Shown in pieces: positions 1 to 64,000 of a DNA stretch of 64,000 nucleotides. Made by a program: the position numbers and the translations under genes. Position 1 is the first letter of the stretch, and every line of letters starts with the position of its first letter. The notes below the pieces were generated by a model. It searched no databases, had not been told where the DNA came from, and worked only from the letters and a program-made list of their open reading frames with translations. Location of the stretch: positions 1 through 64,000 of the forward strand of contig NZ_JTAN02000014.1 of NCBI RefSeq assembly GCF_000949135.2, in the 5' to 3' direction. Source of the DNA: Burkholderia sp. USMB20. GTDB lineage: Bacteria; Pseudomonadota; Gammaproteobacteria; Burkholderiales; Burkholderiaceae.

Positions 1-50
1 GGAGCCGGCGATCGTCAGGACGTTGGGTATCGGGTGCGTCATGATGGCAA

Positions 51-74
51 GGCGCCGGTTCGAAGACCGGCGCC
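51..74 (-). terminator. hairpin downstream of lplT
   Basis: A 9-bp perfect stem (GGCGCCGGT / ACCGGCGCC) with a 6-base loop lies about 27 bases past the lplT stop codon. There is no clear T tract on either strand, so it may only be a 3'-end stabilising structure. Bases 1-100 otherwise contain no gene that I can support. Confidence 0.35.
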
Positions 75-100
75 GACGGACGGAAACAGGAAGTGTAGCG

Positions 101-1408
101 TCAGTGCCGCGATTCGCCGATCAGCGCGACCGAGTCGAACTGACGCTGGTTCGCCTGGTGGCGGCGCATCACGAGCCACATCGTCAGGCACACGAACGTG
201 CCGAACAGCACGATCACGACGCCGACCGGCACGTCGAGCCAGACCAGCACCGCGTACAGGCACAGCATCACGAGCACCGACAGGTTCTCGTTGAAGTTCT
301 GCACCGCGATCGAATGGCCGGCCGACAGCAGCACGTGGCCGCGATGCTGCAGCAGCGCGTTCATCGGAACCACGAAGTAGCCGGACAGCGCGCCGACGCA
401 GATCAGGAAGATGTACGCGACGATCAGGTACACGGGCAGGCGCAGGTGGCCGAAATGCACGGCCCAGTGCGCCGGGAACAGGTCGCGCGTGTAGAACGCC
501 ATCAGCATGACCGCGATACCCATGATGATGCCGACCGGCAGCACGCTGAGCGACTTCTTCAGCGGGATCCGCGCGGCGGCGGCGATCGCACCGCCCGCGA
601 CGCCGACCGCGACCACCGCCTGCAGGATCGCGCCTTCGGACAGCGACATGTTGAGCGACACTTCGGCCCACTTCAGCACGATGAACTGCAGCGTCGCGCC
701 CGCGCCCCAGAACAGCGTCGTGACCGCGAGCGAGATCTGGCCGAGCTTGTCGCGCCAGAGCACCATGAAGCAGTCGGCGAAGTCGGTGAGGAGCTTGACC
801 GGGCCGCGCTCCTGCTTCGGGTAGCGCGCGCCGGTATCGGGGATCCGCAGATTGAAGATGGCGGCGATCACGTAGATCGCCATGATGATCACCATCGCCG
901 CTTCGGCGGGCGTGGCGATCCAGGCTGGCGTGTGCGCGATCACGTGCGACGCGATGTGCGGGCTGATCAGCGCGCCGCCGAGCACGGTGCCGAGGATGAT
1001 CGAGCTGACGGTCGTGCCTTCGATCCAGCCGTTCGCGGCGACGAGCCGGTCGGCCGGCAGCAGCTCGGTCAGAATGCCGTACTTCGCGGGCGAGTAGGCC
1101 GCGGCGCCGAACCCGACGATGCCGTATGCGATCAGCGGATGGGCGCCGAGCAGCATGATCAGGCAGCCGACCACCTTGATCGAATTGGTGATGAACATCA
1201 CGCGCCCCTTCGGACGCGAATCGGCGAACGCACCGACATAGGCCGCCAGCACCACATACGACAACACGAAGAACAGCTTGAGCAGCGGTGTCATCCAGTT
1301 GGGGGCGTGGAGGTCTTTCAGCAGGGCGATGGCGGCGATGAGAAGCGCATTGTCGGCCAGCGACGAGAAAAACTGCGCGGCCATGATGGTGTAAAAACCT
1401 TTTTTCAT
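101..1408 (-). CDS. lplT: lysophospholipid transporter LplT (MFS)
   Basis: This 435-residue polytopic inner-membrane protein resembles LplT, the major-facilitator flippase that returns lysophosphatidylethanolamine to the inner leaflet for re-acylation. About twelve hydrophobic segments are visible. The loop after the second carries a motif-A-like ADSRPKGR (about residues 62-69), and the N-terminus MKKGFYTIMAAQFFSSLADN is typical of the family. In enterobacteria lplT sits beside the acyltransferase gene aas; no aas is visible here, and the neighbour is the divergent alr. The start is the ATG at 1408, the first Met before the conserved N-terminal segment. The function is inferred from family resemblance and is fairly secure at MFS/LplT level, less so for the exact substrate. 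Confidence 0.85.
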   Translation of the reverse strand: MKKGFYTIMAAQFFSSLADNALLIAAIALLKDLHAPNWMTPLLKLFFVLSYVVLAAYVGAFADSRPKGRVMFITNSIKVVGCLIMLLGAHPLIAYGIVGFGAAAYSPAKYGILTELLPADRLVAANGWIEGTTVSSIILGTVLGGALISPHIASHVIAHTPAWIATPAEAAMVIIMAIYVIAAIFNLRIPDTGARYPKQERGPVKLLTDFADCFMVLWRDKLGQISLAVTTLFWGAGATLQFIVLKWAEVSLNMSLSEGAILQAVVAVGVAGGAIAAAARIPLKKSLSVLPVGIIMGIAVMLMAFYTRDLFPAHWAVHFGHLRLPVYLIVAYIFLICVGALSGYFVVPMNALLQHRGHVLLSAGHSIAVQNFNENLSVLVMLCLYAVLVWLDVPVGVVIVLFGTFVCLTMWLVMRRHQANQRQFDSVALIGESRH

Positions 1409-1626
1409 CTGATGCGATGCTTTCGTCGCTGCGGCAGGGCCGCGTAGGCCGCCTGGTATGCGATCGGCTTATTCCGTTCGAAATGGGTTGTGCGCACGGC
1501 TTTATAACACGAAAATACGGCAATTCGGACTAGCAAGATTCCCCGATCGTTCCGCAAATTGTCGGCTTCGGTGCTCAAAAGGCGCGGTAAGCTGATGATT
1601 CGCAAGCGTCTTTACGTAAATTTCCC

Positions 1627-2697
1627 ATGCCGCGCCCGATCTCCGCCACCATCCACACCGCCGCCCTCGCGAACAATCTCTCCGTCGTCCGCCGCTTTGC
1701 CGGCCCGTCCAAGGTCTGGGCGGTCGTCAAGGCCAACGCGTACGGCCACGGTCTCGCGCGCGTGTTTCCCGGCCTGCGCGGCACCGACGGCTTCGGCCTG
1801 CTCGACCTCGACGAGGCCGTGAAGCTGCGCGAGCTCGGCTGGGCCGGCCCCATCCTGCTGCTCGAAGGGTTCTTCCGGTCGACCGACATCGACGTGATCG
1901 ACCGCTACAGCCTCACGACCACCGTCCACAACGACGAGCAGATGCGGATGCTCGAGACGGCGCGGCTGTCGAAGCCCGTCAACGTGCAGCTCAAGATGAA
2001 CAGCGGGATGAACCGGCTCGGCTACGTGCCGGAGAAGTACCGCGCCGCGTGGGAGCGCGCCCGTGCGTGCCCCGGCATCGGCCAGATCACGTTGATGACC
2101 CATTTTTCGGACGCCGACAACGAGCGCGGCGTCGCCGAGCAGCTCGCGACGTTCGAGCGCGGCGCGGCAAGCATCGCGGGCGCGCGCAGCCTCGCGAATT
2201 CGGCGGCCGTGCTGTGGCATCCGGATACGCACTTCGACTGGGTGCGGCCGGGGATCGTGCTGTACGGCGCATCGCCGTCGGGGCTGTCGTCCGACATCGC
2301 CGACACGGGCCTGAAGCCCGCGATGACGCTCGCCTCCGAGCTGATCGCCGTGCAGACGATCGCGAAGGGGCAGGCGATCGGCTATGGCTCGACATTCTCC
2401 GCGCAAGCGCAGATGCGCATCGGCGTCGTCGCGTGCGGCTATGCGGACGGCTATCCGCGCGTCGCACCCGAAGGCACGCCCGTGATCGTCGACGGCATCC
2501 GCACGCGGATCGTCGGCCGCGTGTCGATGGACATGATCACCGTCGACCTGACGCCGTGCCCGCAGGCCGGCGTCGGCGCGCGGGTCGAGCTGTGGGGCAA
2601 CGCGCTGCCGATCGACGACGTCGCGCGCCATTGCGGGACCATCGGCTATGAACTGATGTGCGCGGTCGCCGCCCGCGTACCGGTGCGCGCGGAATAA
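1627..2697 (+). CDS. alr: alanine racemase
   Basis: A fold-type III PLP enzyme of 356 residues that interconverts L- and D-alanine and supplies D-alanine for peptidoglycan in the cytoplasm. The PLP-binding lysine is K35 in [10 protein letters not shown], and the second catalytic base is Y253 in IGYGSTFSA. The C-terminal beta domain carries the expected VSMDMITVD. Length matches short bacterial Alr/DadX enzymes. It is divergent from lplT (218-bp gap that should hold both promoters) and is followed 11 bp later by radA, so the two are probably co-transcribed. No D-amino-acid dehydrogenase is adjacent, which favours a biosynthetic Alr over a catabolic DadX, but sequence alone cannot separate them. 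Confidence 0.95.
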
Positions 2698-2708
2698 GGG
2701 CAGCACGC

Positions 2709-4085
2709 GTGGCCAAACAGAAAACCGTCTACGTCTGCAGCGAGTGCGGCGGACAAACCCCGAAGTGGCAGGGGCAATGCCCGTCGTGCCAGGCCTGGAA
2801 CACGCTCGTCGAATCGGTCGCCGAGTCGCCGGCCGCCCATCGCTTCCAGTCGCTCGCGAAACGCGCGCCCGTGCAGCGCCTCGTCGACATCGAAGCGGCC
2901 GACGTGCCGCGCTTCTCCACCGGCATCGGCGAATTCGATCGCGTGCTGGGCGGCGGGCTGGTCCCGGGCGGCGTCGTGCTGATCGGCGGCGATCCCGGCA
3001 TCGGCAAGTCGACGCTGTTGCTGCAGTCGCTCGCGGACATCGCGAGCGAGCGGCGCGCACTCTATATCAGCGGCGAGGAATCGGCCGCGCAGATCGCGTT
3101 GCGCGCGCAACGGCTCGCACTGCTCGACGGCGGCGCGCCGGCGGCCGAGCTGAAGCTGCTCGCCGAGATCCAGCTCGAGAAGATCCAGGCAGCGATCGAC
3201 GCGGAACGGCCGGACGTCGCCGTCATCGACTCGATCCAGACCGTCTATTCCGAAGCGCTGACATCGGCGCCCGGCTCGGTCGCGCAGGTGCGCGAGTGCG
3301 CGGCGCAGCTCACGCGCATCGCGAAGCAGTCCGGCACCGCGATCATCATGGTCGGGCACGTGACGAAGGAGGGCAACCTCGCGGGCCCGCGCGTGCTCGA
3401 GCACATCGTCGACACGGTGCTGTACTTCGAGGGCGACACCCATTCGTCGTTCCGGCTCGTGCGCGCGTTCAAGAACCGCTTCGGCGCGGTCAACGAGCTC
3501 GGCGTGTTCGCGATGACCGAGCGCGGGCTGCGCGGCGTCGCGAACCCGTCCGCGCTGTTCCTGTCGCAGCACGAGCAGGTCGTGCCGGGTTCCTGCGTGC
3601 TCGTCACGCAGGAGGGCACGCGCCCGCTGCTCGTCGAGATCCAGGCGCTCGTCGATACGGCCCACGTGCCGAACCCGCGCCGGCTCGCGGTCGGCCTCGA
3701 GCAGAACCGGCTCGCGATGCTGCTCGCGGTGCTGCACCGGCACGCGGGCATCGCGTGTTTCGACCAGGACGTGTTCCTGAACGCGGTGGGCGGCGTGAAG
3801 ATCACCGAGCCGGCCGCCGACCTCGCGGTGCTGCTCGCGATCCATTCGTCGATGCGCAACAAGGCGCTGCCGAAGGGCCTGATCGTGTTCGGCGAAGTGG
3901 GGCTGGCAGGCGAGATCCGGCCGTCCCCGCGCGGCCAGGAACGCCTGCGCGAGGCGGCGAAGCTCGGTTTCACCGCCGCGCTGATCCCGAAGGCGAATGC
4001 ACCGAAACAGCCGATCGAAGGACTGAACGTGATGGCCGTCGAGCGGATCGAGCAGGCGATCGACCGTGTGCGCGATCTCGAATAG
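2709..4085 (+). CDS. radA: DNA repair protein RadA
   Basis: RadA is a RecA-like, DnaB-type helicase/ATPase that promotes branch migration of recombination intermediates. The predicted protein has 458 residues from the GTG at 2709. That start gives the usual N-terminus VAKQKTVYVC; an in-frame ATG 51 bp upstream would overlap alr and add unconserved residues. Features in order are a C4 zinc finger (C10, C13, C24, C27), a Walker A GDPGIGKST (residues 94-102), the RadA-specific KNRFG motif near residue 257, and a C-terminal Lon-protease-like domain with an inactive catalytic site. It follows alr by 11 bp. Confidence 0.97.
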   Translation: MAKQKTVYVCSECGGQTPKWQGQCPSCQAWNTLVESVAESPAAHRFQSLAKRAPVQRLVDIEAADVPRFSTGIGEFDRVLGGGLVPGGVVLIGGDPGIGKSTLLLQSLADIASERRALYISGEESAAQIALRAQRLALLDGGAPAAELKLLAEIQLEKIQAAIDAERPDVAVIDSIQTVYSEALTSAPGSVAQVRECAAQLTRIAKQSGTAIIMVGHVTKEGNLAGPRVLEHIVDTVLYFEGDTHSSFRLVRAFKNRFGAVNELGVFAMTERGLRGVANPSALFLSQHEQVVPGSCVLVTQEGTRPLLVEIQALVDTAHVPNPRRLAVGLEQNRLAMLLAVLHRHAGIACFDQDVFLNAVGGVKITEPAADLAVLLAIHSSMRNKALPKGLIVFGEVGLAGEIRPSPRGQERLREAAKLGFTAALIPKANAPKQPIEGLNVMAVERIEQAIDRVRDLE

Positions 4086-4090
4086 CCGTG

Positions 4091-4120
4091 GCGGGCCAGC
4101 GCCGGCGTGCGCTGGCCCGC
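4091..4120 (+). terminator. hairpin after radA
   Basis: A 12-bp perfect stem (GCGGGCCAGCGC / GCGCTGGCCCGC) with a 6-base loop starts 5 bases after the radA stop. There is no T run, so termination may be weak or Rho-assisted. Confidence 0.5.
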
Positions 4121-4234
4121 GGTGATCTGTCGCGTAATTGACTGTAATGAATATGTAGGCTGATGTAACCCGCCGGACATCGCTTTTCCCTATCCTTTGC
4201 CGGATCGTCGAACCGCGCAATGCGAAGGGAACCT

Positions 4235-4501
4235 ATGTTTAAACAGTATGGGGAAGCGCCGAGCGGACGCAGTTACAACCTGCGCGGCTGCCGTGTGTCG
4301 GAGCCGATCGTTCAGCCGTGGGGCGGCGGATGCCGCATCGTCGAATGGATCGACGACGAAGGGCGCCTGGCGCGCCGGGTCGTGTCCGAGGACGTGACGG
4401 AAGCGGAGGTCGCCGCGGCGATCCGCCGGCCGACCGAAGGGCGGCGTCACCTGATGGGCGATGACGAGCAGATGCCGCGCGATACGTTGCCGCGGCGTTG
4501 A
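4235..4501 (+). CDS. small DUF2866-like protein
   Basis: An 88-residue soluble protein without signal peptide or membrane segment. The central core (YNLRGCRVSEPIVQPWGG, then CRIVEWID) resembles the DUF2866 family that I recall as largely restricted to Burkholderia and relatives; function unknown. The ATG at 4235 is preferred over an in-frame ATG 15 bp upstream because a purine-rich GAAGGGA lies at normal spacing ahead of it. It stands alone, separated from radA by a hairpin and a 115-bp gap, and ends facing yheS. The family name is from memory and should be checked by profile search. Confidence 0.75.
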   Translation: MFKQYGEAPSGRSYNLRGCRVSEPIVQPWGGGCRIVEWIDDEGRLARRVVSEDVTEAEVAAAIRRPTEGRRHLMGDDEQMPRDTLPRR

Positions 4502-4560
4502 GCGGTTGGCGCGGCCGGCACACGGCCGACGCGATCACGTCGAACGCGACAATGACAAAG

Positions 4561-4592
4561 AGGCCGGGCCCGGGCGCCCGGCCTTGTCGTTT
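4561..4592. terminator. bidirectional terminator between convergent genes
   Basis: The stem AGGCCGGGC / GCCCGGCCT (9 bp, 6-base loop) is followed by TTGTCGTTT on the plus strand and by TCTTT on the minus strand. It lies between the small plus-strand gene and yheS, which converge here. Confidence 0.8.
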
Positions 4593-4704
4593 CCGCGCCC
4601 GGTGCGGCCGGGCGGGTTCGCCGGTCGTCGATCGTAGACCGTGGATCGTGCCGAGGACGTCCGGCCGCCGCTGAAACGACCGGCCGACGGCGCCCGGCGC
4701 GCGT

Positions 4705-6637
4705 TCAGCCGATCTGCTCGAGTTCTTCCTGCACGGCGAGCCAGTCCGCCTCGACCGTTTCGAGCCGGGCATTGACCTCGCCCAGCTTGCGGATCGCTTC
4801 GGTCAGTTCCGTCTTGCGCGCGGCTTCGTAGCTCGCCGGATCGGCGACGAACGCGTCGAGGCGCGCCTTCTCCGCGTGCAGCGTTTCCATTTCCCTTTCG
4901 AGCTTCGTGATGCGGTTCTGCAGCGGTTTCTTCAGCTGCGACAGCCGCTGGCGCTCTTCGGCCGCCTGACGCTTCTGGTCCTTGCGGTTGACGCCCGGAT
5001 CCGCGCCCGCTGCCGCCGCGCTGTCGGCCTTCGCGGCCGCGCGTTGCTCGGCCGCATGCTGCAGCAGCCAGTCGCGGTAATCGTCGAGGTCGCCGTCGAA
5101 CGGCTGCAGCCGGTGCTTCGCGACGAGCATGAACTGGTCGGTGGTCGCGCGCAGCAGGTGGCGGTCGTGCGAGACGAGGATCAGCGTGCCTTCGAACTGC
5201 GCGAGCGCCATCGTCAGCGCGTGACGCGTCTCGAGGTCGAGGTGGTTGGTCGGTTCGTCGAGCAGCAGCAGGTTCGGTTTCTGCCAGATGATCAGCGCAA
5301 GCGCGAGCCGCGCCTTCTCGCCGCCCGAGAACGGGCCGACCGGGCTCGTCGCCATGTCGCCGGAGAAATTGAAGCCGCCGAGGAAGTCGCGCAGTTCCTG
5401 CTCGCGCGTATCGGGGGCGAGCCGTGCGAGATGCGCGAGCGGCGAATCGTCCTCGCGCAGGGTTTCGAGCTGGTGCTGCGCGAAATAGCCGATCGTCAGC
5501 CCCTTGCCGTCGCGCACGTGGCCCGACAGCGGCGCGAGCGTGCCGGCCAGCGTCTTGATCAGCGTCGACTTGCCCTGGCCGTTCGCGCCGAGCAGGCCGA
5601 TGCGCTGGCCGTTCTGGATCGACAGCGCCACGCGTTCGACGATCGGGATGTCCGTGCCGTCCTCGGCGTGGTAGCCGCAGCGGACGTCTTCCATCACCAT
5701 CATCGGGTTCGGCGCGGCGTCGGGCGTGCGGAACTCGAACGTGAACGGCGACGCGATGTGCGCGGGCGCGATCAGCTCCATCTTCTCGAGCGCCTTCATC
5801 CGGCTTTGCGCCTGCTTGGCCTTGGTTGCCTTGGCCTTGAAGCGGTCGACGAAGCTTTGCAGGTGCTCGATCGTCTTCTGCTGCTTTTCGTACGCGCTTT
5901 GCTGCAGCGCCAGCTGCTGCGCACGCAGCACTTCGAACTGCGAGTAATTGCCGCCGTAGCGCTTCACCTGGCGATTTTCCAGATGCAGCGTGACGTTGCA
6001 GATCGAGTCGAGGAATTCGCGGTCGTGCGAGATCACGACGAGCGTGCCGGCGTAGCGGTGCAGCCAGTCTTCGAGCCAGACGATCGCGTCGAGGTCGAGG
6101 TGGTTGGTCGGTTCGTCGAGCAGCAGCAGGTCGGAGCGGCACATCAGCGCCTGCGCGAGGTTCAGCCGCATGCGCCAGCCGCCGGAGAAGCTGGCGACCG
6201 ATTCGCGCGTCTGCGCGAGCGTGAAGCCGAGGCCGAGCAGCAGCAGCGCTTCGGCGCGCGCGGGCCGTATAGCCGTCGGCGTCGGCGAACGCCGCGTGCG
6301 CGTCGGCTTCGGCCGCGCCGTCGTGCGCGGCCGAGGCGGCGGCGATACGCGCCTCGATCTCGCGCAGCGCGGTGTCGCCGTCGAGCGTGTAGTCGAGCGC
6401 GGAGCGGTCGACGGCGGGCGTTTCCTGCGACACGTGGGCGATCCGCCACGACGGCGGCATCGCGAAATCGCCGCCGTCGGAATGCAGCTCGCCGCGCAGG
6501 ACCGAGAAGAGCGTCGATTTGCCGGCGCCGTTCGCGCCGATCAGGCCGGCTTTCTCGCCGGGATTGAGCACGAACGAGGCCGACTCGAACAGCGGCTTGG
6601 TGCCGCGCGCAAGGCTGAACTGATTGAAACGGATCAC
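4705..6637 (-). pseudogene. yheS: ABC-F ATPase YheS, reading frame broken near 6254-6262
   Basis: This is an ABC-F family protein: two ABC ATPase domains on one chain, no membrane domain, with a ribosome-associated role expected from the family. Domain 1 begins at the ATG at 6637 with Walker A GANGAGKST, but the frame holding it becomes non-homologous after GYTARA. The rest of the protein (signature FSGGW, DEPTNHLDLD, linker, second domain with GANGQGKST and FSGGEKARL, and the coiled-coil C-terminus) continues to 4705 in another frame. The switch is in an alternating GC run at about 6254-6262 and corresponds to +1 or -2 bases. The intact protein would be about 640 residues, like E. coli YheS. 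A second initiation at the ATG at 6171 could at most make a C-terminal 488-residue piece. A sequencing indel is possible. Confidence 0.85.
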
Positions 6638-6773
6638 GGCGGGAATGACTGACCAAAACCGCTATTCTAGACTGCGCGCGCGTCGCCCCGGATATCGGCC
6701 GTTCGGCAGGTGCCGCAACGACGCGATTTCGCCTAGACTCCACGTCGATACGGTTTCGTAAAAGGAGTGCCCG

Positions 6774-7253
6774 ATGTCCACCCTGTATTCGTTCAGCGCA
6801 GAGACGCTCGCGGGCGCACCCGCGTCGCTCGACGCGTATCGCGGCAAGGTGCTGCTGATCGTCAATACCGCGAGCGAGTGCGGTTTCACGCCGCAGTACG
6901 CGGGCCTGCAGAAGCTGTATGAGCAGTACGCGGCCCGCGGTTTCTTCGTGCTCGGCTTCCCGTGCAACCAGTTCGGCAAGCAGGAGCCGGGCGACGCCAC
7001 GGAGATCGGCGCGTTCTGCGAGCGCAACTACGGCGTCACGTTCCCGATGTTCGCGAAGATCGACGTGAAGGGCGACCACGCGCATCCGCTGTACCGCTAC
7101 CTGACCGACGAGGCGCCCGGCATCCTCGGCCTCAAGGCGATCAAGTGGAATTTCACGAAATTCCTGATCGACCGCGACGGGCGGATCGTCAAGCGCTACG
7201 CGCCGTCGACGAAGCCCGAGGAAATCGCCGCGGATATCGACAAGCTGCTTTGA
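6774..7253 (+). CDS. glutathione peroxidase family protein
   Basis: A 159-residue cytoplasmic peroxidase that reduces hydrogen peroxide or organic hydroperoxides. The catalytic residues of the family are present in the cysteine form: C36 in SECGFT, Q70 in NQFGKQEP, W125 and N126 in IKWNFTKF. C82 could be the resolving cysteine of a thioredoxin-dependent, BtuE-like enzyme, so true use of glutathione is uncertain. The ATG at 6774 is preceded by AAAAGGAG at 6760-6767, a strong ribosome binding site. The gene is divergent from yheS (136-bp gap) and converges on the cardiolipin synthase gene. Confidence 0.93.
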
Positions 7254-7317
7254 CGGTTCGATGCGGCGAGCGGGCGGTTCGGATCGAGCCTGCCTGGGTC
7301 GCGCCGTGCGAAAGCAT

Positions 7318-7337
7318 GCGCCGCCGGGCGGCGGCGC
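7318..7337. terminator. possible hairpin between convergent genes
   Basis: GCGCCGCC / GGCGGCGC, 8-bp stem with a 4-base loop, lies in the 106-bp gap between the peroxidase and cardiolipin synthase genes. No T tract follows, so support comes only from the stem and the convergent layout. Confidence 0.35.
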
Positions 7338-7359
7338 GGGGCCGGCGCTCGCGCAACCG

Positions 7360-8799
7360 CTACAGGATCGGCGCGAACAGGCGCGCGACGTGCATGGCGA
7401 TACGCCGCCACGCGGGCGAGTGCCGATACTCGTTCGCATCGACTTCGTAGGCCAGCGCGAAATCGGCGTCGAGCATCGCTTCGACTTCGGCGGCGAACGC
7501 GCGGTCGACGGTCAGCACCATGATTTCGAAGTTCAGCCGGAACGAGCGGTTGTCGAGATTCGCGCTGCCGACGGCGGCCGCGACGCGGTCGATCAGCAGC
7601 ACTTTCTGATGCAGGAAGCCGGGCCGGTAGCGAAACACCTTGACGCCAGCGTCGACGAGATCGCGCGCATAGAGCTTCGACGCCTCGAACACCACGTAGT
7701 GATCGCGCCGGCTCGGAATCAGGATGCGCACGTCGACGCCGCGCATCACCGCGAGCTTCAGCGCGGCGATCACCGCTTCGTCGGGCACGAGATACGGCGT
7801 CGTGATCCAGACCCGTTCGCGCGCGGCGTTGATCGCCTCGACGAAGAACAGCGAGCCGGTTTCCTGCTTGTCGGCCGGCCCCATCGGCACGGCGAGGCAA
7901 TGCATCGCGTCGTCGGGCAGCGCCTCCGGCGGCGCGGCGAGCGGCGGCAGCGTCTGCGTGGCCCAGTGCCAGTCTTCGGCGAACACGTACTGGATGCTGG
8001 CCACCACCGGGCCGCGAATCTCGATATGGGTGTCGCGCCACGGCGACAGGCGCCGGTTCCCACCGAGATATTCGACGCCGACGTTGAGACCGCCGACGAA
8101 CGCGCGATTGCCGTCGACGACGACGATCTTGCGATGGTTGCGGAAGTTGAGCTGGAAGCGGTTGACGAACTTGCGGTGGGTCGCGAACGGATGGACCTCG
8201 ACGCCGCCGCGGCGCAGCGTGTCGACGTAGCCGCGCGGCAGGTCGAAGCTGCCGATGCTGTCGTACAGCAGGTAGCAGCGCACGCCGGCCGCCGTGCGGG
8301 CGAGCAGCGCGTCGCGCAGCATCTGGCCGAGCGCGTCGTCGCGCACGATGAAGAACTGGACGATCACGTAGTCGCGCGCGGCGTCGATCGCCGACAGGAT
8401 CGCCGAGAAGGTTGCGTCGCCGTTCACGAGCGTGCGCACCGCATTGCCGCCGACGAACGGCATTCCGCCCAGCCGCGTGAGCGCGAGCACGGCGGCCCGG
8501 CCGATCGCGTCGGCGGCCTGCCCGTCGGTTGCGTCCGCAGCGGGCCATGGCGCGCGCGGTGCGTGCGTGCGCAGCGCTTCCATCTCGTGGCGCCGCGCGT
8601 CGACATAGCCGGAGAACTTGCTGCGGCCGAGGAACAGGTACGGGATGAGCGTCAGGTACGGCATCGCGGCGAGCGACACGGCCCATGCGATCGCGCCTTG
8701 CGACGTGCGGGTATTCATGAGCGCATGACACGCCGCGATGATCCCGAGCACATGGATGGCCAGGACCAGGGTGCCGAGATGTAGCCAGTCGAGGGTCAT
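7360..8799 (-). CDS. cls: cardiolipin synthase (phospholipase D family)
   Basis: A 479-residue inner-membrane enzyme that joins two phosphatidylglycerol molecules, or a close variant, to make cardiolipin. Two hydrophobic helices occupy about residues 8-28 and 36-57. Two PLD HxKx4D motifs follow: H222/K224/D229 in NHRKIVVVDG and H397/K399/D404 in LHQKVLLIDR. Length and layout match bacterial ClsA-type enzymes. The gene appears monocistronic, convergent with the peroxidase gene and separated from prmB by 113 bp. Which of several Burkholderia Cls paralogues it is cannot be told from this window. Confidence 0.92.
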   Translation of the reverse strand: MTLDWLHLGTLVLAIHVLGIIAACHALMNTRTSQGAIAWAVSLAAMPYLTLIPYLFLGRSKFSGYVDARRHEMEALRTHAPRAPWPAADATDGQAADAIGRAAVLALTRLGGMPFVGGNAVRTLVNGDATFSAILSAIDAARDYVIVQFFIVRDDALGQMLRDALLARTAAGVRCYLLYDSIGSFDLPRGYVDTLRRGGVEVHPFATHRKFVNRFQLNFRNHRKIVVVDGNRAFVGGLNVGVEYLGGNRRLSPWRDTHIEIRGPVVASIQYVFAEDWHWATQTLPPLAAPPEALPDDAMHCLAVPMGPADKQETGSLFFVEAINAARERVWITTPYLVPDEAVIAALKLAVMRGVDVRILIPSRRDHYVVFEASKLYARDLVDAGVKVFRYRPGFLHQKVLLIDRVAAAVGSANLDNRSFRLNFEIMVLTVDRAFAAEVEAMLDADFALAYEVDANEYRHSPAWRRIAMHVARLFAPIL

Positions 8800-8912
8800 G
8801 GGCGCGTGACGGACTCCTGAAGTCGTGCGGCGCGACGGCCGCTTACGCGCATCTTACCCAACCGTGCGGGACAGCGGTGTGCCGTACCGCACGGTTCGGT
8901 CGCGGCGCGCCG

Positions 8913-9821
8913 TCAGGCCTTGTGCGGCAGGTCCGACGCCTGGATCAGGAACACGGCGTCGTCGCCCGCGCTGGTGGGCAGCCACGTGAGCTCGAGGCCG
9001 CCGAACGCGCCTTCGACGTGCTCGCGCTCGTTGCCGATCTCGACGACGAGCACGCCGTCGTCGTGCAGCCAGTTGTGCGCTTGCCCGATGATGCGCCGCA
9101 CGATGTCCATCCCGTCGTCGCCGCCCGCGAGCGCCATTTCCGGCTCGTGCCGGTACTCGGGCGGGAGGGCCGCCATCGACGTCGCGTTCACGTACGGCGG
9201 GTTCGTCAGGATCACGTCGTAGCGCGTGTCGGGTTCGGCGCGGAACGCGGGCAGCGGCGTGTAGAGGTCGCCGCGATGCAGCGTGATGCGATCGTCGAGG
9301 CCATAGTCGCGCACGTTGATCTCGGCGACTTCGAGTGCCTTCTCGGACAGGTCGACCGCGTCGATCTCGGCATTCGGGAACGCGCTGGCCGCGAGGATCG
9401 CGAGGCAGCCGGAGCCGGTGCACAGCTCGAGCACCGCGCCGACCTGCTCGGGATCGGCGACATACGGCTGCAGCCCGTCGTCGAGCAGTTCGCCGATGAA
9501 CGAGCGCGGCACGATCACGCGCTCGTCGACGTAGAAGCGGTGGCCATGCATCCACGCTTCATGCGTGAGATACGCGGCCGGCACGCGGTCGGTCGCGCGC
9601 CGTTCGATCACCGCGAGCACGGCCGCGATTTCGTCGGGCAGCAGGCGGGCATCGAGGAACGGCTCGAGCGTGTCGAGCGGCAGGTCGAGCGTGTGGAGCA
9701 CGAGGTAGGCGGCTTCGTCGTACGCGTTGTCCGAGCCGTGGCCGAACGCGAGCTTCGCCTTCGAGAAGCGCGTGACCGCATAGCGCAGCAGGTCGCGAAC
9801 AGTTGCAAAAGGTGTCGTCAT
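8913..9821 (-). CDS. prmB: ribosomal protein L3 glutamine N5-methyltransferase PrmB
   Basis: PrmB uses S-adenosylmethionine to methylate a glutamine side chain of ribosomal protein L3. The 302-residue product has an N-terminal helical domain, SAM motif I LCTGSGCL (residues 133-140) and the catalytic NPPY (residues 207-210) of the HemK family. The start is the ATG at 9821 (MTTPFATV), giving the family's usual length; the frame stays open far upstream only because it overlaps dapE out of frame. It follows dapE by 11 bp and is the last gene of the dap cluster, an arrangement common in beta-proteobacteria. HemK/PrmC is the alternative, but the N-terminus and length favour PrmB. Confidence 0.93.
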   Translation of the reverse strand: MTTPFATVRDLLRYAVTRFSKAKLAFGHGSDNAYDEAAYLVLHTLDLPLDTLEPFLDARLLPDEIAAVLAVIERRATDRVPAAYLTHEAWMHGHRFYVDERVIVPRSFIGELLDDGLQPYVADPEQVGAVLELCTGSGCLAILAASAFPNAEIDAVDLSEKALEVAEINVRDYGLDDRITLHRGDLYTPLPAFRAEPDTRYDVILTNPPYVNATSMAALPPEYRHEPEMALAGGDDGMDIVRRIIGQAHNWLHDDGVLVVEIGNEREHVEGAFGGLELTWLPTSAGDDAVFLIQASDLPHKA

Positions 9822-9832
9822 GCGAGGCTCCG

Positions 9833-12256
<2,424 letters not shown>

Positions 12257-12301
12257 GTTCGTTTTCGCAGGAGATGAATGGAATTGATCGGGATGGACGT
12301 C

Positions 12302-13534
12302 TTACCGCGCGAGAGCCCGGCAGAAATCGACGATGCGTTGCGCGCCCTCGACGCATTCGGGGGTGCCCGCGACGAGCGCGATCCGGATGAAATCGCGGCC
12401 CGGATTCGTGCCGTGCGCATCGCGCGCGAGGTACGAGCCGGGCAGAACCGTCACATTATAGTCGGCGTACAGGCGGCGGGCGAACTCGGTGTCCGACAGG
12501 CCGGTGCGCGCGACGTTGGCCCACAGGTAGAACGCGGCGTCGGGCAGCTTCACGTCGATCACGTCGGCCAGCATCGGCGTGACCGTGCTGAACTTCTGCA
12601 GGTACAGCGCGCGGTTCTCGCGCACGTGCGCCTCGTCGTTCCACGCGGCGATGCTCGCGTGCTGCCAGACCGGCGACAGCGCGGCGCCGTGGTACGTGCG
12701 GTACAGCAGGAATTTTTTCAGCAGCGCGGCGTCGCCGGCGACGAAGCCCGAGCGCATGCCCGGCACGTTCGAGCGCTTCGACAGGCTCGACAGCATCACG
12801 AGCCGCTCGAAGCCGCGGCCGAGGCGGTGCGCGGCCTCGAGGCCGCCGAGCGGCGGCGCCGCTTCGTCGAAATAGATCTCCGAATAGCACTCGTCGGACG
12901 CGATCACGAAACCGTGGCGGTCGGACAGCGCGAACAGCTCGCGCCAGTCGTCGAGCGTCAGCACGGCGCCCGTCGGGTTGCCCGGCGAGCACACGTACAG
13001 CAGCTGGGTGCGCGCCCAGACTTCATCGGGCACGGCCGCGTAGTCGCACGCGAAGTTGCGGACCGGGTCGCTGTTCGCGAAATAGGGTTCGGCACCGGCC
13101 AGCAGCGCCGCGCCTTCGTAAATTTGATAGAACGGATTCGGACAGAGTACGATCGCCTTCTTGCCATCCGCGCGCGGGCGCGCGTCGATCACAGTCTGCG
13201 CGAGCGAGAACAGCGCCTCGCGGGAGCCCGATACGGGCAGCACCTGCGTCGCCGGGTCGATTGCCGGCAGCCCGTAGCGGCGCTCGAGCCAGTGTGCGAT
13301 CGACGTGCGCAGCGCGTCCGAGCCGGCCGTGGCCGGGTACGACGCGAGACCGTCGAGCGCGGCCACCACGGCGTCGCGGATCAGCGCCGGCGTCGGGTGC
13401 TTGGGCTCGCCGATGCCGAAGCTGATCGGTTTCAGGTCGCCGGAAGGCGTCACGTCCTTGAACAGGGCGCGCAGCTTTTCGAAGGGATAGGGCTGGAGCG
13501 AGTCGAGTCGAGGGTTCACGGGCGAAGCGGCCAT
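12302..13534 (-). CDS. dapC: N-succinyldiaminopimelate aminotransferase DapC
   Basis: A class I/II PLP aminotransferase of 410 residues. The Schiff-base lysine lies in SSLSKRSNVPG, with the PLP-binding SGSREALF and NPTGAV motifs upstream. Position directly ahead of dapD and dapE supports the diaminopimelate step rather than a general aspartate aminotransferase. The ATG at 13534 (MAASPVNPRL) is chosen because it begins the conserved region; an upstream Met at 13642 would add an alanine/arginine-rich tail of 36 residues. It is the first gene of the cluster, so its promoter should lie in the 167-bp gap shared with the divergent EamA permease. Confidence 0.94.
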   Translation of the reverse strand: MAASPVNPRLDSLQPYPFEKLRALFKDVTPSGDLKPISFGIGEPKHPTPALIRDAVVAALDGLASYPATAGSDALRTSIAHWLERRYGLPAIDPATQVLPVSGSREALFSLAQTVIDARPRADGKKAIVLCPNPFYQIYEGAALLAGAEPYFANSDPVRNFACDYAAVPDEVWARTQLLYVCSPGNPTGAVLTLDDWRELFALSDRHGFVIASDECYSEIYFDEAAPPLGGLEAAHRLGRGFERLVMLSSLSKRSNVPGMRSGFVAGDAALLKKFLLYRTYHGAALSPVWQHASIAAWNDEAHVRENRALYLQKFSTVTPMLADVIDVKLPDAAFYLWANVARTGLSDTEFARRLYADYNVTVLPGSYLARDAHGTNPGRDFIRIALVAGTPECVEGAQRIVDFCRALAR

Positions 13535-13701
13535 CGCGGCCGGTTGGAGCGAAAGGGCGAAAGGGGCGGCGCGGGTGCCGCACGGCTGCGGGCGGGCGCC
13601 GACGGCGCGCGGCTCGCAGCGGACGATTATAACGTGACGCAATGCGGTCGCGGCCCGCCGGAACGGCGGCCGGGCCGCTCGAATAAAGGGTAGCGAATCA
13701 A

Positions 13702-14643
13702 ATGAATAACGCGGTACGCGGCAGCCTGCCGACGCTGGCCATCCTGATCGGCGCGTCGGTATGGGGCCTGATCTGGTATCCGCTGCGGATTCTCGCGTCG
13801 CTCGGGCTCACCGGCACGCTGGCGAGCGCGCTGACGAGCGTGGTCGCGTTCCTGTTCGTGGTCGTCGTGCGGCACCGCACGATCGCCACGCTGCGCTGGC
13901 ACTGGGTGCTGCCGGGCATCGCGATCACGGCGGGCGTGACCAACCTCGGTTTCGTGTGGGGCACGATCCACGGCGAAGTGCTGCGCGTGATGCTGCTGTT
14001 CTACCTGACCCCGGCATGGACCGCGATCTACGCGCATTTCCTGCTGCGCGAGCGGTTGACCTGGGCCGGCGCGGCGCTCGCGGCGCTGTCGATCGGCGGC
14101 GCGATGCTGATGCTGTGGTCGCCGCAGCTCGGCGTGCCGCTGCCGGCCAACCCGGCCGAATGGGCGGGGCTCGCGGCCGGCCTGAGTTTCGCGATGAGCA
14201 ACGTGCTCGTGATCAAGGCGAGCCGCGAGCTGCCGGAGATGCGCGCCGAGATGCGTACGGCGACGCTGTTCGGCGGCGCGGCGGTGTTCGGCGCGGTCGC
14301 GTCGCTGTTCGAGGGGCTGCCGGCCGCGCCGGCGGGAAGCCAGCTCGGCGTCGCGGCAGCGATCATCGCCGCGATCGGCGTGACGATGGCCGCCAACAAC
14401 CTGCTCGTGCAATACGGGCTCGCGCGCGTGCCGGCGAACCGCGCGTCGATCATCATGCTGTTCGAGATCGTGATCACCGCGCTGTCGGCGTGGGTGTTCG
14501 CGAGCGAACTGCCGAGCGCGCGAGAGTGGGCGGGCGGCGCGTGCATCGTGCTGGCGACGCTGCTGTCGAGCCGGGTCCATCGTGCCGCGCCGGCATCGGG
14601 CAAACCCGGCGACGGGCGGGACGGCGCACGCGCGATGGTATGA
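13702..14643 (+). CDS. EamA/DMT-family transporter
   Basis: A 313-residue integral membrane protein with about ten hydrophobic helices in two EamA repeats, typical of drug/metabolite exporters such as amino-acid or nucleobase effluxers. The substrate cannot be deduced. The N-terminus LPTLAILIGASVWGLIWYPL is a standard first helix with the family's W-G motif. It is divergent from dapC and followed by its own terminator, so probably a single transcription unit. Confidence 0.88.
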   Translation: MNNAVRGSLPTLAILIGASVWGLIWYPLRILASLGLTGTLASALTSVVAFLFVVVVRHRTIATLRWHWVLPGIAITAGVTNLGFVWGTIHGEVLRVMLLFYLTPAWTAIYAHFLLRERLTWAGAALAALSIGGAMLMLWSPQLGVPLPANPAEWAGLAAGLSFAMSNVLVIKASRELPEMRAEMRTATLFGGAAVFGAVASLFEGLPAAPAGSQLGVAAAIIAAIGVTMAANNLLVQYGLARVPANRASIIMLFEIVITALSAWVFASELPSAREWAGGACIVLATLLSSRVHRAAPASGKPGDGRDGARAMV

Positions 14644-14655
14644 TGGAAGCCGTTT

Positions 14656-14694
14656 GCGGGGCCCAACGCTTGAGATGCGCGCGGCCCCGCTTTT
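14656..14694 (+). terminator. intrinsic terminator after EamA permease gene
   Basis: GCGGGGCC at 14656-14663 pairs with GGCCCCGC at 14683-14690, followed directly by TTTT. The 19-base loop is long but the placement 12 bases after the stop codon is right. Confidence 0.6.
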
Positions 14695-14784
14695 GAATTC
14701 CGGGGCGCATCGCGCACACGGGCCGTCCGGCCCCGCGCGTCGCGGCCCCGTCCGTTTCACCTCTTCTTCACATCCGATACCGCC

Positions 14785-17700
14785 GTGCGTCTGAGCTCGA
14801 TCAAACTCGCTGGCTTCAAATCCTTTGTCGATCCCACGCATTTCCAGGTTCCGGGCCAGCTTGTCGGCGTGGTGGGCCCGAACGGGTGCGGCAAGTCCAA
14901 CATCATCGATGCCGTGCGCTGGGTGCTCGGCGAGTCGCGCGCGTCCGAGCTGCGCGGCGAGTCGATGCAGGACGTGATCTTCAACGGCTCGACCGCCCGC
15001 AAGCCCGGCAGCCGGGCCAGCGTCGAACTGATCTTCGACAACTCCGACGGCCGTGCGGCCGGGCAGTGGGGCCAGTACGGCGAGATCGCCGTGAAGCGCG
15101 TGCTGACGCGCGACGGCACGTCGAGCTACTACATCAACAACCTGCCGGCGCGCCGGCGCGACATCCAGGACATCTTCCTCGGCACGGGCCTCGGGCCCCG
15201 CGCGTACGCGATCATCGGGCAGGGCATGATCGCGCGGATCATCGAGGCGAAGCCGGAAGAGCTGCGCGTGTTCCTCGAGGAAGCCGCGGGCGTGTCGAAG
15301 TACAAGGAGCGCCGCCGCGAGACCGAGAACCGCCTGCACGACACGCGCGAGAACCTGACGCGCGTCGAGGACATCGTCCGCGAGCTCGGCGCGAACCTCG
15401 AGAAGCTCGAGGCGCAGGCCGTCGTCGCGACCAAGTACAAGGAACTCGTCGCCGACGGCGAGGAGAAGCAGCGCCTGTTGTGGCTGCTGCGCAAGAACGA
15501 GGCCGCGGGCGAGCAGCAGAAGCAGCAGCGCGCGATCGAACAGGCGCAGATCGACCTCGAGGCGCAGACGGCGAAACTGCGCGAGGTCGAATCGCAGCTC
15601 GAGACGCTGCGGGTCGCGCATTACTCGGCGAGCGACGCGATGCAGGGCGCGCAGGGCGCGCTCTACGAGGCCAACGCCGAAGTGAGCCGCCTCGAGGCCG
15701 AGATCAAGTTCATCGTCGAATCGCGCAACCGCGTGCAGGCGCAGATCGCCGCGCTGAACGCGCAGCGCGAGCAATGGCGCGCGCAGGCCGAGAAGGCGCA
15801 GGACGAGCTCGAGGAAGCCGAAGAGGCGCGCGCGATGGCCGACGAAAAGGCCGCGCTCGCCGAAGACAACGCGGCTGCGAAACACGACGCGCTGCCGGCG
15901 CTCGAGGCGAAATGGCGCGATGCGCAGGCGCAGCTCAACGACGAGCGCGCGCGGATCGCGCAGACCGAACAGTCGCTGAAGCTCGAGGCTGCGCACCAGC
16001 GCAATGCCGACCAGCAGCTCCAGCAGCTTCAGCAGCGCCACGAGCGCCTGAAGTCCGAGGCGGGCGGGCTCGACGCGCCCGACGAGGCGCAGCTCGAAGA
16101 ACTGCGCATGCAGCTCGCCGAGCAGGAAGAGATCCTCGCCGAAGCGCAGGCGCGCCTCGCCGATGCGCAGGAAACGGTACCGCGCCTCGACGGCGAGCGC
16201 CGCGCGGCCCAGGAGCGCGTGCAGGCCGAAAGCGCGCAGATCCACCAGCTCGAGGCGCGGCTCGCCGCGCTCAAGCAGCTGCAGGAGAACGTGCAGACCG
16301 AAGGCAAGATCCAGCCGTGGCTGGACAAGCACGAGCTCGGCGCGCTGCCGCGTCTCTGGAAGAAGCTGCACGTCGAGGCTGGCTGGGAAGCGGCGCTCGA
16401 GGCCGTGCTGCGCGAGCGCCTCGCCGCGCTCGAAGTGTCGAATCTCGACTGGGTGAAGGCGTTCGCGACCGATGCGCCGCCCGCGAAGCTCGCGTTCTAC
16501 GCGCCGCCCGTGGCCGGCGAGCCGCCGGCCGCCGCGGCCGGGCTGCGCCCGGTGCTGTCGCTCGTGCGCATCGACGATGCAGGCATCCGCGCGGTGCTGA
16601 ACGACTGGCTCGGCAACGTGTACGTCGCCGACGACGTCGCGCAGGCACTCGCGACGCGCGCGCAACTGCCGGCCGGCGGCGCGTTCGTCGTGAAGGCCGG
16701 CCACATCGTCACGCGTGTCGGCGTGCAGCTGTACGCGGCCGATTCGGAGCAGGCCGGGATGCTGGCCCGCCAGCAGGAGATCGAGAACCTGACGCGCCAG
16801 GTGCGCGCGCAGGCGCTGCTCGCCGACGAGGCCCGCACGGCGGCGGTGCGCGCGGAAGCCGCGCACACGCAGGCCACGCAGGCGCTCGGCGACGTGCGCG
16901 CGCAGGCCGAACGCGCGACCCAGCGCGTGCATGCATTGCAGATGGACGTGCTGAAGCTCGCCCAGGCGCATGAACGCTACACGCAGCGCAGCACGCAGAT
17001 CCGCGAGGAACTCGAGGAGATCGGCGCGCAGATCGACGAGCAGCGCGCATTGCGCGCGGAATCGGAAGCGAACTTCGAGCGCTTCGACGGCGAACTCGCG
17101 GAACTGCAGGCGCGCTTCGAGGACAACCAGCTCGCGTTCGAGGCGCTCGACGAATCGCTGACGCAGGCGCGCCAGGAAGCGCGCGACCTCGAGCGCGGCG
17201 CGAACGACGCGCGTTTCGCCGCGCGCAACGCGGTCACGCGCATCGACGAACTGAAGCGCAGCATCCAGGTCGCGCACGAGCAGAGCGAGCGCGTCGCCGC
17301 GTCGCTGGAAGACGCGCGCGCCGAACTCGAAACGATCAACGAGCAGACCGCGCACACGGGCCTGCAGGACGCGCTCGAAATTCGCGCGGTGAAGGAAGAG
17401 GCGCTGCAGGCCGCGCGGATCGAACTCGACGACCTGACCGCGAAGCTGCGCGCGTCGGACGAGCAGCGTCTCGTCGCCGAGCGTTCGCTGCAGCCGCTGC
17501 GCGACCGCATCACCGAGCTGCAGCTGAAGGAGCAGGCCGCGCGCCTGTCCGTCGAGCAGTTTGCCGAGCAGCTCGCGGCGGCCGAGGTCGACGAGGAAGC
17601 GCTGCGCGAGAAGCTGACGCCGGACCTGAAACCGTCGTACCTGCAGGGCGAGGTCACGCGCCTGAACAACGCGATCAACGCGCTGGGTCCGGTCAACATG

Positions 17701-18297
17701 GCCGCGCTCGACGAGTTGAAGGCCGCGAGCGAGCGCAAGGTGTTCCTCGATGCGCAGTCGGCCGACCTGACCGACGCGATCACGACGCTCGAGGATGCGA
17801 TCCACAAGATCGACCAGGAAACCCGCACGCTGCTGCAGGGTACCTTCGACGAGGTCAACCGTCACTTCAGCGACCTGTTCCCGCGCCTGTTCGGCGGCGG
17901 CCAGGCGAAGCTGATCATGACGGGCGACGAAATCCTCGATGCGGGCGTGCAGGTAATGGCGCAGCCGCCGGGCAAGAAGAACGCGACCATCCACCTGCTG
18001 TCGGGCGGCGAAAAGGCGCTGACCGCCACCGCACTGGTGTTCGCGATGTTCCAGTTGAACCCGGCGCCGTTCTGTCTGCTCGACGAGGTCGACGCGCCGC
18101 TCGACGACGCGAACACCGAGCGTTTCGCGAATCTCGTGCGCGCGATGTCCGACAAGACGCAGTTCCTCTTCATCTCGCACAACAAGATCGCGATGGAGAT
18201 GGCGCAGCAGCTGATCGGCGTGACGATGCAGGAGCAGGGCGTGTCGCGGATCGTCGCGGTGGACATGGAAACCGCCGCGGGTTTTGCCCAGAATTGA
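14785..18297 (+). CDS. smc: chromosome segregation protein SMC
   Basis: The condensin-like ATPase that, with ScpA and ScpB, compacts and segregates the chromosome. It has 1170 residues from a GTG at 14785 (MRLSSIKLAGFKSF). Walker A is GPNGCGKSN (residues 31-39). Long heptad coiled coils occupy about 170-500 and 670-1000, with a globular hinge between. The C-terminal head carries the signature LSGGEKAL and Walker B CLLDEVDAPLDD. It is followed by zipA after 85 bp, a gene order (smc-zipA-ligA) shared by many beta- and gamma-proteobacteria. Confidence 0.98.
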   Translation: MRLSSIKLAGFKSFVDPTHFQVPGQLVGVVGPNGCGKSNIIDAVRWVLGESRASELRGESMQDVIFNGSTARKPGSRASVELIFDNSDGRAAGQWGQYGEIAVKRVLTRDGTSSYYINNLPARRRDIQDIFLGTGLGPRAYAIIGQGMIARIIEAKPEELRVFLEEAAGVSKYKERRRETENRLHDTRENLTRVEDIVRELGANLEKLEAQAVVATKYKELVADGEEKQRLLWLLRKNEAAGEQQKQQRAIEQAQIDLEAQTAKLREVESQLETLRVAHYSASDAMQGAQGALYEANAEVSRLEAEIKFIVESRNRVQAQIAALNAQREQWRAQAEKAQDELEEAEEARAMADEKAALAEDNAAAKHDALPALEAKWRDAQAQLNDERARIAQTEQSLKLEAAHQRNADQQLQQLQQRHERLKSEAGGLDAPDEAQLEELRMQLAEQEEILAEAQARLADAQETVPRLDGERRAAQERVQAESAQIHQLEARLAALKQLQENVQTEGKIQPWLDKHELGALPRLWKKLHVEAGWEAALEAVLRERLAALEVSNLDWVKAFATDAPPAKLAFYAPPVAGEPPAAAAGLRPVLSLVRIDDAGIRAVLNDWLGNVYVADDVAQALATRAQLPAGGAFVVKAGHIVTRVGVQLYAADSEQAGMLARQQEIENLTRQVRAQALLADEARTAAVRAEAAHTQATQALGDVRAQAERATQRVHALQMDVLKLAQAHERYTQRSTQIREELEEIGAQIDEQRALRAESEANFERFDGELAELQARFEDNQLAFEALDESLTQARQEARDLERGANDARFAARNAVTRIDELKRSIQVAHEQSERVAASLEDARAELETINEQTAHTGLQDALEIRAVKEEALQAARIELDDLTAKLRASDEQRLVAERSLQPLRDRITELQLKEQAARLSVEQFAEQLAAAEVDEEALREKLTPDLKPSYLQGEVTRLNNAINALGPVNMAALDELKAASERKVFLDAQSADLTDAITTLEDAIHKIDQETRTLLQGTFDEVNRHFSDLFPRLFGGGQAKLIMTGDEILDAGVQVMAQPPGKKNATIHLLSGGEKALTATALVFAMFQLNPAPFCLLDEVDAPLDDANTERFANLVRAMSDKTQFLFISHNKIAMEMAQQLIGVTMQEQGVSRIVAVDMETAAGFAQN

Positions 18298-18382
18298 CGT
18301 TTGAAGAAACCGGACCGCGTTCGCGCGGCGCATGGGCGCCCGTTCGCGGTTCCGACGAACAAGAATTGCTGATGGAGCGTGC

Positions 18383-22458
<4,076 letters not shown>

Positions 22459-22512
22459 CCTTGATGCGGCTGCGCGCGCCGCGTTGCGTGTGGTTTCGTA
22501 CCGGATATGAAA

Positions 22513-22534
22513 AAGCCCGCTTGCGCGGGCTTGT
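22513..22534. terminator. bidirectional terminator between def and rluB
   Basis: AAGCCCGC / GCGGGCTT with a 4-base TTGC loop; flanking ATGAAA and TTTCAT can extend the pairing. It sits in the 108-bp gap where def and rluB converge, with T-rich sequence on both sides. Confidence 0.85.
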
Positions 22535-22566
22535 TTCATGGTGCGGCACGCAGCGCGTGCCCGCTG

Positions 22567-24567
22567 TCAGAACGACTCGTCGGCCGACAGGTAGCGCCAT
22601 TGCCCCTGCGGCAGCGCGCCGAGCATCACGCGGCCCATCCGCACGCGCTTCAGGCCGATCACTTCGAGACCGACCAGTTCGCACATGCGGCGGATCTGGC
22701 GCTTCTTGCCTTCACGCAGCACGAAACGCAGCTGTTCGCCGTTCTGCCAGCTGACCATCGCCGGCTTCAGCGGGACGCCGTCGAGTTCGAGGCCGTGGCG
22801 CAGCTTCGCGAGCGATTCCGCGGGGAAGTGCTGGTCGATGTCGATCAGCCGTTCGCCGAAGCGCACGCGCACCAGATACTCCTTGTCGATGTCCGACTGC
22901 TCGCCGATCAGCTGCTTGGCGATCACGCCATTCTGCGTCAGTACGAGCAGGCCGGTGGAGTCGATGTCGAGCCGGCCGGCCGGCGCGAGCGCGTGCAGGT
23001 GCTGCGGCGAGAAGCGCAGCGGCGAGCGGTCGCCGCTCCACTGGTTGGCGCGCGTGATCAGCACCGATGCCGGTTCATAGCCGTCTTCCGCCTGACCCGA
23101 CACGTAGCCGACCGGCTTGTGCAGCAGGATCGTCACCTGCGCGGCCTGCGCGGCGCTCGCGCGCTCGTCGATCTCGATCTTCTGGTCCGGGCGGACCTTG
23201 GTGCCGAGCGTGTCGATGCGTTCGCCGTCGACGAGCACCCAGCCCTTTTCGATCCACTCGTCGGCTTCGCGGCGCGAGCACAGGCCGAGTTCGGACATGC
23301 GCTTCGACAGGCGCATCAGGCCGGTTTCGTCGCCGTGGTCGACTTCGGCCGCCGCGCGCTTGACCGGTTGCGCAGTCTTGACCGCACCGAACGAGCGGCG
23401 TTCGCCGTCGCGTGCGGGGCGTGCCGGGCGGTCGCCGAAGCTGCGCTTCGCGCCTTCGCCGGATGCCTTGTCGCGATAGGACGGGCGTTTGCCTTCATCG
23501 GCGCCTGCGCGGCGCGGGCGGGCGTCTTCATCACGACGCGGCGGGCGATCGGACGACGTGCGACGGTCGCCGAAGCTGCGTTTTGCGCCTTCGCCGGATG
23601 CGTTGTCGCGATAGGGCGCACGTGCGCCGCCTTCGCCACCCGCGCGACGCGGACGTGCATCGTCGTCGCGACGCGGCGGGCGATCGGACGACGTGCGACG
23701 GTCGCCGAAACTGCGTTTTGCGCCTTCGCCGAATGCGTTGTCGCGATAGGGCGCACGCGGGCCGCCTTCGCCACCCGCGCGACGCGGACGTGCATCGTCG
23801 TCACGACGGGGCGGACGATCTGAAGACGTGCGACGGTCGCCGAAACTGCGCTTCGCCCCTTCGCCGGATGCGTTGTCGCGATAGGGCGCACGCGGGCCGC
23901 CTTCGCCACCCGCGCGACGCGGACGTGCATCGTCATCACGGCGCGGCGGACGATCCGACGACGTGCGACGGTCGCCGAAGCTGCGTTTTGCGCCTTCGCC
24001 GGACGCGTTGTCGCGATACGGCGCACGTGCGCCGCCTTCGCCACCCGCGCGACGCGGACGTGCATCGTCGTCACGACGCGGCGGGCGATCCGACGTCGTG
24101 CGACGGTCGCTGAAGCTGCGTTTTGCGCCTTCGCCGGATGCGTTGTCGCGATACGGCGCACGTGCGCCGCCTTCGCCACCCGCGCGACGCGGACGTGCAT
24201 CATCATCGCGACGCGGCGGGCGATCCGACGACGTGCGACGGTCGCCGAAGCTGCGCTTCGCCCCTTCGCCGGCTGCGTTGTCGCGATACGCCGCGCGCGC
24301 GTGCCGCGTTCGGCACCGCCTCACGCGGCGCACGCTTGGCCGGTGCGCGATCCGCCCCGGGCGCTCGGCGCCTGCCGCGCCGCCGCGGCCTTGAACGAGC
24401 GTTCGCCGGCGGCGGCCGGCGCGGCCTTCTTCGGGCGCGCCGGCTTGTCGCCTGCGGGTAGCGCGGCGGGGCGCACCGCCTTGCGGGCGACGAGGCTGCC
24501 GGAGCGGACAGGGGCGCGGGTCGGCGACGCCCGGCTTCGGATTCTTGACGGTTAATTTGGTGCGCAT
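22567..24567 (-). CDS. rluB: 23S rRNA pseudouridine synthase RluB with repetitive N-terminal extension
   Basis: RluB makes pseudouridine 2605 of 23S rRNA (E. coli numbering). The C-terminal 260 residues hold an S4 RNA-binding domain ([20 protein letters not shown]) and the RsuA-family catalytic domain (active-site aspartate in [11 protein letters not shown]). The first 400 residues are disordered and basic, dominated by a 45-residue repeat in six full copies and one partial copy (period 135 bp, 23436-24290). Residues about 18-90 appear frame-shifted: three +1/-2 changes near 24507-24521, 24352-24366 and 24290-24304 cancel out, so the frame stays open to 22567. The true N-terminus likely reads [12 protein letters not shown] after about residue 20. 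The start is the ATG at 24567. Confidence 0.9.
23436..24290 (-). repeat. 135-bp tandem repeat array in rluB
   Basis: Six complete and one partial 135-bp units lie head to tail. Each encodes 45 residues beginning [18 protein letters not shown], followed by a stretch rich in R, D, P and G. Units differ by few bases (for example SFSDRRTT in the second and AFGEG in the fifth), and the last full copy is more diverged ([14 protein letters not shown]). Such arrays vary in copy number by slippage or recombination and are prone to assembly collapse. Confidence 0.95.
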
Positions 24568-24583
24568 AAACGCTGGGATTCAT

Positions 24584-27160
24584 TCAGACTGCGATCGCGC
24601 GCAGCAATTCGGTTTCGAGCTGGATCTGCAGGCGGTTGTCGGACAGGCCGGCACCGTCGAGCAGGAAGATGTCCTCGACGCGTTCGCCGAGCGTATTGAT
24701 CCGCGCCGCGTGGACGCCGACCTGATGCTCGGCCAGGACGCGCGCGATCGAATAGAGAAGGCCCGGCCGGTCGTTGGCGGACACGGACAGGATGTAGTAC
24801 TGGCCGCGCTCGTCGGCCCGGAGGTCGACGCGCGGCGTGATCGGAAATGTCCGCGACAACCGCGACAGGCGGCCCTTGGACGGCTCCGGCAGCGACGCGG
24901 TTTCGGCAAGGCGCGCCGCGAGTTGCTGTTCGACGAGATTCGCGATGTCGCGGTAGCGCACGTCGCGTTCGGTCTGCGTGACGATGAAGTTGTCGAGCGC
25001 ATAGCCGTGCCGCGTCGTGCTGACACGCGCATCGAGCACCGACAGCCCGTTGCGGTCGAAGTACGCGCAGATGCCCGCGAACAGGTCGGGGCGGTCCTTC
25101 ACGTACACGAGCACCTGCAGCGCGTCGCCGATCGGCGACGGCCGCGCGCGCACGATCGCGGTCTCGGCGTTCACGTGCCGGTACAGCACGCGCGTCTGCC
25201 ATGCGATGTCGGCCGCGTCGTGACGCAGGAAGAAGCCGACGTCGAGCTGGTCCCACAGCGCGCGGTGCGCGTCGTCGGGCACGGTCTCGAGGCGCAGCAG
25301 CGCGAGCGCCTGCTCCTGCCGCGACTTCAGTTCCGAATGCGCGTCGGGGTTCGCTCCGCCGAGCACCGCGAGCGTGATGCGGTACAGGTCCTCGAGCAGC
25401 TTGCCCTTCCACGTGTTCCACACCTTCGGGCTCGTGCCGCGGATATCGGCGACGGTCAGCAGGTAGAGCGCGGTGAGGTAGCGCTCGTTGCCGACGACTT
25501 CGGCGAAGCGCTTGATGACTTCCGGGTCGCTCGTGTCCTGCTTCTGCGCGACCTGGCTCATCGTCAGGTGATGCTGGACGAGCCACACGATCAGCGACGC
25601 GTCGTCGCCGGTGATCCCGTGCTCGCGGCAGAAGCGCCGCGCGTCGGCCATCCCGAGCGTCGAGTGGTCGCCGCCGCGGCCTTTCGCGATGTCGTGGAAC
25701 AGCGCCGCGACGTACAGCACCCACGGGCGCTCGAAGTTGCCGATCAGCTGGCTGCAGAACGGGTACTCGTGCGCATGCTCGGCCACCGCGAAGCGGCGGA
25801 TGTTGCGCAACACCATCAGGATGTGCTGGTCGACCGTGTACACGTGGTACAGGTCGTGCTGCATCTGGCCGACGATGCGGCGGAAATTCAGCAGGTAGCG
25901 GCCGAGCACGCTCGTCTGGTTCATCAGCCGGAACGCATGCGTGATGCCTTCGGGCTGCTGCAGGATCTGCATGAACGTGCGGCGGTTCTGCGGATCGCGC
26001 CGCCACGTGTGGTTCATGATCTCGCGCGAGTTGTAGAGCGCGCGCAGCGTGCGGGCGGACAGGCCCTTCACGCCGCGGGTCGCCTCGTACAGCAGGAACG
26101 CCTCGAGGATCGCGTCGGGATGGCGTTCGAACACGCCGTCGTCGACGATCTCGAGCATGCCCTGCTTCTCGACGAATCGATCGGGCGACAGCACACGCGT
26201 GATGCCGCTCGTCGCGGGGAACAGCTGCGCCTCGATGTTCTGGATCAGGATCGTCGCCAGCTGCGTGACCGCTTTCGCGGCCCAGTAGTAGCGGCGCATC
26301 AGCTGCTCGCTCGCGCGCTTGGCCTGCGTCGGCCGGTAGCCGAAGCTCTCGGCGGCCTGCGTCTGCAGGTCGAACACGAGCATGTCCTGGCGGCGCCCGG
26401 CGATCACGTGCAGCCGCGCGCGCAGGGTCTTCAGGAATCCTTCGTTGCGGCGCAGCTCGCGCGCTTCGCGATCGGTGATGAGGCCGCGCGTGTCGAGCTC
26501 GCGCCAGCTGCTGCCGAAGCCGGCCGCGCGCGCGATCCACAGGATCGTCTGCAGGTCGCGCAGCCCGCCGGGGCTCTCCTTCACGTTCGGCTCGAGGCTG
26601 TACGGCGTGTCCTGGAACTTCGCGTGGCGCTGGCGCATCTCGAGCACCTTCGCGGTGAAGAAGGCGCGCGCGTCGAGCGCCTCGTGATACCGCACGGTGA
26701 AGCGTTCGAACAGCGCGGTGCTGCCGACGATGCGGCGCGCTTCGAGCAGCGAGGTCTGCACGGTGACGTCCTGCGACGCCTCCTCGATGCATTGCTCGAC
26801 CGTGCGCACGCTGCTGCCGATCTCGAGGCCGAGATCCCACGCCATCCCGATGAAGCGCTCGATCCGCGCGTCGAGCGCCGGGTCGTGCGCATCGGGCAGC
26901 AGCACCAGGATGTCGACGTCGGAGTGGGGCGCGAGCTCGCCGCGCCCGTAGCCGCCGACGGCGACGAGCGCGAGCGTCGCGGGCAGCCCGCAGTCGTCCC
27001 ACACGCGCTTGAGCGCATCGTCGGTGAGTCTCGACAGCGCGTGCATCAGCGATGTGACGTTCGTCGCGCTGCGAAAGCGCTCGAGCAGGTCGGCCTTGGC
27101 GGCCTTGAATTCGGCGCGCCGCGACAGCGCTGCGGGCGAGGGGGCGGCGTGAGCGCTCAT
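24584..27160 (-). CDS. glnD: bifunctional uridylyltransferase/uridylyl-removing enzyme GlnD
   Basis: GlnD senses glutamine and controls nitrogen assimilation by adding or removing UMP on PII proteins. The 858-residue protein has an N-terminal nucleotidyltransferase domain with [15 protein letters not shown] (about residues 67-81), a central HD phosphohydrolase domain with [14 protein letters not shown] (about residue 485), and two C-terminal ACT domains that bind glutamine. Length matches the family. It follows map by 54 bp and precedes rluB by 16 bp on the minus strand, so map-glnD-rluB may be one transcript. Confidence 0.97.
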
Positions 27161-27214
27161 GGGCGGCCGTTCAGGTCAGCAGGTGAGGGGTGGGCGGGGC
27201 GGGCGCGACGGCGC

Positions 27215-28030
27215 TCAGACCGCGGCGGCCGGTTGCGCGAACACCGGGCGTGCCGGCGTGCCGGCGGACACGGTCAGCACCTCGTAGCCGGTTTCGGTGA
27301 CGAGCACGGTGTGCTCCCATTGCGCGGACAGGCTGCGATCGCGCGTCTTGACCGTCCACTGGTCGGGCATCGTGCGGATGTCGCGCTTGCCGGCGTTGAT
27401 CATCGGCTCGATCGTGAAGATCATCCCGGCCTTCAGCTCGATGCCGGTGCCCGGGCGCCCGTAGTGGACGACCTGCGGATCCTCGTGGAACACCGTGCCG
27501 ATGCCGTGGCCGCAGTATTCGCGCACGACGCTGTAGCCCTGCGCTTCGGCGTGCTTCTGGATCGCGTAGCCGATGTCGCCGAGGTGCGCGCCGGGCTTGA
27601 CCTGGTCGATGCCGAGCCACATGCACTCGTAGGTGGTCTGCACGAGGCGCTTCGCGAGGATCGAGCCTTCGCCGACGATGAACATCCGGCTGGTGTCGCC
27701 GAAGTAGCCGTTCTTGATCACGGTGATGTCGATGTTCAGCGCGTCGCCGTTCTTGATCACCTTCTCGCCGGGAATGCCGTGGCAGATCACGTCGTTGACC
27801 GAGATGCAGGTGGCCTTCGGGTACGGCGGATAGCCGGGCGGCTGGTAGTTCAGCGGCGCGGGGATCGTGCCCTGCTCGTTGAGCATGAATTCGTGACAGA
27901 GCCGGTCGAGTTCGGCGGTCGTGATGCCCGCGACGACGTGCGGCGTGATGAAGTCGAGCACTTCGCTCGCGAGACGGCAGGCGACGCGCATCTCGGCGAT
28001 GTCGTGTTCGTTTTTGAGCGTAATAGCCAT
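27215..28030 (-). CDS. map: methionine aminopeptidase type I
   Basis: A dinuclear-metal enzyme that removes the initiator methionine. The 271-residue protein has the type I pita-bread fold with metal ligands in GDALNIDITVIKNGYFGDTS, the catalytic histidine region GHGIGTVFHEDP and the late glutamates in IEPMINAG and TVLVTETG. Start ATG at 28030. It is divergent from rpsB across 368 bp, the standard arrangement in proteobacteria. Confidence 0.97.
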   Translation of the reverse strand: MAITLKNEHDIAEMRVACRLASEVLDFITPHVVAGITTAELDRLCHEFMLNEQGTIPAPLNYQPPGYPPYPKATCISVNDVICHGIPGEKVIKNGDALNIDITVIKNGYFGDTSRMFIVGEGSILAKRLVQTTYECMWLGIDQVKPGAHLGDIGYAIQKHAEAQGYSVVREYCGHGIGTVFHEDPQVVHYGRPGTGIELKAGMIFTIEPMINAGKRDIRTMPDQWTVKTRDRSLSAQWEHTVLVTETGYEVLTVSAGTPARPVFAQPAAAV

Positions 28031-28398
28031 CGAGGTATGCCTGGAATGCGGTGAATTGACGGATTATCGCACCTTATGGCGGGCCTCGCAGCCCCTGCCG
28101 GCGGTGCCGGTGCGGGTTTTCGCGGATTGTCCGGCCGGCTGCCGCGCGGCAAGCGAAAGTGGCGGGCGACTTGAGAGCCGACAAATCGGCGTGCTATACT
28201 CTTTGGCTAAGTCGACATCCAAATGCCGAACATGCCCCGATGTAGGGCGGTATCGCGACGGCATCAGGATGAAAGGCTTGCGGCACGGGCAGTTTCGCAC
28301 GTGCCGAATCGCAAGCCGGCGCAACCAGGGTGCCGGCCGCGCGGAACGCGCGGCGGTACGGCAGCCGGCTTAAGACCCAACCCTCGTGGAGAATTTAC
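28031..28398 (+). promoter_or_regulatory. map-rpsB intergenic region with rpsB promoter and long leader
   Basis: A sigma70-like promoter is visible at 28171-28200: TTGAGA, 18-bp spacer, TATACT. If it is used, transcription starts near 28207 and leaves a leader of about 190 bases before rpsB. The leader is GC rich and can fold; one clear hairpin is CCGCGC / GCGCGG with a GAA-type loop around 28337-28353. In E. coli the rpsB-tsf leader is the target of autoregulation by S2, so a similar role is plausible here, but I cannot match a known structure. No gene is seen in this stretch. Confidence 0.6.
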
Positions 28399-29139
28399 AT
28401 GGCAGTCACGATGCGCCAAATGCTGGAAGCGGGTGTCCACTTCGGTCACCAGACGCGCTTCTGGAACCCGAAGATGGCTCCGTTCATTTTCGGTCACCGT
28501 AACAAGATTCACATCATCAACCTCGAAAAGACGCTGCCGATGTTCACGGACGCACAGAAGTACGTGCGCCAGCTGGCAGCGAACCGCGGCACGATCCTGT
28601 TCGTCGGCACGAAGCGCCAGTCGCGTGACACGATCGCCCAGGAAGCGCAACGTGCGGGCATGCCGTACGTCAACGCACGCTGGCTCGGCGGCATGATGAC
28701 CAACTTCAAGACGCTGAAGGTATCGATCAAGCGCCTGAAGGACATGGAAGCGGCAGTCGAGGCGGGCGAGCTCGAGAAGATGAGCAAGAAGGAAGCGCTG
28801 CTGTTCGAACGCGAAATCGCCAAGCTGCAGAAGTCGATCGGCGGCGTGAAGGACATGGGCGGCATTCCGGACGCGATCTTCGTCGTCGACGTCGGCTACC
28901 ACAAGATCGCCGTCACGGAAGCGAACAAGCTGGGCGTGCCGGTCATCGCCGTGGTCGACACGAACCACTCGCCGGAAGGTGTGGACTACGTGATCCCGGG
29001 CAACGACGACTCGAGCAAGGCAGTCGCGCTGTACGCTGAAGGCGTGGCCGACGCGATCCTGGAAGGCCGTGCGAACGCGGTCAACGAAGTGGTCCAGGCA
29101 GCGCGTGGCGACGACGAGTACGTCGAGGAAAACGCGTAA
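28399..29139 (+). CDS. rpsB: 30S ribosomal protein S2
   Basis: A small-subunit ribosomal protein of 246 residues. The N-terminus [19 protein letters not shown] and the segment [13 protein letters not shown]-like [13 protein letters not shown] are diagnostic. The start is the ATG at 28399 with GTGGAGAA upstream; further-upstream in-frame Met codons lie in the leader. It is first in rpsB-tsf-pyrH-frr, separated from tsf by a strong hairpin. Confidence 0.99.
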
Positions 29140-29155
29140 CTGGCCCCGAGCCGGC

Positions 29156-29190
29156 GCAAAAAGGGGGCTCTCAACAGGCCCCCTTTTTTT
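29156..29190 (+). terminator. intrinsic terminator/attenuator between rpsB and tsf
   Basis: AAAAAGGGGGC pairs with GCCCCCTTTTT around a short TCTCAACAG-type loop and is followed by further T residues. It lies 17 bases after the rpsB stop and 110 bases before tsf, so it should reduce read-through, giving more S2 mRNA than EF-Ts mRNA unless tsf has its own promoter. Confidence 0.9.
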
Positions 29191-29301
29191 AAGCTTGTGC
29201 GCCGGACCTGATCGCGCCGAATCGGCGCGGGTCCGGAAACGATTTTCGGCCGTTCGCGTCCAAGCGGGCGGCGTTGTGAATACAGACTCAAGGAGCGAAT
29301 G

Positions 29302-31051
<1,750 letters not shown>

Positions 31052-31153
31052 ACTCCCGCGGATGCGGGCAAGCGGCGCGGGTCGCCGGCCGTGGTGCGTG
31101 GCGCACCGGGCGCGGCCCGCGTTCATTGAAGGTTGGAAGGTTCGGAGGTTGAA

Positions 31154-31714
31154 ATGAGTGTCGCTGATGTCAAGAAGGGCGTAGAGCAGAAGATGCAGCG
31201 CTCGATCGAAGCGTTCAAGAACGATCTGGCGAAGATCCGTACGGGCCGTGCGCATACCGGTCTGCTCGATCACGTGCAGGTCGACTACTACGGTTCGATG
31301 GTGCCGATCTCGCAGGTTGCGAACCTGACGCTCGTCGACGCACGCACGATCGGCGTGCAGCCGTGGGAAAAGAACATGGTCGCGAAGGTCGAGAAGGCCA
31401 TCCGCGAAGCCGATCTGGGCCTGAACCCGGCCACGGCCGGCGACCTGATCCGCGTGCCGATGCCCGCGCTGACGGAAGAGCGCCGCCGCGAGCTCACCAA
31501 GGTGGTCAAGAGCGAAGGCGAAACGGCCAAGGTCGCGATCCGCAACCTGCGCCGCGACGCGAACGAAGCGCTCAAGAAGCTCGTGAAGGACAAGGAAATC
31601 TCGGAAGACGACGAGCGCCGTGCGAGCGACGACGTGCAGAAGCTGACCGACAAGCACGTCGCCGAAGTCGACAAGCTCGTGCAGAGCAAGGAAGCCGAGA
31701 TCATGACGGTCTGA
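31154..31714 (+). CDS. frr: ribosome recycling factor
   Basis: RRF splits post-termination ribosomes together with EF-G. It has 186 residues, the usual length. The helical domain I and the signature [13 protein letters not shown] and [15 protein letters not shown] are present. The start is the ATG at 31154 (MSVADVKKG), preceded by GGAGG at 31143-31147; an in-frame ATG 21 bp upstream would overlap that ribosome binding site. It is 102 bp downstream of pyrH. Confidence 0.98.
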
Positions 31715-31761
31715 CGACCGTCCTCGCGCGCCGCCTTCTTCCCGCAACTGTCTCAACGGCC

Positions 31762-32544
31762 ATGACCTATACCAGCTCTACCGTTCGCGTGCCTGACGTC
31801 GGCGCCGTGCCGCGTCATATCGCGATCATCATGGACGGCAACGGCCGTTGGGCGACCGAACGCCGCTTGCCGCGCGTCGCGGGGCACACCCGCGGCGTCG
31901 ACGCCGTGCGGTCGGTGGTCGAAGGCTGCGCGCGCGCCGGCGTCGAATACCTGACGCTGTTCGCGTTCAGTTCGGAAAACTGGCGCCGGCCGAACGACGA
32001 AGTGTCGTTCCTGATGCGGCTGTTCATCACCGCGCTCGAGCGCGAGATCGGCAAGCTGCATGCGAACGGGATCCGCCTGCGCGTCGTGGGCGATCTCGAG
32101 CGTTTCGAGCCGCGCATCCGCGAACTGATCCGCCGCGCCGAAACCAAGACGGCGCGCAACACCCGCCTGACCCTGACGATCGCCGCGAACTACGGCGGCC
32201 GCTGGGACATCCTGCAGGCGACGAAGAAACTCGTCGAGCAGGCCGTGCGCGAGGGCCGCGAGGTCGAGGTGACCGAAGACGCGTTCGCGCCGCACCTGGC
32301 GATGGCCTATGCGCCGGAGCCCGATCTCTTCATCCGCACCGGCGGCGAGCAGCGCGTCAGCAATTTCCTGCTGTGGCAGCTCGCGTACGCCGAATTCTAT
32401 TTCACCGACAAATACTGGCCGGATTTCGACGGCGCGGCCCTGGCCGACGCGATCGCGTCGTATACCGAGCGCGAGCGCCGTTTCGGGCGCACCAGCGCGC
32501 AGCTCGAGCCGCAATCGCAGAACGCCGATTCCCTTTCATGCTGA
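31762..32544 (+). CDS. uppS: undecaprenyl diphosphate synthase
   Basis: A cis-prenyltransferase of 260 residues that makes the C55 lipid carrier for peptidoglycan and surface polysaccharide. The catalytic aspartate is D25 in [10 protein letters not shown]. Other signatures are [11 protein letters not shown] and the C-terminal [21 protein letters not shown]. Its stop codon overlaps the cdsA start by 7 bases. Confidence 0.98.
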
Positions 32545-33359
32545 AGACCCGTGTGATCACGGCGGTCGTGATGCTGGCCGTGTTGCTGCCGGTGACGCTG
32601 TTCGCGCCGCTCGCAGCCTTCGGCGCGCTGATCGGCGTCGTGCTCGTGTTCGCCGCGTGGGAATGGGCGCGCCTGCTGAAGCTCGGCGCGGCCGGTTCGG
32701 TCGTTTATGCGATCGTCGCGGCGCTGGCGCTCGCGGCGACCGTGCCGCTCGGCGTCGAGGCCGCTTCGTCCCGTCCCCTTTTCATGGCGGCCGGCGTGTT
32801 CTGGCTGCTGGTCGGCCCGTTCTCGCTGCGGCGCAAGCCGGAACTCGCGGGCGGCGTTTGGCGGCCGTTCCTGCTCGCGGCCGGGCTCGTGGTGTTCGCG
32901 GCCTGCTGGCACGCGGTCGTCGCGGCGCGTGCGCAGGGCGTTCCGTTCGTGCTCTCGCTGCTGCTGGTCGTGTGGCTGGCCGATATTGGTGCATATTTCG
33001 CGGGCAAGGCCTTCGGAAAGCGTAAACTGGCCGTGACGATCAGTCCCGGGAAGAGCTGGGAAGGCGCGATCGGCGGCTGGCTCGCCGTGATGGTCGTCGC
33101 GGGAGCCGCGATGGCCGCGCACTGGTTCGAGCCGACCCTGTTTTCCGCATTCGCGACGCGCTACGGGATGCCCGGCGCGTGGGCCGCGCTGACGCTGCTG
33201 GTTGCGTACAGCGTGATCGGCGACCTGTTCGAGTCGCTGCTCAAGCGTCAGGCGGGCGTGAAAGATTCGAGCGGCCTGCTGCCCGGTCACGGCGGCGTGC
33301 TCGACCGCGTCGACGCGCTGCTGCCGGTGCTGCCGCTCGCAATGCTGCTGCTTGGTTAA
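32538..33359 (+). CDS. cdsA: phosphatidate cytidylyltransferase
   Basis: An integral membrane enzyme of 273 residues, about eight helices, that makes CDP-diacylglycerol from phosphatidate and CTP, the precursor of all bacterial phospholipids. The C-terminal CdsA signature ([20 protein letters not shown] and then [12 protein letters not shown]) is intact. The ATG at 32538 overlaps uppS by 7 bases. Confidence 0.97.
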
Positions 33360-33374
33360 ACCACTATTTCTGTT

Positions 33375-34571
33375 ATGCAAAAACGTCTGACACTGCTCGG
33401 TTCCACGGGCTCGATCGGAGACAGCACGCTCGACGTGGTCGCCCGCCATCCCGAGCGTTTCTCGGTCTATGCGTTGACCGCGCACCGCAATGGCGACAAG
33501 CTCGTCGAGCAGTGCCTGCGCTTCGCACCCGAAGTCGCGGTGGTCGGCGATGCGAACACGGCGGCGCACGTCGAGGCGAAGCTGCGCGCGGCGGGCAACA
33601 AGACCACGGTGCTGTACGGGCCGCAGGCGCTCGTCGACGTGTCGAACAGCGACGGCTGCGACACCGTCGTCGCGGCGATCGTCGGCGCGGCCGGCCTCGC
33701 GCCGAGTCTGGCGGCCGCGCGCGCCGGCAAGCGCATCCTGCTCGCGAACAAGGAATCGCTCGTGATGTCGGGCGCGATCTTCATGGATGCCGTGCGCGAC
33801 CATGGCGCGATCCTGCTGCCGGTCGACAGCGAACACAACGCGATCTTCCAGTGCATGCCGCGCGACGCGAACGAGCACGGCGGGATCTCGAAGATCATCC
33901 TGACCGCGTCGGGCGGCCCGTTCCGTACGCGCGAGCCGGCCACGCTCGTCGACGTGACGCCGGACGAGGCCTGCAAGCATCCGAACTGGGTGATGGGTCG
34001 CAAGATTTCCGTCGATTCCGCGACGATGATGAACAAGGGCCTCGAAGTGATCGAGGCGCACTGGATCTTCGGCCTGCCGGGCGACCGGATCGACGTGCTG
34101 ATCCACCCGCAGAGCGTGATCCATTCGCTCGTGTCGTACCGCGACGGCTCGGTGCTCGCGCAGCTCGGCAACCCCGACATGCGTACGCCGATCGCGCACG
34201 CGCTGGCGTTCCCGGAGCGCGTCGACGCCGGTGTCGAGCAGCTCGACCTCGCGCAGATCGCCCAGCTGTCGTTCGAGAAGCCCGACTACACGCGCTTCCC
34301 GTGCCTCGCGCTCGCGCTGAAGGCGCTCGAGGAGGGCGGCATCGCGAGCGCCGCGTTGAACGCGGCGAACGAAATCGCGGTCGAAGCGTTTCTCGAGCGC
34401 CGGATCGGCTTCATGGCGATCGCGGCGACGGTCGACGCGGTGCTCAACGCACTGCCGAACCGCAACCCGAACGGGCTCGACGACGTCCTTGCGGCGGATG
34501 CCGAGGCACGCCGCCTCGCCGCCGAGATCATTGCGAAAGCGCCTGCGCCACGCGTGGAGCGCACTGTCTGA
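33375..34571 (+). CDS. dxr: 1-deoxy-D-xylulose-5-phosphate reductoisomerase
   Basis: DXR is the second enzyme of the MEP isoprenoid pathway, using NADPH and a divalent metal. It has 398 residues with NADPH-binding [10 protein letters not shown] near the N-terminus, [10 protein letters not shown], and metal/substrate motifs [12 protein letters not shown] and SASGGPFR-like TASGGPFRT. It follows cdsA by 15 bp. Supplying C5 units beside uppS fits the theme of envelope lipid synthesis. Confidence 0.98.
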
Positions 34572-34582
34572 ATGAGGTGCTC

Positions 34583-35956
34583 ATGAACGTGCTGGTCGAA
34601 CTGATCGCGTTTGCGGTGGCGATCGGGGTGCTGGTCGTCGTGCATGAGTACGGACATTATCGCGTCGCGCGCTGGTGCGGCGTGAAGGTGCTGCGTTTCT
34701 CGATCGGCTTCGGCCAGCCCGTCGCGCGCTGGGTCAGCCGCAAGACGGGCACCGAATGGACGCTCTCCGCGCTGCCGCTTGGCGGCTACGTGAAGATGCT
34801 CGACGAGCGCGAGCCGGGGGCGGGCGTCAAACCCGAGGAGCTCGGCCAGGCGTTCAACCGGCAATCGGTGTTCAAGCGCATCGCGATCGTCGCCGCCGGC
34901 CCGATCGCGAACTTCCTGTTGGCAATCGTCCTGTTTTCCGCCGTATTCGCAACCGGCGTGACCGAGCCGGCCGCGGTGCTCGCGCCGCCGGCCGCCGGCA
35001 CGGCGGCGGCCCGCGCGGGCTTCGACGGCAGCGAGACGATCGTGTCCATTCGCGACGCACAGGGCGGCGACGCCGTGCCGGTGCGCTCGTGGTCGGACCT
35101 GCGCTGGAAGCTGCTGGCCGCCGCGTTCGATCATCGCGAGGTCGTGCTCGGCGCGCGCGACGGCGGCGCGGCGACGTTCGACTTCCGCGTCGACCTGCGC
35201 AATGTTCCCGAAAGCGCGCTCGACGACGATTTCATGCTGCACCTGGGCTTCGAGACCGGCGGCGGCGCGCTGTCGGTGGCGTCGGTGCAGCCCGGCAGCG
35301 CGGCCGAGCAGGCGGGCCTGAAGGCCGGCGACAAGCTGCTCGCGCTCGACGGCAAGCCCATCGGCGGCGCCACGCGCTTCATCGACGCGGTGAAGCACCA
35401 TGCGGGCCAGGCGGTCGAACTGCAGATCGAGCGCGGCGGTGCCTTGCGGACGGTGTCGATCGTGCCGCAGGCGCAGCGCGACGACGAAACGGGGCAGCAG
35501 GTCGGCCGCATCGGCGCGGCGCTGTCGATGCACACGCCGTCGGTCGACGTGCGCTACGGGCCGATCGAGAGTCTGCGCCTCGGCGCGCACCGCACGTGGG
35601 ACATCGCCGTTTACTCGCTGAGGATGTTCGGGCGGATGATCACGGGCGATGCGTCGCTGAAGAACCTGTCCGGCCCGGTGACGATCGCGGACTACGCGGG
35701 CAAGAGCGCGCGGCTCGGTCCGTCGGCCTTCCTGTCGTTCCTCGCCCTTGTCAGCATTAGCCTCGGGGTGCTGAACTTGCTGCCGATTCCCGTTTTGGAC
35801 GGGGGGCATCTGTTATATTATCTGGTTGAAGCCGCGACCGGGAAAGCCGTATCGGAGCGCTGGCAGCTGATTCTGCAAAGAGCCGGGTTGATCTGCATCG
35901 TCGCGTTGTCGGCGATCGCGCTGTTCAACGACCTGGCTCGGTTAATCCATTTCTGA
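34583..35956 (+). CDS. rseP: site-2 protease RseP
   Basis: An inner-membrane zinc metalloprotease of 457 residues that cleaves anti-sigma factors such as RseA within the membrane during envelope stress. The HExxH site is H21-E-Y-G-H25 in the first helix. The third metal ligand is in LNLLPIPVLDGGH near the C-terminus, and PDZ domains lie between (second one: GLKAGDKLLALDGKPI). Start ATG at 34583, 11 bp after dxr. It sits directly before bamA, the outer-membrane assembly gene, as in E. coli. Confidence 0.97.
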   Translation: MNVLVELIAFAVAIGVLVVVHEYGHYRVARWCGVKVLRFSIGFGQPVARWVSRKTGTEWTLSALPLGGYVKMLDEREPGAGVKPEELGQAFNRQSVFKRIAIVAAGPIANFLLAIVLFSAVFATGVTEPAAVLAPPAAGTAAARAGFDGSETIVSIRDAQGGDAVPVRSWSDLRWKLLAAAFDHREVVLGARDGGAATFDFRVDLRNVPESALDDDFMLHLGFETGGGALSVASVQPGSAAEQAGLKAGDKLLALDGKPIGGATRFIDAVKHHAGQAVELQIERGGALRTVSIVPQAQRDDETGQQVGRIGAALSMHTPSVDVRYGPIESLRLGAHRTWDIAVYSLRMFGRMITGDASLKNLSGPVTIADYAGKSARLGPSAFLSFLALVSISLGVLNLLPIPVLDGGHLLYYLVEAATGKAVSERWQLILQRAGLICIVALSAIALFNDLARLIHF

Positions 35957-35960
35957 AGCG

Positions 35961-35993
35961 TCAGGCGGCGGCCAGTCGGCCGCCGCCTGATTT
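35961..35993 (+). terminator. perfect 13-bp hairpin between rseP and bamA
   Basis: TCAGGCGGCGGCC (35961-35973) pairs exactly with GGCCGCCGCCTGA (35978-35990) around an AGTC loop, followed by TTTGA. It starts 5 bases after the rseP stop and ends about 30 bases before bamA. The short T run suggests partial termination or a processing site. Confidence 0.65.
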
Positions 35994-36020
35994 GATGCAG
36001 CTAAATATTGGGGATGCACG

Positions 36021-38327
36021 TTGTTCAAACCTCATCGCTTTGTACCTAAGACAGTTGCAGCGGCCGCGCTCGCCGCGCACGGCCTCGCGGCGCATGCAGC
36101 GGCACCGTTCGTGGTGCAAGACATCAAGATCGAGGGGTTGCAGCGCGTCGAAGCCGGTTCGGTGTTCGCCTACCTGCCGATCAAGCAGGGCGATACCTTC
36201 ACCGACGACAAGGCATCCGAAGCAATCCGCGCGCTGTACGCGACGGGCTTCTTCAACGACGTGCGCATCGCCACCCAGGGCAACGTCGTGATCGTGCAGG
36301 TGCAGGAGCGTCCGGCCATCGCGTCGATCGACTTCACCGGCACGAAGGAATTCGACAAGGACAACCTGACGAAGGCGCTGCGCGCGGTGGGTCTGGCCGA
36401 CGGCCGCTACTACGACAAGGCGCTCGTCGACAAGGCGGAGCAGGAGCTCAAGCGTCAGTACCTGACGCGCGGCTTCTATGCGGCCGAGGTCAAGACGACG
36501 ATCACGCCGGTCGACGCGAACCGCGTGTCGATCCTGTTCGCGGTCGCCGAAGGCCCGAGCGCGAAGATCCGCCAGATCAACTTCATCGGCAACAAGGCGT
36601 TCAGCACCAGCACGCTGCGCGACGAGATGCAGCTGTCGACGCCGAACTGGTTCTCCTGGTACACGAAGAACGACCTGTACTCGAAGGAAAAGCTCACGGG
36701 CGACCTCGAGGCCGTGCGCTCGTACTACCTGAACCGCGGCTACCTCGAGTTCAACATCGAATCGACCCAGGTGTCGATCTCGCCCGACAAGAAGGACATG
36801 TACCTGACGGTCACGCTGCACGAAGGCGAGCCGTACACGGTGTCGGGCATCAAGCTGTCGGGCAACCTGCTCGATCGCGAAGCCGAACTGAACAAGCTGA
36901 TCAAGATCAAGCCGGGCGATCGCTTCTCGGCCGAAAAGCTGCAGCAAACGACGAAGTCGATCGTCGACAAGCTCGGTGAATACGGCTACGCATTCGCGAC
37001 CGTCAACGCGCAGCCGGACATCGACCAGGCGAACCACAAGGTGAACCTGAACCTCGTCGTCGATCCGAGCCGCCGCGTGTACGTGCGCCGCATCAACGTG
37101 GTCGGCAACACGCGCACGCGCGACGAAGTCGTGCGCCGCGAAATGCGCCAGCTCGAAAGCTCGTGGTTCGATTCGAACCGCCTCGCGCTGTCGAAGGACC
37201 GCGTGAACCGTCTCGGCTATTTCACCAACGTCGACGTGACGACGGTGCCGGTCGAAGGCACGAACGACCAGGTCGACGTGAACGTGAAGGTCGACGAAAA
37301 GCCGACCGGCGCGATCACGCTGGGCGCGGGCTTCTCGTCGACGGACAAGGTGGTGCTGTCGGCCGGCGTGTCGCAGGACAACGTGTTCGGCTCGGGCACG
37401 AGCCTGTCGGTGAACGTCAACACCGCGAAGAGCTACCGCACGCTGACCGTCACGCAGGTCGACCCGTACTTCACGGTCGACGGCATCAAGCGGATCACCG
37501 ACGTCTACTACCGCACGTACCAGCCGCTTTACTACTCGACGAGTTCGAGCTTCCGGATCATCAGCGCGGGCGGCAACCTGAAGTTCGGCATCCCGTTCTC
37601 GGAAGTCGACACCGTCTACTTCGGCGCGGGCTTCGAGCAGAACCGTCTCGACGTCGACTCGAACACGCCGCAGAGCTACCAGGATTACGTGAACGAGTTC
37701 GGCCGCGTGTCGAACACGGTGCCGCTGACGGTGGCATGGTCGCGCGACGCGCGTGACAGCGCGCTGATCCCGAGCCGCGGCTACTTCACGCAGGCGAACG
37801 TCGAATACGGCGTGCCGGTCGGCAAGATCCAGTACTACAAGGCCGACCTGCAGGCGCAGTACTACTATTCGTTCTCGCGCGGCTTCATCCTGGGTCTGAA
37901 CCTGCAAGGCGGCTACGGTAACGGCATCGGCAACCCGTACCCGATCTTCAAGAACTACTACGCGGGCGGTATCGGCTCCGTGCGTGGCTACGAGCCGAGC
38001 TCGCTGGGCCCGCGCGACACGAAGACGAACGACCCGATCGGCGGTTCGAAGATGGTGGTCGGCAACATCGAGCTGACGTTCCCGCTGCCGGGCACCGGCT
38101 ACGACCGCACGCTGCGCGTGTTCACGTTCCTCGACGGCGGTAACGTGTGGGGCAACGCGCCGGGCGGCACGAGTACCGGCGCGAACGGCCTGCGTTACGG
38201 CTACGGTGTGGGTCTCGCGTGGATCTCGCCGATCGGCCCGCTGAAGCTGAGCCTCGGCTTCCCGCTGCAGAAGCACGAAGGCGACCAGTACCAGAAATTC
38301 CAGTTCCAGATCGGGACGGCGTTCTGA
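36021..38327 (+). CDS. bamA: outer membrane protein assembly factor BamA
   Basis: BamA inserts beta-barrel proteins into the outer membrane. The 768-residue precursor has a signal peptide (cleavage probably after HAAA near residue 29), five POTRA domains (about 30-425) and a 16-strand C-terminal barrel that ends in the expected aromatic F. The VRGY motif (SVRGYEPSSLGPR) of the Omp85 family is present. The start is a TTG at 36021 (MFKPHRFVP); a nearby upstream ATG at 36014 is out of frame. The hairpin before it may separate its expression from rseP. Confidence 0.97.
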   Translation: MFKPHRFVPKTVAAAALAAHGLAAHAAAPFVVQDIKIEGLQRVEAGSVFAYLPIKQGDTFTDDKASEAIRALYATGFFNDVRIATQGNVVIVQVQERPAIASIDFTGTKEFDKDNLTKALRAVGLADGRYYDKALVDKAEQELKRQYLTRGFYAAEVKTTITPVDANRVSILFAVAEGPSAKIRQINFIGNKAFSTSTLRDEMQLSTPNWFSWYTKNDLYSKEKLTGDLEAVRSYYLNRGYLEFNIESTQVSISPDKKDMYLTVTLHEGEPYTVSGIKLSGNLLDREAELNKLIKIKPGDRFSAEKLQQTTKSIVDKLGEYGYAFATVNAQPDIDQANHKVNLNLVVDPSRRVYVRRINVVGNTRTRDEVVRREMRQLESSWFDSNRLALSKDRVNRLGYFTNVDVTTVPVEGTNDQVDVNVKVDEKPTGAITLGAGFSSTDKVVLSAGVSQDNVFGSGTSLSVNVNTAKSYRTLTVTQVDPYFTVDGIKRITDVYYRTYQPLYYSTSSSFRIISAGGNLKFGIPFSEVDTVYFGAGFEQNRLDVDSNTPQSYQDYVNEFGRVSNTVPLTVAWSRDARDSALIPSRGYFTQANVEYGVPVGKIQYYKADLQAQYYYSFSRGFILGLNLQGGYGNGIGNPYPIFKNYYAGGIGSVRGYEPSSLGPRDTKTNDPIGGSKMVVGNIELTFPLPGTGYDRTLRVFTFLDGGNVWGNAPGGTSTGANGLRYGYGVGLAWISPIGPLKLSLGFPLQKHEGDQYQKFQFQIGTAF

Positions 38328-38361
38328 TCGAACGCATGACAACAGTAACGAGAGGGTAATT

Positions 38362-38889
38362 TTGCTAACCGGTAAGTTTTCGAAACGAGTGATGTGTGCG
38401 CTGACCGTTGCGCTGGCCTTGGGCGCGGCGACGGCGCATGCTCAGGACGTCGCCCGCATCGCGGCGGTCAATTCGGATCGGATCCTGCGCGAGTCGGCGC
38501 CCGCCAAGGCGGCGCAGACGAAGCTCGAAGCCGAGTTCGCGAAGCGCGACAAGGATCTGCAGGACCTCGCGGCGCGCCTGAAGTCGATGTCCGACTCGCT
38601 GGACAAGAACGGTGCGTCGCTGTCGGCGGCCGATCGCGCGCAGAAGCAGCGCGATCTCGCGCAGCTCGACACCGACTTCCAGCGCAAGCAGCGCGAGTTT
38701 CGCGAAGACCTGAACCAGCGCCGCAACGAGGAGCTCGCGGCCGTGCTGGAGCGTGCGAACAAGGTCATCAAGCAGATCGCCGAGCAGCAGAATTACGACC
38801 TGATCGTGCAGGAAGCCGTGTACGTCAGTCCGCGCATCGACATCACCGACAAGGTGCTCAAGGCGCTCGCGTCCGGCTCGACGAACTGA
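38362..38889 (+). CDS. skp: periplasmic chaperone Skp/OmpH
   Basis: Skp holds unfolded outer-membrane proteins in the periplasm. The 175-residue precursor has a signal peptide ending at TAHAQ (about residue 28) and long charged helices forming the coiled-coil tentacles. The start is a TTG at 38362, with GAGAGGG upstream at 38350-38356. It lies between bamA and lpxD as in E. coli. Both bamA and skp therefore start with TTG. Confidence 0.95.
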
Positions 38890-38905
38890 ACGGAGCAGAC
38901 GACGA

Positions 38906-39985
38906 ATGGCATTGACGCTTGAGGCACTCGTAACGCGGTTCGGCGGCGAGATCGCCGGCGACGCCCAGTGCAAGGTGGGCGGCCTCGCGCCGCTCGACCA
39001 GGCAGGCCCTCAGCAACTCGCGTTTCTCGCGAACCCGAAGTACCTGTCGCAGGTCGAGACGACCCGCGCCGGCGCGGTGCTGATCGCGCCGAAGGATCTC
39101 GAAAAGCTGGGTGCGGCCGCTCATGGCCGCAATTTCATCGTGACGCCGAATCCGTACGCGTACTTCGCGCGCGTCGCGCAGATGTTCATCGATCTCGCCA
39201 CGCCGCCGCGCGCGGCCGGCGTGCATCCGAGCGCGACGATCGATCCGGCCGCGCAGGTCGCCGCGAGCGCGGTGATCGGCCCGCACGTGACGGTCGAGGC
39301 CGGCGCGGTGATCGAAGACGACGTGCAGCTGGACGCGAACGTGTTCGTCGGCCGCGGCACGACGATCGGCGCAGGCTCGCACCTGTATCCGAACGCGTCG
39401 GTGTACCACGGCTGCAAGATCGGCCCGCGCGCGATCATCCACGCGGGTGCCGTGATCGGTTCCGACGGCTTCGGCTTCGCGCCGGATTTCGTCGGCGACG
39501 GCGACGCGCGCACCGGCAGCTGGGTCAAGATTCCGCAGGTCGGCGGCGTGTCGATCGGCCCGGACGTCGAGATCGGCGCGAACACGACGATCGACCGCGG
39601 CGCGATGGCGGACACCGTCATCGAAGAATGCGTGAAGATCGACAACCAGGTCCAGATCGCGCACAACTGCCGGATCGGCGCCTACACGGTGATCGCCGGC
39701 AAGGCGGGCATCGCGGGCAGCACGACGATCGGCCGCCACTGCATGATCGGCGGCGCGGCGGGGATCGCCGGCCACGTGACGCTTGGCGACTATGTCATCA
39801 TCACGGCGAATTCGGGCGTGTCGAAGTCGCTGCCGAAGGCCGGCATCTATACGAGCGCGTTCCCGGCCGTCGACCACGGCGAATGGAACCGGAGCGCCGC
39901 GCTCGTGCGCAACCTCGACAAGCTGCGCGACCGCATCAAGGCGCTCGAAACCGCGCTGGCCGCCCAGGGCGGCACGCACGCCTGA
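38906..39985 (+). CDS. lpxD: UDP-3-O-acylglucosamine N-acyltransferase
   Basis: LpxD adds the N-linked acyl chain in the third step of lipid A synthesis. It has 359 residues: an N-terminal uridine-binding domain, a left-handed beta-helix of hexapeptide repeats (about residues 100-310), the catalytic-histidine segment [10 protein letters not shown], and a C-terminal helix. The ATG at 38906 is 16 bp after skp. Confidence 0.98.
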
Positions 39986-40115
39986 CCGACACCATGCGAG
40001 ACCACGAACCGGGCACGGCCAGCGCATCCGGCCCGGTTTGCCAGACTGGGCCGCACGGCGGCCCGCTTCAGCCTTTGCATCACCACCGCGCAGCCTCTGC
40101 GTGAGACGAACCATC

Positions 40116-40583
40116 ATGAGCACTGAAAAAATCAATCTCGACATCCACAAGATCCTCACGCTGCTGCCGCATCGCTATCCGATTCTGCTCGTCGATCGCG
40201 TGCTCGAACTCGAGCCGCACAAGGGGATCAAAGCGCTGAAGAACGTGTCGATCAACGAGCCGTTCTTCCAGGGGCACTTCCCGAAGCGGCCGGTGATGCC
40301 GGGTGTGCTGATCCTCGAGGCGCTCGCTCAGGCGGCCGCGCTGCTGACGTTCTCGGAAGAGCAGCCGAAGGATCCGGAAAACACGCTGTACTACTTCGTC
40401 GGGATCGACGGCGCGCGCTTCAAGCGCGTGGTCGAACCGGGCGACCAGCTGATTCTGAACGTGACGTTCGAACGTTACATCCGCGGCATCTGGAAGTTCA
40501 AGGCAGTGGCGGAAGTGGACGGCAAGGTGGCGGCGGAAGCCGAACTGATGTGCACGGTCAAGACGGCCGACGCGGCGCCCTGA
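40116..40583 (+). CDS. fabZ: 3-hydroxyacyl-[ACP] dehydratase FabZ
   Basis: A hot-dog-fold enzyme of 155 residues that dehydrates 3-hydroxyacyl-ACP in fatty acid synthesis. The catalytic pair is H54 (FFQGHFP) and E68 (LILEALAQ). The ATG at 40116 gives the usual length. It competes with LpxA/LpxD for 3-hydroxyacyl-ACP, which explains the conserved linkage. A 130-bp gap with inverted repeats separates it from lpxD. Confidence 0.98.
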
Positions 40584-40650
40584 GCGACGCGGCACGCATG
40601 GGTAACGTAACGCGGGCAACGCGACACATCACATCGAGAGGCAACGGCGC

Positions 40651-41439
40651 ATGACCAGGATTCATCCTACCGCGATCGTCGAACCGGGCGCACAGATCGA
40701 CGAGTCCGTCGAGATCGGGCCGTACGCGATCGTCGGGCCGCACGTCACGATCGGCGCGCGTACGACGATCGGCTCGCACAGCGTGATCGAAGGTCACACG
40801 ACGCTCGGCGAGGACAACCGCATCGGCCATTACGCGTCGGTGGGCGGTCGTCCGCAGGACATGAAGTACAAGGACGAGCCGACGAAGCTCGTGATCGGCA
40901 ACCGCAACACGATCCGCGAATTCACGACGATCCACACCGGCACCGTGCAGGACGTCGGCGTGACGACGCTCGGCGACGACAACTGGATCATGGCCTATGT
41001 GCACATTGGCCATGACTGCCGCGTCGGCAACAACGTGATCCTGTCGAGCAACGCGCAGATGGCCGGTCACGTCGAGATCGGCGACTTCGCGATCGTCGGC
41101 GGGATGTCGGGCGTGCACCAGTTCGTGCGCATCGGCGCGCACTCGATGCTGGGCGGCGCCTCGGCGCTCGTGCAGGACGTGCCGCCGTTCGTGATCGCGG
41201 CCGGCAACAAGGCCGAGCCGCACGGCATCAACGTCGAAGGCCTGCGCCGGCGCGGTTTCTCGCCCGACGCGATCTCGGCGCTGCGCAGCGCGTACCGCCT
41301 GCTGTACAAGAACGGCCTGTCGCTCGAGGAAGCGAAGGTGCAGTTGCGCGAGCTGGCGGCCGCGGGCGGCGAAGGCGACGCAGCGGTCACCGCGCTCGTC
41401 GAGTTCATCGACGCGTCCCAACGCGGCATCATCCGCTAA
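40651..41439 (+). CDS. lpxA: UDP-N-acetylglucosamine O-acyltransferase
   Basis: LpxA catalyses the first step of lipid A synthesis. The 262-residue protein starts [16 protein letters not shown] and consists of a left-handed beta-helix with a C-terminal helical bundle. The catalytic histidine lies in [24 protein letters not shown] upstream provides a ribosome binding site; the gap to fabZ is 67 bp, and lpxB starts 3 bp after its stop. Confidence 0.98.
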
Positions 41440-41442
41440 GCG

Positions 41443-42612
41443 ATGTCGCTCCCGACCAATCAGCTCCGGCTCGCGATGGTGGCCGGCGAGCCGTCGGGCG
41501 ACCTGCTCGCGGCGTCGCTGCTCGGCGGGCTTCAGGCGCGGCTGCCCGCATCGACCCGCTACTACGGGATCGGCGGGCAGCGGATGCTCGCGCACGGCTT
41601 CGACTCGCACTGGCAGATGGACAAGCTGACGGTGCGCGGCTACGTCGAGGCGCTGGGCCAGATTCCCGAGATCCTGCGGATTCGCGGCGAGCTGAAGCGC
41701 CAGCTGCTCGCGGAGCGGCCCGACGCCTTCATCGGCGTCGACGCGCCCGATTTCAACTTCAGCGTGGAGCAGGCCGCGCGCGACGCGGGCATCCCGTCGA
41801 TCCACTTCGTGTGCCCGTCGATCTGGGCGTGGCGCGGCGGCCGGATCAAGAAGATCGCGAAGTCCGTCGACCACATGCTGTGCCTGTTCCCGTTCGAACC
41901 GGCGATCCTCGACAAGGCGGGCGTCGCGTCGACGTATGTCGGCCACCCGCTGGCCGACGAGATTCCGCTCGAGCCCGACACGCACGGCGCGCGCATCGCG
42001 CTCGGCTTGCCGGCCGAGGGCCCCGTGATCGCGGTGCTGCCGGGCAGCCGGCGCTCGGAGATCGGGCTGATCGGCCCGACGTTCTTCGCCGCGATGGCGC
42101 TGATGCAGCAGCGCGAGCCCGGCGTGCGGTTCGTGATGCCGGCGGCGACGCCCGCGCTGCGCGAACTGCTGCAGCCGCTCGTCGACGCCCATCCGCAACT
42201 CGCGCTGACGATCACCGACGGCCGCTCGCAGGTTGCGATGACGGCCGCCGACGCGATCCTCGTGAAGAGCGGCACCGTCACGCTGGAAGCCGCGCTGCTG
42301 AAGAAGCCGATGGTGATCTCGTACAAGGTGCCCTGGCTGACCGGACAGATCATGCGCCGGCAGGGCTATCTGCCGTACGTCGGCTTGCCGAACATCCTGG
42401 CGGGGCGCTTCGTCGTGCCCGAGCTGCTGCAGCATTTCGCGACGCCCGAGGCGCTCGCCGATGCGACGCTCACGCAGCTGCGCGACGACGCGAACCGCCG
42501 CACGCTGACCGAAGTGTTTACCGAAATGCATCTCTCGCTGCGGCAGAACACGGCCGCGAAGGCGGCCGAAGCGGTCGTGCGCGTACTCGAGCAACGCAAG
42601 GGGCGCGTATGA
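41443..42612 (+). CDS. lpxB: lipid-A-disaccharide synthase
   Basis: A GT19 glycosyltransferase of 389 residues that joins UDP-2,3-diacylglucosamine and lipid X at the inner membrane. N-terminal [10 protein letters not shown], the [13 protein letters not shown] motif and the C-terminal nucleotide-binding segment with [10 protein letters not shown] and [11 protein letters not shown] are present. It overlaps rnhB as ATGA. Confidence 0.98.
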
Positions 42613-43253
42613 CGGCAGCCCGTGCACCACGCCGCCGCGCGTCGACCGACGTGCAGGGCGGCTTCGACTTCAGCCGGCCCGACGAGATCGTCTGCGGCGT
42701 CGACGAAGCGGGCCGCGGCCCGCTCGCGGGGCCGGTGGTCGCCGCCGCGGTGATCCTCGATCCCGCGCAGCCGATCGACGGGCTCGACGATTCGAAGGCG
42801 CTGTCCGCGAAAAAGCGCGACGCGCTGTACGACCTGATCGTCGCGCGCTCGCGCGCGTATTGCGTCGCGTCGGCCAGCGTCGACGAGATCGACACGCTCA
42901 ACATCCTGCACGCGACGATGCTCGCGATGAAGCGGGCCGTCGAAGGCCTGTCGGTGCTGCCGACGCTCGCGCAGATCGACGGCAACCGCTGCCCGACGCT
43001 GATGGTGCGTGCCGAGGCGATCGTCAGCGGCGACGCGCTCGTGCCGAGCATCTCGGCCGCGTCGATCCTCGCGAAGGTCGCGCGTGACCGCATGCTCGTC
43101 GAGCTGCACGAACGCTTCCCGGTGTACGGGTTCAACGTGCATGCGGGCTACGGCACCGAGAAACATCTCGCCGCGCTGCGCGAGCACGGCCCGTGCGAAG
43201 CGCATCGGCGCTCGTTCGCACCCGTGCGCGCGGCACTCGACCTGATTCGATGA
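42609..43253 (+). CDS. rnhB: ribonuclease HII
   Basis: RNase HII removes single ribonucleotides and RNA from RNA-DNA hybrids. It has 214 residues. Acidic active-site residues include D32 and E33 in [15 protein letters not shown] and the aspartate in QIDGNRCP. The first 25 residues are basic and unconserved. It overlaps lpxB and the following methyltransferase gene by 4 bases each (ATGA), implying coupled translation. Confidence 0.97.
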
Positions 43254-44032
43254 AAAGCATTACTTCCCGCGACAACCCGCTGTACAAGCGCCTGAAGGCG
43301 CTTGCGGGTTCGACGTCCCAGCAGCGCCGCGGCGGCCAGGCGCTGCTCGAAGGTTTTCACCTCGCCAGCGCGTATCTCGATACGGGCGCGATACCCGAGC
43401 TGTGCGTCGCCACCGAAGGCGCGCTCGCGCACGACGAAGCGCAGGCGATCATCGCGCGCGTCGATGCGCAGCGGGTCGTCACGCTGCCCGATGCGCTGTT
43501 CGGACAACTGTCGAACGTGGTGAGCGGCGTCGGTTTCCTGCTGCTCGTCGAGCGTCCCGCGCAGCCGCTGCCGGAGCGTGTCACGCACACGTCGGTCGTG
43601 CTCGACGGCGTGCAGGACGCCGGCAACGTCGGCTCGATCCTGCGCAGCGCGGCCGCGGCCGGTGTGCGGCACGTGTTCTGCGCGCCGGGCACCGCCTATG
43701 CGTGGTCGTCGAAGGTGCTGCGCTCGGGAATGGGCGCGCACTTCCTGCTGTCGATCCACGAGGATGTCGAGGCCGGCGCGCTCGCCGAACGCCTCGACGT
43801 GCCGGTCGCGCTGACCGATTCGCACGGCGCGCAGGCGATCTACGACTGCGACCTGGCCGGGCCCGTCGCATGGGTATTCGGCAACGAGGGCGCCGGCGTG
43901 TCGGCGTTCTGGCGCGACGTGGCCACGCATCGCGTGACGATCCCGCAGCCGGGCGGCATGGAGTCGCTGAATGTGGCGGCAGCGGCGGCGGTGTGCCTGT
44001 TCGAGCAGGTGCGGCAGCAGCGGCTCGCATGA
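43250..44032 (+). CDS. SpoU/TrmH-family RNA 2'-O-methyltransferase
   Basis: A SPOUT-fold RNA methyltransferase of 260 residues. It has an N-terminal substrate-binding domain ([23 protein letters not shown]) and the knot motifs [27 protein letters not shown] and [13 protein letters not shown]. RlmB-like 23S rRNA or tRNA activity is expected, but the exact target nucleotide cannot be assigned. It is the last gene of the lpx cluster, overlaps rnhB by 4 bases and is followed by a strong terminator. Confidence 0.92.
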
Positions 44033-44084
44033 CATGATGACGTGACGCGCGGCGTTGCCCGCGCGGTATCCCGCACCACGAAAA

Positions 44085-44110
44085 AAGGCCGCGTTCGACG
44101 CGGCCTTGTT
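44085..44110. terminator. bidirectional terminator between methyltransferase gene and ppsR
   Basis: AAGGCCGCG / CGCGGCCTT, 9-bp stem with a TTCGA loop, preceded by six A residues and followed by TTGTT. It sits in the 121-bp convergent gap and should serve both strands. Confidence 0.88.
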
Positions 44111-44153
44111 GCTTCTGGCGACGGCGGCCCGGCGGCCGCCCGTGCGCCGGTCG

Positions 44154-44969
44154 TCAGTACGACTGCCGGTCGAGGCGGATTTCCTGCAGGATCGTCGTCG
44201 CGATCTCCTCGATCGACTTGTGCGTCGACGACAGCCACTTGATCCCTTCGCGGCGCATCATCGCCTCGGCCTCGTTGATCTCGTAGCGGCAATTCTCGGG
44301 CGCCGCGTACTTGCTGCCGGGGCGGCGCTCGTTGCGGATCTCCGACAGGCGCTGCGGATCGATCGACAGCCCGAACAGCTTGTCGCGATGCGGCGACAGC
44401 GCCGACGGCAGCTTGCCGCGCTCGAAGTCCTCCGGAATCAGCGGATAGTTGGCGGCCTTCACGCCGTACTGCATCGCGAGATACAGGCTCGTCGGCGTCT
44501 TGCCGCTGCGCGACACGCCGACCAGGATCACGTCGGCTTCCGACAGGTTGCGGTTCGACTGGCCGTCGTCGTGCGCGAGCGAGAAGTTGATCGCCTCGAT
44601 CCGCGTCTTGTATTCCTCGGTGTCGGCGTTCTGGTGGCCGCGGCCCATCGCGTGGCTCGACTTCAGCTCCAGTTCCTGCTCGAGCGGCTCGACGAAGCGC
44701 TGGAACATGTCCAGCACGAGCGCGTTCGAGCGCTTGACGATGTCGTTCGACTCGCTGTCGACGAGCGTCGTGAACACGATCGCGCGTCGGCCGTCGTGCA
44801 CCGCGGCTTCGTTGATCTTCTCGACGGTCGAAAAGGCCTTGTCGAGCGAGTCGACGAACGGCACGCGCACGAGGCGGAATTTCTGGTCGAACTGGGAGAG
44901 GATCGAGTGCGCGAAGGTTTCGGCAGTGATCCCGGTGCCGTCGGAGACGATGAAAACGGTAGGCAGCAT
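44154..44969 (-). CDS. ppsR: PEP synthetase regulatory protein (kinase/pyrophosphorylase)
   Basis: A DUF299-family bifunctional regulator of 271 residues. It inactivates PEP synthase by ADP-dependent phosphorylation of a threonine and reactivates it by phosphate-dependent removal. The P-loop-like GVSRSGKTPTSLYLA (about residues 152-166) is diagnostic. The ATG at 44969 (MLPTVFIVSDGTG) gives the family length; upstream in-frame sequence is not conserved. It is divergent from its target ppsA, the usual arrangement. Confidence 0.96.
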   Translation of the reverse strand: MLPTVFIVSDGTGITAETFAHSILSQFDQKFRLVRVPFVDSLDKAFSTVEKINEAAVHDGRRAIVFTTLVDSESNDIVKRSNALVLDMFQRFVEPLEQELELKSSHAMGRGHQNADTEEYKTRIEAINFSLAHDDGQSNRNLSEADVILVGVSRSGKTPTSLYLAMQYGVKAANYPLIPEDFERGKLPSALSPHRDKLFGLSIDPQRLSEIRNERRPGSKYAAPENCRYEINEAEAMMRREGIKWLSSTHKSIEEIATTILQEIRLDRQSY

Positions 44970-45343
44970 GAATCTGGGCGTCGAGCGTGAAGGGCGGTTG
45001 CGCGGGCCGCTGGAGGTCCGCCTCCAGGCACAGTGACAAGGTCGCGCCACATCCGGCAGCCGGCACGGTAGAATAGCGGCAACCTGTTGGATAAGCAATT
45101 GCGGGGGCGGGGTGCGAACGGCACGCCAGGCTTGCCGCGAGCGTTCCAGAACTCCCGGCAAGTTCGGCGATTCGTCTGAATATATCGCCCTTCTGCCGGG
45201 ATTTTTGCAAATCGGGTCGGAAGATTTCCCGCCTGCGATTGTTTCTCCAACAGGTTGCGCAAGACGCGCCGCGCCTTTTTGCAAGCGCCCGCGTCCGAGC
45301 CCACTTGCGCAATCGAGCATTTTTTTCACACTTAGGGGCTTGT
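44970..45343. promoter_or_regulatory. ppsR-ppsA divergent intergenic region with 12-bp inverted repeat
   Basis: A 374-bp gap without a supportable gene. It contains a perfect 12-bp inverted repeat: CAACCTGTTGGA at 45080-45091 and TCCAACAGGTTG at 45246-45257. Each arm is itself almost a palindrome, which is the form of a dimeric regulator site. Both divergent promoters must lie here; I see no unambiguous -35/-10 pair. Confidence 0.55.
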
Positions 45344-47743
45344 ATGACTAACGCAGCAAACGTCGCAAAGGACCAGGCGTATGTAATCCCGTTCGAGCAG
45401 TTGCGGATGACCGATGTGGAGATCGTGGGCGGCAAGAATGCGTCGCTCGGCGAGATGATCAGCCAGCTTTCCGAAGCAGGCGTTCGCGTACCCACCGGTT
45501 TCGCCACGACCGCGCTCGCATTCCGCGATTTCCTCAAGCACAACGATCTGACCGATCGCATCGCCAAGCGTCTCGAGTCGCTCGACATCGACGACGTGAA
45601 GGCGCTCGCCGAAGCCGGTGCCGAAATCCGCAAGTGGATCGTCGACGCGCCGCTGCAGGCACGTCTCGAGGAGGAAATCCGCGCACAGTTCGAAATCCTG
45701 AAGAACGGCTCGCCGGGCGAGCTGTCGTTCGCCGTGCGTTCGTCCGCGACCGCGGAAGACCTGCCCGACGCGTCGTTCGCCGGCCAGCAGGAGTCGTACC
45801 TGAACGTCGTCGGCATCGACGACGTGCTCGACCGCATGAAGCACGTGTTCGCGTCGCTGTACAACGACCGCGCGATCTCGTACCGCGTCCACAAGGGCTT
45901 CACGCACGCTGAAGTCGCGCTGTCGGCCGGTGTGCAGCGCATGGTCCGCTCGGACGTCGGCGCGGCCGGCGTGATGTTCACGATCGACACCGAATCGGGC
46001 TTCAAGGACGCCGTGTTCATCACGTCGAGCTACGGCCTGGGCGAAACCGTCGTGCAGGGCGCCGTGAACCCGGACGAGTTCTACGTGTTCAAGACGACGC
46101 TCGCACAGGACAAGTACCCGATCATCCGCCGCTCGATCGGCTCGAAGCTGATCAAGATGGAATTCACGCAGCCGGGCGAGCCGGGCCGCGTGAAGACGGT
46201 CGACGTGCCGCACGAGCAGCGCAACCGCTACTCGATCACCGACGAAGACGTGATCGAGCTCGCGAAGTACGCGGTCATCATCGAGAAGCACTACCAGCGT
46301 CCGATGGACATCGAGTGGGGCAAGGACGGCCGCGACGGCAAGATCTTCATCCTGCAGGCGCGTCCGGAAACGGTGAAGAGCCAGGCGAGCGGCAAGGCCG
46401 AGCAGCGCTTCAAGCTGAAGGGCCAGTCGCAGGTGCTGGCAACGGGCCGCGCGATCGGCCAGAAGATCGGCGCGGGCCCCGTGCGCGTGATCCAGGACCC
46501 GTCGGAAATGGAACGCGTGCAGCCGGGCGACGTGCTGGTGGCGGACATGACCGACCCGAACTGGGAGCCGGTGATGAAGCGTGCGGCGGCGATCGTCACG
46601 AACCGTGGCGGCCGCACCTGCCACGCGGCAATCATCGCGCGTGAGCTCGGCGTGCCGGCAGTCGTCGGCTGCGGCGACGCAACCGACATCCTGAAGGACG
46701 GCGCGCTCGTCACGGTGTCGTGCGCGGAAGGCGACGAAGGCAAGATCTACGACGGGCTGCTCGAGACGGAAGTCACGGAAGTGCAGCGCGGCGAACTGCC
46801 GGAAATCCCGGTCAAGATCATGATGAACGTCGGCAACCCGCAGCTCGCGTTCGACTTCTCGCAACTGCCGAACGGTGGTGTTGGCCTCGCGCGTCTCGAG
46901 TTCATCATCAACAACAACATCGGCGTGCACCCGAAGGCGATCCTCGAGTACCCGAACATCGACCAGGACCTGAAGAAGGCGGTCGAGAGCGTCGCGCGCG
47001 GTCACGCGTCGCCGCGCCAGTTCTACGTCGACAAGCTGACGGAAGGCGTCGCGACGATCGCCGCGGCGTTCTATCCGAAGCCCGTGATCGTGCGTCTGTC
47101 CGACTTCAAGTCGAACGAGTACAAGAAGCTGATCGGCGGTTCGCGCTACGAGCCGGACGAGGAAAACCCGATGCTGGGCTTCCGCGGCGCGTCGCGTTAC
47201 ATCGCCGAGGACTTCGCGCAGGCGTTCGAGATGGAATGCCGTGCACTGAAGCGCGTGCGCGACGAGATGGGCCTGACCAACGTCGAGATCATGGTGCCGT
47301 TCGTGCGTACCGTGAAGCAGGCGGAGCGTGTCGTCGGCCTGCTCGAGAAGTTCGGCCTGAAGCGCGGTGAAAACGGCCTGCGCCTCGTGATGATGTGCGA
47401 AGTCCCGACCAACGCGATCCTCGCCGAAGAGTTCCTCGAGCACTTCGACGGTTTCTCGATCGGTTCGAACGACCTCACGCAGCTCACGCTCGGCCTCGAC
47501 CGTGACTCGGGCATGGAACTGCTGGCCGTCGACTTCGACGAACGCGACCCGGCCGTCAAGTTCCTGCTCAAGCGCGCGATCGATACCTGCCGCAAGATGG
47601 GCAAGTACGTCGGTATCTGCGGCCAGGGCCCGTCCGATCACCCGGACTTCGCGCAATGGCTGACCGACGAAGGCATCGTGTCGATCTCGCTGAACCCGGA
47701 CACGATCATCGATACGTGGCAGGCACTCGCCAACCGGAAGTAA
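45344..47743 (+). CDS. ppsA: phosphoenolpyruvate synthase
   Basis: PEP synthase converts pyruvate and ATP to PEP, AMP and phosphate for gluconeogenesis. The 799-residue protein has an N-terminal ATP-binding domain, the phosphohistidine H427 in [15 protein letters not shown] (preceded by the threonine targeted by PpsR), and a C-terminal TIM barrel with the PEP-utiliser signature [12 protein letters not shown]. The start is the ATG at 45344 ([16 protein letters not shown]). Codon use is strongly biased, suggesting high expression. Confidence 0.98.
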
Positions 47744-47820
47744 CGGTCGGTAACGCTTATTCGGCGCAAGCGCGGTACGCCGCGCTTGTGTTGAAGGCAA
47801 AATGCAAGGTTCGTGTTATA

Positions 47821-47852
47821 AACACCCCGGTAAGCGCCGGGGTGTTTTTTTT
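47821..47852 (+). terminator. strong intrinsic terminator after ppsA
   Basis: AACACCCCGG (47821-47830) pairs with CCGGGGTGTT (47837-47846), six-base TAAGCG loop, then a run of T. A second hairpin (CAAGCGCG / CGCGCTTG, 47767-47788) lies just upstream, making a tandem structure. Confidence 0.95.
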
Positions 47853-47953
47853 CGTCGGTACGCGCCGCGTTGCGTCATGCGTGTCGACCGCGACCCACGG
47901 GCGGGCGCGCAGCGAATATAGTGAGCAGCGGGGACGTTTTTCGGGAGACCACA

Positions 47954-48388
47954 ATGATGTCGGGGCATCTGTTCTGGTGGGTCGGAGTCGGCGTGCTGGT
48001 CGTCGCCGAATTGCTGACCGGCACGTTCTACCTGCTGATGATCGCGCTCGGCTTTCTCGCGGGCGCGCTGCTGCAGCTCGCCGGTTTCGCGCCGCACGTG
48101 CAGTTCGGTGCGGCCGCCGTGGTCGCGATCGTCGCGATGATCGTGCTGCGCCGCTCGGGGCTCGGGCGCAAGCAGAAGCGCGACACGTCGACGAATCCGG
48201 ACGTCAATCTCGATATCGGCGCGACCGTCACGGTCGACGCGTGGCACGACCGCCGCGCGCGCGTGCAGTATCGCGGCGCCGACTGGGACGTCGAACTCGC
48301 GGCCGGCGAGCGCGACGATGCACGCGTGTACCAGGTGCGTGCCGTGCGCGGCAACAGTCTCGTCGTCATCGCGAAACCCGCGGGCTGA
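47954..48388 (+). CDS. ybbK: NfeD-family membrane protein
   Basis: A short NfeD protein of 144 residues with two or three membrane helices (about residues 6-75) followed by an OB-fold soluble domain (ATVTVDAWHDRRARVQYRGADWDV). Such proteins pair with SPFH/stomatin proteins, and here qmcA follows 33 bp later, as in E. coli ybbK-qmcA. The start is the ATG at 47954, with GGGAGA upstream. The pair is thought to organise membrane microdomains and protein quality control; the exact role is not settled. Confidence 0.9.
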   Translation: MMSGHLFWWVGVGVLVVAELLTGTFYLLMIALGFLAGALLQLAGFAPHVQFGAAAVVAIVAMIVLRRSGLGRKQKRDTSTNPDVNLDIGATVTVDAWHDRRARVQYRGADWDVELAAGERDDARVYQVRAVRGNSLVVIAKPAG

Positions 48389-48421
48389 TCGTCCACTGAT
48401 ACAACAAGGAGGGAATATTTC

Positions 48422-49357
48422 ATGGATTCGCTGATCATCTGGGTCGTCCTGCTCGTCATCGCCATCGTGATCGTGTCGAAGACGGTGAAGATCGTGCCGC
48501 AGCAGCATGCGTGGGTGCTCGAACGCTTCGGGCGCTATCACGCGACGCTGTCGCCCGGTCTCAATATCGTGCTGCCGTTCGTCGACCGGATCGCCTACCG
48601 GCACGTGCTGAAGGAAATTCCGCTCGACGTGCCGAGCCAGGTCTGCATCACGCGCGACAACACGCAGCTGCAGGTCGACGGCGTGCTGTACTTCCAGGTG
48701 ACCGATCCGATGAAGGCGTCGTATGGGTCGAGCAACTTCGTGCTCGCGATCACGCAGCTCGCGCAGACGACGCTGCGCTCGGTGGTCGGCAAGCTCGAAC
48801 TCGACAAGACCTTCGAGGAACGCGACTTCATCAACCACAACATCGTGTCGGCGCTCGACCAGGCGGCCGCGAACTGGGGCGTGAAAGTGCTGCGCTACGA
48901 GATCAAGGACCTGACGCCGCCGAAGGAGATCCTGCACGCGATGCAGGCGCAGATCACCGCCGAGCGGGAAAAGCGCGCGCTGATCGCTGCTTCCGAAGGC
49001 CGCAAGCAGGAGCAGATCAACCTCGCGTCGGGCGCGCGCGAAGCGGCGATCCAGAAGTCGGAAGGCGAGCGGCAGGCCGCGATCAACCAGGCGCAGGGTG
49101 AGGCGGCCGCGATTCTCGCGGTGGCCGAGGCGAACGCGCAGGCCATCCAGAAGATCGCGAACGCGATCCAGTCGCAGGGCGGGATGGATGCGGTGAACCT
49201 GAAGGTCGCCGAGCAGTACGTCGGCGCGTTCTCGAACCTCGCGAAACAGGGCAATACGCTGATCGTGCCGGCGAACCTGTCGGATCTCGGCACCGCGATC
49301 GCGTCGGCGCTGACGATCGTCAAGAACGCGGCACCGGCGGCGAGCGGGCGGGGCTGA
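48422..49357 (+). CDS. qmcA: SPFH/stomatin-like membrane protein QmcA
   Basis: A 311-residue SPFH (band 7) protein with one N-terminal membrane helix (SLIIWVVLLVIAIVIV), the PHB domain (about residues 25-200) and an alanine/glutamate-rich coiled coil (EREKRALIAASEGRKQEQIN region) that forms rings with NfeD partners. It has an optimal ribosome binding site, AAGGAGGG at 48406-48413, 8 bases before the ATG. It is co-transcribed with the NfeD gene. Confidence 0.93.
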   Translation: MDSLIIWVVLLVIAIVIVSKTVKIVPQQHAWVLERFGRYHATLSPGLNIVLPFVDRIAYRHVLKEIPLDVPSQVCITRDNTQLQVDGVLYFQVTDPMKASYGSSNFVLAITQLAQTTLRSVVGKLELDKTFEERDFINHNIVSALDQAAANWGVKVLRYEIKDLTPPKEILHAMQAQITAEREKRALIAASEGRKQEQINLASGAREAAIQKSEGERQAAINQAQGEAAAILAVAEANAQAIQKIANAIQSQGGMDAVNLKVAEQYVGAFSNLAKQGNTLIVPANLSDLGTAIASALTIVKNAAPAASGRG

Positions 49358-49420
49358 GCGGCACGCGCGGGTTACGCGTGCCGGCGATCGCCGCGAGCGT
49401 TGCCGGGTGCGCGCCGCTCG

Positions 49421-49486
49421 TGCGCCCGGCATGCGCCCGGTATGTGCCGGTCATGTGCTCGTTATGTGCTCGTTATGTGCCCGGCA
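49421..49486. repeat. six 11-bp tandem repeats
   Basis: Six head-to-tail 11-bp units with consensus TGYGCYCGKYA: TGCGCCCGGCA, TGCGCCCGGTA, TGTGCCGGTCA, TGTGCTCGTTA twice, and TGTGCCCGGCA. The third unit shows a small internal shift. The repeat is intergenic, 64 bp after the qmcA stop. Confidence 0.85.
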
Positions 49487-49617
49487 TGCGGCGAATCGTC
49501 GCGTGACCTCGGGCGCGATCGCGCCCGCATGTCAGCAGCGCAGGCTGCGCAGCGGTTCGTCCCGGAACGCGAGCGGCGGTCCGGCCGGCGCTCATGCGCT
49601 TCGCATCGCACACAGCA

Positions 49618-49650
49618 ACACGGCCCGCTTCGAGCGGGCCGTGTCGTTTG
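49618..49650. terminator. bidirectional terminator between qmcA and smpB
   Basis: ACACGGCCCGCT / AGCGGGCCGTGT, a 12-bp perfect stem with a 3-base TCG loop, followed on the plus strand by CGTTTG. It separates the convergent qmcA and smpB genes. Confidence 0.85.
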
Positions 49651-49671
49651 CGAGGCTGGCTTTCCCGAGCG

Positions 49672-50118
49672 TCAGGTGCCGGCGCGCATGATGCGCGCCT
49701 TTTCGCGTTCCCAGTCGCGCTTCTTCTCGGTTTCGCGCTTGTCGTGCAGCTTCTTGCCCTTCGCGAGCGCGATGTCGCATTTCACGCGACCGCCCTTGTA
49801 GTGGAAGTTCAGCGGCACGAGCGTGTAGCCACGCTGCTCGACCTTGCCGATCAGTTTCTTGATTTCGTCACGGTGTAGCAGCAGCTTGCGCGTGCGGACC
49901 GGATCGGGCTTGATGTGCGTCGAGGCTTCGGGCAGCGGGCTGATGTGGGTACCGATCAGGAAGATCTCGGCGTTCTTCACCACGACGTAGCCTTCCTTGA
50001 TCTGGCCGCGCCCGGCGCGCAGCGCCTTGACTTCCCAGCCCTCGAGCACGAGCCCCGTCTCGTAGCGTTCCTCGATGTGATAATCGAAGTGCGCTTTCCT
50101 GTTGTCGATGATGCTCAT
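49672..50118 (-). CDS. smpB: SsrA-binding protein SmpB
   Basis: SmpB binds tmRNA and delivers it to stalled ribosomes. The 148-residue basic protein has the OB-fold core with [20 protein letters not shown] and the C-terminal tail [20 protein letters not shown] that enters the mRNA channel. The start is the ATG at 50118. It is divergent from ratA by 98 bp, as in E. coli; the tmRNA gene is not in this window. Confidence 0.98.
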
Positions 50119-50216
50119 GAAAGGATCGGGCCAACTCGTTTAAAATCACAATTTTAGCAAAGCAGGGCGGGAATCGCCCGGCTTGCGTTCTCACCTCGAG
50201 CGATGCCGCGCGATTT

Positions 50217-50654
50217 ATGGCAGATGTCCAGAAAACCGTATTGATCCGTCATTCGGCGGAACAGATGTTCGACCTCGTCACCGACGTGGCCGATTACCCT
50301 AATTTCCTGCCCTGGTGCGGCGGCGTCGAGATCCGCCGTCAGGACGACAGCGGGATGGAAGCGCGCATCGACATCAACTTCAAGGGCATCAAGCAGCATT
50401 TCGCGACGCGCAACACGCAGCAGCGCCCGACGCGGATCGACATGGAGTTCGCGGACGGCCCGTTCCGGAAGTTCACGGGCTCGTGGCGCTTCATCCCGCT
50501 GCGCGCCGATGCATGCAAGATCGAATTCGCGCTGCACTACGAGTTCTCGAGCATCCTGCTCGAGAAGATCATCGGGCCGGTGTTCAGCCATATCGCGAAC
50601 ACGTTCGTCGATTCGTTCGTCAAGCGCGCCGACCAGCGCTACGGGAAGGGGTGA
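50217..50654 (+). CDS. ratA: RatA/Coq10-family START-domain protein
   Basis: A 145-residue polyketide-cyclase/START-like protein. E. coli RatA was reported as an inhibitor of 70S ribosome assembly, while the eukaryotic homologue Coq10 binds ubiquinone; which applies here is open. Characteristic segments are EQMFDLVTDVADYPNFLPWC and FADGPFRKFTGSWRF. The ATG at 50217 is followed by rnfH 4 bp after its stop, and smpB is divergent, the conserved smpB-ratA-rnfH layout. Confidence 0.94.
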   Translation: MADVQKTVLIRHSAEQMFDLVTDVADYPNFLPWCGGVEIRRQDDSGMEARIDINFKGIKQHFATRNTQQRPTRIDMEFADGPFRKFTGSWRFIPLRADACKIEFALHYEFSSILLEKIIGPVFSHIANTFVDSFVKRADQRYGKG

Positions 50655-50658
50655 CGCG

Positions 50659-50982
50659 ATGCTGTCGATCGAAGTCTGCTACGCGCTGCCGGATCGCCAG
50701 ACGCTGATTCCGGTGTCGCTGCCCGAAGGCGCGACCGTGCGCGCGGCGATCGACGCGAGCGGCGTGCTCGCGCTGCACCCGGAAATCGACCTCGCGCACG
50801 CGAAAACCGGCATATTCGGCAAGCTCGCGCCGCTCGACGCACCGCTCGCCGACCACGACCGCGTCGAGATCTACCGCCCGTTGATCGTCGATCCGAAGCT
50901 CGCGCGTCAGCGGCGCGTCGACAAGACCCGCCGCGAGGGCTCCGTCGAGGGCCGCAAGTGGATGCACAAGGACGCGCGCTGA
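50659..50982 (+). CDS. rnfH: RnfH family protein
   Basis: A 107-residue ubiquitin-like beta-grasp protein. It matches the RnfH/UPF0125 pattern: LSIEVCYALPDRQTLIPV, then GIFGKLAPLDAPLADHDRVEIYRPL and a basic C-terminal tail. Its biochemical role is not known; it is almost always paired with ratA. The ATG at 50659 has GGGAAGGGGTGA upstream. Confidence 0.93.
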   Translation: MLSIEVCYALPDRQTLIPVSLPEGATVRAAIDASGVLALHPEIDLAHAKTGIFGKLAPLDAPLADHDRVEIYRPLIVDPKLARQRRVDKTRREGSVEGRKWMHKDAR

Positions 50983-51045
50983 CGCGTCGCGTCGGCGTCG
51001 CTGCATCTTCTCCGTTCCGATTCGTCAGACCAGGCGCGGCGGCGC

Positions 51046-52029
51046 TCAGTGCGCCGTGACGTTCGCGTTCACGGCCGCGTTGCCGGGCGTGTTGCCGCCC
51101 GCATGCGTGTCGTTGTGCCGGCGCACCGACCCGTAGACGCCCGCCAGCAGCAGGGCGAGCGCCACGATCTCGAGTACGCGCGGCATCCGCTGATCGTAGA
51201 CGAACGCATAGAGCATCGCGAACACGGTTTCGAAGACGATCAGCTGGCCGGACAGCGTGAGCGGCAGCCGCTTCGACGCCGCGTTCCACAGTCCGTTGCC
51301 GAGCCACGACGCGCCGATCGCAAGCACGAGGTTCAGCAGCCAGAACAGTTGCCAGCGCGATGCCGGAACGGCGGCCTGCACCGTGCCGGCCGGCAGCGCG
51401 AGGATCGCGAGCCAGCAGAGGCCGCCGATCAGGCCCGTCACCACACCCCACAGCACCGACCACTCGTTGCCGCCGAAATGAGGGTTGCGCTGCAGGTAGC
51501 GCGTGTTCGCGACCGCGTACCAGGTCCAGCTCGCGAGTGCGCCGCTTGCGCACGCGATGCCCGCGAGCTTCTGGCCGAGCGTCGTCGCCTGCGCGGCTTC
51601 CGACGTGAAGAGGTCGACGTTGATGCAGACGATGCCGGCGATCACCAGCGCGAGCGGGGCGGCGAGGCGCCGCAGCGGCATCGCGCCGTGGTCGCCGAGG
51701 CCCGCGAGCGTGACGGTCACGGGCAGCACGCCGACGATCAGGGAGCTGGGTGCGATGCCGATCAGGTGCACGGCACCGGACAGCAGCATGTAGTACGCAA
51801 CGTTGCCGATCAGCGCGAGCTTCGCGAGCGCGACGAGATCCTCGCGGGTCAGCCGGGCGAGCAGCGAGCGGGCGGCCGGCAGGGCCGCCGCCAGCGACAC
51901 GAGGCCGTACATCGCATAGCGGCCCGCGCTCAGCAGCAGCGGCGAGAAGTCGGTCATCAGCCGCGGCACGAGAAAGACCATGCCCCACAACGCGCCCGCG
52001 AGGACGCCATACACCACACCGCGCTGCAT
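51046..52029 (-). CDS. EamA/DMT-family transporter
   Basis: A 327-residue integral membrane protein with about ten helices in two EamA repeats (N-terminal GVVYGVLAGALWGMVFLVPRL; second repeat LVLAIGASWLGNGLWN). It is likely an exporter of a small metabolite, substrate unknown. The ATG at 52029 begins directly at the first helix. The last 25 residues are hydrophilic and probably cytoplasmic. Confidence 0.87.
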   Translation of the reverse strand: MQRGVVYGVLAGALWGMVFLVPRLMTDFSPLLLSAGRYAMYGLVSLAAALPAARSLLARLTREDLVALAKLALIGNVAYYMLLSGAVHLIGIAPSSLIVGVLPVTVTLAGLGDHGAMPLRRLAAPLALVIAGIVCINVDLFTSEAAQATTLGQKLAGIACASGALASWTWYAVANTRYLQRNPHFGGNEWSVLWGVVTGLIGGLCWLAILALPAGTVQAAVPASRWQLFWLLNLVLAIGASWLGNGLWNAASKRLPLTLSGQLIVFETVFAMLYAFVYDQRMPRVLEIVALALLLAGVYGSVRRHNDTHAGGNTPGNAAVNANVTAH

Positions 52030-52210
52030 CGACTGCTCCGAACGAAAGACTGACGAGCGCGCATCTTAACGACGGCGGCGCGACCGCGTCTTGTTCATTC
52101 CTGCACTCGGGAGCGGGGTGTGGCAGGGACCGGCTGCAAGCGCCGCCGCGCCCCGGTCCTGTTTAACCGGGGGCTGCGGCGGGTCGCGTTGCCCTTCGAC
52201 GCTCAACCGA

Positions 52211-52894
52211 TCAGCGCTCGACCGGTTCGGCCGCCGCCGCACTGTCGCCCGCCGCGGCTGCTCGCGCGGGGCGGCGCACGGTGCGCAGCTTGCCGCTGTT
52301 GCCGCCGCCGCAGTAGAAGAGGTCGCGGCCGTCGGACTCCAGCCCCGACACGCCGACGCCGGGCGGCATGTCGACCTGTTCGAGCACTTGCCCGTTGCGC
52401 GGGTCGATCCGCCGCAACGCGCTCTCGTCCGCTTCCCAGGTGCCGTGCCACAGCTCGCCGTCGACCCACGTCACGCCGGTGACGAAGCGGTTCGATTCGA
52501 TCGTGCGCAGCACGGCGCCCGATTGCGGATCCACCTGGTGAATCTTGCGTTCGCGGTACTGGCCGACCCACAGCGTGCCTTCCGCCCAGGCCAGCCCCGA
52601 ATCGGCGCCGCCGCCGGGCGCGGGGATCGTCGCGAGCACGCGGCCGGAGTCGGGATCGATCTTCTCGATACGGTCCTCGACGATCTGGAACAGGTGGCGC
52701 CCGTCGAACGCGGTGCCTGCGTGCGCGGCGACGTCGAGTGCGCGCACGGTCGTGCCGCGTTCCGGGTCGAGCGCGTTCAGCTTGTCGCCGGACGCGAACC
52801 ACACGTGCCGCCCGTCGAACGTGACGCCGTGTACGCCGTCGACGCCCGGAAACGGGCCGTATTCGCGGAGGATGTCTGCGGGGGAGCGTTTCAT
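52211..52894 (-). CDS. beta-propeller protein, glutamine-cyclotransferase-like
   Basis: A 227-residue protein built from repeated WVDGELWHGTW / GRHVWFASGDKL-type blades with regular GxLW and IDPxxG elements, as in the five-bladed propeller of plant-type glutaminyl cyclotransferases or SMP-30-like proteins. There is no signal peptide, so it would be cytoplasmic. The ATG at 52894 is preferred over a GTG 9 bases upstream because GACGAGG lies at a good distance from it. The C-terminus is an alanine-rich tail. It lies 30 bp downstream of the HTH regulator on the same strand. I cannot confirm cyclotransferase residues, so the function is open. Confidence 0.75.
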   Translation of the reverse strand: MKRSPADILREYGPFPGVDGVHGVTFDGRHVWFASGDKLNALDPERGTTVRALDVAAHAGTAFDGRHLFQIVEDRIEKIDPDSGRVLATIPAPGGGADSGLAWAEGTLWVGQYRERKIHQVDPQSGAVLRTIESNRFVTGVTWVDGELWHGTWEADESALRRIDPRNGQVLEQVDMPPGVGVSGLESDGRDLFYCGGGNSGKLRTVRRPARAAAAGDSAAAAEPVER

Positions 52895-52924
52895 GTTTGT
52901 CACCTCGTCGTTGGTATCCCCATC

Positions 52925-54145
52925 CTAGTCGCCCGGCAGCGGCGCGGGGAGTAACAAGGTCGTCGCGAATCCGGGCAGCGGCGGCGTCATCCAGCGGCGC
53001 GCGCGACCGCGGCCGACCGCCTGCACCTTGTCCGCTTCGGCGAGCGCATCGAGCGCGCGCTGCACGGTGCGCTGGTTCACGCCGAGTGCGAGCGCCAGCG
53101 CGGAGCTCGACCACGCCTCGCCGTCCGCGAGCAGCGCGAGCACGGCCGCATGGCGGTCGTCGACTGGACGCGCGAGCACGACGGCCTCGTGCGGGCCGAG
53201 CGGTTCGAGCGCGAAGCCGCTCGGCGTCGCAGTGATGTTCGCGAGCGGCCGCAGCACCGCGCGCAAGCGGCCGATCTCGACGCGCAGGCGGGCGCGATGC
53301 GATTCGTCCGCGTGTCTCGCGCGAAACGCCGCGGCGACGAGCGCGTTTCTCGACACGTCGCCGGGCCACGCCTCGCCCAGTGCGCGGGCGAGCACGAACA
53401 GCACCGGGCGGCGTGCGAGCGACACGGTCGTGCGCGCGTCGCGCACCGCGTGGCGGCATGCATCGACGACGAGCGCGTTCGATGCCAGCAGCGCCTCGAC
53501 CTCGTCGAGCAGCACGAGCCGCGACGTACCGCGCGCGATGAGTCGCGCGGCCGGCGTATCGAGCATGCGGGCAGCCGTGTCGACTTCGGCCGTCAGCGCG
53601 GCGATGCCGGCGTCCTGTGCGGCCGCGCGCGCACGGGCGAGCGCCAGGCGCGCCGCGTGCGGGCGGATGCGGCGCATCGCGATGCCGGCCGCGATCAGTT
53701 CGTGAGCCGCGCGCGATGCGGCGGGCAGCGGTGCGGGATCTAGGCTCGCGAGCCGCTGTTCGGCATCCCCGACGTGCCCGATCAGCAGCAGCCGGCGCAC
53801 GCCGAGATAGCGCGCATGCGCGGCGTTCGTGCGGTCGCCGTGTGCGTCGAGCGTCGCGCAGGCGGCGTCGAGGGCGCGCGACGGCCAGCCGAGGTCGCGC
53901 GACGCCAGCGCGATCTCGGCCTCCGCGACGACACAGCGCGCCCGCGCGACGGCTTCCTTCGCGCCGAACGCGCGCGCCGCGCTGCGCACGAGCGCGCGTG
54001 CGCGCTCGAAATCGCCGAGCTGGGCCATCGCGATGCCGCGCAACGCGAGCGCCGGCGCGTCGTCGCGCAACGCGACGCGGTTCAGCGCGCCGAGCGGGTC
54101 GCCCGCCGCGAGCGCCCGCGCGGCGGCCGTGATCAGCGAATCCAT
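52925..54145 (-). CDS. uncharacterised regulator with C-terminal helix-turn-helix
   Basis: A 406-residue protein. The first 200 residues are alanine-rich helices resembling TPR-like repeats. A middle region (RHADESHRARLRVEIGRLRAVL) looks like the winged DNA-binding/BTAD type of effector domain, and the C-terminal part has a helix-turn-helix (ALALALGVNQRTVQRALDAL, about 352-371). No receiver domain is seen. It is divergent from the DUF899 gene across 113 bp and upstream of the propeller gene, so it may control both. Start ATG at 54145. Confidence 0.75.
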   Translation of the reverse strand: MDSLITAAARALAAGDPLGALNRVALRDDAPALALRGIAMAQLGDFERARALVRSAARAFGAKEAVARARCVVAEAEIALASRDLGWPSRALDAACATLDAHGDRTNAAHARYLGVRRLLLIGHVGDAEQRLASLDPAPLPAASRAAHELIAAGIAMRRIRPHAARLALARARAAAQDAGIAALTAEVDTAARMLDTPAARLIARGTSRLVLLDEVEALLASNALVVDACRHAVRDARTTVSLARRPVLFVLARALGEAWPGDVSRNALVAAAFRARHADESHRARLRVEIGRLRAVLRPLANITATPSGFALEPLGPHEAVVLARPVDDRHAAVLALLADGEAWSSSALALALGVNQRTVQRALDALAEADKVQAVGRGRARRWMTPPLPGFATTLLLPAPLPGD

Positions 54146-54258
54146 CCGAATCCCGACACAGTTGTCACTCCCTCCGGTCCGACGCCCGGTCCTAATCTAG
54201 CACCACGCACACGGCAGATGCGCCGTGCCCGGATATCCATCGAAAGGAGGAACCCGTA

Positions 54259-55023
54259 ATGACGAACCATCTCACCGGAACGCGCGACGAATGGCTGGCT
54301 GCGCGCCGCGCGCTGCTCGATGCGGAAAAGGCGCTGACCCGGCAGGGCGACGCGCTCGCGCGGCGGCGCCAGGCGCTGCCGTGGGTGCGCGTCGACAAGG
54401 CCTACCGGTTCGACACCGAGGACGGCCCGGCGACGCTCGACGATCTGTTCGGCGGCCGTTCGCAACTGCTCGTCTATCACTTCATGTTCGGCCCCGACTA
54501 CAAGGCCGGCTGCCCGTCGTGCTCGGCGCTCGCCGACGGCTTCGACGGTTTCGGGGTCCACCTCGCGAACCACGACGTGACGCTCGCGGCGGTGTCGCGC
54601 GCGCCGCTTGCGAAGCTGCTGGGATACCGGCAGCGGATGGGCTGGCACTTTCCGTGGGCGTCGTCGGACGACGGTGAGTTCAATTTCGACTTCAACGTGT
54701 CGTTCACCGAAGCGCAGCAGCGCGCCGGCGACGTCGAATACAACTATGCGCGCGCCGGCCACGCGATGGACATGGACCCGCCGCCCGCCGCGCTCGCCCA
54801 GTTCGCGGCGACGTGCGGCACCGACGCCGCCACATACGCGCGCGACCGGCCGGGGATGAGCGCGTTCGTGCGCGAGGACGGCATCGTCTATCACACGTAT
54901 TCGACGTACGCGCGCGGGCTCGACGGGCTGTGGGGAATGTACCAGTGGCTCGATCGCGCGCCGCTCGGGCGCAACGAGACGGGCGTGTGGTGGCGCCGTC
55001 ATGACGAGTATGCACGCGGTTGA
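54259..55023 (+). CDS. DUF899 thioredoxin-like protein
   Basis: A 254-residue protein of the DUF899 family, whose fold is thioredoxin-like. The family core is visible: KAYRFDTEDGPATLDDLFGGR, then HFMFGPDYKAGCPSCSALADG, in which C85 and C88 form a CxxC pair, and late WWRRHDEY. Function is unknown; a redox role is likely. AAAGGAGG at 54242-54249 is a strong ribosome binding site for the ATG at 54259. The DUF2182 gene follows 30 bp later. Confidence 0.88.
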   Translation: MTNHLTGTRDEWLAARRALLDAEKALTRQGDALARRRQALPWVRVDKAYRFDTEDGPATLDDLFGGRSQLLVYHFMFGPDYKAGCPSCSALADGFDGFGVHLANHDVTLAAVSRAPLAKLLGYRQRMGWHFPWASSDDGEFNFDFNVSFTEAQQRAGDVEYNYARAGHAMDMDPPPAALAQFAATCGTDAATYARDRPGMSAFVREDGIVYHTYSTYARGLDGLWGMYQWLDRAPLGRNETGVWWRRHDEYARG

Positions 55024-55053
55024 GCACGGCCCGGCGAGCCGCGGGAGCGGGCG

Positions 55054-55881
55054 ATGAGCACGGCGACGAAACGGACTGCGGCCGCTGCCGCGGGCGGCGG
55101 CCGGCGGGTGTTCGGCGCCGCGCTCGTCGCGGTATGGGCCGCCGCGATCTGGGCGATGCTCGCGCAGCACGCATCGATGGACGCGATGGGCGGCATGCCG
55201 ATGGCCGGCGGCTGGACGCTGTCGGCCGGGTGGCTCAGGCCGTGCGGATGGCAGGCAGGGCGCGCGTTCGCCGCATTCGCCGGGATGTGGGGCGCGATGA
55301 CGGTGACGATGATGCTGCCGGTGCTGGCGCCGGTGCTCTGGCGATATCGGCAAGGTCTGGGCGCGGTGGGCGACGCGCGTGCGGCATGGTTCGTCGCGGT
55401 CGCGGGCGCCGCGTATTTCTCCGTGTGGATGGCGCTCGGCGCGCTGGTGTTTCCGGTCGGCACTGCCTGGGCGGCGGCCGCCGCGCGGCTGCCCGCGCTC
55501 GCCGCCACGGTGCCGTTCGCGGCTGGCGCGATCGTGCTCGGCGCGGGCGTGCTGCAGTTTTCCGGCTGGAAGGCGCGCCGGCTCGCTTGCTCCCGACATG
55601 CACCGGACGACGCATGCGCGCCGCGGGCGGCAGCCCGCGCCGCAGTCGCGTGGCGGTACGGCGTGCGTACCGCGCTACGGTGCGGCGCCTGCTGCGGGAA
55701 CCTGATGGCCGTGGCACTGGCGGCCGGCATGATGGACCTGCGCGTGATGGCCGTCGTGACCGTGGCGGTCGCCGCCGAGCGGCTGGCGCCGGCTGGCGTT
55801 CGCGTCGCGCGGATCGTCGGCGGTGTCGCGATCGGCGCCGGCGCGGCGATGATCGCGTGGGCGGCGGCCGCGCTGGCCTAG
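55054..55881 (+). CDS. DUF2182 integral membrane protein
   Basis: A 275-residue protein with about seven hydrophobic segments. The motif GMWGAMTVTMMLPVLAPV and the late CCGNLMAV (with adjacent cysteines) match the DUF2182 family of predicted metal-binding membrane proteins. A histidine/methionine-rich stretch (QHASMDAMGGMPMAGG) in the first periplasmic loop also fits metal binding. It follows the DUF899 gene by 30 bp and probably shares its transcript. The substrate and partner are unknown. Confidence 0.8.
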   Translation: MSTATKRTAAAAAGGGRRVFGAALVAVWAAAIWAMLAQHASMDAMGGMPMAGGWTLSAGWLRPCGWQAGRAFAAFAGMWGAMTVTMMLPVLAPVLWRYRQGLGAVGDARAAWFVAVAGAAYFSVWMALGALVFPVGTAWAAAAARLPALAATVPFAAGAIVLGAGVLQFSGWKARRLACSRHAPDDACAPRAAARAAVAWRYGVRTALRCGACCGNLMAVALAAGMMDLRVMAVVTVAVAAERLAPAGVRVARIVGGVAIGAGAAMIAWAAAALA

Positions 55882-56100
55882 CGGCGCCCGGGGCTGCCGG
55901 CGCGCGTCGAACGGGGCCGGCGCAGGCACCGTCGGCAGGTCCGGCGTCGTACGGCAACGGCGGGCGATCGGCCCGATTCCGGCCGGCTGCGCGAATGGGC
56001 CGATGCGGGGGTGAAACGAAAGGCGATCGAAAACGAACCGAACGGCGATCCGAACGATTCGGCCCCCGAGTGCCGGGAAACGGCTAACCCGTTGTTCGTG

Positions 56101-56131
56101 TTGTGAAAATTCGCAGCGCTTCGCGTATAAT
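56101..56131 (+). promoter_or_regulatory. guaB promoter
   Basis: TTGTGA at 56101-56106, 19-bp spacer, and a perfect TATAAT at 56126-56131, followed by guaB at 56158. The -10 is convincing; the -35 is weak and the spacer is long. The rest of the 276-bp gap from 55882 shows no gene. Confidence 0.7.
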
Positions 56132-56157
56132 TCGCTTTTGCGCCCATAGGATTTGCC

Positions 56158-57618
56158 ATGCGTCTGATCCAAAAAGCACTCACTTTCGATGATGTGCTCC
56201 TCGTTCCCGCCTTTTCCGACGTTCTCCCGCGCGACACCAGCCTGAAGACCAAGCTGACCCGCAACATCTCCCTGAACATGCCGCTCGTGTCCGCCGCGAT
56301 GGACACGGTCACCGAAGGTCGCCTCGCGATCGCGATGGCGCAGCAGGGTGGTGTGGGCATCGTCCACAAGAACCTCACGCCGGCCGAGCAGGCTCGCGAA
56401 GTCGCGAAGGTCAAGCGTTTCGAATCGGGCGTCGTGCGCGACCCGATCACGGTCCCGCCGCAGATGAAGGTGCGCGACGTGATCGCGCTGTCGCGTCAGC
56501 ATGGCATCTCGGGCTTCCCGGTCGTCGAAGGCCCGCAGCTCGTCGGCATCGTCACGAACCGCGACCTGCGTTTCGAATCGCGCCTCGACGAACCGGTCAA
56601 GTCGATCATGACGCCGCGCGAGCGTCTCGTCACCGTCAAGGAAGGCACGCCGCTCGCCGAAGCGAAGGCGCTGATGCACAGCCACCGCCTCGAGCGCGTG
56701 CTGGTCGTCAACGACGCGTTCGAACTGCGCGGCCTGATGACCGTGAAGGACATCACGAAGCAGACCGAACACCCGGATGCGTGCAAGGACGAACACGGCA
56801 AGCTGCGCGCAGGCGCGGCGGTCGGCGTCGGCCCGGACAACGAAGAGCGCGTCGAGCTGCTGGTGCAGGCCGGCGTCGACGTGATCGTCGTCGATACCGC
56901 GCACGGCCACAGCAAGGGCGTGCTCGAGCGCGTGCGCTGGGTCAAGCAGAACTTCCCGCACGTCGAGGTGATCGGCGGCAACATCGCGACGGCCGCCGCC
57001 GCGAAGGCGCTCGTCGAATACGGCGCGGACGCGGTCAAGGTCGGTATCGGCCCGGGCTCGATCTGCACGACGCGGATCGTCGCGGGCGTCGGCGTGCCGC
57101 AGATCAGCGCGATCGCGAACGTCGCGGAAGCGCTGAAGGGCACCGGCGTGCCGTGCATCGCCGACGGCGGCGTGCGCTTCTCGGGCGACGTGTCGAAGGC
57201 CCTCGCGGCCGGCGCGAACGCGGTGATGATGGGCAGCATGTTCGCGGGTACCGAAGAGGCGCCGGGCGACGTGTTCCTGTACCAGGGCCGCCAGTACAAG
57301 TCGTACCGCGGCATGGGTTCGGTCGGCGCGATGAAGGACGGCGCGGCGGACCGCTACTTCCAGGACAACTCGGCGAACATCGACAAGCTCGTGCCGGAAG
57401 GCATCGAGGGCCGCGTCGCGTACAAGGGTTCGGTCAACGCGATCCTGTTCCAGCTGGTCGGCGGCGTGCGCGCGAGCATGGGCTACTGCGGTTGCAAGAC
57501 GATCGATGAGCTGCACGACAAGGCCGAATTCGTCCAGATCACCGCGGCGGGCATGCGCGAGTCGCACGTGCACGACGTGCAGATCACGAAGGAAGCACCG
57601 AACTACCACGTGGACTGA
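56158..57618 (+). CDS. guaB: IMP dehydrogenase
   Basis: GuaB oxidises IMP to XMP with NAD+, the first committed step to GMP. It has 486 residues: a TIM barrel with the catalytic cysteine C303 in GPGSICTTR, an inserted pair of CBS domains (about residues 95-203), and the mobile flap [10 protein letters not shown]. The ATG at 56158 is 27 bases from a perfect -10 element. Confidence 0.99.
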
Positions 57619-57624
57619 TCGCCG

Positions 57625-58242
57625 ATGAAACCGCTGCTGCGAGCCGTGCTGATCGTCGATGCCGTGCTGCTGCTGGCGTTCGGCGTGCTGTTCGTGCTGA
57701 CGCCCTGGCAGGCGCTGTTCAACGCGCTGCAGCTGGCGAACATCCAGCCGGCGATGCTCGGCCAGGCGTTCGGCATCGCGCTGCTCGGCCTCGCGTGGCT
57801 CGCGTTTCATGCGGCGCTCAACGGTGATCTCACGGCGCCCGTCGCACGTGCGGTCGGCCATGTGAACTGGCTGATCGGCGTGCTGGCGGTCGTGTGGTCG
57901 TTCGGCACCGGCAACGGTCCCGCGCTCGCGGCCGCCGGCCGCGTGCTGTCGGCGATGGCCGGGGTCGCGCTGATCTTGCTGGGCCTCGGCGGCGTGCGGC
58001 TGGCATCGACCGTGCGGCGGCGCGAGAAGGCGGAACGGGTGGAACGGGCGCAGGCGCCCGACGCCCGGGACGCGAAGCGCCCGGCCGAACCGGCGGTGGC
58101 CTCTGCGCCGCGGCAGCGTGTCGAACCGGTCGTCAGCCGTCCGGCGGCGCCCTCGGCGCCGGCCGCGGCCACCACGTCGGCCGCATCCGACCGCGCGTCA
58201 GGCAGCGTCGCATTCGACGCCCGCCCGCCGTTGCAGGATTGA
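57625..58242 (+). CDS. uncharacterised four-helix membrane protein
   Basis: A 205-residue protein, four hydrophobic helices (about residues 5-28, 40-60, 72-94, 98-120) followed by an 80-residue cytoplasmic tail rich in alanine, proline and arginine. No enzyme motif is seen. It starts 7 bp after guaB and lies upstream of guaA, so it is part of the gua unit, but nothing in the sequence ties it to purine metabolism. I do not recognise a named family. Confidence 0.75.
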   Translation: MKPLLRAVLIVDAVLLLAFGVLFVLTPWQALFNALQLANIQPAMLGQAFGIALLGLAWLAFHAALNGDLTAPVARAVGHVNWLIGVLAVVWSFGTGNGPALAAAGRVLSAMAGVALILLGLGGVRLASTVRRREKAERVERAQAPDARDAKRPAEPAVASAPRQRVEPVVSRPAAPSAPAAATTSAASDRASGSVAFDARPPLQD

Positions 58243-58299
58243 CCGGCGATGCGTCGCGCGAGCCGCCTGCCGCCCGACGCCGCTGTCCATGCTTTTGAC

Positions 58300-58325
58300 G
58301 CAGCGCTTCGTGCGCTGCTTTTCTT
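58300..58325 (+). terminator. intrinsic terminator/attenuator upstream of guaA
   Basis: GCAGCGC / GCGCTGC with a TTCGT loop, followed by TTTTCTT, ending 24 bases before the guaA start. It lies in the 107-bp gap after the small membrane protein gene. Confidence 0.75.
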
Positions 58326-58349
58326 ATTCTCTTCATCCCGTCCGCAGCC

Positions 58350-59969
<1,620 letters not shown>

Positions 59970-60021
59970 GCGTCGGCGTCGAGGCGTGCCTCGATGACCG
60001 ATAGCGGCATCGGATGATGCG

Positions 60022-60059
60022 CAACGCCCGGCAGGGGAACCTGCCGGGCGTTGTCGTTT
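60022..60059 (+). terminator. intrinsic terminator after guaA
   Basis: A 14-bp perfect stem (CAACGCCCGGCAGG / CCTGCCGGGCGTTG) with a GGAA tetraloop, followed by TCGTTT. It lies 52 bases after the guaA stop. Confidence 0.9.
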
Positions 60060-60185
60060 GTGCGGTTGGCGGCCGTGATTCGATGGTTGCCGGCGCGCAG
60101 TGTTTTCCTTGCCTGCATGCCGGGTCCGGGCACCGAGGTGCGGGACAGCCCGGCCGCTACAAGCGACGCGTCTGCAGGTCGCGCG

Positions 60186-60839
60186 CTAGGGCAGCCGACG
60201 ACCGCCGGCATCGATCATCCTGATCGAGCCCGAAGTCTGCCCCTGTCCTTGTCGAATGCTGAATTCGATGATGTCCTCGTAGAGTTCCCGTTGTCCGGCG
60301 GGCAGGACCGGCAGCAACGTCTCGCGCCGCTTGTCCGCATCGAACATCGATTCCACGAGCCATCCCGTCAGATAGAGCGCCGCCACGCATCCGCCCGCCG
60401 TCGCAACGTTGCCGTGGCACACGAGCGGCTGGTCCGGCACCTGCAGCCCGCGATCCGTCAGTCCGTGTCGCGCGTCGGGGTGCGTCGTTGCGCGACGGTC
60501 CGGCAAATGCCCGAGCCGCTCCAGGACGAAGGCGCCCGCGCAGATCGATCCGATGTATTGGCGCGCCGGATCGAGATCGAACGACGGCAGGAAATCCGGG
60601 CTCGCGAGCGCGGCCGGGATGCCCAGCCTGCCGCTCGAGAACAGCACGGCGTCGGCGCGATTGGCTTCCTCGAGCGGGCCGTGCACGGGGATGGCCAGAC
60701 CATGCGCGGAACGCAGCAGCGGCTGCGCGCCGAGAATCCTGACACGCCAGTCCGCGGTGTTGCGGCCGAGGATGTCCCACATCAGGAACAGGTCGATGTC
60801 GGTGAACTGGTCGAATGCGACGAGAGCGATGTCTTTCAA
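60186..60839 (-). CDS. DJ-1/PfpI family protein
   Basis: A 217-residue protein with the DJ-1/PfpI class I amidotransferase-like fold. The nucleophile-elbow cysteine is C100 in GSICAGAFVLERLG; the N-terminal MKDIALVAFDQFTDIDLFL is typical. There is no HTH domain, so it is not a GATase1-type AraC regulator. Members include isonitrile hydratases and glyoxalase/chaperone-like proteins; the precise activity is unknown. It is divergent from a TetR regulator gene with a 96-bp gap, which suggests that the regulator controls it. Confidence 0.87.
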   Translation of the reverse strand: MKDIALVAFDQFTDIDLFLMWDILGRNTADWRVRILGAQPLLRSAHGLAIPVHGPLEEANRADAVLFSSGRLGIPAALASPDFLPSFDLDPARQYIGSICAGAFVLERLGHLPDRRATTHPDARHGLTDRGLQVPDQPLVCHGNVATAGGCVAALYLTGWLVESMFDADKRRETLLPVLPAGQRELYEDIIEFSIRQGQGQTSGSIRMIDAGGRRLP

Positions 60840-60935
60840 CGTGAACTCCGTGAGTCGTGGCGCCTTGCCGGAAGCGGTGGCGGCCGTGATAGAGTTCGCA
60901 GCCTATCTGCCCATGCCGCGCCATACACAGCCTGT

Positions 60936-61502
60936 ATGGCGATACCGATGCGCACATTGACTCGAAACGACTGGATCGCCGCGGGCTTCGACGCCCTCGA
61001 CGGGGAAGGGTATGCGGGGATTTCGGCCGAGCGTCTCGCACGACGGCTGAACGTGACCCGCGGCTCGTTCCATCACCACTTCCGGAATCGGGAGGACTTC
61101 GTCAGGACGTTGCTGACCGCGTGGGAGGACGATTACACCGCACGCATGCTCGCCTACGCGGCGGACGGCCGCGGCGCGGGCGACACGCTGACGCGCTACC
61201 TGCGCATCGCGGCGGAGAAGCGACCGGGGCGCGAAGTGGCGATCCGCGCCTGGGCAATGCAGGACGCGCTGGTCGCGGAATTCCAGCAGCGCGTCGATGC
61301 CACGCGTCTCGCATTCGCGCTCGAGACGTCCCGTCGGTGGGTCCCCATGCCGGGCGAAGCCGAGATCGTCGGGCAGATCGCGCACCTGTGTCTGATCGGC
61401 GGCCAGCAGGCCGGACTGCGGCGCGATGCCGAGCGGTTCAACCACTTCATGCAGCGTGCGTTCGCGTTCGCCGAGCGCATGCTGCCACGCCGACGCGCGT
61501 AG
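60936..61502 (+). CDS. TetR/AcrR-family transcriptional regulator
   Basis: A 188-residue regulator. The N-terminal HTH (GYAGISAERLARRLNVTRGSFHHHFRNREDF) is typical of TetR; the C-terminal ligand domain is all-helical and unlike its relatives, so the ligand is unknown. Two ATG codons are possible, 60936 and 60948; the first is used here, but neither has a strong ribosome binding site. It is divergent from the DJ-1/PfpI gene, its likely target. Confidence 0.87.
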   Translation: MAIPMRTLTRNDWIAAGFDALDGEGYAGISAERLARRLNVTRGSFHHHFRNREDFVRTLLTAWEDDYTARMLAYAADGRGAGDTLTRYLRIAAEKRPGREVAIRAWAMQDALVAEFQQRVDATRLAFALETSRRWVPMPGEAEIVGQIAHLCLIGGQQAGLRRDAERFNHFMQRAFAFAERMLPRRRA

Positions 61503-61647
61503 CGGTGCGATGCCCGCGATGCCCGTGCTGCACGGATGGCTCGCGTATCGCAGAGCAGAAGGCGGGCGGGTGCTCCGTTGTAGCGTCGGTGGAAAGCGCG
61601 GCTTTCGATGCAGCGCAAGGCGACGTCACGCGCCGTCCCGATCCCGC

Positions 61648-61959
61648 TCAGTCTTGTCCGCCACTACGATAACGAAGATGAATCAGTGGATAAGGCCGCC
61701 CTTGTCCATCGAGCGCCGATCGCCTGCAGCGCTCGAATCCGAGCCGTTCGTAGAATTCCGCCGCCGCTTCGTTCTGCTCGTTGACGTCGGTCGACAGGTC
61801 GGGATGGCGTCCGAGGGCCGCTTCGACCAGCCGCCGCCCGACGCCCGCGCCATGGTGAGCGGGATCGACGAACAGTGCTTCCATGTGACTGCCGTCGAGC
61901 AGCATGAAGTCGACCGGACGATCGTGCTCGTCGACGGCCAGATCGAGCTTCGCCGACGG
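61648..61959 (-). pseudogene. 5'-truncated GNAT acetyltransferase remnant
   Basis: The frame encodes the C-terminal two thirds of a YjaB-like GNAT N-acetyltransferase: LDLAVDEHDRPVDFMLLDGS, then HMEALFVDPAHHGAGVGRRL (acetyl-CoA loop, with the usual R/Q-x-x-G-x-G/A replaced by HHGAGVG) and DVNEQNEAAAEFYERLGF. The N-terminal ~60 residues of the family are absent: reading upstream meets the TGA that ends the neighbouring DUF971 gene. An internal ATG at 61905 could start an 85-residue peptide, but it would lack the first strands and helices of the fold. Most likely a decaying remnant fused to the end of the adjacent operon. Confidence 0.8.
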
Positions 61960-62301
61960 TCAGTTCGCGGGATGGCCGGATGCGGGCACGTCGGGCGCTG
62001 CGGCGCCCGCATCCGTCTCGTCTGCGCCGAGTTCCGCCAGAAACGGCCACGGATAGATGCCGCGCGCGTGACCGTCGCCGAACAGCAGGCGGATGCCGTA
62101 ACCGGCCGCTTCCACGCCGTCCAGCGTCAGGTCGGGTGGCGCGTCGACCTGCCCGCCATCGAGTCGGATCTTCCGGCATGCGGCGCACGGGCAAGCGCTG
62201 CGCAAGCGCGCATAGCCGATGCGCTGCGTGTCGCCGTCCGGCCAGCACAGCGTCAATGCGCGGGCCGCATGATCGAGCAGGATCTCGGTCGGCGGCGTCA
62301 T
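61960..62301 (-). CDS. DUF971 protein
   Basis: A 113-residue protein of the DUF971 family, found alone or as a domain of iron-sulfur or hydroxylase-linked proteins; function unknown. The cysteine cluster C37-x-C39-x2-C42 in SACPCAACRK is its hallmark and could bind metal. The C-terminal 15 residues (ADETDAGAAAPDVPAS) are a low-complexity tail. The ATG at 62301 overlaps the stop of the HEAT gene (ATGA), so the two are translationally coupled. Confidence 0.88.
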   Translation of the reverse strand: MTPPTEILLDHAARALTLCWPDGDTQRIGYARLRSACPCAACRKIRLDGGQVDAPPDLTLDGVEAAGYGIRLLFGDGHARGIYPWPFLAELGADETDAGAAAPDVPASGHPAN

Positions 62302-63260
62302 CGTGCATCTTCCCCGATCTGCGCGATCGCGATCCGCACGGCCTTGCGTACTTCGGGATCGCGATCGTCGAGCGCGTCGTGCAGCGCGGGCAGCGTCGCA
62401 GGATCGCGCAGTTCGCCGAGCGCGAGCGCGGCTTCCTTGCGCAGGTTGCTGATCGCGTGCGACAGCAGCGCGGCGACGGCCTGCGCCGCGGCGGCGTCGC
62501 GCAATTGCCCGAGTGCGCGCACCGCACGCAAGCGCACCTGCCAGTAATCGTCGTCGAGCGCGGCGACGAGCGGTGCGCGCGCGGCCGCGACACGCAGCTT
62601 GCCGAGCGTCGCGGCCGCTTCCTCGCGGACCTGCCATTCGGCGTCGCGCAGCGCCGCGAGCAAGGCGGTGACGACGGCCGTGTCGGCGGACGCCGCGAAT
62701 CCGACCGCGCCGACCGCGATACGCCGTACGTCCGCATGCGTGTCGGTCGTGGCGATGCGTGCGAGCGGCGCCAGCGCGCGGGCGTCCTTGAGCCAGCCGA
62801 GCACGGCGACGGCCTCGGCGCGCACGGCCGACGCCGGCGCGTCGAGTGCGCGCAGCGCCGGCGCGAACGCGTCGGGGTCGCGCAGTTCACGCAGCGCGCG
62901 CAGCACGGCGCCGCGCACGAACGGTTCGGCGTGCTCGACCCAGCGGCACAGCGCGGCGCCGGATGCGACGTCCTTCAGTTCGGACAGGCTGTGTGCGGCG
63001 GTCGCGCGGACGTCGTCGTCCGGATCGAGCAGCGCGCGGCACAGCGCGTCGACGACGTCGGGCTGCTCCCAGGCGGCGAGCACGCGCGCGGCTTCGCCGC
63101 GCACGTCGGCGGACGGATCGTCGCGCAGCGCGGCTACGAAGATCGGCACGAGATCGGGATCCTCGAGATCGGCGAGTTCGAGCAGCGCGATCCGGCGCAC
63201 CGATGCATCGGGTGCGGCAACGCGCGCGACGAGCGCGGTATGGTCGGAAGCAGGGTTCAT
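62298..63260 (-). CDS. HEAT-repeat protein
   Basis: A 320-residue all-helical protein made almost entirely of about ten HEAT repeats of 31 residues (for example DPSADVRGEAARVLAAW, DAEWQVREEAAATLGKL, DDYWQVRLRAVRALGQL). PBS-lyase HEAT-like repeats of this kind act as protein scaffolds. No catalytic motif or signal peptide is seen. It lies between the ferredoxin gene (38 bp) and DUF971 (4-bp overlap), which implies a partner role for the redox pair upstream. Confidence 0.9.
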   Translation of the reverse strand: MNPASDHTALVARVAAPDASVRRIALLELADLEDPDLVPIFVAALRDDPSADVRGEAARVLAAWEQPDVVDALCRALLDPDDDVRATAAHSLSELKDVASGAALCRWVEHAEPFVRGAVLRALRELRDPDAFAPALRALDAPASAVRAEAVAVLGWLKDARALAPLARIATTDTHADVRRIAVGAVGFAASADTAVVTALLAALRDAEWQVREEAAATLGKLRVAAARAPLVAALDDDYWQVRLRAVRALGQLRDAAAAQAVAALLSHAISNLRKEAALALGELRDPATLPALHDALDDRDPEVRKAVRIAIAQIGEDAR

Positions 63261-63298
63261 GTGTCGTGAGTCCGGTAGTGGGGAAGCGGCGCGCCGGG

Positions 63299-63544
63299 TT
63301 AGCGCAACAGGTACGGGATGTCGACCTTGACCGCGCCGGTCGGGCAGTCGCGTTCGCACGGCATGCAGTACCAGCATTCGTCGAACTGCATGTAGGCCTT
63401 GCCCTTGGTCACGTCGATCGCGAGCAGGTCGAGCGGGCACACGTCGACGCAGACGGTGCAGCCCTTGTCGGCGATGCAGCGGTCCTCGTCGATCGTCACG
63501 GGCGCGCTGCTGCGCAGGAAGATGTCGTGCGGGGTATGGGGCAC
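63299..63544 (-). CDS. AprB-like 4Fe-4S ferredoxin
   Basis: An 81-residue ferredoxin with two [4Fe-4S] sites: C23-x5-C29-x2-C32-x3-C36-P and C57-x2-C60-x2-C63-x3-C67-P. The widened first spacing and the segment FDECWYCMPCERDCP resemble the beta subunit of APS reductase (AprB), although the chain is shorter. The start is a GTG at 63544 with an AGGAG ribosome binding site upstream; no ATG is available at a sensible distance. It directly follows the AprA-like flavoprotein gene (17-bp gap), so the two should form an electron-transfer pair. Confidence 0.88.
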   Translation of the reverse strand: MPHTPHDIFLRSSAPVTIDEDRCIADKGCTVCVDVCPLDLLAIDVTKGKAYMQFDECWYCMPCERDCPTGAVKVDIPYLLR

Positions 63545-63561
63545 GGTAAGGCTCCTCGGAG

Positions 63562-64000
63562 TCAGAGGGCGGCCGCGTGTGCGGCCGGTTCGCGGATGCG
63601 CAGGTGCGCGTAGGCGCTGCGTTCGTCGTCGGCGAGCGGCACGACGTAGGGTTCGACCGGTCGTTTCTCGCTGCGCATCGTGCCGTCGGCACCCTTGCGC
63701 AGCCACGTGTGGCAGAACCACTCGGCATCGTTGCGATGCGGAAAGTCGACGCGATGGTGGTACAGCCCCCAGCGGCTCTCGGTGCGGAACAGCGACGCGC
63801 GCGCGGCCATTTCGGCGCAGTCGCGGATCGCGCGCACTTCGGCCGCGCGCATCAGTTCATGCGGGTGGCTCGCCTTGATTTCTTCGATATCCTCAATAAT
63901 GCCGTCAAAACGTTGCAGCCCGATTTCCATCTTGCGCGTCACCTTCGGCGGTTGCAGGTAATCGTTCACCATGCGGCGCAGCTTGTATTCGACCTGCGCC
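63562..64000 (-). CDS. AprA-like flavoprotein (fumarate reductase/succinate dehydrogenase family), partial
   Basis: Only the C-terminal 145 residues are inside the window; the gene continues past base 64000. The segment HELMRAAEVRAIRDCAEMAARASLFRTESRWG and the end (DFPHRNDAEWFCHTWLRK) match the helical C-terminal domain of APS reductase alpha subunits and related fumarate-reductase-type flavoproteins. The FAD domain and the active-site residues lie outside, so substrate cannot be judged. Co-occurrence with the AprB-like ferredoxin 17 bp downstream supports the pairing. Confidence 0.82.
   Translation of the reverse strand, partial: AQVEYKLRRMVNDYLQPPKVTRKMEIGLQRFDGIIEDIEEIKASHPHELMRAAEVRAIRDCAEMAARASLFRTESRWGLYHHRVDFPHRNDAEWFCHTWLRKGADGTMRSEKRPVEPYVVPLADDERSAYAHLRIREPAAHAAAL

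Follow-up and report, generated by a model that had tools for sequence, protein, structure and literature searches.

The known aerobic routes to sulfonate sulfur, SsuD and TauD, require O2. The described systems closest to the locus analysed here are the dissimilatory APS reductase AprBA (PDB 2fja, 1jnr, 3gyx) and, from Methanothermococcus thermolithotrophicus, an assimilatory FAD/4Fe-4S PAPS reductase (MtPAPSR, PDB 8a8o). In AprA, Arg265 and the arginine of an LRNH motif presumably hold the sulfo-phosphate of APS, and we take Asn74 and His398 to line the sulfite/flavin pocket. MtPAPSR likewise pairs an AprA-type alpha flavoprotein with an 8-Cys, two-cluster ferredoxin; in its description, a Lys120-Arg121-Ser122 loop serves the 3'-phosphate and a tryptophan has been suggested to participate in electron transfer (PMC10322725).

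The window, that is, the whole stretch of 64,000 nucleotides analysed from Burkholderia sp. USMB20 (contig NZ_JTAN02000014.1), ends in four genes with a related composition (Table 1). The window edge leaves about 434 N-terminal residues of the flavoprotein outside, as estimated from the 579-residue relative in locus L003, with which the fragment shares 96.6% identity over 145 residues. The fragment scores 60.5 bits against Succ_DH_flav_C in a Pfam-type scan and 240.5 bits against PRK08275 (profile positions 438-576 of 577), being too short for the 587-bit cut-off of that family, of which the complete L003 protein is a full member (NF006131; 1151 bits). The HEAT protein matches profile positions 595-895 of PRK13800 (NF010374; E 6.9e-22), the C-terminal part of a flavoprotein-HEAT fusion family, and the DUF971 protein, whose frame overlaps the stop of the HEAT gene, passes the gathering score of PF06155 (GBBH-like_N; 66.1 vs 22.8 bits). 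ABC importer genes are absent from the window, and a deletion junction lies at their usual place.

Table 1. Features at the end of the window (61960-63999, all on the minus strand)
Feature	Coordinates	Strand	Remarks
AprA-like flavoprotein C-terminus, 145 residues	63562..63999	-	PRK08275 family; Succ_DH_flav_C; window edge cuts N-terminal part
2x[4Fe-4S] ferredoxin, AprB-like, 8 Cys, ECWYC	63299..63550	-	TTG start likely; Fer4_7 36.1 bits
Deletion junction	63250..63298	-	Importer binding-protein leader and first codons ATGAACCC continue into HEAT gene
HEAT-repeat protein, 320 aa	62298..63260	-	HEAT_2 211.7 bits; PRK13800 match
DUF971 / GBBH-like N-terminal domain protein, 113 aa	61960..62301	-	PF06155; motifs CPCAAC, DGHARGIYPW

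In complete relatives, the genes follow the order GntR, flavoprotein, ferredoxin, sulfonate/nitrate-type ABC importer (where present), HEAT and DUF971. Among 80 Burkholderia-type loci, kept out of 337 confirmed matches in Burkholderia, Paraburkholderia and near relatives (one being a MAG named to Burkholderiales only), flavoprotein and ferredoxin occur together in every case and HEAT and DUF971 are present in 79, the sole exception, L007, being a 3.6-kb contig that stops right after the ferredoxin. Further loci from Proteobacteria, cyanobacteria and actinobacteria contain the ferredoxin and HEAT genes in 31/31 cases and DUF971 in 22/31; the two actinobacterial loci encode flavoprotein and HEAT as one fusion protein, and an Mrp-type Fe-S carrier replaces DUF971 in all three cyanobacterial ones. 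The view of the initial annotation that the four genes act as one unit is thereby borne out as conserved linkage, and the absence of such linkage in relatives, which it had named as the counter-evidence, did not occur. Its impression that the set is unusual for a Burkholderia is not supported: 37 of 120 sampled genomes from the family of the nearest genome carry it, and the guaBA-side DNA of the window also lies within the flanks of 17/80 Burkholderia-type loci, on which ground a recent arrival in this lineage was rejected. In other lineages the family is plasmid-borne, and 15 plasmid loci were hand-picked from 55 records. The gene set is widespread among bacteria and apparently unstudied. Among the matches listed from the open-licence literature no description of it was found, which is weak as evidence of absence; the excerpts of PMC6865838 and PMC7522526 contain nothing on it, and those of PMC8557817 are silent on any flavoprotein of the fumarate reductase type.

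The curated NCBIfam name of PRK08275 is "fumarate reductase/succinate dehydrogenase". Among solved structures, the alpha subunit of MtPAPSR ranks first for the flavoprotein (201.8 bits), ahead of AprA (149.8) and SdhA (82.2); identities with AprBA are about 22-26%, and the TIGR02061 score of the L003 protein, 174.1 bits, lies under the 641.75 cut-off. A larger tree, from which 17 of 75 rows had been dropped beforehand as near-duplicate or N-terminally cut (L149 had no match) and which carries a warning and long branches for L153 and L121, places AprA as the nearest group, with AprA as a clade of its own (100/99) and the family rows as one clade outside it (99/99). A second tree of 30 of the 75 rows, long ones excluded, joins flavoprotein and AprA at 100/100 against SdhA/NadB and again recovers AprA as its own clade (100/100). 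Because only 60% of its bootstrap trees set the 14 family rows apart by a branch, kinship with AprA is firmer than a strict sister relation, and AprA may attach inside the family rows. AU tests reject a grouping of the flavoprotein with SdhA (p-AU 0.00054) or NadB (0.0005). The proposal that the protein is AprA-like was accordingly supported by the tree, and a position inside SdhA/FrdA or L-aspartate oxidase, which would have spoken against it, was not found; on both trees, the AU test and the missing SdhA substrate motif, an SdhA, FrdA or NadB identity was rejected. The curated name of PRK08275 and PRK13800 is backed neither by the tree nor by the residues. An AlphaFold model of the flavoprotein was poor (mean pLDDT 53.6; 34 close relatives).

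The active-site residues, which the initial annotation had singled out for inspection, were compared across 44 copies (near-duplicates included). The equivalents of Asn74 and His398 are kept throughout (N 44/44, H 44/44), the His398 column being His in SdhA and NadB rows too and so not AprA-specific, whereas both AprA arginines are lost: the Arg265 position is Leu in 44/44 copies and Arg in 12/12 AprA sequences, and the LRNH position is a gap in 44/44, LRNH being present in the four AprA rows shown. Sulfur-directed chemistry therefore does not follow from homology. The further suggestion that the substrate is not APS is probably correct, given these losses and the presence of CysH in 40 of 42 carrier genomes tested (16 genomes plus 26 of the 37 carriers from the 120-genome sample). 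Seven residues, H122, Y127, N241, W277, R320, R323 and C349, are invariant in 44/44 copies and not common to AprA. In 14 family rows, KVHHxGxYVLPMPEG or a close variant of it stands where PAPS reductase has its KRS loop, and the SdhA substrate-Arg motif GANRLGxNSL is absent.

Eight cysteines and the AprB-type ECW motif occur in 111/111 ferredoxins tested, in agreement with the AprB-like assignment made at the outset; in L117, L119 and L120 the gene lies about 3 kb from the flavoprotein rather than adjacent to it. The window ferredoxin falls under every listed curated cut-off, with 39 bits for AprB TIGR02060 (cut-off 135.65) and slightly more, 41.7 bits, for HgcB (cut-off 99). The CxCxxC cluster noted in DUF971 is present in 79/79 Burkholderia-type copies and is not universal, since 6 of 22 copies from the further loci lack it; the idea that DUF971 necessarily works in redox chemistry through CxCxxC was consequently rejected, and a role as CxCxxC electron carrier is not supported. 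That HEAT and DUF971 could be assembly factors is plausible, with indirect support from the Mrp-type carrier that takes the place of DUF971 in the three cyanobacterial loci.

The sulfonate/nitrate-type ABC importer, flagged as informative by the initial annotation, was indeed found in many complete relatives: 33 of the 79 Burkholderia-type loci that could be scored contain it. As the other 46 lack it, the substrate used in the cell may arise internally or enter by another route. Its NMT1-type binding protein and taurine/nitrate-type ATPase resemble those of SsuABC and TauABC. The L003 binding protein is SsuA-like, with SsuA and TauA as best PDB matches, but it stays under the cut-off of each of the seven NCBIfam families listed for it (121 bits for SsuA_fam, below 163.5; 89.3 for the taurine family, below 304.25), and most copies tested carry an additional NosL-like C-terminal domain.

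Ferredoxin-NADP reductase (FNR) and FdxA each lie within 10 kb in 8/31 further loci. YeiH, which drives sulfite resistance in Salmonella (PMC12880088), is encoded no farther than 10 kb away in 5 of 16 genomes (14 matches of one search and 2 of another; 3/10 genera) and is absent or more distant in 11; with 20 YeiH copies across these genomes, 0.04 genera would be expected by chance (P ~1e-5, from a rough Poisson estimate that takes no account of gene clustering), the queries having been taken from two of the seven YeiH loci. The 16 genomes show no TauE-family gene inside the same 10-kb range, and the 80 Burkholderia-type loci neither a YeiH nor a TauE match; among the plasmid loci, YeiH occurs in 2/15 and TauE-annotated exporters in 3/15. 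The minority neighbours FNR, FdxA and YeiH suggest a ferredoxin-driven, sulfite-liberating reductase, although FNR leaves the direction of electron flow unfixed.

Building on the observed gene set, homology, tree, residue pattern and neighbours, we tentatively favour, at a little short of an even chance, a flavo-iron-sulfur reductase of two subunits, akin to AprBA, that releases sulfite from a small sulfonate-like anion without a nucleotide moiety. Its electrons would come from reduced ferredoxin, which the linked FdxA and FNR would provide in some lineages, and would reach the FAD of the large subunit by way of the small subunit's two [4Fe-4S] clusters and ECW tryptophan; this direction we infer, as we do the adduct chemistry, the product and the accessory roles. 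The flavin would then attack the sulfur of a substrate brought in by the NitT/TauT-type importer, and the resulting flavin-sulfite adduct would yield sulfite for assimilation or export. HEAT could remain bound as a partner subunit or act as a docking factor, and DUF971 (Mrp in cyanobacteria) could assist in building the iron-sulfur part. The model draws support from the structure matches, the AprA tree and the retained Asn74 and His398 equivalents, from the ferredoxin motifs, the SsuA-like binding protein and the FNR/FdxA linkage, and from the YeiH and TauE-annotated neighbours and the actinobacterial HEAT fusion. It is weakened by the lost arginines, the unspecific His398 column and the low ferredoxin scores, by the sparse YeiH and missing TauE linkage, and by the many loci devoid of an importer. 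A broader version, which we consider rather unlikely, holds that Proteobacteria, cyanobacteria and actinobacteria share a new, oxygen-independent means of removing the sulfo group from organosulfur compounds. In it, a complex derived from AprBA and driven by ferredoxin would carry out the reductive desulfonation; this complex would have a HEAT subunit, a cluster-assembly factor, an importer and sulfite export of its own, and the name of fumarate reductase would conceal it. If soil, plant-associated and photosynthetic bacteria do have such a reductive flavin/iron-sulfur route, genomes would have to be read differently for organosulfur use. Databases file a large protein family under a name at odds with its tree and active-site residues, and through the linked genes the correction can be tested directly.

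The same importer and the same product, sulfite, would also fit a sulfonate dehydrogenase, an improbable alternative in which FAD abstracts a hydride at the carbon adjacent to the sulfonate, the intermediate loses sulfite and the electrons exit via ferredoxin. Hydride chemistry is the habit of this flavoprotein superfamily, as in succinate dehydrogenase relatives and NadB, both AprA arginines are gone, the seven family-specific residues could shape a different pocket, and the sulfite-linked neighbours are equally compatible; an AprB-type ferredoxin with its ECW tryptophan and the linked FNR/FdxA of some loci, however, better suit a low-potential reductase, and the SdhA substrate motif is absent. 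To a similar degree we doubt that the substrate, whether reduced or oxidised, contains no sulfur at all. NitT/TauT-type importers also carry nitrate, cyanate, bicarbonate and thiamine precursors, and the unassigned binding protein with its NosL-like domain and the restriction of sulfite exporters to a minority of loci would agree with such a cargo; the AprA kinship, the SsuA/TauA matches of the binding protein and a YeiH linkage above the rough chance estimate speak against it.

Two further readings carry far less weight. An ordinary soluble fumarate reductase or succinate dehydrogenase, as the NCBIfam name has it, is extremely improbable in view of the AU test, the missing substrate motif and a 2x4Fe-4S partner; the gene listings of 14 annotated plasmid regions show neither an iron-sulfur nor a membrane subunit of Sdh/Frd next to the flavoprotein. 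A true APS or PAPS reductase, providing an extra assimilatory route as in Methanothermococcus, is very unlikely, and in the strict sense it was rejected on the lost arginines and the CysH of most carriers tested. From MtPAPSR, the family differs in the substrate loop and the Arg265 column and adds HEAT, often together with DUF971 and the importer, and neither ATP sulfurylase nor APS kinase is among the listed neighbours in the same plasmid regions, whose gene tables are incomplete. In favour of this reading stand the best structure match, a PAPS reductase, and a relative in Ilyobacter that adjoins CysC and CysD; this relative also retains the KRS loop.

The four-gene set occupies the final 2 kb of the window on the minus strand (see table), and its flavoprotein appears to belong to a family that is already catalogued, under a name contradicted by the evidence. 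Specifically, its top family is NCBIfam PRK08275, "fumarate reductase/succinate dehydrogenase flavoprotein subunit". The PRK13800 family, whose members are flavoprotein-HEAT fusions, aligns through its C-terminal portion with the HEAT protein. Among the matches listed, no paper describing this gene set was found in the open-licence literature.

Operon genes in the window and features beside them
Feature	Position	Strand	Basis or remark
Flavoprotein, C-terminal 145 residues	63562-63999	minus	reading frame, confirmed by family scan
Ferredoxin	63299-63550	minus	reading frame, confirmed by family scan
HEAT protein	62298-63260	minus	reading frame, confirmed by family scan
DUF971 protein	61960-62301	minus	reading frame, confirmed by family scan
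GNAT acetyltransferase remnant	61648-61905	minus	matches PRK10514 positions 66-145 of 147
DJ-1/PfpI-type protein, adjoining TetR-type regulator	60186-61502	minus; plus	by eye, translations only
guaB-like and guaA-like genes	56158-59969	plus	by eye

Judged from phylogeny and residues, the flavoprotein is AprA-like. Its closest solved structure is the PAPS reductase alpha subunit of Methanothermococcus (201.8 bits), followed by AprA of adenylylsulfate (APS) reductase (149.8 bits) and SdhA of succinate dehydrogenase (82.2 bits). In a 58-protein tree, the 39 family members form a single clade (99/99), AprA and an Ilyobacter relative a second (100/99), and SdhA with the L-aspartate oxidase NadB a third; the split setting the family and AprA apart from SdhA and NadB has 100/100 support, which stays in a 30-row tree without the longest branches. 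In the latter, AprA may attach within the family rows; a branch that sets these rows apart from all others is present in 60% of bootstraps. Placement inside SdhA, FrdA or NadB, the outcome that the initial annotation had named as refuting its AprAB-like unit, did not appear, and groupings with SdhA (p-AU 0.00054) and NadB (p-AU 0.0005) are rejected in the 30-row tree. As identity to AprA (about 22-26%) is as low as that to SdhA (23-25%), this kinship rests on the tree and residues, not on identity.

The active site nevertheless differs from that of AprA. Equivalents of Asn74 and His398 are kept in 44/44 family rows (the His398 column also holds His in SdhA and NadB), while in all 44 Leu occupies the Arg265 position and the alignment has a gap at the LRNH arginine. 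In AprA, Asn74 and His398 belong to the sulfite/flavin pocket, and the two arginines hold the sulfo-phosphate of APS. In place of the nucleotide-contacting loop of AprA and PAPS reductase, the family has a longer conserved stretch, KVHHxGxYVLPMPEG or close variants, and H122, Y127, N241, W277, R320, R323 and C349, among others, are invariant in 44/44 yet not common to AprA. The SdhA motif GANRLGxNSL is absent from the aligned family flavoproteins. Of 42 carriers tested, 40 already have a classical CysH, with 35 scoring over the curated cut-off; G018 and G075 are the two genomes without a match to TIGR02055, the CysH profile searched. The lost arginines, the replaced loop and the resident CysH speak strongly against an APS reductase.

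The family extends well beyond Burkholderia. Relatives occur in 37 of the 120 genomes sampled from the family of the nearest genome, in 14 of 299 sampled from the phylum and in 55 plasmid records at E 1e-40; among these records, query coverage is 80% or more in 49 and identity is below 60% in two (one being an Ilyobacter AprA). A further 31 loci (16 in genomes, 15 selected among the plasmid records) include rhizobia, Methylobacterium, Methylocystis, Acinetobacter, Acidithiobacillus, one Cupriavidus, three cyanobacteria and two actinobacteria. All 31 carry the ferredoxin and HEAT, the latter fused to the flavoprotein in both actinobacteria, which makes HEAT an invariable partner. DUF971 is common yet dispensable: it occurs in 22/31, is replaced in the three cyanobacteria by an Mrp/NBP35 protein (the one scanned is a NUBPL iron-transfer NTPase), and lacks CxCxxC in 6 of the 22 copies; six loci have neither protein. 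In Nostoc edaphicum (L117:10704-13885), two HAD genes, a methyltransferase, a GNAT and a VOC gene separate the flavoprotein from its ferredoxin.

A protein search of bacterial genomes gave 337 confirmed matches, of which the best 80 were retained, all loci of Burkholderia, Paraburkholderia and near relatives. The order GntR/UTRA regulator, flavoprotein, ferredoxin holds in 80/80, with HEAT and DUF971 also in 79 (the exception, L007, is a contig ending there). A sulfonate/nitrate-type ABC transporter, which the initial annotation considered informative if found among the genes beyond 64000, is present in relatives inside the operon: in 33 of 79 scorable loci, the ferredoxin and HEAT genes flank a NitT/TauT-type importer (binding protein, permease and ATPase), while that gap holds nothing recognisable in 44 and a remnant in two. 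All 46 importer-less loci keep the four operon genes. The importer trait changes at least 12 times on the flavoprotein tree, nine of them forced by well-supported branches; such changes alone do not distinguish loss from gain, but the remnants speak for loss. Specifically, the binding protein survives as an N-terminal fragment in L014, an ATPase fragment follows the binding protein's start in L015, L019 and L022 still contain the ATPase gene's end, and the window HEAT gene opens with the binding protein's own ATGAACCC. The rest of the 64-kb window showed no importer binding protein or permease. Among the further loci, a binding protein lies within 10 kb in 15/16 genomes and 13/15 plasmid loci; at 24% identity, the match in Acidithiobacillus is weak.

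These observations would be explained most simply by a ferredoxin-driven, sulfite-releasing reductase. Such an enzyme would keep part of the AprA flavin-sulfur pocket, would have a small sulfonate-type anion where AprA has a nucleotide leaving group, and would set sulfite free; we favour this reading at somewhat less than even odds, since substrate, direction of electron flow and adduct are inferred. A dehydrogenase passing electrons outward is a less likely alternative on the neighbouring genes: ferredoxin-NADP reductase (FNR) and FdxA each occur within 10 kb in 8/31 further loci, another oxidoreductase lies close to FdxA in L108 (Pyr_redox_2) and L155, and L154 (G016) carries YeiH, GntR, flavoprotein, ferredoxin, HEAT, FdxA, importer, DUF971 and FNR in succession on one strand. 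This linkage suggests, and does not prove, that electrons flow in. Eight Cys and an unvarying ECW are found in the ferredoxin at 111/111 loci; by score it is not clearly AprB (HgcB 41.7 bits, aprB 39 bits, both below cut-off; polyferredoxins lead the PDB ranking, with AprB third). In MtPAPSR, the FAD/4Fe-4S PAPS reductase of Methanothermococcus thermolithotrophicus, a Trp has been suggested to act in electron transfer (PMC10322725).

A non-sulfur substrate is likewise less likely than a sulfite-releasing reductase. The importer binding protein of L003, a complete Burkholderia-type relative, is SsuA/TauA-like, yet below curated cut-offs. YeiH (PF03601), which drives sulfite resistance in Salmonella (PMC12880088), lies within 10 kb in 5/16 genomes (3/10 genera; the 16 hold 20 YeiH copies altogether) and 2/15 plasmid loci, and is Pfam-confirmed in L116 and L168. 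TauE-annotated exporters adjoin 3/15 plasmid loci and a TSUP-family transporter lies about 6.6 kb away in L109, but the 10-kb surroundings of the operon in the 16 genomes contain no TauE-family gene, and the 80 Burkholderia-type loci gave no match to YeiH or TauE. Raw counts of matches within 10 kb in those 80 are 12 for NtaA-type monooxygenases and 10 for sulfonate-type binding proteins.

The binding protein additionally bears a NosL-like C-terminal domain (L003:10758-12161 and homologues); across six proteins it is over the gathering score in L116, just under it in L109 and weaker still for L110, L113 and L003; L119 lacks it. Two cyanobacterial loci encode LysR regulators about 670 aa long (L116:6673-8673, L118:6388-8424); the L116 protein, the one scanned, shows a weak NMT1-type domain for binding (21.1 bits against a cut-off of 24.7) and may sense the importer's substrate. 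At G016:C15:77113-78021, the operon-adjacent YeiH gene contains one in-frame TAG.

In the window, the GNAT remnant lacks its N-terminal part and begins right after the DUF971 stop; matching DNA lies farther downstream of DUF971 in several other Burkholderia loci. DNA of the guaB/guaA stretch matches beside the operon in 17/80 loci (93.6-96.5% identity), which gives the operon a stable chromosomal address in those 17.
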